Shown here piece by piece: positions 1 to 23,735 of a stretch of 23,735 nucleotides of DNA. Origin of the DNA: a virus; the IMG/VR virus record IMGVR_UViG_3300037117_000083, positions 1 to 23,735 of that record. The stretch is one strand, 5' to 3'. A model generated the notes under the pieces. It was not told the origin of the DNA. It did not search any database and worked only from the letters and a program-made list of their open reading frames with translations. How positions within the stretch are numbered: the first letter of the stretch is position 1; the number at the start of each line of letters is the position of its first letter. Position numbers and translations under genes: made by a program.

Positions 1-669
1 GGCCGAAGCCTGCTCTCGCTTTCCAGGGAGTTCGGGCACCAAAGAACGATAATCAAAGGCTGGATCGAGCGAATAGGCGGGACTGTCCGCAATCGCAGCG
101 AAGCTATGTATGTGCGGATGGAGAATACTCCTTCCGAGGAAAGACAGGCGCTCGCGCGCGCCGCTCATGACGCTGTTCGCGGCGTCAAGCGCACTGATGG
201 TGAGCTGCGAAAAAGGGCTCTGGCGAAAAGCCGGCTCATCGGGCATGGCGAGCCCGAACTTCTTGAAGCTCTTGGCATCCAAAAACTTCCTACCGAAGCT
301 CAAAGGCCTTGCGGGAAATACAACATCGATATCGCCGTTGGCGATTGCATCGCCGTGGAACTCGTCACCCAAGGAAACTTGCGAAAAGCGCATCTCTGCG
401 AGCGCCACAAATATCTCCGCGATCAGGGGTATTGCACCATCAACATCACCTTTCAGTTTGACCGCGTCGATTGCGTGATCGGCAACCTCGATGACGTAGT
501 CGCCTTCATCAAGCGAGCCTATCGGTCGCCATCCATCCGGCGTAAGGATTGGGTGATTTGGTGTCGATCCGAGCGTTTTTCCAGAGTCCGTAACAATCTC
601 GGCCAATTGACCGCTGTAAAAGTGCCGGAACGCTTTTTCAACATTCGTCGCGAAATCGATCCTGGTTGA
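1..669 (+). CDS. HTH plus Vsr-like (PD-(D/E)XK-type) homing endonuclease, encoded antisense inside the intein (5' end off window)
   Basis: The frame is open from position 1 to the TGA at 667-669 (222 residues). The true start is left of the window; the first internal ATG is at 106 but the protein clearly extends upstream of it. Residues 1-38 look like a helix-turn-helix (LSREFGHQRTIIKGWIERIG) running into RNRSEAMYVRM. A helical linker NTPSEERQALARAAHDAVRG follows. The nuclease-like core has a Glu in GEPELLEAL, an Asp in YNIDIAV (codon 328-330), a Glu in IAVELV (358-360), and His and Arg residues in RKAHLCERHKYLRDQGY. The C-terminal part has DWVIWCRSERFSRVRNNLGQ. From recall, phage HTH-nuclease proteins related to Vsr and to the EDxHD homing endonucleases have this layout. 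The stop lies 9 bp inside the intein's first codon on the other strand. Codons on the two strands are directly opposed. Family assignment is from motifs only. Confidence 0.7.
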   Translation, partial: GRSLLSLSREFGHQRTIIKGWIERIGGTVRNRSEAMYVRMENTPSEERQALARAAHDAVRGVKRTDGELRKRALAKSRLIGHGEPELLEALGIQKLPTEAQRPCGKYNIDIAVGDCIAVELVTQGNLRKAHLCERHKYLRDQGYCTINITFQFDRVDCVIGNLDDVVAFIKRAYRSPSIRRKDWVIWCRSERFSRVRNNLGQLTAVKVPERFFNIRREIDPG

Positions 670-681
670 AGCAGGAAAGCA
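1..681 (-). mobile_element. Class 1-type intein (Hint domain), N-terminal part, in the MuF gene
   Basis: Seen in sequence: intein residue 1 is Cys (codon 681-679), followed by FPASTRID (block A-like). A block B motif GSTPNHPILTPDGW follows, with Thr40 and His43 in the usual TxxH positions, then GSLDEGDYVIEV. This is a canonical Hint N-terminal half, and Cys1 makes it class 1-like. At least 227 residues of intein lie in the window; the C-terminal splice block is beyond position 1. After about residue 65 the translation does not look like a LAGLIDADG or HNH domain. The matching DNA instead encodes an endonuclease on the other strand. GC is visibly lower from about position 700 leftwards than in the N-extein DNA, consistent with acquisition. 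A non-splicing Hint domain cannot be excluded without the C-terminal half. Confidence 0.85.
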
Positions 682-1479
682 ATTTATTAACTCGCCAGGA
701 AAAATGAATCGCCGCACCTTCGGGTCCGGGTCGAACCAGCCCTTCGATGTGTCGTACCGCTTGCCGTCGTTGGCGAGGTGCGTCGGCCGCGGCACCCGGC
801 CGCCGTGGCTGTGCAGCCAGACCGCCTCCTTGATGCCGAGCTCGACCTGCCGAACCCTGGTCATGGACGCGGTGGCCTTGTTGTTCTGGTCCCGCGCGAT
901 CAGCGCTGCCCGGCGCCTGGTGACGCCATATTGCTTCTCGATCTCTTTGGCGAGCGGCGCCAGGTCGCGCCCGGCGGCCACGCTGCGCATGACTGCGCCC
1001 TGAACGTTGACGAGGTACTGCTGCGGGATCGACTTGATGAGGCCGACCTGCTCGGCGATCGTCGCCTTCATGACGTCCTTCATGGCCGGCGTCATCTTGA
1101 ACCGCACCGAGAACCCGCCCTTGCGCAGTATCTGGCGCAGGACCGCGTCGGACCGCTTGTGGGCGGCGAGCGCGAAGTACTTGGCGAGCTCGTTGGCGGC
1201 CTCATCGAAGTTCCGCTTCCACTGGCGCGTGAGCTTGTTGATGGCGATGCGCAGCTGCGAGGCGGCGCTGCTCTCGTCCATCGCCATCGTGGCCGTCGCC
1301 GGCGGGTGGGCCCGGTATGCGGCCTTGATCCAGTAGAGGAACGAGTCGTTCATCTCCTCGATGAGCCGCCGCAGGCGCCGGCGGTAGGCGGCCTCGATCC
1401 CGCAGTTCGGGTGGACCGGGCGAAGGATGATGTCCTTCTGCCCGGCCCGCGTGATGCCGGATGATGCTCTCAGTCCCAT
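1..1479 (-). CDS. MuF / SPP1 gp7-type head morphogenesis protein, interrupted by an intein (partial, runs off left edge)
   Basis: This is a minor head protein of the MuF/SPP1 gp7 family, which acts with the portal during procapsid assembly and stays in the virion. The frame is open from ATG 1479 to the window edge (493 codons seen, no stop). The ATG overlaps the end of the upstream gene by 10 bp. Residues 1-266 are the N-extein: a long helical part, then the family's C-terminal signature with GVTRRRAALIARDQ, a W..H....RVPRPTHLANDGK segment and FPGELINC. In this family the last motif normally continues as CRC, a Cys pair thought to bind metal. Here the first Cys (C267, codon 681-679) is followed by an intein N-terminal domain instead. 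The intein end and the C-extein lie outside the window. A head protein is expected next to the portal, as found here. Confidence 0.85.
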   Translation of the reverse strand, partial: MGLRASSGITRAGQKDIILRPVHPNCGIEAAYRRRLRRLIEEMNDSFLYWIKAAYRAHPPATATMAMDESSAASQLRIAINKLTRQWKRNFDEAANELAKYFALAAHKRSDAVLRQILRKGGFSVRFKMTPAMKDVMKATIAEQVGLIKSIPQQYLVNVQGAVMRSVAAGRDLAPLAKEIEKQYGVTRRRAALIARDQNNKATASMTRVRQVELGIKEAVWLHSHGGRVPRPTHLANDGKRYDTSKGWFDPDPKVRRFIFPGELINCFPASTRIDFATNVEKAFRHFYSGQLAEIVTDSGKTLGSTPNHPILTPDGWRPIGSLDEGDYVIEVADHAIDAVKLKGDVDGAIPLIAEIFVALAEMRFSQVSLGDEFHGDAIANGDIDVVFPARPLSFGRKFLDAKSFKKFGLAMPDEPAFRQSPFSQLTISALDAANSVMSGARERLSFLGRSILHPHIHSFAAIADSPAYSLDPAFDYRSLVPELPGKREQASA

Positions 1480-2858
1480 CGATCGATTTTGTAGACCGAC
1501 CATGCCCCGCCCGCAAGGACGCGCAATCCGCATTCTATCTCGCCGCCCTTGCGGACGTCGTAGCCGCACGCGGACCCATCTGAGTCGCCGAGTGAGGCTG
1601 ACTTCGAGTACGCCTCGATCGTGGCGCGGACCCCATGCAGCTCGGCGTGCAGGCATTCCGGGAAGAGCGCGTTGCTGACGCCTTTTCGCCCATCCTTCAT
1701 GCCGGGGAGAATCAGTACCACGCCGTCCGATATGAACGGCATCGGCCGGTCGCCCCACATGGTCGGCATCGGCACCACGGCCTCGACCTCCGTCCAGGCG
1801 CCGCCGCTGAGGTTCCAGGTGACCGCTGCGCTCGGCGGTACGTGGACGTACCAGGCGACCGGGTTGCGGGCACCATCCCGGTCCCACTTGAGAATCGGCG
1901 GGGCGTCGGCATGGACGGCGGTGGTGAACGCCAGGAATCGGCCGCTCCGTGCCGGGACCAGCAGCTGCATGCGCTCGGCCCGGGGCAGCACATCCCGGGC
2001 GAACTTGACCCAGGTCATGACGCTCTGTGGGAGGCCCACCGATGACGCCGGAAATTCAGCGGCCTTGGGTGCCAGGTGGCTGAAAACGCCTCCCGACGTG
2101 CTCCTGGGGGGCGGCGCGGGGTCCTTGGGCGTCCACACCGTCTGGAGCTCGTCGAGGCGCGCGAATCGGCGCTCGAGCGACCGATCGATGCCGAGCTTGG
2201 CCACCAGGGCCTCAGCGGCCGCGATGTTGCCGGCCGTCGGCGCCGCCTGTGGCCGCTGATATCGCATTGATTCGACCTTGGCCGCATGCCGGGCCTGCAG
2301 CACATCGAAGGGCGTGCCGGCCACGATGTCGGCCAGCAGCGGCGCCACCACCGACGCCCGCGGATGGCAGTAACCCTCCGGCGCGGTCGCCACGGCCCGC
2401 CATAGCAGGTTCTCACCGCGCCGGCCTTTCGGCCTGTCATGGAGCGCTCGCAGCCACCGGACCGGGCCCAGAAGCTTCTCGGCTCGGTCGAGGTGACCGG
2501 ATTCCAGCACGCGCAGCGCCTGGTCGAGCAGCGGCGCCGTGAATACACTGAGCGCATTCTGCACCGTTGCAAAATTCTCGCGCGCGGCAGCTATCGCCTG
2601 GCCAGCGGTAAGCGCGCGATTGTCGTATATGAGCGCCACCGGCGCGATCACCGACATGTGGCGCCACGTCTTGCCGCCCGGCCCGACGTTGGACGGCTGC
2701 CCCCATACGCCGTGCGTGGCCTTGAACACGCCGGTGACTTTCGCGCGGCGCACGCGATCGCGCATGCCCATGAATGCCGGCCGATAGAATTCCGGCACGT
2801 CGCCGGCGGTCTCGTTCCACATCACGGGCAGCAGGTCGCCATCATCGTCGATGCGCAC
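1470..2858 (-). CDS. Conserved phage protein of unknown function (462 aa)
   Basis: I do not recognise a function. The protein starts at GTG 2858 and ends in TGA. The C-terminal half has a dense aromatic block (PPILKWDRDGARNPVAWYVH, then WNLSGGAWTEVEAVVPMPTMW) and a late HGVRATIEAYSKSA motif. These look like a conserved domain rather than low-complexity sequence. It sits between the portal-side genes and the MuF gene, so a head or connector-associated role is plausible but only inferred. The start is odd. The upstream gene's stop overlaps an ATG at 2917 (ATGA coupling) that begins a different frame, MTAASKNDIENIENIDTAG. That frame would join this one if one G were added at the GGG opposite 2862-2864. 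So either GTG 2858 is the real start or a 1-bp deletion or sequencing error separates a 19-residue leader. Confidence 0.7.
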   Translation of the reverse strand: MRIDDDGDLLPVMWNETAGDVPEFYRPAFMGMRDRVRRAKVTGVFKATHGVWGQPSNVGPGGKTWRHMSVIAPVALIYDNRALTAGQAIAAARENFATVQNALSVFTAPLLDQALRVLESGHLDRAEKLLGPVRWLRALHDRPKGRRGENLLWRAVATAPEGYCHPRASVVAPLLADIVAGTPFDVLQARHAAKVESMRYQRPQAAPTAGNIAAAEALVAKLGIDRSLERRFARLDELQTVWTPKDPAPPPRSTSGGVFSHLAPKAAEFPASSVGLPQSVMTWVKFARDVLPRAERMQLLVPARSGRFLAFTTAVHADAPPILKWDRDGARNPVAWYVHVPPSAAVTWNLSGGAWTEVEAVVPMPTMWGDRPMPFISDGVVLILPGMKDGRKGVSNALFPECLHAELHGVRATIEAYSKSASLGDSDGSACGYDVRKGGEIECGLRVLAGGAWSVYKIDRWD

Positions 2859-2913
2859 CAGCCCGCCGTATCGATGTTTTCGATGTTTTCGATGTCATTC
2901 TTTGATGCTGCTG

Positions 2914-3246
2914 TCATGCTGCACTCCCGAGCAGGTTCTCCACCTTCGACCATGTCTCGTCGCCGACGATGCCGTCGACCATGAGCCCGTTTTTCTTCTG
3001 GAACGCAGCCACGCGGTCCTTGGTGGCCTGCGAGTACTCGAGCATGGCCTGGGCCGATGCGATCGCGGTCGCCGATGCCACGGTCGGATCGGCGCCGGCT
3101 GGCGCGGACTTCATCACCGTCTGCAGGATGCGGAAGATGTCGGGCGAGAGGCGCAGCACTGTGTCGAGCCCGCCCATCTTGGCGACGATGTCTTCGATGT
3201 CAGCGCGGTTGTTGACCAGGACGTCGAACGCGGTTCCGATGCTCAT
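2914..3246 (-). CDS. Small phage protein with a peptidoglycan-binding-like C-terminus
   Basis: 110 aa. The start ATG at 3246 overlaps the portal stop by 4 bp (ATGA), so the two are probably translationally coupled. Residues 1-70 are helical with an Ala-rich stretch. Residues about 75-108 (TKDRVAAFQKKNGLMVDGIV then GDETWSKVENLLG) match the repeat seen in PG_binding_1 domains: V..FQ...GL..DGIVG..TW. No signal peptide is seen. In a portal-adjacent virion gene this domain could contact the cell wall during infection, or be a reused structural fold. The domain call is fairly firm and the role is inferred. Confidence 0.7.
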   Translation of the reverse strand: MSIGTAFDVLVNNRADIEDIVAKMGGLDTVLRLSPDIFRILQTVMKSAPAGADPTVASATAIASAQAMLEYSQATKDRVAAFQKKNGLMVDGIVGDETWSKVENLLGSAA

Positions 3247-6200
3247 TCCGGTTTCTCCTGCAAGAGTTCATCGCCGCTGCTCTTGGGCAGCCTCGCCTGG
3301 CGCGCGGCTTCGATCTTGGCGGCGCGCTCGGCATAGGCCTTGTCGCGCTCGGCCTTTTGCTCGGGCGTGAGCGGCGCGTCTTTGAAGAGGTCGCGGTGGT
3401 GGGATGGCGGCCGCGTGAGTCCATACTGGGGCATCGTGAAGGTCTGCCGCTCGCCGGGCGCGCCGCCGCCTTCGCTCTCGGGCTTGCGCTTGAGGAATCC
3501 AGGCAGCTCCGGCATGTCGGTCTTCTTGGCGCCGCCGGCCTTCCCGCCGGTCGCCCCACCCTTTCCGAACTTGCCATCGGGGCGCCGCGGGTGGTCGCCC
3601 TCTTCCCAGAACCCGAGCGCGCCTTCGTCCATGGCGATCCCGAAGCGCCCGGCGATGTCATGCTTCCTGGCCACCAGCTTGTCGGCCAGCGCCTTGTCGC
3701 CGCCGCCGGCGAGCACGGTGTCGCGCACGTCCTCGTCGGGGATCTCGGTCACGCGCTGCGCCGAATCGCGCAGCTGCTCCTCGGTCATCGACCCGAACAC
3801 GCGCGCCGAGTCGCGGTTCATGTTCTTGTCGCGCAGCGTGTTGATCTCTCCCACCTGGTTGCCGAAGTGAGCGCCCTTGGGCGCGCCCTGCGCCCGGTAG
3901 GAGAGCGCGCCGCCCATGTCGAGCGGGGTGGCCTTGCCGGCGACGACGCCGAGGTTTTCGCCGCCGAGCCCGACCGCATCCCAGTTCGCGAGCCAGGCGT
4001 GGGCCACGAAATCGGCCTGCGCGGCCTTGATCTCCGCCGGCGAGAGCTTGCTGGCGTTGTCCTTGTCGAGCTTGGCCATCTCGGTCGCGATGTGGCCGCC
4101 GCCCTTGACCGGCCGGTAGTTGAGCGTGGGCGCGCCGGCGAGGTCGTAGAGGCTGGCCGCGATCAGTTCGTTCTTCACATGGTCGGGGCTCTTGCCCTTC
4201 TTGACGTAGTACTTCTTGCCGTCCGGGGCCGCGTAGACGCCCCCCGGGTTCGAGCCCATCTGGGCCCCGACCTTCGTGAGCCTCGCCGGGTCGAGCTCGC
4301 TGGCGGGCTCCGCTGGCCCGGCATGGGCCTTCCCGGAGGCGCCCGAGCCGGAGCCGAACTTCCCGTCCGGCGCCCGCGGATGATCAGCCTCCTGGAACTC
4401 GGCGTCAGCCGCCTGTCCCGAAGTCGTAATCGGCGAACGGGTCCTCGTCCCGGCCGCCTGATCTTGAAAAGGGATGACGTTGCTGTCGCCACCTCCCGGG
4501 GCGGCGGCCTTGTCTGGTGATTCGCCCAGGCCCGGGCCGGCCTCGCCGAGCGGCTGCGGGCGGCCGCCCTCCGGCTCGAGGCCCGCCTCCTCCTCCTCGC
4601 GCAGGTCGGGCACGTCCTCCGGATCGAGGTCGCCGTAGGGGAGCTTGGGATCGGCGATGGCGATGCCGCGCACCTCGGCCGGGGCGATCGCGCCCATGTC
4701 GACGTAGATCTGGTGGCGCTCACCGTCCATCTTCTGGAGCTCGGCCTCCTCCTTCTTGCTCATCTCCCACAGCGGCTCGAAGTCGAAGATGATCTCCTCG
4801 TCGACCCTGCCGAAGAGCGAGAGCTGCTGGAAGTTGACGACGCGGGTGAGGTTGGGCCGCATGAAGCGGTTCTGGTAGGCGGTGATCGTGTCGTAGTAGG
4901 CGCGCATGGTCCCGTCGGTCGAGGCGTTGAGCCCGCTCGGGTTGATGCCCGTGAACTTGATGTCGGGGATGCGGACCACGCTCATCATGTGCTCCTGCGC
5001 CTGCGCCTGCAGCTCGTGGAGCCCCGAGAGCGACGCGCTCACGTTCTTGAAGTCCTCGGTCGCCTTGTTGAGGACGAACGTGCCCTGGTTGTCGCGCAGC
5101 GCGTTGAACATGGCCACGCGCAAGAGCACGCCCTCGGGGCCGCCGCCTGACTGGAGGATGGTCTGCATGTCGGTCATGAGCACCATGACCGAGAACGAGT
5201 GGATCAGCGCCCCGACGCTCTCGCGGGTCGTGAGCCAGATGTCGACGTAGGGCTTGGCCATCTGCGAGAGCGAGAGGCCGCCGAAGGAGAACGCGGGCTT
5301 GAGCAGGTCGGGGACGACGTGGCCGATGAAGGTCGGCAGCCGCGAGAGGTGCAGCTGCTTGCCCATGACGTACCAGACCTGGGGATTGTACCAGTCGTAC
5401 TTGAGCGGGTTCTGAGCGTTGTAGGTGGTCGGGTAGCTCCACGCGGCCTCGATCGGCTTGACGGACTCGAACGAGCCCTTCTTGACCTTGCTGGCGCTGA
5501 TCTTGTCGCGGCCGTTGCCGACCGACGTCATGAGCTCCTTGTCGCCGGCGCCGTCGAGGTCGACCCCGAAGTTGAGGAACAGATGGGAGCGGCCGAAGAA
5601 GCCGTCGTCGCGGCAGATCGTGTACATGTGGTCGCGCAGCTCGAGCCGCGCCTGGTCGTCGTGCAGCTCCTTGATCATGTCGGACTTGCCGGCCTTCTTG
5701 ACGCGGTCCTCGCGGCGCCCCTTGCGCTCGTCGGCGCTCACCGGCTTGCCGCGCAGCGCCGCCTGGTCCTCGTCCTCCTTCTCCTTCCTGCGGTCCTCGT
5801 CGGCCTCGCCGCCGCTCACGTCGAAGTCGATCCACTTGCGGGTGGCGTCGTCGGCGATGGTCTCGGAGATGACGCGGTACTCGGGGCGCAGCGCGAGCTC
5901 GGAGAGGAACGGGTAGCCCAGGAACTGGAGGCCCTCGGCGCTGATGCTGCCGATCACGTCCCCGGCCCACTGGTTGCTCGCCCAGGAGATGCCCTCGTCC
6001 ATCGCCATCTGGAGGTCCTTGGGCGGCATGGCCTTCGGCGGGAACTGCGGCAGCCTGAAGGGGTCGAACTCGGGCCCGCGGTTCTTGGCGCGCGCGAGCG
6101 CCTTGCTCTGCTCGATGAAGCGCAGCGCCTGGCGGATGCCGATGGCGACCTTGGGCGCCTTTGGCTCGGCCGCGACCTTGTCCGCCGGCGCGGCGTCCTC

Positions 6201-6383
6201 GGCGGGCTTCGCCCCGATCGCGACGCCGGCCGCGATCATCTCCTGGCGCTTGCGCTGGATGGCGTCGATCGGCCGCCCGCTGATCATGGCCACGGCCTCA
6301 TCGGTGCCGCCGGCGGTGATCGCCGCCAGCTCGGCCTTGCTCCACCGGCCGGCTCCAGGCCGGGCCCCGCCATGCTTGCCCAT
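3243..6383 (-). CDS. Portal protein (DUF1073-like) with a C-terminal kinase-like domain
   Basis: 1046 aa, about twice the usual portal length. Residues 1-30 carry GGARPGAGRWSK, a signature more often seen at small-terminase N-termini. Residues about 110-590 are the portal body: RPEYRVISETIADDATRKW is the typical DUF1073 entry motif, and NGMNASTD-like and ITAYQNRFMRPNLTRVVNF segments follow. The portal forms the DNA-entry ring at the head vertex and docks the terminase. After an acidic Pro/Gly linker come two copies of a DHPRxPDGKFGxG motif (residues about 680 and 935) that flank a domain of about 200 residues. That domain has GGVYAAPDGKKYYVKKGKS (a beta3-Lys-like site), HVKNELIAA (an alphaC-Glu-like site), NWDAVGLGGENLG (a catalytic-loop-like site) and TPLDMGGAL (a metal-Asp-like site). 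This resembles HipA/PI-kinase-type folds. The C-terminus has MPQYGLTRPP and a charged helix. The portal call is strong and the kinase-like call moderate. Confidence 0.82.
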   Translation of the reverse strand: MGKHGGARPGAGRWSKAELAAITAGGTDEAVAMISGRPIDAIQRKRQEMIAAGVAIGAKPAEDAAPADKVAAEPKAPKVAIGIRQALRFIEQSKALARAKNRGPEFDPFRLPQFPPKAMPPKDLQMAMDEGISWASNQWAGDVIGSISAEGLQFLGYPFLSELALRPEYRVISETIADDATRKWIDFDVSGGEADEDRRKEKEDEDQAALRGKPVSADERKGRREDRVKKAGKSDMIKELHDDQARLELRDHMYTICRDDGFFGRSHLFLNFGVDLDGAGDKELMTSVGNGRDKISASKVKKGSFESVKPIEAAWSYPTTYNAQNPLKYDWYNPQVWYVMGKQLHLSRLPTFIGHVVPDLLKPAFSFGGLSLSQMAKPYVDIWLTTRESVGALIHSFSVMVLMTDMQTILQSGGGPEGVLLRVAMFNALRDNQGTFVLNKATEDFKNVSASLSGLHELQAQAQEHMMSVVRIPDIKFTGINPSGLNASTDGTMRAYYDTITAYQNRFMRPNLTRVVNFQQLSLFGRVDEEIIFDFEPLWEMSKKEEAELQKMDGERHQIYVDMGAIAPAEVRGIAIADPKLPYGDLDPEDVPDLREEEEAGLEPEGGRPQPLGEAGPGLGESPDKAAAPGGGDSNVIPFQDQAAGTRTRSPITTSGQAADAEFQEADHPRAPDGKFGSGSGASGKAHAGPAEPASELDPARLTKVGAQMGSNPGGVYAAPDGKKYYVKKGKSPDHVKNELIAASLYDLAGAPTLNYRPVKGGGHIATEMAKLDKDNASKLSPAEIKAAQADFVAHAWLANWDAVGLGGENLGVVAGKATPLDMGGALSYRAQGAPKGAHFGNQVGEINTLRDKNMNRDSARVFGSMTEEQLRDSAQRVTEIPDEDVRDTVLAGGGDKALADKLVARKHDIAGRFGIAMDEGALGFWEEGDHPRRPDGKFGKGGATGGKAGGAKKTDMPELPGFLKRKPESEGGGAPGERQTFTMPQYGLTRPPSHHRDLFKDAPLTPEQKAERDKAYAERAAKIEAARQARLPKSSGDELLQEKPE

Positions 6384-6396
6384 CAGTTCGATCCCG

Positions 6397-6615
6397 TCAT
6401 ATCGGCGTGCCTTCGAGCTCCGACGCCAGCCCGCAGCGAGAGGAGGTGATTGTGATGTCGTGGTGGGCCCGCCGCATGGCGGCCTTGAATCCCTCGACCA
6501 TCGCAGGTCGGGCTTGGTCGCATTCCTCGAGCGTGCTGAAGCGATCGTCGGTGACGCCCTCGCCGTGACCGTTCGCCATGGTGAACGCGACGATGATCGC
6601 GAACAGCGGCATCAT
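6397..6615 (-). CDS. Small putative secreted or membrane-anchored protein
   Basis: 72 aa. The ATG at 6615 overlaps the upstream stop (ATGA), and a second ATG follows directly. The N-terminus MMPLFAIIVAFTMANGHGEG looks like a short signal peptide. The mature part has two cysteines (C32 and C61) that could form a disulfide after export. The family is not recognised. Position just before the portal gene suggests an accessory phage gene, possibly acting at the envelope. Confidence 0.55.
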   Translation of the reverse strand: MMPLFAIIVAFTMANGHGEGVTDDRFSTLEECDQARPAMVEGFKAAMRRAHHDITITSSRCGLASELEGTPI

Positions 6616-6824
6616 GCGTCTCCCCGGCGCATGCGCGCGTCGAGCTGCTCGAGCGTCTCGTCGTCGTCGGCCGGGACGCAATCGTCGCAGTGCCTGGTGA
6701 CGTTGCGGTGCTTGTTGCGCTGGCACCCACGGCCGGCGCCGCGGCACGCCCACATGCGGAAGGACTCGGGCTTGTTGCCGGGCCCGACGCGCTCCATGAT
6801 CATCTCGAGCTTGGGCGAGGCCAT
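6612..6824 (-). CDS. Small cysteine-rich (zinc-knuckle-like) protein
   Basis: 70 aa, ATG at 6824, directly abutting the TGA of the upstream gene. A central cluster, ACRGAGRGCQRNKHRNVTRH followed by CDDC, gives four Cys and two His in about 27 residues, which looks like a small zinc-binding module. The C-terminal 20 residues are acidic then basic. The function is unknown; a nucleic-acid-binding accessory protein is a reasonable guess. The overlaps on both sides put it in one transcription unit with its neighbours. Confidence 0.6.
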   Translation of the reverse strand: MASPKLEMIMERVGPGNKPESFRMWACRGAGRGCQRNKHRNVTRHCDDCVPADDDETLEQLDARMRRGDA

Positions 6825-7187
6825 TCACTCGGGCTTTCTCGTGCGGCTGATTATTTCAGCGACCGCTGGCCGCGCATATTCGACCCACATGCACCAATGC
6901 GGCATTCCATGCATGTAATGGCCGCCCCAAATCGGGCGGTCTGGGTCGCTGCCGGGATTGGCGCTTTCTTCCATGGCGCGAGCCACCAATTCGACGGCGG
7001 AACCTCCTCGCAATGTATTCAGCGCAACGCGAGCAAAGCGCCGAAACTCTTCATGCTCGGGTTGTCCATGACTGCGGATGGCGGCAGACACGGAATCAAT
7101 TTCGCCGGCACTCCAATCACCAAATGAAGATGGCCCAGCATCAACTGGCGGGAGCCACGCCTTTTGCCACCTAAATGGCCACTTCAT
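6825..7187 (-). CDS. Hypothetical phage protein (120 aa)
   Basis: ATG at 7187, 16 bp after the upstream stop. The family is not recognised. The N-terminus MKWPFRWQKAW is basic and aromatic. The middle has a helical FRRFARVALNTLRGG and VELVARAMEESAN. The end has WGGHYMHGMPHWCMWVEYARPAV, with three His and three Trp in a short span that could bind metal. The GC content is a little lower than in the portal gene, so it may be a recent accessory acquisition. It is transcribed with the small cassette. Confidence 0.55.
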   Translation of the reverse strand: MKWPFRWQKAWLPPVDAGPSSFGDWSAGEIDSVSAAIRSHGQPEHEEFRRFARVALNTLRGGSAVELVARAMEESANPGSDPDRPIWGGHYMHGMPHWCMWVEYARPAVAEIISRTRKPE

Positions 7188-7203
7188 GTCCCACGAGCCT
7201 TGT

Positions 7204-7536
7204 TCAATATGTCTTGGCGAGCATCCGAATGGAGAGCTCGATCATCTCGTCCCGGGTGCCAGTCTCGATGGGGACGGCCCACCCTGGATTGCCGCACCAG
7301 CCGCGCACCGGCTCATCCGTGCAGACCGCGAATGTCTCGTGGTCTGGGATGCAGGTGGCGTCGTCGAGCGTGTCCTCCGGGTCGATGATCGTTCCGCCCG
7401 GGAGCACGGCCTGGAAGATGTTGCCCGGCTTGAGCTCGCTGTATTCGATCATCCGGCCGTCGAGGAGGCGGGCGCGGATTCTGCTTTCCGGCGGCACCGC
7501 CTTCCAGTCCTCGGGCTCCGTGGCGATGCGCCTCAC
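7204..7536 (-). CDS. Hypothetical phage protein (110 aa), GTG start
   Basis: The frame is open much further upstream, but the upstream part is arginine-rich shadow sequence of the neighbouring gene. GTG at 7536 gives a GTGA overlap with the stop of the 79-aa gene and a normal-looking protein: IATEPEDWKAVPPESRI, ARLLDGRMIEYSELKPGNIF, then CTDEPVRGWCGNPGW and a helical tail. The content suggests a small beta-rich domain. The family is not recognised. The GTG choice rests on the overlap and on composition. Confidence 0.55.
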   Translation of the reverse strand: MRRIATEPEDWKAVPPESRIRARLLDGRMIEYSELKPGNIFQAVLPGGTIIDPEDTLDDATCIPDHETFAVCTDEPVRGWCGNPGWAVPIETGTRDEMIELSIRMLAKTY

Positions 7537-7772
7537 ATCACGCCTCGGCGCCGGATCGTCGGCCTGCCCTGCGTGAGCTTGAATCCCTCGACGAGCCGTT
7601 GCTTGTCGACCGCCGCGAGGTACTCGAACCGGAGCGGGACTTTGCCGCCGAGCCTGGTGGCGATGCCGATGCCGGGCGCCCGGCGTTTGATCTCGGCCAC
7701 GGCGGCGTCCTGGCGGCTCTTGCGCCTGGCGGTGCGGCGCTGGTCGCGGAAGCATCGGCCCTTGTGGGACAT
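7533..7772 (-). CDS. Small basic phage protein (79 aa)
   Basis: ATG at 7772 with an AGAGG Shine-Dalgarno 7 bp upstream. The N-terminal half is very basic (MSHKGRCFRDQRRTARRKSR). It is followed by VAEIKRRAPGIGIATRLGGK and LRFEYLAAVDKQRLVEGFKL. A nucleic-acid-binding role is possible from charge alone, and the family is not recognised. It is the first gene after the tRNA in the direction of transcription, and an AT-rich stretch with inverted repeats precedes it. Confidence 0.55.
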   Translation of the reverse strand: MSHKGRCFRDQRRTARRKSRQDAAVAEIKRRAPGIGIATRLGGKVPLRFEYLAAVDKQRLVEGFKLTQGRPTIRRRGVM

Positions 7773-7843
7773 CGCGCGGCCTCTTGAATTTTGAAACCAG
7801 CGACCTCTCTAATCAAAATCTTGAAATCGCACAAGAGGGAAAT
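7773..7843 (-). promoter_or_regulatory. AT-rich intergenic island with inverted repeats, between the tRNA and the next gene
   Basis: This short island is clearly richer in A/T than its flanks. CCTCTTG at 7780-7786 has its perfect inverse CAAGAGG at 7832-7838. Between them are TCTTGAATTTTGAAA (7782-7796) and TCAAAATCTTGAAATCG (7813-7829), related short motifs. A very similar motif, TCTTGAATT then ATTTTGAAATCG, sits at 21991-22011 beside a candidate promoter. It could be an operator, or a hairpin that marks the 3' end of the tRNA transcript. No clear -10/-35 pair was found. Confidence 0.35.
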
Positions 7844-7919
7844 TGGCGCGCCCGCGAGGGATCGAACCCCGGACCCCCCGGTTTAGTGCCGGGTGCTCTG
7901 CCAGCTGAGCTACGGGCGC
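7844..7919 (-). tRNA. tRNA with CUA anticodon (candidate amber suppressor), CCA encoded
   Basis: A full cloverleaf can be drawn. The acceptor GCGCCCG/CGGGCGC has 7 bp, followed by discriminator G and an encoded CCA (7846-7844). The D arm is GCTC/GAGC around AGCTGGCA, the anticodon stem CCCGG/CCGGG has 5 perfect pairs, and the T arm is CGGGG-TTCGATC-CCTCG with one G-U. The anticodon loop is CACTAAA, which puts CTA at positions 34-36, so it would read UAG. Position 33 is A, whereas U33 is almost universal; this is a real oddity. The acceptor and D-arm sequence resemble bacterial tRNA-Arg. It lies 15 bp after the pth2 stop on the same strand, so the two are probably co-transcribed. Confidence 0.8.
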
Positions 7920-7934
7920 GTTTTGGGTTGGACT

Positions 7935-8303
7935 TCATTTCATCAGCGAGAACCTCCTGGTGATGGGCTTGGCGGTCGCGCGCTCGACGGGGCCGATGCC
8001 CACGGCGGTCGGGACCGGCAGCGCGTGGTCCGGGATACCCTCGACCACGATGGAGCATGGGATGCCGGCGGCGCGCGCGGCGTCGTAGGCCTGGCGCAGC
8101 TCGTGTTCGGTCCTGGCGGAGAGGGTGATCTTGGTGCTGTCGCCGTCAGCGTCATGATAGGCGTCGCGGACGTCGGGCGGGGCAGCGATGTATGCGGAGA
8201 GGAAAGCGTGGCCCGCCTGGGAGGCGGCCTTGCCCGCGGTCATGTGGAGGTCGGACCGGACGAGGGCATAGAGGACTGGGGCGGCTGCGATCTAGTTGGT
8301 CAT
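7935..8303 (-). CDS. Peptidyl-tRNA hydrolase type 2 (Pth2), with an in-frame UAG at codon 4
   Basis: Pth2 cuts the ester bond of peptidyl-tRNAs that fall off ribosomes and so recycles the tRNA. From ATG 8303 the frame reads MTN-UAG-IAAAPVLYALVRSDLHM and then TAGKAASQAGHAF. The signature R-x-D-L-x-M-x-x-GK-x-A-x-Q-x-x-HA of Pth2 is present at residues 16-33, with a later TKITLSARTEHELRQAY, AAGIPCSIVVEGIPDHA and PTAVGIGP. The total of 122 codons is normal for the family. ATG 8303 has an AGGAG 8 bp upstream. The next in-frame ATG (8243) lacks an SD and would remove the first beta-strand and R-x-D-L. So the gene is either read through the amber codon by the tRNA just downstream or is disabled. 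The family call is strong; expression is inferred. Confidence 0.8.
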
Positions 8304-8316
8304 GGCGGCGGCTCCT
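8292..8316 (-). promoter_or_regulatory. Strong ribosome binding site with a three-codon AUG-ACC-AAC-UAG leader for pth2
   Basis: AGGAG (8316-8312) is spaced 8 bp from ATG 8303. After ACC and AAC comes TAG (8294-8292), in frame with pth2. As written it is an SD-led minigene of three sense codons fused to the pth2 frame by an amber codon. Confidence 0.65.
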
Positions 8317-8361
8317 GCGGGTTGTTGATGCCCGCTCATCTGAGCCGTCGCCTGCCGTTTG

Positions 8362-8961
8362 TCAAGAGCGCGCAAAATGCGCCCTGGACATCTTTGCTCG
8401 CGTTTCTGGCGAATGCCGTCGCCCCGTCCAAGATTTATTACCCATATGCGCCGCAGATAGCTTGGCCCGGGTTTCAGCTGACGGGAATTTCCCCGAATGA
8501 GCTATGCTTAATTTTTTCTGAACCTCCGGAGTGGCCAGCGTGGCGGAAATTTTTGCTTTTTGCTCAGCTGACATTGGGCCGCGGCGAAGTGCAGCTTCTC
8601 TATATACAGCAATGGCTTCCGGTGTGTTGCGCTGAGCTTTCAATCTAGCCCGTGCTTCTAGCGACCATTTCACGCCAGCACGAGTACCGGCAATCCTGGC
8701 AGCGTTATATTTCGGCTTCAAAATATCGATAGCGCGTTGCTCGAAGAATATAAGTTCAGAACCAGAGCAAATTAAAAGAACTGAGAACGAAATACCGACA
8801 TCGTATTTGCGCCAAGCGGCTTGGAGACCCGGGCAGTGATGCTCTCCTCTTTTGAGCATCGTTCGATGTTTTCCCCACCGCTTGGGAATATTCAAAGAAC
8901 TGCCGATGTACCGATGTCCGCTTGGCGCCGTTATTGCGTAAATTCCGCTCTTGATCTGCAT
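8362..8961 (-). CDS. GIY-YIG endonuclease with NUMOD3-type repeats (free-standing homing endonuclease-like)
   Basis: 199 aa. GIYAIT at residues 6-11 and HRYIGSS at about 16-22 are the GIY and YIG halves of the nuclease. An Arg in NIPKRWGKHR and a Glu in FFEQRAID match the expected catalytic region. The C-terminal half carries three short repeats of the NUMOD3 type (SAEQKAKIS, SAETRAKLSAAHMG and SPETRAKMSRAH), used by such enzymes for DNA contacts. Phage Seg-like enzymes have this layout and spread by cutting homologous alleles. The ATG at 8961 overlaps the upstream TAA. The gene is noticeably poorer in GC than its neighbours, in line with recent insertion. It lies just upstream of pth2. Confidence 0.88.
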   Translation of the reverse strand: MQIKSGIYAITAPSGHRYIGSSLNIPKRWGKHRTMLKRGEHHCPGLQAAWRKYDVGISFSVLLICSGSELIFFEQRAIDILKPKYNAARIAGTRAGVKWSLEARARLKAQRNTPEAIAVYREAALRRGPMSAEQKAKISATLATPEVQKKLSIAHSGKFPSAETRAKLSAAHMGNKSWTGRRHSPETRAKMSRAHFARS

Positions 8962-9452
8962 TAGCTCACGGAGGCAGCTATTTCCACGCTTGTGAGAATT
9001 TGCGGTGCTGGCGAGACGACGATGCCGAGCGATGCCTTGAACTGCACGCCGCCGACCGCAAGCGAGACGCTGACATTGTCGTTGCCGGCAGCCACGGCCG
9101 TCTCCGTGGCCGTGAGGCCCCCGGGGCCGACCACCAGGGTGCCGGTGGCGGGGGTGTCGTCAGCCCACGTGGGCGGCGCGTCGGGCGTCTGCGGCGCCTG
9201 CATGGGATTGCCGTTCTGGTCGAGGTAAACCAAAGACAGGGCCGCGGCGTGGCCGATCGAAAGGGTTACGGGGTTCATGATCGTGTCTCCGTTGGGGATC
9301 AGGATGCGCCGCTCGATGATGCGGCTGTGCCCTCGGTAGAGCATTTTCACCTGGAGTTCAACATAGCGCGGATGCCGATGGCGGGGGCGATGCCACCAAC
9401 GGGGGATCAATTCACCGAGGTCATCAAGCCAGTGCTGTCGCGATGCGGTCAT
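8961..9452 (-). CDS. Ig-like (BIG-type) phage surface protein with a longer N-terminal extension
   Basis: The ORF is 163 aa from ATG 9452, which has an AAGGTG SD and overlaps the upstream stop (ATGA). Residues 59-163 (MNPVTLSIGHAAALSLVYLD, then PPTWADDTPATGTLVVG and VSLAVGGVQFKASLGIVVS) look like a bacterial Ig-like domain as used for virion decoration or adhesion. An internal ATG at 9278 has its own GGAG 8 bp upstream and would give just that 105-residue domain. The first 58 residues (Trp- and Arg-rich) may be a separate small gene fused in frame, or a leader. Both starts may be used. Confidence 0.65.
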   Translation of the reverse strand: MTASRQHWLDDLGELIPRWWHRPRHRHPRYVELQVKMLYRGHSRIIERRILIPNGDTIMNPVTLSIGHAAALSLVYLDQNGNPMQAPQTPDAPPTWADDTPATGTLVVGPGGLTATETAVAAGNDNVSVSLAVGGVQFKASLGIVVSPAPQILTSVEIAASVS

Positions 9453-9688
9453 ATTTTCACCTTGCGGTCCATGTCAGCGCGCGGGTCCGGCATCTGGCCC
9501 GGCTGCAAGACTATGCGGATGCCGACGTTGAAGGCACCCGGCGGCTGCTCGTGCGCCTTGATTTGTTGCACCAGGCGCCCGTCCGGCAGGAGCGTGCCAC
9601 GGCGACGATAACTCATGAGGCCGCCCGCTGTTCCGATCGCATGGTAGCTCGGGTGCGCATCAAGCCATGCTTTTTGTTCTGAGGTCAT
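9449..9688 (-). CDS. Small phage protein (79 aa)
   Basis: ATG at 9688 with an AAGGAA SD. The sequence opens with MTSEQKAWLDAHPSYHAIG and ends with GAFNVGIRIVLQPGQMPDP. This style of small protein (EQxAWL.AHP.Y, then FNVGIR) recurs beside phage structural genes, but I know of no function. It overlaps the Ig-like gene by 4 bp, so the two are probably co-translated. Confidence 0.6.
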   Translation of the reverse strand: MTSEQKAWLDAHPSYHAIGTAGGLMSYRRRGTLLPDGRLVQQIKAHEQPPGAFNVGIRIVLQPGQMPDPRADMDRKVKI

Positions 9689-9750
9689 GTGATTTCCTTC
9701 GGCTGCATCATCATCCCCTCTGTGGCGCAGAACTCTCGTCTGCGGGTCGG

Positions 9751-9996
9751 TTACGGCCGTGTGCCAAATTCGGCGTCGTCACAAGGCGCAACCATCGGAT
9801 CGTATTGCCGATCCCCAGGGTTGGCGTAATATCGCGAGTACATGCCGCTCGGCTCGATGATGTGGCAAAACTCGCCATCGGTTCGCTCGCGGATAACCTC
9901 GATCCATGTGCCACCGATTTCGGCGTCTACGACCGTATGCTCGCCATCCTTGCGTAAGCGTATCCCGAGCACCGGGACTGATTCATGGCTCGTCAT
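9751..9996 (-). CDS. Hypothetical phage protein (81 aa)
   Basis: The start is set at ATG 9996 by a GGAGG SD and a 4-bp overlap with the preceding stop; the frame upstream of it is shadow sequence. The sequence is acidic and beta-rich: VPVLGIRLRKDGEHTVVDAE, IGGTWIEVIRERTDGEFCHI, then SGMYSRYYANPGDRQYDP. It ends in TAA. The family is not recognised and no membrane segment is seen. About 60 bp without a gene follow, containing only the SD of the next gene. Confidence 0.55.
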   Translation of the reverse strand: MTSHESVPVLGIRLRKDGEHTVVDAEIGGTWIEVIRERTDGEFCHIIEPSGMYSRYYANPGDRQYDPMVAPCDDAEFGTRP

Positions 9997-10226
9997 GGCA
10001 TCCCTCCGAATTTCACGTTTTCGCCAAATACATCGCGGCAATGCCGCTCGGCGGCTGCCACTTGTTCTGCTTCCTTTCCATCGCACCAGCCTTCCACATA
10101 CTCGTGGGCGCAAAGCATTTTCGTGCGCCGCTCCGTATCGTTGGCGTAGGACCAGCCGCGAAGCTCATTGCCGTCGAGAGAAACGGTGATTTCGCCCTTG
10201 TCGTTATCGGTTACCTTCGGGTTCAT
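9993..10226 (-). CDS. Hypothetical phage protein (77 aa)
   Basis: The start at ATG 10226 is chosen for the GAGGA SD 8 bp upstream; ATG 10241 in the same frame is possible. The sequence is MNPKVTDNDKGEITVSLDGN, ELRGWSYANDTERRTKMLCA and HEYVEGWCDGKEAEQVAAAE, with three Cys and several His near the C-terminus. The family is not recognised. It is part of the run of short co-translated accessory genes. Confidence 0.5.
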   Translation of the reverse strand: MNPKVTDNDKGEITVSLDGNELRGWSYANDTERRTKMLCAHEYVEGWCDGKEAEQVAAAERHCRDVFGENVKFGGMP

Positions 10227-10230
10227 GGCT

Positions 10231-10440
10231 TCATTCCTCATCAGACAGCGGTATCGTTCGCGTCGGCAGCGGCGATCCCGCGCGGCGTGCGTCGAACGGC
10301 GTGTCGTCCAGACGAGTGTCAATCGAAGTGAACGTGTCTCTGCGCCCGCCATAGAGGCATCTATGGCAAATCCACCCGCCTCTCGGCGCGGCCGAACAGT
10401 TAGCAGAGCCACATTTCGGGCAGATCGGTGTGAACGCCAT
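10231..10440 (-). CDS. Zinc-ribbon protein (69 aa)
   Basis: ATG at 10440 has GGAGAGG immediately upstream; an in-frame TTG at 10452 is less likely. Residues 4-33 hold ICPKCGSANC and ICHRCLYGG, two CxxC knuckles about 16 residues apart, the layout of a zinc ribbon. The remaining tail is Arg/Asp/Pro-rich and likely disordered. Such small zinc ribbons are common phage accessory proteins of unknown target. Confidence 0.65.
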   Translation of the reverse strand: MAFTPICPKCGSANCSAAPRGGWICHRCLYGGRRDTFTSIDTRLDDTPFDARRAGSPLPTRTIPLSDEE

Positions 10441-10482
10441 TGTCCTCTCCAAAATCCGTGTTGCATTACTCTCGACTGCGGG

Positions 10483-11145
10483 TCACGCTGCTGATCTGAT
10501 TTTTCGGAACCGATCTTCGGTCACGTATTCCTCGTAAATGCGCGGGCAGCCGTCGCAGTACCAGTGGACGAACGTGATCCCTAGGCTGTAGCCGGAACCC
10601 CAATCCCATCTGGTGCCGCCGCATCGGCAAGGTCGATGGGCGCGGTGCTTGGCTTCATCTCTCCGGTTCACGCGCACCGGGCCACCTACGGTATCGCGCA
10701 CGTAGATCAATCGGTTCATCGGCGGGTCTGGGTGCAGCCCGGCGAGCGCCTCCTCGACACATTGCAGCGCGCGGTGCGGATAGCCCCCGCAATTGTCCCA
10801 GATCAGGTGCGCGGCTCGGATGCCGAACCCATGTTCGCGCAGAACCTCAACCGCCCAATTCTGGGCATAGGTCCACACGTACCGCTCGCCAGTCGAGTTT
10901 TGGCCATATCCCACGCCATACTCACGGCCGCAGATCGTGAGGCGGCGGCGCGGCCCGACCATCGGCACGAATCGGCCGTTTGGGTGCGCAGCGCAGATGC
11001 GCAGGCCCGCTTCGCGGCGTACTTTACAAATCCTGCTCCACGTCTGACCGGAGAATGAATGCTTGAACGGCGCCTGAATGGCGGCCTCCAATTCCTTGTC
11101 GGTTGCCGCCGCCCTCATCCCATCAAGATACTCAGAAAGCATCAT
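10483..11145 (-). CDS. Hypothetical phage protein with a C-terminal zinc-ribbon-like motif (220 aa)
   Basis: ATG 11145 is taken as the start; GTG 11166 in frame is an alternative and neither has a strong SD. The N-terminal part is helical (LSEYLDGMRAAATDKELEAA) and reads like an HTH-type start (SGQTWSRICKVRREAGL). The middle is GREYGVGYGQNSTGERYVWT followed by YAQNWAVEVLREHGFGIRAA. The end has CRCGGTRW and WYCDGC, a pair of CxC/CxxC knuckles. No enzyme family is recognised. DNA binding is possible from the N-terminal part but is only a suggestion. Confidence 0.6.
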   Translation of the reverse strand: MMLSEYLDGMRAAATDKELEAAIQAPFKHSFSGQTWSRICKVRREAGLRICAAHPNGRFVPMVGPRRRLTICGREYGVGYGQNSTGERYVWTYAQNWAVEVLREHGFGIRAAHLIWDNCGGYPHRALQCVEEALAGLHPDPPMNRLIYVRDTVGGPVRVNRRDEAKHRAHRPCRCGGTRWDWGSGYSLGITFVHWYCDGCPRIYEEYVTEDRFRKIRSAA

Positions 11146-11183
11146 TTCACCAAATCCCGCCCGCACACCTGCTGAGTGAGCCT

Positions 11184-11837
11184 CTAAGGGTTCCGCTTCC
11201 CGATGATGACTCCGACGTCGCCATGCACTTTCATCTCGACGACGCGGATGCCGGCTGCGTTGCCCACGGCCTTGACCAGCCCGTTAAGCATGGCATCGGC
11301 GGCAACGCCTGGTGGTCCGATCAAGAGCCCGTCCTCGCTGTCGCCGAAGGCGCCGCTCTCAAAATCGTCAGCCCACCCGGCGATCTGCAGGGCATCGTCG
11401 ATGTCTGACGCGAGCGCCTTGCAGCGGTCGCTTGAACAAAACACGGTGGCTTTGAAGGTGCCGGCTTGGCGCAGCGCATCGCCGAGCGCGATGGTCTTGG
11501 CCTGGTCGAGTTGCGGCCACGCGCCCTTCACCGCGTAGACGGCGATCGACCCATCAGGGCTGCCGCCGACCGTGCCGGTGCCGGAGCCTTTCCCGGCCGC
11601 GATGATCTGCTCGCATTTCTTCGAGTCCCCGAGGTTGAACATGCAGCCGGCGCCGCCGTTGACGCCGGACGTGTCGGACGGAGGAATCGAGGGCGCGACG
11701 GGCGCGAACCCGAACGTGCTGCCCTCGTTGTGCGTGATCACGACGGGCTTGATGTGCGCCTCCCGGATGGCGACCGCGGCGACGCCGGCGACGAGGACGG
11801 CGGCGATGGCATAGTGGGCGATGTCGTGGCGGTCCAT
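11184..11837 (-). CDS. Membrane-anchored hypothetical protein (217 aa), the only gene here ending in TAG
   Basis: ATG 11837 has GGAG 9 bp upstream. A hydrophobic stretch AIAAVLVAGVAAVAI (about residues 10-25) is a single signal-anchor helix. The rest would be outside the cytoplasm, with Cys in CMFNLGDSKKC and CSSDRC that could form disulfides. The C-terminal domain (DDALQIAGWADDFESGAFG, then VVEMKVHGDVGVIIGKRNP) looks like an alpha/beta fold; similar domains occur in uncharacterised bacterial membrane proteins. The stop is TAG (11186-11184). Readthrough would add 14 residues before a TGA. Most other assigned genes in the window end in TGA, a few in TAA. Confidence 0.6.
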   Translation of the reverse strand: MDRHDIAHYAIAAVLVAGVAAVAIREAHIKPVVITHNEGSTFGFAPVAPSIPPSDTSGVNGGAGCMFNLGDSKKCEQIIAAGKGSGTGTVGGSPDGSIAVYAVKGAWPQLDQAKTIALGDALRQAGTFKATVFCSSDRCKALASDIDDALQIAGWADDFESGAFGDSEDGLLIGPPGVAADAMLNGLVKAVGNAAGIRVVEMKVHGDVGVIIGKRNP

Positions 11838-11839
11838 TT

Positions 11840-11923
11840 TCAAGCGCTCCGTTTTGTTTTGGTCCCGAAATAAAATCCATTCCCGAACGCGATCCACACG
11901 ACGACCGCACCTCGGCGGTTCAT
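11840..11923 (-). CDS. Tiny membrane-like peptide (27 aa)
   Basis: ATG 11923 overlaps the stop of the upstream gene (ATGA), and the ORF ends 2 bp before the next gene's start. The sequence MNRRGAVVVWIAFGNGFYFG ends with TKTKRSA: a hydrophobic core with basic ends, like a small single-span membrane peptide. The overlap favours translation, but at this size the call is tentative. Confidence 0.35.
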   Translation of the reverse strand: MNRRGAVVVWIAFGNGFYFGTKTKRSA

Positions 11924-12471
11924 TGCGTCGGCAGCAGCGGCGCCATCGCGTCGAGCGTGCTCTTCGCTCCGGCCCGCATCTCGCTGAGGTTCTTGGCGAG
12001 GTCGCTCACGGCGGCCTGAACCGTCTTGCCGCTTCCCCACACGCCCCCTGGCCTGATGTGGCTCCCATCATCGGAGAAGTAGATGGTGACGTCGTCGCTG
12101 TGGACCGACGCCCACACGTCGTCATCTTTGAGCCTGCACGAGGTCATGGTCCCGGAGAACATGCTCGTCGCGGTCTTGCACTCGCGCAGGGTTTTGATGA
12201 CGGCGGGCAGGTCCTTGAGCTCGAGCTCGGCCGCGGCGGCATGCGTCGTGAGCGCGGCGGCGATCAATCCGGCGATGAGACATAGGGAAGTTCTGTGCTT
12301 TAAGTGCTCGCGATAAATTCTGACTACCGCACTGTCTTCTGGGGATTCAGGATGAGGGATGCCGTTCAAAATTGCGAACCAACCACGAATTAAACTAAGA
12401 GGAACAGGCTCTTTCTCGCCACTCTCAACCAGCTTTTGTCTAATTTCTAGGTCAGTCCAGATTTTGCTCAT
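11920..12471 (-). CDS. Signal-anchor hypothetical protein with a cytoplasmic head (183 aa)
   Basis: ATG 12471. Residues 1-62 are charged and soluble (MSKIWTDLEIRQKLVESGEK onwards). Residues about 62-81 (TSLCLIAGLIAAALTTHAAAA) look like a signal peptide or anchor ending in AxA. Residues 82-183 would be periplasmic, with CKTATSMFSGTMTSC, a likely disulfide pair. A signal peptide in mid-protein is unusual, and no ATG, GTG or TTG lies just before it. The first third is also visibly lower in GC than the rest. It may be a fusion of two small genes or an old frameshift. The function is unknown. Confidence 0.55.
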   Translation of the reverse strand: MSKIWTDLEIRQKLVESGEKEPVPLSLIRGWFAILNGIPHPESPEDSAVVRIYREHLKHRTSLCLIAGLIAAALTTHAAAAELELKDLPAVIKTLRECKTATSMFSGTMTSCRLKDDDVWASVHSDDVTIYFSDDGSHIRPGGVWGSGKTVQAAVSDLAKNLSEMRAGAKSTLDAMAPLLPTQ

Positions 12472-12544
12472 AATGAGAGCCCTTCTCTCGGTTGCGTGAC
12501 TTCTGCGGAAGCGGCGGCATCATGCCCGCGCGCCCACGCTCGTG

Positions 12545-15500
12545 TCAACGCCGCGGCTGGTGCCCTCTCTTGATGATCGTCGCCACCATGTCGGGCGTGA
12601 TCACCATGGCAGTCGCGCCCTTGGCGAGCCGCATCACGGCGGCGTCGGCCAGGTTCGGGCTCTTCATGCCGTTCGGCTTCTTGTTTATGAGGATCTTGCC
12701 GGCGCCGTTGATGCTGTAGGTCGGCTGGCTGAGCTCGGAGACGAGGGCGAGGTAGTGCGGGCACGAGCTGCTGATCGAGACGATCTCGTCGGGGTTGCAG
12801 CGCACGCCGTCGGTGACCCACTTGAAGGTCTTCTGCACGCGCCGGCGCAGCGACCACCAGGCCTGCGCCTTGCGGTTGGCGAAGTAGTCCTGGTTGGTGC
12901 GCCCGGCGTCGCCGTCCGAGCCGATCGTGCCCTCGACGGTGCCCTCGGGGTCGAGGACGCCGTCGGAACCGCGGAAGATGTCGACCTGCAGGGCACGCAC
13001 CCCGCTGGCCACGCGCTGCTGGTTGATCATGCGGGCGTCGCCGCGCACGCCGGCGCCCAACCCGTCGCCGTCGTAGCGGAATCCCGGGTAGCCGAGATCG
13101 TCGCAGACCTTGAAGGCGCTCTGCGTGGTGGCATAGAGGTCGGCGCCCTTGCCGCTCCACTGGTCGAGGTAGTCGACCTCGATGCCGGTGGTGCCACAGA
13201 GCGCGTTCTTGTCGACGCCCTCGTCGGCCACGTCGAGCGCGAGGCCCTTGGCGCCGGTCTTCGCGATGCCGAGCTTCTGGCGGGCATCGACGCAGGCGCG
13301 TATCCAGGCGCCCGGGATGACGATGCCGTGGACCGACGCCGAGTAGTCGCGGTCGACCTCCTGGGCGATGGTGACCGGGTCGAGGCCCTTGCCGCCCTCG
13401 TCCTCGCCGGCGCCGAGCAGGCGGTACCACTCATCGTCTTTTCTCGGGTCGCTATTGTGTGTGACGATGCAGTCGTCCGTCAGGTAGAGGCCATCGCTGG
13501 CCTGGACCTTGAGGCATTGGCATTCCTTGATGCCGACAATCTCAATCCCGGTGATGCTGCGCCTGACTGGATACTTGGCTGCCGGCTTGAAGGCTTGCGC
13601 CTTTCTCGTCAAACGGAAAGGAACGACGCCATCAGGCAGCCGAATGCTGACCAAGTATGATTCGCGGACCTTGCAGATGCGGCCGCCCGGGAACATGCGG
13701 GTCGCGGGCTGCTTGATCTTATGCAACTTCGCCGTCCCTCCCAGCGAACGAGCGACGAACATGACGTCTTCGGCCAACCGCAGGGATGTCGTCGCATGAC
13801 GCGCCGCACCTGGATCAGTTCTGGAGACCGACCCATCCGTGTCCAAAAGGCCCCGCAACAAGTCGACCCGATCATCGATCGACGATGCGGTCTTGTAAAT
13901 CTCCGGAATGAATTTCGTGTGAGACTCGCTGCCGCTAAGGCCCAGGGACCGAATTGCCGCATTGACCGGATTGTGAAGCCCGCGCCCCTTGGGGCCGCCG
14001 CGACGAGATGCATCTGCGGCCACGCGGTACTGGATGCCGCGCACCCACTTCATGATGCATCCGCTCGGGAGCCTTTCATTGACATGGTCGATGATCTCCG
14101 CGTCGCCGACCGTCAAATAATGCGCGGTATTCGATTTGGTCGGCAAGCTGCCGTCGCCCAACAGGCAGCCGAGAACATAAGGATGAAGAGGCAAATCGAT
14201 GACCGTGAACGAAACCGGTTGAGTCATCGGCACCTGATATCGATGAGTGCGAAATCCGCGGACATCTTTCCGGATGTAGTCTTTCATGATCTCCGAAAGC
14301 GGCAGCGTATGGCGAATGTGCCGCCTCGATGCCCGCTGATCGCCGGCCTTCACCACGGTCCACAAATGATCGGCACACGTCTCTGTGCTGGCCCCGTCGC
14401 TGAATGTAACGCGATGCACCTCTTTTTTCCCTTGCGGGAAAACGCCGACGACTTTCGTTGGCTTTCCATTCGCACCGAAGATCGAATCGCCCGTGCTGAT
14501 CTGACCCATCAAGCGCCATCCCGTCGGGGTCAAGATTTTTGCGTCGAGCGGCTGAGCCCGCCAGTCGAACACGAAAACGTCGATCTTGCCCTCGTGGCGC
14601 TTCTTGGCGAACGGGTTGTTCATGCCGTTGACGCTGCTCATGTCGATGCGGCAGTTGGTGGTCTGCGAGAGCGACATGTCGATGAGCTCTGGGCGCTCGA
14701 GGTGGGCGGAGTTATGAGTCACGATGAAGTTGTCTGTCAGATATAGCCCATCTGGAGCGCCGACCGTGATGCATCGGACCGGTTTCCTGCCAATGTGTTC
14801 CACTGAGACAATAGTTCTCGTCAGCGGATGCTTGCGCGGCTTTAACTTTTCCAGCTTCCGCCGCAACCGGAATGGGACCATCCCGGCGGGGAGCGCGATC
14901 TGGATCGCATACTGATCTCGGTGTCCGCGCCGGTCAGGCTTGACGTTGAGATATGCGAGGCCACCGAGGGATTGCACCAGAAATCGGACATCGGCTGCAA
15001 GCCGCACCGATGATGTGAAGAAAGCAGCGTATCCATCTGAAGCTGAGCCATCTGTATCCATCAATCCCTGCAGCAAGCTGAGACGATCCGAGGTCTTCGC
15101 CAGCTTATAACGGTCTGGCACCAATTTGCCGGGACCAGTCGAGCCTGCGATGCCTGCTGCGATCACAGCCAGTTTGGCTCTGCTCATCGGATATGCGCCG
15201 CCAGCCACTCGGCCCCGCCGCCCAAGAGCGTCGACGATATTGTAAGTATATCTCCCATCGAACGCTCCGATGATCACGCCCTTGGGCAACAAGCAGCGCA
15301 CATTCTCGATGATCTCCTTGTCTGCTGAAGTCACGCGCACGGTGCCGCTATTCAAAGCTCCGTCTCCGAGCAGAACGCCAACGATATAAGGGTCCAGAGG
15401 AAGTTCTTCCGCGTAGGCTGGCCGAGATGGCCTAAACTCCACGGGCTCGCAAACTGGAATGCGATAACGATATTGAATCTGTCCTCCTGGGGATTCGTAA

Positions 15501-16366
15501 GAGAGCCTATCAATGAGCTCATGCGTTCGTAGCGTCATCTTTTTCCGAGGGAACCCCAACACATGCTCGACTGTCCAGAGATGATTCGAGCTGCATTCCG
15601 TGCTGGTTCCGTCTCGGAAAGTTACTCGGAAGACATCATGAACGCCACATTCGTTGACATGAGTCACTCGCCGCGAATGACCATCTCTTCCGATTACCCA
15701 GGAGCCGGGCCGCATGTCGGCCATCTCGCTTAAGCCGAATGGAGTGACAATCTTGGCATCCAACGGCTGTGCCTCGTCCACAAGGTAGATCGCCTCGCGG
15801 TCGCCGCGGCCGATCTGGTCGCCGGCCTCGCCGGTGAGGAGCGAGTCGGTGTCGGGGAACCGCAGCCGCATGAACGGCGCGTCGCGCCACTCGACCCACC
15901 CGGCGCGGAACTCCTCCGGCAGGTGCTTCATGAACATGCGCGCCTTTGGCAGCAGCGGCTTCATGGTGCCGATCTTGTCGACCAGGTCCTCCTTGCGCGA
16001 GCCGCAGCCCACGGCCATGCCGTCGTAGAGGATGCAGAGCGTGCAGGCGGTCGCCATCGCGAGCCAGGAGATGCCCATGTCGCGGGACTTCTCGCAGAGG
16101 CCGGGCGTCTGCGAGCGCCAGTGCTTGATGAGCCACTCGACCCACTCGCGCTGGCGGTCGAAGAGGATGAACGGGACGAGGGTGGGCAGGTTGCGCTCGA
16201 CGTTGCGCGGGTCCCAGGTCACGCCCCAGTCGTTGATGAAGTCGGCGACGTGCTCGCGGTAGTAGGCCCTGAGCTCCGGCAGGCATCCCGGGTTCTCGCG
16301 GATGGCCGCGAGCGCGGCGAGGCGGCCCTTGAGGACGTCGGAGTAGTTCGGGTTCTTCCAATCCAT
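12545..16366 (-). CDS. Terminase large subunit precursor with two inteins
   Basis: 1273 aa as translated and 551 aa after removal of both inteins, a normal TerL length. TerL pumps DNA into the head through the portal and cuts it. The start is ATG 16366, which overlaps the upstream stop (TGATG); the 45 codons open upstream are shadow. Exteins: residues 1-198 hold the ATPase N-part with CEKSRDMGISWLAM (a Walker A-like loop) and the Walker B EAIYLVDE. Residues 553-603 hold SAHLERPELIDMSLSQTTN, then MSSVNGMNNPFAKKRH (coupling motif) and FDWR. Residues 972-1273 continue with SDPRKDDEWY and the RNase H-like nuclease with Asp in ALDVADEGVD, YDGDGLGAG and NLADAAVM. Both inteins sit at conserved ATPase-region motifs, so splicing should be needed for packaging. 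Confidence 0.92.
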   Translation of the reverse strand: MDWKNPNYSDVLKGRLAALAAIRENPGCLPELRAYYREHVADFINDWGVTWDPRNVERNLPTLVPFILFDRQREWVEWLIKHWRSQTPGLCEKSRDMGISWLAMATACTLCILYDGMAVGCGSRKEDLVDKIGTMKPLLPKARMFMKHLPEEFRAGWVEWRDAPFMRLRFPDTDSLLTGEAGDQIGRGDREAIYLVDEAQPLDAKIVTPFGLSEMADMRPGSWVIGRDGHSRRVTHVNECGVHDVFRVTFRDGTSTECSSNHLWTVEHVLGFPRKKMTLRTHELIDRLSYESPGGQIQYRYRIPVCEPVEFRPSRPAYAEELPLDPYIVGVLLGDGALNSGTVRVTSADKEIIENVRCLLPKGVIIGAFDGRYTYNIVDALGRRGRVAGGAYPMSRAKLAVIAAGIAGSTGPGKLVPDRYKLAKTSDRLSLLQGLMDTDGSASDGYAAFFTSSVRLAADVRFLVQSLGGLAYLNVKPDRRGHRDQYAIQIALPAGMVPFRLRRKLEKLKPRKHPLTRTIVSVEHIGRKPVRCITVGAPDGLYLTDNFIVTHNSAHLERPELIDMSLSQTTNCRIDMSSVNGMNNPFAKKRHEGKIDVFVFDWRAQPLDAKILTPTGWRLMGQISTGDSIFGANGKPTKVVGVFPQGKKEVHRVTFSDGASTETCADHLWTVVKAGDQRASRRHIRHTLPLSEIMKDYIRKDVRGFRTHRYQVPMTQPVSFTVIDLPLHPYVLGCLLGDGSLPTKSNTAHYLTVGDAEIIDHVNERLPSGCIMKWVRGIQYRVAADASRRGGPKGRGLHNPVNAAIRSLGLSGSESHTKFIPEIYKTASSIDDRVDLLRGLLDTDGSVSRTDPGAARHATTSLRLAEDVMFVARSLGGTAKLHKIKQPATRMFPGGRICKVRESYLVSIRLPDGVVPFRLTRKAQAFKPAAKYPVRRSITGIEIVGIKECQCLKVQASDGLYLTDDCIVTHNSDPRKDDEWYRLLGAGEDEGGKGLDPVTIAQEVDRDYSASVHGIVIPGAWIRACVDARQKLGIAKTGAKGLALDVADEGVDKNALCGTTGIEVDYLDQWSGKGADLYATTQSAFKVCDDLGYPGFRYDGDGLGAGVRGDARMINQQRVASGVRALQVDIFRGSDGVLDPEGTVEGTIGSDGDAGRTNQDYFANRKAQAWWSLRRRVQKTFKWVTDGVRCNPDEIVSISSSCPHYLALVSELSQPTYSINGAGKILINKKPNGMKSPNLADAAVMRLAKGATAMVITPDMVATIIKRGHQPRR
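13454..14557 (-). mobile_element. TerL intein 2, class 3 type with LAGLIDADG endonuclease (368 aa)
   Basis: It is inserted between FDWR and SDPRKDD, 51 extein residues after intein 1. It starts AQPLDAKILTP and ends LYLTDDCIVTHN before Ser+1. The class 3 triplet is Trp66 (ADHLWTVV), Cys348 (ECQCLKVQ) and Thr366. The endonuclease motifs are PYVLGCLLGDGSL (Asp135) and LLRGLLDTDGSVS (Asp241). Its first eight residues are identical to intein 1, and block order and spacing match, so the two are paralogues. They have diverged widely between motifs, which argues against a very recent duplication. Confidence 0.9.
14711..15772 (-). mobile_element. TerL intein 1, class 3 type with LAGLIDADG endonuclease (354 aa)
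   Basis: It is inserted straight after the Walker B Asp-Glu, leaving VDE | SAHLERP. It begins with Ala (AQPLDAKIVTP) and not Cys or Ser. It has block B SSNHLWTVE with Trp66, a late Cys334 (PVRCITVG), and ends LYLTDNFIVTHN with Thr352 and His-Asn, followed by Ser+1. Ala1 with this Trp/Cys/Thr triplet is the hallmark of class 3 inteins. The endonuclease motifs PYIVGVLLGDGAL (Asp137) and LLQGLMDTDGSAS (Asp241) both keep their acids, so it may be active. The DNA is lower in GC than the exteins. The junctions were checked codon by codon. Confidence 0.9.
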
Positions 16367-17016
16367 CAATCGAGCGGCGCCGCAAGCTCCCCGGTCCCCG
16401 CCCGCTCGCGCCGGCGCTCGAGGACGGTGCGCAGCGCCTCCTGGATGAGGCGACTGGCGTCCTGCTTGAGGATGCCGGAGCGCCCGTAATAAGAATCCCA
16501 ATTATCGATCCGCGCATCGGCCTCCGCCATGACCTCGCGCGCGAGGCGCTCCTGGTGGACGGCCGCGCGCTCCTGGATGGTGGCGACGACCTTGGGCGAG
16601 ACGACGCCGACGGTGGCTGTGACGGGGAACGTGATCTGCTGTCGGTCCTCGGGGCCGCGCTCGACCCGGACGAATCCCTTGCCGGCCAGGGATCTGAGGA
16701 CCTGGCGTTCGGCCGACCTCATGACATGGCTCACGAATTCGTCGCCCCCTATGTCCGCCGCGGCGGTCATTACCTTCTGGACGATCGCGATGCGCTCCAT
16801 GGCCACCATCTCGGAGCACTCGGGGCACGGGTATTCGCGGAACTGCTGCTCGACCAGCGGCTCGATGGCGCCATTCGCCATCATCCCAAATGAGACCACT
16901 CTTCGGTACACGGCGAACCGCACGGTGCGGCAGCCTGCATCTTCGGGCTGGGCAATGCGCATGCTCGGTACCGCGCCACCACTTCTTTCCGACAAGAACT
17001 CTCGCTCGTCGACCAT
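16366..17016 (-). CDS. Phage protein preceding TerL, unknown function (216 aa)
   Basis: The start ATG 17016 overlaps the upstream stop (ATGA), and the end overlaps the TerL start. Residues about 60-70 have CPECSEM, half of a zinc knuckle. The middle is helical (RSAERQVLRSLAGKGFVRVE). The C-terminal part has a long charged helix, TIQERAAVHQERLAREVMAE, and ALRTVLERRRERAG. The helical, oligomer-like character and the place directly before TerL would suit a packaging factor. A separate small-terminase-like gene lies further upstream, so the role is open. Confidence 0.6.
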   Translation of the reverse strand: MVDEREFLSERSGGAVPSMRIAQPEDAGCRTVRFAVYRRVVSFGMMANGAIEPLVEQQFREYPCPECSEMVAMERIAIVQKVMTAAADIGGDEFVSHVMRSAERQVLRSLAGKGFVRVERGPEDRQQITFPVTATVGVVSPKVVATIQERAAVHQERLAREVMAEADARIDNWDSYYGRSGILKQDASRLIQEALRTVLERRRERAGTGELAAPLD

Positions 17017-17750
17017 CAGCCGGGCCTCAGGTCGGCCCTGATCTTCATCCACAGGATGCCGAGCATGTTCCGGCCTTGGCGCCCTGGGCCCCATCCCCAG
17101 AAGTCGTCGCGCCATGAGTCCTCGACGATCTCGCGGCAGCCGGTCTCGAGCAGCTTGCGGCGCACGTACTCGTGCTGCGAGGCCTTGGCGCGAAGGATCG
17201 CCTCCATGATGGTGGTGCGGAAATTCCCCCAGTCGGCACGCCGGTGTAAGTCCAGCTGCTCAGCGAGCTTGAATGCCTCGTGGGCCGAGATGGCGCTCTG
17301 GATGGCCAGGCGCGCGCCCTCGTGGCCGGGGAACTTCTCCCAGTGGTAGGCGTGCTCGGAGGTGTCGAAGCGCAGGCCGCGCCACTGGATCGAGAACGCC
17401 GAGAAGTTCGAGAGCGGGTAGAACTCGCGCTCGTAGATGAAGACCTGGGTGGCGCTGTTCGGCGGCGGCGCCGGCACGACGAGCCGCGCACGATCGAACT
17501 CGGCTGCGCCAGCCTCCGGTGGATCGAGTGGATCGAGGCGGTTAAAATGCTCGATCATGTCGGCCGTGACCATCATCGACCCAGGATGGTTGAAGAAATC
17601 GAGCCGGTAGAAGCCGTCGGCCAGCTCTGGCGCCCAGCGGATTTCGCCGCCTTGACCGAGATAGGATGCGCCCTCTGATGCCCAGCATTGGTGCTTGTTC
17701 TTGGGCGGCCTGACGAGCCGCACGCAATCGCCGACCTTGAATTCCGTCAT
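17016..17750 (-). CDS. NADAR-domain protein (YbiA-like) with an N-terminal SH3-like segment
   Basis: ATG 17750 has AGGAG 9 bp upstream and overlaps the preceding stop. Residues 1-65 (FKVGDCVRLVRPPKNKHQCW then DGFYRLDFFNHPGSMMVTAD) look like a small beta-barrel. Residues about 100-244 match NADAR: YEREFYPLSNFSAFSIQWRG, TSEHAYHWEKFPG, then NFRTTIMEAILRAKASQHE, IVEDSWRDDFWGWG and GRNMLGILWMKIR. NADAR proteins are N-glycosidases that act on nucleotide-derived or ADP-ribose-linked compounds. In phages they are thought to work in NAD or ADP-ribose metabolism, including conflict with host defences. The position inside the packaging block probably reflects an accessory insertion. Confidence 0.88.
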   Translation of the reverse strand: MTEFKVGDCVRLVRPPKNKHQCWASEGASYLGQGGEIRWAPELADGFYRLDFFNHPGSMMVTADMIEHFNRLDPLDPPEAGAAEFDRARLVVPAPPPNSATQVFIYEREFYPLSNFSAFSIQWRGLRFDTSEHAYHWEKFPGHEGARLAIQSAISAHEAFKLAEQLDLHRRADWGNFRTTIMEAILRAKASQHEYVRRKLLETGCREIVEDSWRDDFWGWGPGRQGRNMLGILWMKIRADLRPG

Positions 17751-18028
17751 TGCCTCAATCTCCTGCGCGAGAAATTTTCTCGTGGAGCGCATAATGCGCT
17801 CGCCACGTCGCGGCCAGCGCCGCCTCTTGTTTCGTCCAAAATCCTCGGGTCGTTGATGTCGATGACGTTCCCGTCCGTGATCGGCACGTCCCAGAGCCAC
17901 GAGAGCGCGGCCAGCACCGTGCGCTCGGCCCGCGGGCATGTGCAATGCGGCCTGTCGCGCCTGCACTCAGCCAAAAACTCCTGGCATTTCAATAGGTGTG
18001 CGCGAGCATTTTCCAGTTCGGACATCAT
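17747..18028 (-). CDS. Small phage protein sharing a 40-bp segment with the next gene upstream (93 aa)
   Basis: ATG 18028 overlaps the upstream stop, and the end overlaps the NADAR gene start (ATGA). Residues 1-35 are helical with CRRDRPHCTCPRAE, a Cys/His cluster. Residues about 48-60 are PITDGNVIDINDP, identical to a stretch in the small-terminase-like protein just upstream. The basic tail is unremarkable. The function is unknown. The shared peptide suggests a common binding partner or a local duplication. Confidence 0.55.
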   Translation of the reverse strand: MMSELENARAHLLKCQEFLAECRRDRPHCTCPRAERTVLAALSWLWDVPITDGNVIDINDPRILDETRGGAGRDVASALCAPRENFSRRRLRQ

Positions 18029-18120
18029 CGCCCCGCCTTGCTGGCCGACACGATGCGCGCGTAGACCCTCGAGGCCGCGATCGGGTCGTTGATGTCGATG
18101 ACGTTCCCGTCCGTGATCGG
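17845..18120 (-). repeat. Pair of perfect 40-bp direct repeats in two adjacent genes
   Basis: Positions 17845-17884 and 18081-18120 are identical over 40 bp. Both copies are read in the frame that gives PITDGNVIDINDP, one in the 93-aa gene and one in the small-terminase-like gene. The repeat unit is 236 bp apart. Confidence 0.85.
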
Positions 18121-18519
18121 CCGGACCGGCCGCTCCTCTGGCACCGGGCCCATCAGCACCGCCCGGTATTTCGGGCTCTGGAAGTCGGCGGCCTTGTCCA
18201 CGATCTTGGACGCCAGCTCGACCCAGGCCCGGAACTCGCCCCAGTTCGCGTTCGGGTTCTCGCGCTGGCCGGGCGCCGACGGCTGGTGGAAGGCCGCCGC
18301 CCCGATGGCGATCTCGGCCAGTTCGCACAGCCGGTCCTTCATGAGGACGCGCTGCATCGGGGCTGGCGCGCCCGCCGGCGCGGGGTTGGTCAGGGGCTTG
18401 CCCATCGAGGCCGCGATCTCGGCCGCGAGCCTGGTGCGCTCCTGGGCCTCGGTGGTGGCCTTGTTCAAGCCGCCCGGCCGGCGCCCACCGCGCCGTTCTC
18501 CTGGTTTCGATCCTGGCAT
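18025..18519 (-). CDS. Small-terminase-like DNA-packaging protein (164 aa)
   Basis: The start is taken at ATG 18519, where MPGSKPGERRGGRRPGGLNK begins. This basic GERRGGRxxGxxNKAT signature is typical of phage proteins annotated as small terminase-like or DUF5681. A helical region follows (RTRLAAEIAASMG; QRVLMKDRLCELAEIAIGAA; NWGEFRAWVELASKIVDKAA). TerS binds the packaging site and stimulates TerL; the order TerS-like then TerL fits. Near the end lies PITDGNVIDINDP, shared with the next gene. A longer start at 18585 is possible but the extra residues look non-coding. Confidence 0.55.
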   Translation of the reverse strand: MPGSKPGERRGGRRPGGLNKATTEAQERTRLAAEIAASMGKPLTNPAPAGAPAPMQRVLMKDRLCELAEIAIGAAAFHQPSAPGQRENPNANWGEFRAWVELASKIVDKAADFQSPKYRAVLMGPVPEERPVRPITDGNVIDINDPIAASRVYARIVSASKAGR

Positions 18520-18550
18520 GGTCGGATTCGTGGCTATTTTTCCGCTGTTG

Positions 18551-18754
18551 TCAAATCGAGGTCGTGCGCAACTTGGGGCCGCCACCGTACTGGTGGTTAT
18601 CGTCGATGCACTCCGCGATCTTCTCGGCCGCGTCGGCGATGCGCTTGAGGCTGATGGCGCAGGACAAGAGGGCGATGGTGTCTATGTCGGCCAGCGTGTC
18701 TGCGTCGGCCTTGATGTTCGGCTCGAGGCGACTGTCAGTATGGATCGTCTTCAT
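18551..18754 (-). CDS. Small phage protein (67 aa)
   Basis: ATG 18754 overlaps the stop of the RNase H-like gene (ATGA); the longer frame upstream is shadow. The sequence is MKTIHTDSRLEPNIKADADT, LADIDTIALLSCAISLKRIA, then DAAEKIAECIDDNHQYGGGP: a single long amphipathic helix with a short basic tail. It looks like a small coiled-coil or helix-bundle protein. The family is not recognised. Confidence 0.55.
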   Translation of the reverse strand: MKTIHTDSRLEPNIKADADTLADIDTIALLSCAISLKRIADAAEKIAECIDDNHQYGGGPKLRTTSI

Positions 18755-19365
18755 GCTTGCGGCTCCTGGGGCTCGGGTGACGGCGGCGGCCGCCTGAGCC
18801 CGTACTGCGGCAGCGAGAACCCGCCGCGCGACCATGCGGGGTCGAGGCGGCCGAAGATGCGCTTGCGCTCGGCCTTCATGATCTCGCGGGAGTGGCGGTC
18901 GACGGCGTGGATGGTGCGGGCGCGCAGGCTGATGCGCCGCTTGTCGAGGGTGGGGTGCCCGTCGGCCAGGATGACCTCGAGGATGATGCCGTGGTCATGG
19001 GCGAGCCGCAGGATCGGGATGCCGAGGAGGGGCAGCACCGGCGGCAACCCCCTGCGCTCGCGCAGCCTGGCCCCCCTGCTGGGGCGGCCCATCAGCTTGT
19101 TGTGGGCGTTCGAGGAGTCGGTGACGAGCAGGACCGACTGGCCGGTGGCGACGTGGCCCGCCTCGATGGCCCAGGCGAACGCGTTGGTGAGCGCGGTCAT
19201 CTCGGCGGAGTTGGAGGAGGAGGCGTAGAACCAGCCGCCCGGGGCGGTCTCGGTCCGCGGCATCGATCCCGGAACGATGGCGGCCGCGGCCCACCCGGCC
19301 ACCCGGGTGCGCGGGCAGTGGCTCGCGTCGGCGATGATGGTGGTTCGGCCGGCGGGGTCGGTCAT
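18751..19365 (-). CDS. RNase H-like protein (204 aa)
   Basis: ATG 19365. The N-terminal 90 residues have the order of an RNase H fold. Asp13 lies in TTIIADASH on strand 1. VAGWAAAAIV and GGWFYASSSN form the hairpin. Glu55 in NSAEMTALTNAFAWAI lies on helix A, and Asp83 in SVLLVTDSS on strand 4. A fourth acidic or His residue may lie in ILEVILADGH. Such proteins cut RNA in RNA-DNA hybrids, and phages use them in primer removal or resolvase-type steps. The C-terminal part is basic and ends with SLPQYGLRRPPP, a tail also found in the portal. Confidence 0.75.
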   Translation of the reverse strand: MTDPAGRTTIIADASHCPRTRVAGWAAAAIVPGSMPRTETAPGGWFYASSSNSAEMTALTNAFAWAIEAGHVATGQSVLLVTDSSNAHNKLMGRPSRGARLRERRGLPPVLPLLGIPILRLAHDHGIILEVILADGHPTLDKRRISLRARTIHAVDRHSREIMKAERKRIFGRLDPAWSRGGFSLPQYGLRRPPPSPEPQEPQA

Positions 19366-19426
19366 GGGCGGCGCCCCATAGGCCTTGAACGGACCATGCT
19401 TATCCGGACGGCTCTATATCTTGTGT

Positions 19427-20029
19427 TCATGGCATTGGCAGTAATTGTTGAATGTAAGGCACATAGAGCGGGTGACGCGGGTGGCCAGAGCGCGTTAGCC
19501 CAAGCTGAAACTGCTTTTCGCCCAGCCATCCGCGCACTTCCTCGGTGTGAAACTCGAACCCTTCCGCATTACCTCCCCAAGCGCATACGATCAGGCCAGC
19601 GCCGGGGACCATTTCCTCAATACACTCCTGATTTTGCCAGCCGATAATGTCCGCGCCAGCCGCCTTGGCTGCGAATAGGTCGTGCGGGCTTGTCGCCCGG
19701 TAGGCAAATAAGTTGACGACCTCCATACGCTCATAGCGCCAGAGCTTGGCAAAGCCGACGCACTTTCGGATAGTGGCATCATCGGTCTCGCCATCCGCGT
19801 TTGAGGGGTTGAGCATGACGAAAAGGACACTTAGGGGGCCGCCAAGCTCTGCGCCCGTGCCGTCTTTCGCTCCCAACCATCGCCAATGCTTTGGATCGTG
19901 TGTGCCGCGCCATTCGCGCCAAAGCTTGTAGCGGTATCTGCGGTCCGCTGAAATGTGGGCACCTTGCGCAATGTACTTTTCTGGACGTGTGATGCCGATG
20001 ATCCCGCCGAATATCTCGCTGCTGGTCAT
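19427..20029 (-). CDS. DUF1643 family protein (200 aa)
   Basis: ATG 20029 has GGAGG just upstream and overlaps the preceding stop. The core has LFVMLNPSNADGETDDATIR, then FAKLWRYERMEVVNLFAYRA and TSPHDLF, the DUF1643 signature (MLNPS.AD....D.T....). LIVCAWGGNAE follows. Family members are widespread in phages and bacteria with no agreed biochemical role. The DNA is lower in GC than its neighbours, which suggests a separate origin. About 60 bp after its end show nothing clear. Confidence 0.8.
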   Translation of the reverse strand: MTSSEIFGGIIGITRPEKYIAQGAHISADRRYRYKLWREWRGTHDPKHWRWLGAKDGTGAELGGPLSVLFVMLNPSNADGETDDATIRKCVGFAKLWRYERMEVVNLFAYRATSPHDLFAAKAAGADIIGWQNQECIEEMVPGAGLIVCAWGGNAEGFEFHTEEVRGWLGEKQFQLGLTRSGHPRHPLYVPYIQQLLPMP

Positions 20030-20241
20030 GACGGCCTCCCTGGACAGAGCGGCGTGCCCTCGCACTCGATGCGCCTGCCGCCCGCGGTCTCGAACTCGGA
20101 CCAGTGCTCGCCGCCCTCGTGGCGGCCGATCTTGCGGATGCCGCAGCGCAGGCAGGCCCGGATGGTGTGGCGCTCGTCGGGGCGATCGGGCTCACCCCAG
20201 GCATGGTGAGGTCCTTTCCGGATCTTATTTTTCTCGCGCAT
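20026..20241 (-). CDS. Small zinc-binding-like phage protein (71 aa)
   Basis: ATG 20241 begins MREKNKIRKGPHHAWGEPDR, then ACLRCGIRKIGRHEGGEHWS, with a late CEGTPLC. The CLRC and C....C pairs plus His residues look like a small zinc module. The frame is open upstream to 20703, so this could be the C-terminal part of a longer ORF, but the upstream stretch from about 20250 to 20530 is poor coding sequence. It overlaps the next gene by 4 bp. Confidence 0.55.
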   Translation of the reverse strand: MREKNKIRKGPHHAWGEPDRPDERHTIRACLRCGIRKIGRHEGGEHWSEFETAGGRRIECEGTPLCPGRPS

Positions 20242-20703
20242 CGTACTGCTCCAGCGCTCGCTCCAATAGAAGACGCGCGTTATGGCCGGGCGACCGTGCC
20301 GCGCTGCCTCGCGTGCGCTCGGCCAGCATGTCGCAAGCCGCCGCCACCGCCGTCCGCAGCCGGGCCGCGGGCTCGTGGCGGGCCAGCTCGGCGGCGACAA
20401 TCGAATAGATCGCGGCTTGGATCGAGCCGTCCGAAGGGCCTCCGCGCCATACGGCGTCTGGGTGCAGTACCGCATAGCGCGCGTGCGCGATGGCCAACGA
20501 GAGCACGCCCTCGTAGGGCACGCCGTACATGGCTCGCACGGCTGCCCGGCAGCATCGAGCCAGCCCAGGTCCTTGCAGATCGGACACTCGTTGGGCCCGA
20601 GGTGATCGGCCGGGCATGGCTTGCACCCGCCCCTCCTCATGCGCTGGTCGATGTCGTGCGCCAGCATCTCGGCATCGTAGGCGTCGTCGGCGGCCTCACC
20701 CAT
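20026..20703 (-). CDS. Zinc-ribbon ORF whose frame stays open through two other genes (225 codons)
   Basis: The first 58 codons look real: MGEAADDAYDAEMLAHDIDQ, then CKPCPADHLGPNECPICKDL and GQPCEPC, giving CxxC pairs of a zinc ribbon. ATG 20703 overlaps the upstream gene by 8 bp. After CEPC the reading becomes Arg/Ser/Pro-rich and matches the wrong frame of the 101-aa gene. It then regains sense at 20241. The most likely true product is only the first part, with a lost stop or a frameshift near 20530. Listed because the zinc motif is convincing and the end is not. Confidence 0.35.
   Translation of the reverse strand: MGEAADDAYDAEMLAHDIDQRMRRGGCKPCPADHLGPNECPICKDLGWLDAAGQPCEPCTACPTRACSRWPSRTRAMRYCTQTPYGAEALRTARSKPRSIRLSPPSWPATSPRPGCGRRWRRLATCWPSAREAARHGRPAITRVFYWSERWSSTMREKNKIRKGPHHAWGEPDRPDERHTIRACLRCGIRKIGRHEGGEHWSEFETAGGRRIECEGTPLCPGRPS
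20225..20530 (-). CDS. Helical phage protein (101 aa)
   Basis: From ATG 20530: MYGVPYEGVLSLAIAHARYA, VLHPDAVWRGGPSDGSIQAA, then IYSIVAAELARHEPAARLRT and so on. It is a compact helical protein with normal composition, unlike the arginine-rich reading of the same DNA in the 20703 frame. It ends in TAA and overlaps the next gene by 17 bp. The family is not recognised. The ATG lies within the last Cys codon region of the zinc motif read in the 20703 frame. Confidence 0.6.
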   Translation of the reverse strand: MYGVPYEGVLSLAIAHARYAVLHPDAVWRGGPSDGSIQAAIYSIVAAELARHEPAARLRTAVAAACDMLAERTRGSAARSPGHNARLLLERALEQYDAREK

Positions 20704-20911
20704 GGGCGCTTCTCCCTCCGGTGGGGCGCATGGCCTCCTGCTCGACCCGCGCGATGTCGCCCTCGCCCAGGCTCGGCCAGCGCCGCAGTATCTCGGCGCG
20801 CAGGTCCACCAGCCCCTTCTGCCGGCGGAACCACTCGCGCACCATGGCGCACTTGGTGGTGATGTCCGTGACGCCGTAGGATCGGCCCGTCGCCCGTCGT
20901 TTCTTCCTCAT
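20696..20911 (-). CDS. Small basic phage protein (71 aa)
   Basis: ATG 20911 overlaps the upstream stop (ATGA). The sequence is MRKKRRATGRSYGVTDITTK, CAMVREWFRRQKGLVDLRAE, then ILRRWPSLGEGDIARVEQEA. A charged helix pair with WF and W residues resembles small DNA-binding or HTH-like proteins, but I cannot assign a family. Confidence 0.55.
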   Translation of the reverse strand: MRKKRRATGRSYGVTDITTKCAMVREWFRRQKGLVDLRAEILRRWPSLGEGDIARVEQEAMRPTGGRSAHG

Positions 20912-21108
20912 CCGAGCCGCTCTTTGGCGGTCGCCATCTGCGGTCCGGACCAGATGGCCAAGCCTTCGTCGACGAGGGTCTGGACGTCCACGCGCCGGGA
21001 CCCGCCATACTGCGGGGTGGTCTCGACCACGCAGATGAAGCCGTCGCGGCGCAGGCGCCGGCGCAAGTCCTCAAGGTGCTCGGCCCTGGGCTTCCGGTTC
21101 ACGCTCAT
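20908..21108 (-). CDS. Small phage protein (66 aa)
   Basis: ATG 21108 overlaps the upstream stop (ATGA); the very long open frame upstream is shadow. The sequence is MSVNRKPRAEHLEDLRRRLR, RDGFICVVETTPQYGGSRRV, then DVQTLVDEGLAIWSG. The basic start and short alpha/beta content suggest a small winged-helix-like or ribbon protein. PQYGGSRR resembles tails seen in other genes here. The function is unknown. Confidence 0.55.
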   Translation of the reverse strand: MSVNRKPRAEHLEDLRRRLRRDGFICVVETTPQYGGSRRVDVQTLVDEGLAIWSGPQMATAKERLG

Positions 21109-21305
21109 TCCCTCCTCCTGTGCATCTCGACCTCGTCCTCGCTCTCGGCCCGGCGCATGCCGAGCGCCCGCAGCTGGGCCCGGTACTCGGCTTCGCCGGT
21201 CTCGCCGGCGGCGAATGCCTCGTGGGCGGCAAGCGCCCGCGAGAACCAATGACGGGCGGCCGCGTAAGGGCCGCCCGGTGCCTTTATCGGTGTCTGCGGG
21301 GTCAT
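21105..21305 (-). CDS. Small helical phage protein (66 aa)
   Basis: ATG 21305 overlaps the stop of the DUF3489-like gene (TGATG); ATG 21317 in the same frame is possible. The sequence is MTPQTPIKAPGGPYAAARHW, FSRALAAHEAFAAGETGEAE, then YRAQLRALGMRRAESEDEVE. It is mostly helix with a charged tail. The family is not recognised. Confidence 0.5.
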   Translation of the reverse strand: MTPQTPIKAPGGPYAAARHWFSRALAAHEAFAAGETGEAEYRAQLRALGMRRAESEDEVEMHRRRE

Positions 21306-21919
21306 CAGCTCCCCCAATACCGGGTGGGCTCACCCTTCTCCTTGACCTTCTTGAGCTTGAGTCCGGCGGCCTTGGCCATAGCTGGCATCGAGATGGATGG
21401 CCAGCCGGTCGCGGCCATGCATTCGGCGGCAGTACACCCCTTGGCGCGCTTGAGAAGGGCAGCCACGGCATGGAGCTTGGACCCGTGCTTGGCGGCCTTC
21501 TTGGCCGGAACCGCACCAGCGGCCTTCCTGGGTGCTCCTGGGGCCTTTCCTGCGGCAACGGCAGGTCTGGCGGTGCGCGTTCGGAGCTTTGCCCCCGACC
21601 GGCGCATGTCGGCACCGGTACTGCATGGACCCTTTAGGGCTTGGCGCTCGGCCCGCTCTTGTACCCGCAGGACTTTGAGCGCGGCGTCGGCCACGGCCTG
21701 TTGCCGGGGGTCGAGAAGCCGGCGGTTCTGGCACTGGCAATAAACCGGCGTCCCGATCTTTTTGGGGTCGTCGGTCATGCCCGTGCAGTCGAATCCGTCG
21801 ATGAGGGTGCCGGGCGGCAAGAGCGCGGGCGGCAACTCCATGCCGGCGTAGGGAATGAGGCGGCGGCGGGGTCGGATCAGCAACTCGTGGCCGCCGGTGG
21901 CAACGGACATATCCGTCAT
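21305..21919 (-). CDS. Protein with a C-terminal DUF3489-like winged-helix domain (204 aa)
   Basis: ATG 21919 has GGAG 7 bp upstream and lies behind a candidate promoter, so it may start a transcription unit. Residues 1-75 include YCQCQNRRLLDPRQQAVADA. Residues 95-145 are an Ala/Lys-rich linker. Residues about 147-204 (SKLHAVAALLKRAKGCTAAE, CMAATGWPSISMPAMAKAAG, LKLKKVKEKGEPTRYW) match the DUF3489 pattern of a winged helix ending in R.Y. A DNA-binding or regulatory role is likely for the domain. The target is unknown. Confidence 0.65.
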   Translation of the reverse strand: MTDMSVATGGHELLIRPRRRLIPYAGMELPPALLPPGTLIDGFDCTGMTDDPKKIGTPVYCQCQNRRLLDPRQQAVADAALKVLRVQERAERQALKGPCSTGADMRRSGAKLRTRTARPAVAAGKAPGAPRKAAGAVPAKKAAKHGSKLHAVAALLKRAKGCTAAECMAATGWPSISMPAMAKAAGLKLKKVKEKGEPTRYWGS

Positions 21920-21961
21920 GGTCGTCTCCGTTCGGTTGAACGCGAAAGTGCGCGCCCTAAC

Positions 21962-21990
21962 GGATAGCCACGGAAATTGGATAAAGTCAA
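21962..21990 (-). promoter_or_regulatory. Candidate sigma70-type promoter, minus strand
   Basis: On the minus strand, TTGACT (21990-21985) is followed after 17 bp by CTATCC (21967-21962), about 45 bp before ATG 21919. The -35 is close to consensus and the -10 is weak. The motif ATTCAAGA lies just upstream of the -35. Confidence 0.4.
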
Positions 21991-21997
21991 TCTTGAA

Positions 21998-22189
21998 TTA
22001 TTTTGAAATCGTCCAAGATTTCAAAATCGGCTTGCGGGCAAGGGCGATCCTGGTTGCCGGTAATTTCGGCGTCCACCCCGGTCCGCCGGACGCCACCCGC
22101 TCACGGATTGTCGCGTACCCCAGCAGCAGGCTCTTTTCGAGGTCGTCCTGGGCGTCGTATTCGCGCTCCATTGGCTTTTGTCCCTTCAT
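21998..22189 (-). CDS. Small phage protein (63 aa)
   Basis: From ATG 22189: MKGQKPMEREYDAQDDLEKS, LLLGYATIRERVASGGPGWT, then a basic tail; ends in TAA. Starts at 22213 or 22171 are also possible. The helix plus RVASGGPGW is of a kind seen in small phage proteins next to methylase genes. It overlaps the methylase 3' end by about 89 bp, which is long. Either both are real or the methylase reading past about residue 500 is extended. Confidence 0.5.
   Translation of the reverse strand: MKGQKPMEREYDAQDDLEKSLLLGYATIRERVASGGPGWTPKLPATRIALARKPILKSWTISK
22000..22027. repeat. Perfect 11-bp inverted repeat
   Basis: ATTTTGAAATC at 22000-22010 and GATTTCAAAAT at 22017-22027 are exact inverses around GTCCAA. 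It lies at the 3' end of the small gene and just upstream of the candidate promoter. It is AT-rich with no T-run after it, so it fits an operator better than a terminator. Confidence 0.7.
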
Positions 22190-23708
22190 CTGACGGCGCT
22201 TCCTTGGCGACATCGCAGGCCGGCGAATACCAGACGCACTCCTTGTCGGTCGTAGTGCCTCCAGAGTAGGTCAGCCGGCCGCGATCCCACGGAACGGCCG
22301 TCCAGCCCGGCAGAGCATAGTCCCCGGCATGCCCGCATAGCGCCACCCGTAGATGCTGGTTGGCGCGCGCCCATGCGCACACCGCGTCCGCGACCGGAGA
22401 TCCCTTGCTGTAGAGCGCCTCGTAAGACCGATAAGGCGGATCGAGAAATACCGCCGTATCGTCTCCCCCAAAATGGTTGTTGAGACAGCGCGTCCAATCC
22501 CCATGCGTGATGCGGGTTCGCTCCAGCCTATCGGCGATGCGGCGCAACCAGACCATGGCGGTGCGGCCGCAGGAGGTCAGCAGCATGCTTTCGCCCCTCC
22601 CAGCGTTACCGGCGTGGGGGACTTGGCCAATGGCCTGGACGCCCCTCCCAGCGTCACTGGCGTGGGGGACTTTGCCAATGGCCTGGACGCCCATCCCAGC
22701 GTTACCGGCGTGGGGGACTTTGCCAATGGCCTGGACGCCACTCCCAGCGTTACCGGCGTGGGGGACTTGGCCAAACCAATCGCACCACCCTGATCCGATC
22801 CAGCAGCATTGCCCCCATAGCCACCATCCGGCGACCTTCGCATCACCCGGCCAGTCCGGATCATGGAGCGCCGCACCGACGCGCTCGCGTTGGGCCAGAA
22901 GCCAGCCATGCCGGGCACCGAGATCGATGTGCGAGACTGGATAATCGGCGGCCTCGGCCACAGCGGCCGCTTGAAACTTGGTCGCGCGCCAGAAATTAGC
23001 AATGAAACCGCTGGCGTCGTTGACGACCTCTAAGGACGCCGGGGCTGGCGCGGCGAGCAGGACCGCAGCCGATCCGCAGAATGGTTCGATGTATTGCTTG
23101 GGCGAGCCGAGCCGCTTCCATATTTCCGTTGCGATCGATCTCTTGCCACCGAAATAAGGGAACGGTGCCAATAATTCTGGCAGTTCGCCGCGGCCTGATT
23201 CGGCGTCATCTGCATCCCCTTGGATGGGCGGCTGATCGTCCCCGAAACCGGCCATGAAGTCGACCAATTGGAGGTTCGGAAAGCCCAAGAGCGGCATGTC
23301 AAATCCGGCCGTCTTGAGATCACTCAGCTCAGCACGGAGAATCGGCATATTCCACCCCGCGTTGAGTGGAATGGCGTTATCGGCAATGGCATAGGCCCGC
23401 TTCTGCGTCTCGCTCCATCCCGTTGCCACAAGGACAGGAACCTGTTTGAGCCCGATGGTCTGCGCCCCAAGAATTCGGCCATGCCCAGCTATGACCTGGT
23501 CGAGCTCGTCGATCAGAACCGGATAAGTGAAGCCGAATTCACGGATCGAATTGGCGATCTGCGCAACCTGCTCGGGGGAATGCGTGCGCGTGTTTTTTGG
23601 ATTAGCCAAAAGCGCGCTCACCAATCGGAAATCTCGGTGGTCAACTCCTATCGGCTTGACAACAGGCTCGGACCCCGCTCTTGCCGCCTTCGTGCTGCCT
23701 TTTCCCAT
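22101..23708 (-). CDS. ParB-like nuclease / Dam-type adenine-N6 methyltransferase fusion (535 aa)
   Basis: ATG 23708 has GGAG 6 bp upstream. Residues about 20-130 are a ParB/sulfiredoxin-type domain: NPKNTRTHSPEQVAQIANSI, FGFTYPVLID, VIAGHGRILGAQ. Residues about 180-480 are a Dam-like methylase: FPYFGGKRS (SAM entry), YIEPFCGSAAVLL (motif I), DPPY (motif IV, about residue 424) and CGHAGDYALPGW. It would methylate adenine in DNA, probably to protect phage DNA or alter regulation. Inside the target-recognition part lies a four-fold 16-residue repeat (VPHAGNAGxGVQAIGK). ParB-methylase fusions are known in phages. Confidence 0.88.
   Translation of the reverse strand: MGKGSTKAARAGSEPVVKPIGVDHRDFRLVSALLANPKNTRTHSPEQVAQIANSIREFGFTYPVLIDELDQVIAGHGRILGAQTIGLKQVPVLVATGWSETQKRAYAIADNAIPLNAGWNMPILRAELSDLKTAGFDMPLLGFPNLQLVDFMAGFGDDQPPIQGDADDAESGRGELPELLAPFPYFGGKRSIATEIWKRLGSPKQYIEPFCGSAAVLLAAPAPASLEVVNDASGFIANFWRATKFQAAAVAEAADYPVSHIDLGARHGWLLAQRERVGAALHDPDWPGDAKVAGWWLWGQCCWIGSGWCDWFGQVPHAGNAGSGVQAIGKVPHAGNAGMGVQAIGKVPHASDAGRGVQAIGQVPHAGNAGRGESMLLTSCGRTAMVWLRRIADRLERTRITHGDWTRCLNNHFGGDDTAVFLDPPYRSYEALYSKGSPVADAVCAWARANQHLRVALCGHAGDYALPGWTAVPWDRGRLTYSGGTTTDKECVWYSPACDVAKEAPSDEGTKANGARIRRPGRPRKEPAAGVRDNP
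22599..22790 (-). repeat. Four tandem 48-bp repeats inside the methylase gene
   Basis: The core CCCAGCG begins at 22599, 22647, 22695 and 22743, an exact 48-bp period. Each unit encodes 16 residues (VPHAGNAG followed by xGVQAIGK). Units differ by a few bases (for example ASDAG in one), and the frame is kept throughout. Confidence 0.85.
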
Positions 23709-23735
23709 GATCGCTCCAAATTAGTTCGAGTCCGC

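Follow-up and report, generated by a model that had tools for sequence, protein, structure and literature searches.

Can a single stretch of phage DNA encode an intein on one strand and, codon against codon on the other, the homing endonuclease that would spread it? Intein endonucleases are normally fused in frame within the intein or are separately encoded, as in split-intein fractured genes. The question is raised by the first 681 bases of the window analyzed here, a whole virus record of 23,735 bases that terminates at base 1, which is a contig end.

Two opposed reading frames at the contig end

The minus-strand frame is open from position 1479 to the edge. Its first part (682 to 1479, minus strand) encodes a MuF head morphogenesis protein that is 50% identical to an uninterrupted Klebsiella MuF and matches the Pfam family Phage_Mu_F (1.8e-9). 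The protein then runs through GELIN/CFPASTRID to TPNHPILTPDGW, and from Cys267 it carries intein blocks A and B and matches Intein_splicing (2.1e-5), which bears out the claim of the first-pass annotation that an intein begins at this cysteine. The Cys1 codon lies at 679 to 681, and the N-terminal 227 codons of the intein are present in the window (1 to 681, minus strand). Block B, TPNHPILT (the TxxH motif), is encoded at 541 to 564 and is conserved among relatives.

The plus-strand frame is open from 1 to 669, ends with a TGA at 667 to 669, and has lost its 5' end at the contig edge. It is assigned as a homing-endonuclease-like gene (HEG) on the basis of the open frame, relatives in 113 phage records, and profile matches. 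A helix-turn-helix (HTH), LSREFGHQRTIIKGWIERIG, is encoded at 19 to 78 (plus strand), as indicated by the alignment, HTH Pfam matches in relatives, and helices in the structural model of the nuclease of a close relative, L003. The Vsr-fold nuclease core follows at 250 to 405 (plus strand) and is delimited by invariant or nearly invariant columns and by structural matches to Vsr and I-Bth0305I. Its core residues are E84 (250 to 252), Y107 and N108 (319 to 324), D110 (328 to 330), AVE118-120 (352 to 360), and R135 (403 to 405). The TGA is separated from the intein Cys codon by the 9 bp at 670 to 678, as the first-pass annotation had read it, and the codons on the two strands are exactly opposed in the window, an arrangement that recurs in relatives.

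Other antisense open reading frames in this GC-rich window reach 416 amino acids. Since long antisense frames are common here, the single sequence is weak evidence and the case depends on comparison; the far end of the element is readable only in relatives because the record stops at base 1.

Relatives and distribution

Searching with the plus-strand protein returned 10 close IMG/VR loci, and a profile search returned at least 221 loci, of which the best 80 were retained. Relatives occur in 113 to 119 phage records, including Edwardsiella phage MSW-3, Klebsiella phages KpTDp1 and RCIP0015, Gordonia phages Affeca and Vivi2, Aaphi23, and Jerseyvirus, Vibrio, Pantoea, Pseudomonas aeruginosa, and Idiomarinaceae phages. 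One relative was found in a Lachnoclostridium contig; among GTDB genome contigs there was no match with a single-protein query and one with an alignment query. In nearly all annotated records the relatives lie antisense to head/MuF genes and are themselves unannotated, a gap that persists even in Jerseyvirus and other well-sequenced phages and that probably reflects how annotation pipelines suppress antisense open reading frames.

We extracted 117 distinct complete intein/nuclease pairs, requiring Asn followed by Cys at the intein end. The antisense pairing, which the first-pass annotation had advised looking for in other phage MuF inteins, is found across phages, and the intein with an opposed nuclease frame is confirmed as real and as a member of a widespread class. 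Among 10 divergent exteins scanned, 8 matched Phage_Mu_F or Phage_min_cap2 and 2 had no match. When the intein alone was used as the query, a nuclease lay opposite in 80/80 of the best loci, so that no HEG-less relative appeared among them, with a query biased to full-length relatives. Likewise, no decayed HEG within an intact intein was found in a search that leaned to full-length relatives, though the homing cycle predicts some. Only 15 of 1060 records span 80% of the window's MuF-intein protein, and most MuF genes are without the element.

A sequencing artefact or chimera was ruled out by the isolates, which come from many laboratories and hosts. Stops in the plus-strand alignment were considered as signs of decayed HEGs and rejected, as none lies before the point at which the HEG truly ends. 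There was no stop inside the core of 73 extracted inteins, and both frames remain open in AT-rich members (36 to 45% GC). Two loci that may contain errors were put aside: L066, with one in-frame minus-strand stop, and L105, in which both frames are shifted. In L066 the lone stop interrupts an otherwise complete intein with an intact nuclease opposite, and may be a sequencing error, recoding, or a real loss.

Anatomy of the intein and the nuclease gene

The intein C-end that had been expected to the left lies beyond the contig edge in the window, but is present in relatives 265 to 350 codons from Cys1, where the intein runs to an Asn followed by CRC, CRS, or similar. All 117 inteins end in Asn followed by Cys, as the extraction required (the window stops before that point), and the preceding residue is His in 81, Ser in 29, Arg in 4, Lys in 2, and Gln in 1. 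The class 1 features Cys1 and block B TxxH are present in the window, and in alignments the Cys and His are invariant and the Thr is conserved in at least 90%. Joining the L003 exteins across the intein gives a gapless junction (PGELPN/CRCTW) against the uninterrupted Klebsiella MuF. The intein frame is contiguous in all extracted loci rather than split into two halves, and Intein_splicing, detected in 58/59, is the only recurrent Pfam family on this strand, with no in-frame endonuclease fusion.

On the opposite strand, the nuclease start codon is plus codon 21 from the intein end in 94/117 pairs (86 ATG and 8 GTG) and sits opposite the block F His of HVYNLE. The stop usually falls 2 to 7 codons inside Cys1.

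Opposite the last intein codons we observed either an extended -10 element, TGnTATAAT (mostly in inteins ending in His-Asn, HN), or TTGACA-N16-19-TATAAT (mostly in those ending in Ser-Asn, SN), followed by GGAGGTTATAAACATG or similar. With 300 synonymous recodings of the intein as the null, a promoter-like form was present in 44/97 representatives against 19.6 ± 3.1 expected (maximum 29 of 300), and a Shine-Dalgarno core of at least 4 bases in 51/97 against 20 (maximum 29). The thresholds were picked after the motif was seen, so this enrichment is supporting evidence and not proof of expression; at these thresholds 53/97 representatives have no good promoter-like match. In SN inteins the Ser codon TCA forms part of the TTGACA, and the penultimate Ser in place of His, as in L061, L080, and L091, seems tied to this opposite-strand motif. 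The demand for a promoter may therefore have changed the intein residue adjoining the catalytic Asn in these members.

Structure and nuclease family

The model of the L003 nuclease, built from 53 sequences, has a pLDDT of 94.5. VIA-align superimposes it on Vsr (1cw0; Z 11.3, rmsd 2.6, 111 residues) and on I-Bth0305I (3r3p; Z 9.8, rmsd 3.6, 94 residues), and the latter is also the top Foldseek match (E 1.8e-3, probability 1.00). The sequence profile of the plus-strand protein matches PDB 3r3p at 1.4e-4, and in relatives the Pfam family MTES_1575 is matched in 14/20 members (up to 1.9e-10) and HTH families up to 1e-11. These matches agree with the initial assignment of an HTH and a Vsr-like nuclease, which has to be amended in one respect: E, D, and a second E are conserved, but the full E, D, H, D set of EDxHD enzymes is not, as the His of GGxWH occurs in only part of the family and is absent from the clade of the window.

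In the model of the L003 intein, the Hint ends are predicted with high confidence (pLDDT of about 96), as is an extra subdomain at residues 81 to 132, whereas residues 134 to 230 are mostly below 60. The Foldseek list for this model is dominated by inteins.

Selection on each strand

With the codons in exact opposition, the first position of a plus codon pairs with the third of a minus codon and vice versa, which allows the strand that drives conservation to be read from the variable codon position. Phylogenetically disjoint pairs at 60 to 97% identity (n = 26) were compared, with the MuF extein as the control. The extein was minus-driven in 26/26 pairs, and the Hint N-end and the intein C-end were each minus-driven in 23/25. 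The middle of the intein, a linker zone opposite the HTH and helices, was plus-driven in 25/26 (p = 8e-7) and, over a wider identity range, in 47/48 independent pairs (p = 3.5e-13). The low-confidence stretch 134 to 230 of the intein model coincides with this zone. Comparison of the window with its six nearest relatives gave the same split, 6/6 in both zones, in comparisons that share the window and are not independent. The minus strand, to which the first-pass annotation had allowed that all conservation might be due, does not by itself explain it, and these substitution patterns indicate that both strands are under protein-level selection.

The Leu and Ser codons TTA, CTA, and TCA are stops on the opposite strand. 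In the exteins they make up 444/2824 of the Leu and Ser codons; the nuclease has 0/2830, and the part of the intein that the nuclease spans has 1/3548. Three loci with minus-strand stops (L022, L066, and L105) were left out of this count, so that the zero for the nuclease depends in part on this selection; plus-strand stops played no part in selecting the loci behind the intein figure.

Among 54 representatives below 60% identity, with codons numbered from the intein end in L003, most conserved nuclease residues have a free third position (G43, R57, E126, Y149, N150, D152, and R178). At codons 158 to 161, which are 12 bp at 349 to 360 of the window, both readings are fixed, third positions included, except for I/V on the plus strand: the plus strand reads (I/V)AVE, including the catalytic Glu, and the minus strand FHGD, with every residue on either strand except the I/V at least 93% conserved. 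FHGD, nearly invariant on the intein strand, falls in the confidently predicted accessory subdomain. This subdomain (residues 81 to 132, approximately) and the nuclease core overlap, and both strands constrain it. The unstructured middle of the intein probably arose as a side effect of coding for the nuclease and is tolerated.

A free-standing relative and probable mobility

Homologues of the nuclease outside any intein, which had been sought as a test of its independence, are present in Acinetobacter phage P1068, in IME285, and in L109. In P1068 and L109 the free-standing gene is convergent to an uninterrupted MuF gene. The P1068 copy has 9 to 12 stops in the opposite frame, and TTA, CTA, or TCA account for 12/39 Leu and Ser codons of the free-standing nuclease. 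A quick, provisional tree places the free-standing nuclease, with a long branch, within the antisense genes, a placement that suggests it escaped the overlap.

Empty insertion sites, without the intein, exist in MuF genes. The loci L118 and L125 share 51% identity in the HEG and 20% in MuF, whereas L041 and L067 share 75% in MuF and 38% in the HEG; these identities indicate that host gene and element have discordant histories, and that the discordance runs either way. Such discordance, together with the absence of the element from most MuF genes, fits a mobile element.

The MuF genes of Acinetobacter P1068 (L022, 2675 to 3457) and AB1 (L026, 1980 to 2762) appear almost the same as far as residue 205 or so and diverge around the intein site, beside the P1068 nuclease, as a co-conversion tract would leave them. 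An intein-like match beyond residue 267 of AB1 was rejected, as its MuF reads uninterrupted through IGCKCRK.

Interpretation and alternative explanations

The first-pass interpretation, namely, an intein, an HTH and Vsr-like nuclease, and codon-opposed nesting, is supported by this comparison. We consider it very probable that the element is a mobile intein in which the gene for the homing endonuclease is antisense to the intein coding sequence, the codons of the two being directly opposed. On the strand of the head operon it would be an in-frame insert in muF, whose Hint fold (approximately the first 66 and last 40 residues) would excise and rejoin MuF at N/CRC. On the other strand, the promoter-like element opposite the last intein codons would drive a separate HTH and Vsr-fold nuclease, translated from the ribosome-binding site and start opposite block F to a stop just inside intein codon 1. 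Where a co-infecting phage has a muF allele without the intein, this nuclease would cut it, and the complete intein/HEG unit would be copied into the cut gene during repair. Splicing, expression, site cleavage, and homing would here follow the precedents of Hint inteins and EDxHD homing endonucleases. A more demanding reading, which we find plausible but stop short of favoring, is a natural two-strand gene of about 250 to 300 codons in which two unrelated folded proteins, the Hint intein with its accessory subdomain and the Vsr-fold nuclease, rely on shared bases, AVE/FHGD is fixed for both at 12 bp, and promoter, ribosome-binding site, and start of one gene are accommodated in synonymous positions of the other. 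On that reading, the bases opposite the nuclease core would have acquired a function within the intein.

GC-rich genes often have long antisense frames, and codon-opposed frames mirror conservation, so the plus frame might be thought a passive reflection of a conserved intein from which no protein is made. This explanation is already refuted by the third-position variation on the plus strand in 47/48 pairs and by the homologue that exists without an antisense intein; the open frames of AT-rich members, the nuclease and HTH family matches, and the confident model (pLDDT 94.5) also speak against it, and we give it almost no credence. The converse, in which the nuclease lies antisense in a gene-breaking insert and the minus frame is open by mirroring after splicing was lost, would account for the mostly unstructured middle of the intein. 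It is nevertheless very improbable: conservation extends to Cys1, TxxH, the C-terminal Asn, and Cys+1, the minus strand drives the evolution of both splicing ends, TTA, CTA, and TCA are avoided on both strands, and the MuF exteins are open and intact on both flanks.

Proteins with an HTH and a Vsr fold can serve other roles, and a free-standing copy persists without an intein; the plus-strand product could thus be an expressed DNA-binding nuclease that attacks rival genomes or regulates late genes and does not mobilize the intein. We regard this as unlikely, though less so than the two preceding alternatives: the gene is always tied to a single gene family, at a single insertion site, even the free-standing copy adjoins an uninterrupted muF, the histories of element and host gene are discordant, and the nearest solved fold of known function is a homing endonuclease.

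Relation to known systems

The proposed mobile intein with an antisense nuclease gene resembles canonical bifunctional inteins (LAGLIDADG/HNH) in having a Hint domain with class 1 residues at a conserved site and a nuclease, presumed to act in homing, between blocks B and F. It differs in that the nuclease is a separate opposite-strand protein and not part of the intein polypeptide, and in that the overlap with the nuclease gene takes in the ends of the intein too. In the fractured genes of phages, Dassa et al. reportedly described in 2009 split inteins whose halves flank a Vsr-like endonuclease; these share a phage intein and a separately translated Vsr-like nuclease, but the present intein is contiguous and in cis, with the nuclease gene running across it in antisense. 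The family of EDxHD/Vsr-like homing endonucleases, including I-Bth0305I, has been described (PMC3943268). It has in common with the present nuclease the Vsr-type catalytic fold, HTH-type DNA-binding modules, and a phage setting, whereas here E, D, and E are conserved, the signature His is not family-wide, the host is an intein, and the gene is antisense. One of the antisense homing genes known from group I introns encodes I-DsqI of Didymium squamulosum, which cuts the intron-lacking site (PMC9548176). There too a homing gene lies opposite a splicing element, but that element is RNA, and no two proteins are codon-opposed across nearly the whole of it. A literature search found no antisense or overlapping endonuclease in inteins; earlier mention in the papers on fractured genes or I-Bth0305I is possible.

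The antisense arrangement, if true, would add to in-frame fusion and split genes a third means by which an intein carries a homing enzyme of its own. The compact overlap locks nuclease and intein together so that neither decays freely, which bears on the homing cycle. Sense/antisense coding has long been debated as an origin of protein families; with two unrelated proteins codon-opposed over nearly their full length, more than 100 natural variants, and a free-standing control, it becomes directly measurable.

Other genes of the window

A 1318-amino-acid open reading frame at 12548 to 16501 (minus strand) has a LAGLIDADG domain (9.1e-16), and the same phage fragment thus seems to carry a conventional in-frame element besides the antisense kind. 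The GIY-YIG and NUMOD3 protein encoded at 8365 to 8961 (minus strand) is probably a free-standing homing endonuclease, and thereby a third type of homing nuclease in 23.7 kb. The portal open reading frame at 3246 to 6383 (minus strand) encodes 1046 amino acids, with the Pfam portal match confined to residues 168 to 555, and a NADAR domain protein (3.5e-25) is encoded at 17019 to 17966 (minus strand).

What the first reader, a model, noticed from the sequence alone, without database searches (positions are those of the whole stretch)
13454..15772. Two paralogous class 3 inteins in one terminase gene, 51 residues apart
Both start AQPLDAKI, both carry the Trp/Cys/Thr triplet and end VTHN|S, and both keep two LAGLIDADG acids. 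One is set right after the Walker B Asp-Glu, the other at FDWR|SDPRKD. More than half of the gene's codons (722 of 1273) are intein. Two class 3 inteins so close in one ATPase region offer a natural test of invasion order and of cross-splicing between the two.
Basis: partly seen in the sequence, partly recalled or inferred. Interest (0 to 1): 0.7.

Follow-up and report, generated by a model that had tools for sequence, protein, structure and literature searches.

The report
Two inteins in a phage terminase
A phage DNA-packaging gene carries two related self-splicing protein inserts only 51 residues apart; relatives elsewhere show that each belongs to its own older, site-specific lineage and came in separately, which makes this a well-placed but not fundamentally new example of a known phenomenon.

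Summary
The large-terminase gene (12545-16366, minus strand, 1273 codons) contains two complete class 3 inteins with LAGLIDADG homing-endonuclease domains. Intein 1 (354 aa, 14711-15772) follows the Walker B Asp-Glu. Intein 2 (368 aa, 13454-14557) lies 51 extein residues downstream, at DWR|SDPRKD. None of 78 related viral terminases carries either intein; both sites align without a gap. The class 3 hallmarks tested are intact in both: Ala1, the Trp/Cys/Thr triplet, His-Asn, Ser at +1 and the LAGLIDADG acids. The two are homologous (43% identical) but not copies of one another: intein 1 groups with Walker-B-site inteins of three other terminases (100/100), intein 2 with inteins one codon from its own site (100/99), and a sister pair is rejected (AU p = 0.011). 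Single-site carriers exist for each site, intein and extein trees conflict, and third-position GC is 0.60/0.71 against 0.96 in the extein. Two separate horizontal invasions, then ordinary splicing, is the best reading. Two-intein terminases, neighbouring inteins and Walker B class 3 inteins are published; I also found three PhoH genes with two class 3 inteins 38-42 residues apart. Splicing, homing and cross-splicing are untested. New member of a known kind.

The parts
12545..16366 (-). Large terminase (TerL) gene, 1273 codons including both inteins; spliced product predicted 551 aa
   Evidence: Open frame; phrog_2 terminase large subunit on the C-terminal extein; intein-free homolog L001 matches phrog_2 at 2.2e-24 and the Sf6 gp2 nuclease domain in the PDB at 3e-23
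15773..16366 (-). N-extein, codons 1-198, ending IYLVDE (Walker B Asp-Glu)
   Evidence: Aligned with 78 intein-free homologs
14711..15772 (-). Intein 1 (site 1, VDE|SAHL), class 3, 354 aa, LAGLIDADG endonuclease
   Evidence: Boundaries from homolog alignment; LAGLIDADG_3 34.2 bits; class 3 residues; site-1 clade 100/100
15575..15577 (-). Intein 1 block B Trp66 (class 3 triplet)
   Evidence: Invariant; coordinates
15362..15364 (-). Intein 1 first LAGLIDADG acid, Asp137
15050..15052 (-). Intein 1 second LAGLIDADG acid, Asp241
14771..14773 (-). Intein 1 block F Cys334 (predicted first nucleophile)
14711..14719 (-). Intein 1 block G Thr352-His353-Asn354
14558..14710 (-). Middle extein, 51 codons (SAHLERPEL...FVFDWR)
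   Evidence: conserved in homologs
13454..14557 (-). Intein 2 (site 2, DWR|SDPRKD), class 3, 368 aa, LAGLIDADG endonuclease
   Evidence: AlphaFold2 model mean pLDDT 91.3 matching intein PI-SceI Z 27.8 and class 3 DnaB intein 6bs8 Z 19.5; site-2 clade 100/99
14360..14362 (-). Intein 2 block B Trp66
14153..14155 (-). Intein 2 first LAGLIDADG acid, Asp135
13835..13837 (-). Intein 2 second LAGLIDADG acid, Asp241
13514..13516 (-). Intein 2 block F Cys348 (predicted first nucleophile)
13454..13462 (-). Intein 2 block G Thr366-His367-Asn368
13439..13453 (-). First five C-extein codons AGC GAC CCG AGA AAA: Ser +1 and a possible co-conversion trace (AGA AAA as in the site-2 carrier L291; CGN in all 23 GC-rich intein-free homologs)
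   Evidence: suggestive only
12548..13453 (-). C-extein, codons 972-1273, nuclease domain
   Evidence: phrog_2; Sf6 gp2-like nuclease by homologs

Best explanation
Two complete, probably active class 3 inteins sit in one Sf6 gp2-like large terminase. Each belongs to a separate intein lineage that lives at one place in this terminase family: one right after the Walker B Asp-Glu, the other about 51 residues further on. They came into this gene by two separate horizontal (homing-type) invasions, not by one copying itself into the second site. Mechanism: after translation, the block F Cys of each intein attacks its N-terminal junction (class 3 route, residue 1 being Ala), the N-extein passes to Ser+1, and the terminal Asn cyclises. 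Both excisions give a 551-aa terminase with a restored Walker B Glu and DWRSDPRKD motif. Shown: anatomy, empty sites in homologs, class 3 residues, fold of intein 2, separate lineages. Inferred: splicing, endonuclease activity, stepwise order of invasion and essentiality of splicing for packaging.
For: Exact anatomy. 78 intein-free viral terminases, sites continuous. Triplet Trp/Cys/Thr, Ala1, His-Asn, Ser+1 and both LAGLIDADG acids present; LAGLIDADG_3 above Pfam cut-off in each; PDB relatives are class 3 DnaB inteins; intein 2 model, pLDDT 91.3, matches whole PI-SceI (Z 27.8) and class 3 DnaB intein 6bs8 (Z 19.5, rmsd 1.5 A over 123). Single-site carriers: L240, L241, L276 (site 1 only), L161, L162, L291 (site 2 only); the five of these records searched hold just one class 3 intein each. 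Site-1 clade 100/100, site-2 clade 100/99; int1+int2 sisters rejected, AU p 0.011, lnL difference 99.9. Intein and extein trees conflict: intein 1 is sister to that of L241 (100/93), whose extein lies far outside; extein L240 groups with L161 and L291, whose inteins are of the other lineage. GC3 0.60 and 0.71 against 0.96 in the extein.
Against: No splicing or cleavage was measured. In DnaBi1 block B reads DxxH; here it is SxxH (intein 1) and CxxH (intein 2), shared by each whole lineage. The deeper relation of the two lineages is unresolved (71/77), so one may have arisen from the other long ago inside terminases. Lineage membership rests on four sequences each. Composition alone cannot date the arrivals. 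The AU test was named after seeing the tree.
Confidence: 0.88

Rival explanations
1. Intra-gene duplication: one intein copied itself from one site to the other within this phage lineage, so the two are recent paralogs.
For: Same class, both AQPLDAKI...VTHN, 43% identical; apart from same-site kin they are among each other's nearer relatives, and the two lineages form one side of a branch with weak support 71/77.
Against: Each has closer same-site relatives elsewhere (intein 1: 50% to L241, 44% to L276; intein 2: 51-53% to L161, L291, L162); sisterhood rejected, AU p 0.011; lineage-specific indels; no long shared DNA (12 bases at most). An ancient jump between sites before the lineages spread is not excluded.
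Confidence: 0.05
2. One or both inteins no longer splice, or splice only conditionally, so the gene is a regulated or partly broken terminase.
For: Class 3 DnaBi1 splicing is redox-controlled by a cysteine pair (PMC6195587); intein 2 has extra cysteines at 61 and 346 next to the block F Cys348.
Against: All splicing residues and a fully open 1273-codon frame are kept; a non-splicing insert right behind the Walker B Glu should destroy ATPase activity (inference). Comparable class 3 terminase inteins splice fast in E. coli (PMC5050341).
Confidence: 0.1
3. Co-homing: both inteins with the 51-codon spacer arrived together as one block from a doubly occupied donor terminase.
For: Distance of 153 bp is short enough for one conversion tract (inference); AT-ending codons are enriched within 10 codons of the sites (6 of 40 against 15 of 511).
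Against: No doubly occupied relative was found; only single carriers; the two inteins differ in GC3 (0.60, 0.71); the spacer itself keeps high GC3 apart from its ends; co-homing of neighbouring inteins is inefficient in Haloferax (PMC10643990).
Confidence: 0.1
4. Assembly or sequencing artefact joining two intein copies.
For: The record is a metagenomic fragment of 23735 bases.
Against: Frame open throughout, residues conserved, each intein embedded in the matching extein context, no long shared DNA between copies on which an assembler could switch.
Confidence: 0.02

Closest known systems
Mycobacteriophage Gaia TerL1-e class 3 intein (KJ567043; PMC5050341)
   Same: Class 3, LAGLIDADG, in a large terminase, inserted at the same point of Walker B (NE|S in Gaia, DE|S here); splices in E. 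coli
   Different: Different terminase family; 31% identical to intein 1; block B DxxH; single intein
Inteins of terminases L240, L241, L276 (site 1) and L161, L162, L291 (site 2)
   Same: Same terminase family or near it, same lineages (100/100 and 100/99), same or adjacent insertion point
   Different: Only one site occupied in each; site-2 relatives insert one codon earlier, W|T or W|C instead of WR|S
Double class 3 inteins in phage PhoH genes (L163, L236, L301)
   Same: Two class 3 LAGLIDADG inteins in one ATPase gene, 38-42 residues apart; second-site inteins group with PhoH LPG-site inteins of other genomes rather than with their neighbour
   Different: PhoH, not terminase; sites at the Walker A Lys and at LPG|T
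Cyanophage Mic1 TerL (PMC7156551) and crAss-like Delta cMAG OBYQ01000140 TerL (PMC7886860)
   Same: Two inteins in one large terminase
   Different: Mic1: Cys-bounded inteins, one in the ATPase and one in the nuclease domain; crAss: two Hint-Hop inteins; neither described as class 3
Haloferax mediterranei MCM-a/MCM-d inteins (PMC10643990)
   Same: Two neighbouring HEN-bearing inteins in one ATPase, single and double carriers in the population, +1 Ser requirement
   Different: Archaeal helicase; homing interference was measured there, nothing measured here
M. smegmatis DnaBi1 (PDB 6bs8; PMC6195587)
   Same: Class 3 splicing fold and triplet; Z 19.5 to the intein 2 model
   Different: Mini-intein without endonuclease; the second DnaB intein of that gene is unlike it in rate and stress response

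Membership tests
Class 3 intein | No nucleophile at residue 1 | tested here: met
   Ala1 in both, boundary fixed by gap-free homologs
Class 3 intein | Trp (block B), Cys (block F), Thr (block G) triplet | tested here: met
   W66/C334/T352 and W66/C348/T366, invariant in 18 inteins
Class 3 intein | C-terminal His-Asn and Ser/Thr/Cys at +1 | tested here: met
   HN|S twice
Class 3 intein | Block B DxxH as in DnaBi1 (usual, not universal) | tested here: not met
   SxxH in site-1 lineage, CxxH in site-2 lineage; Gaia has DxxH. Not treated as defining, since the triplet is
Class 3 intein | Block F branched intermediate and splicing | not testable with these tools
   Needs expression
Intein in general | In-frame insert absent, without a gap, from homologs | tested here: met
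   78 homologs, none with an intein; IYFVDE|SAHLER and FHWR|DDPRKD types where the sites are covered
Intein in general | Hint fold with inserted endonuclease | tested here: met
   Intein 2: model pLDDT 91.3, PI-SceI Z 27.8 over 319 residues. Intein 1 model is poor (pLDDT 68.9) and was not searched
Class 1 or class 2 intein | Cys/Ser/Thr at residue 1 (class 1) or Ala1 without the class 3 triplet (class 2) | tested here: not met
   Ala1 with full triplet
LAGLIDADG homing endonuclease | Two LAGLIDADG motifs with both acids | tested here: met
   D137/D241 and D135/D241; LAGLIDADG_3 34.2 and 31.4 bits against 22.5
LAGLIDADG homing endonuclease | Cleavage of the empty allele | not testable with these tools
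   Needs an assay
Large terminase (Sf6 gp2-like) | Homology to TerL, nuclease domain | tested here: met
   phrog_2; PDB Sf6 gp2 and 8dkr by homolog L001 and profile A4
Large terminase (Sf6 gp2-like) | ATPase domain with Walker A and B | tested here: inconclusive
   Walker B Asp-Glu invariant in A4, but the PDB profile match covers only the nuclease domain; Walker A not assigned
Recent tandem intein duplication | The two copies are each other's nearest relatives | tested here: not met
   AU p 0.011; same-site relatives closer

The most novel reading that the evidence does not exclude
Intein 2 shows a one-codon change of register: its three relatives sit after W and bring Thr or Cys in place of the native Arg, while here the intein sits after W-R and Ser replaces the native Asp/Glu. 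Together with AGA-AAA flanking codons shared with a site-2 carrier, this would mean that the intein carries its own +1 nucleophile into alleles that lack one, by co-conversion of a few flanking codons, and can re-enter one codon away.
Probability: 0.3. Interest if true: 0.55.

Novelty: new member of a known kind. Interest (0 to 1): 0.36.

Why it matters
It gives a natural series for one gene family: neither intein (78 terminases), site 1 only (3), site 2 only (3), both (this one). With the published Haloferax result that neighbouring inteins hinder each other's homing and therefore must accumulate stepwise through single carriers, this is a phage case whose single carriers can be named. The site-2 group also poses a concrete question: how an intein persists where most alleles lack a +1 nucleophile. 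Practically, it warns that automatic annotation misses such terminases (Pfam and NCBIfam find no terminase in the full-length protein).

Tried and rejected
Recent duplication within the gene: rejected by tree, indels and DNA dissimilarity. 'AQPLDAKI' as evidence of close kinship: rejected, as it is common across the class. Pattern scan for W-x-x-x-AQPLDAK junctions at site 2: no exact match in viral contigs, since codon variants or +1 offsets escape it; the carriers came from protein searches instead. Pattern scan for VDE|AQPL[DY][AS]: one contig, L240. Structure of intein 1 with a 4-row alignment: pLDDT 68.9, not used. Invasion order from GC3 (0.60, 0.71): not conclusive, donors unknown. Amber-suppressor tRNA as a sign of recoding: of 23 candidate genes one ends in TAG, most in TGA, so nothing in this window depends on it. 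Tori and Perler 2011 (PMC3133030) is not held and could not be read. A family search with an untidy reference failed on stop codons.
Full report
What is there. On the minus strand, 12545-16366, lies one open frame of 1273 codons. Codons 199-552 and 604-971 are two inserts of 354 and 368 residues; the 51 codons between them and the two ends make up 551 extein codons. The ATG at 16366 overlaps the upstream gene's end by one base, which supports the start. The full-length protein gets no terminase match in Pfam or NCBIfam, but PHROGs sees a terminase in the C-terminal part, and an intein-free homolog (L001, 67% identical) matches phrog_2 and the Sf6 gp2 nuclease domain in the PDB (profile A4).

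Why these are inteins. Seventy-eight viral contigs encode relatives of the spliced extein; none has either intein, and those that cover the two sites continue through them without a gap, for example IYFVDE|SAHLER and FTFHWR|DDPRKD. Both inserts contain a LAGLIDADG_3 domain above the Pfam cut-off; their nearest PDB sequences are class 3 and related inteins. The model of intein 2 (mean pLDDT 91.3) matches whole PI-SceI at Z 27.8 and the class 3 DnaB intein 6bs8 at Z 19.5, 1.5 A over 123 residues. The intein 1 model was poor and is not relied on.

Why class 3. Both start with Ala and carry Trp66, a block F Cys (334 or 348), Thr (352 or 366), His-Asn and Ser+1; all of these except the +1 residue, together with the two LAGLIDADG acids, are invariant in 18 inteins aligned. 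The class 3 triplet and mechanism are as described for DnaBi1 (PMC6195587). One departure: block B is SxxH in the site-1 lineage and CxxH in the site-2 lineage, not DxxH.

Origin. Searches of viral and genome collections with the inteins brought out six single-site carriers. Walker-B-site inteins: L240, L241 (a Glaciecola MAG) and L276, each with site 2 empty. Site-2 inteins: L161, L162 and L291, each with site 1 empty. In a 75-row tree the site-1 inteins form one clade (100/100) and the site-2 inteins another (100/99); forcing intein 1 and intein 2 together costs 99.9 log units, AU p = 0.011. The two lineages may be sisters, but support is only 71/77. The extein tree disagrees with the intein tree: intein 1 is sister to that of L241 although the L241 terminase lies far outside, and the L240 terminase groups with L161 and L291, whose inteins are of the other kind. 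Third-position GC is 0.60 and 0.71 in the inteins and 0.96 in the extein. Two separate horizontal arrivals explain all this.

Insertion detail at site 2. In 71 intein-free homologs the native residues are W-R-D/E/S (R in 66; D 46, S 11, E 6). The three site-2 relatives insert after W and have Thr or Cys where the Arg was; here the intein follows W-R and Ser replaces the usual acid. The nearest intein-free relatives of this gene have Asp or Glu there, so the Ser is not the local ancestral state. AT-ending codons are concentrated within ten codons of the two sites (6 of 40 against 15 of 511; p 0.002 by shuffling, but 0.04 to 0.16 with other distances, so this is suggestive only). The codons AGA AAA after site 2 recur in the carrier L291, while all 23 GC-rich intein-free homologs use CGN for that Arg. 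This would fit co-conversion of a few flanking codons with the intein.

Precedents. Two inteins in one terminase are published for cyanophage Mic1 (PMC7156551) and a crAss-like Delta phage (PMC7886860). A class 3 intein right after the Walker B acid is known in mycobacteriophage Gaia (PMC5050341); its DNA shows NE|S, the same point, with 31% identity to intein 1. In my own sample three PhoH genes carry two class 3 inteins 38-42 residues apart, and their second inteins group with those at the same PhoH site elsewhere, not with their neighbour. Neighbouring homing inteins were studied in Haloferax MCM, where both inteins home singly but interfere when both are to enter an empty allele, so that double carriers are expected to arise through single carriers (PMC10643990). 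The present gene and its six single-site relatives fit that expectation.

Mechanism and verdict. Most likely both inteins splice by the class 3 route to give a 551-aa terminase with an intact Walker B Glu; this step, endonuclease activity and the order of arrival are inferred. The finding is real and clean, but it is a new member of a known kind. Its value lies in the named allelic series and in the register shift at site 2.

Noticed in passing
window 7844-7919 (-): A well-formed tRNA (Rfam 54.6 bits, encoded CCA) with anticodon CTA, i.e. an amber suppressor-type tRNA; of 23 candidate genes in the window only one ends in TAG.
   Followed up: partly
window 8362-8961 (-): Free-standing GIY-YIG homing endonuclease with NUMOD3 motif, low GC3 (0.47), a third mobile element in the same fragment.
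   Followed up: no
L163:3125-6736, L236:3800-6835, L301:230-3001: PhoH genes with two class 3 LAGLIDADG inteins each, at the Walker A Lys and at LPG|T, 38-42 residues apart; the LPG-site inteins appear to start with Pro (PQPLDAK).
   Followed up: partly
L162:1398-2490: Site-2 intein whose length (1093 nt) is not a multiple of three; a frameshift after block B, either decay or a sequencing error.
   Followed up: partly
L279:3359-6352: Terminase-like protein (by eye, not tested) with a class 3 intein at RGGRK|TKFDFDE, about nine residues before its Walker B acids; grouped with the site-1/site-2 inteins in the quick tree only.
   Followed up: partly
window about 22600-22900 (-): Repeated unit KVPHAGNAGxGVQAIG inside the ParB_N + D12 methyltransferase protein (22101-23708).
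   Followed up: no
L166:4001-5062 and 7562-8665: One viral contig with two class 3 inteins in two different genes, which group together in the intein tree (95, quick tree), a possible case of spread between genes of one phage.
   Followed up: no
window 3243-6383 (-): Portal protein fused to a long C-terminal region (1046 aa in all).
   Followed up: no
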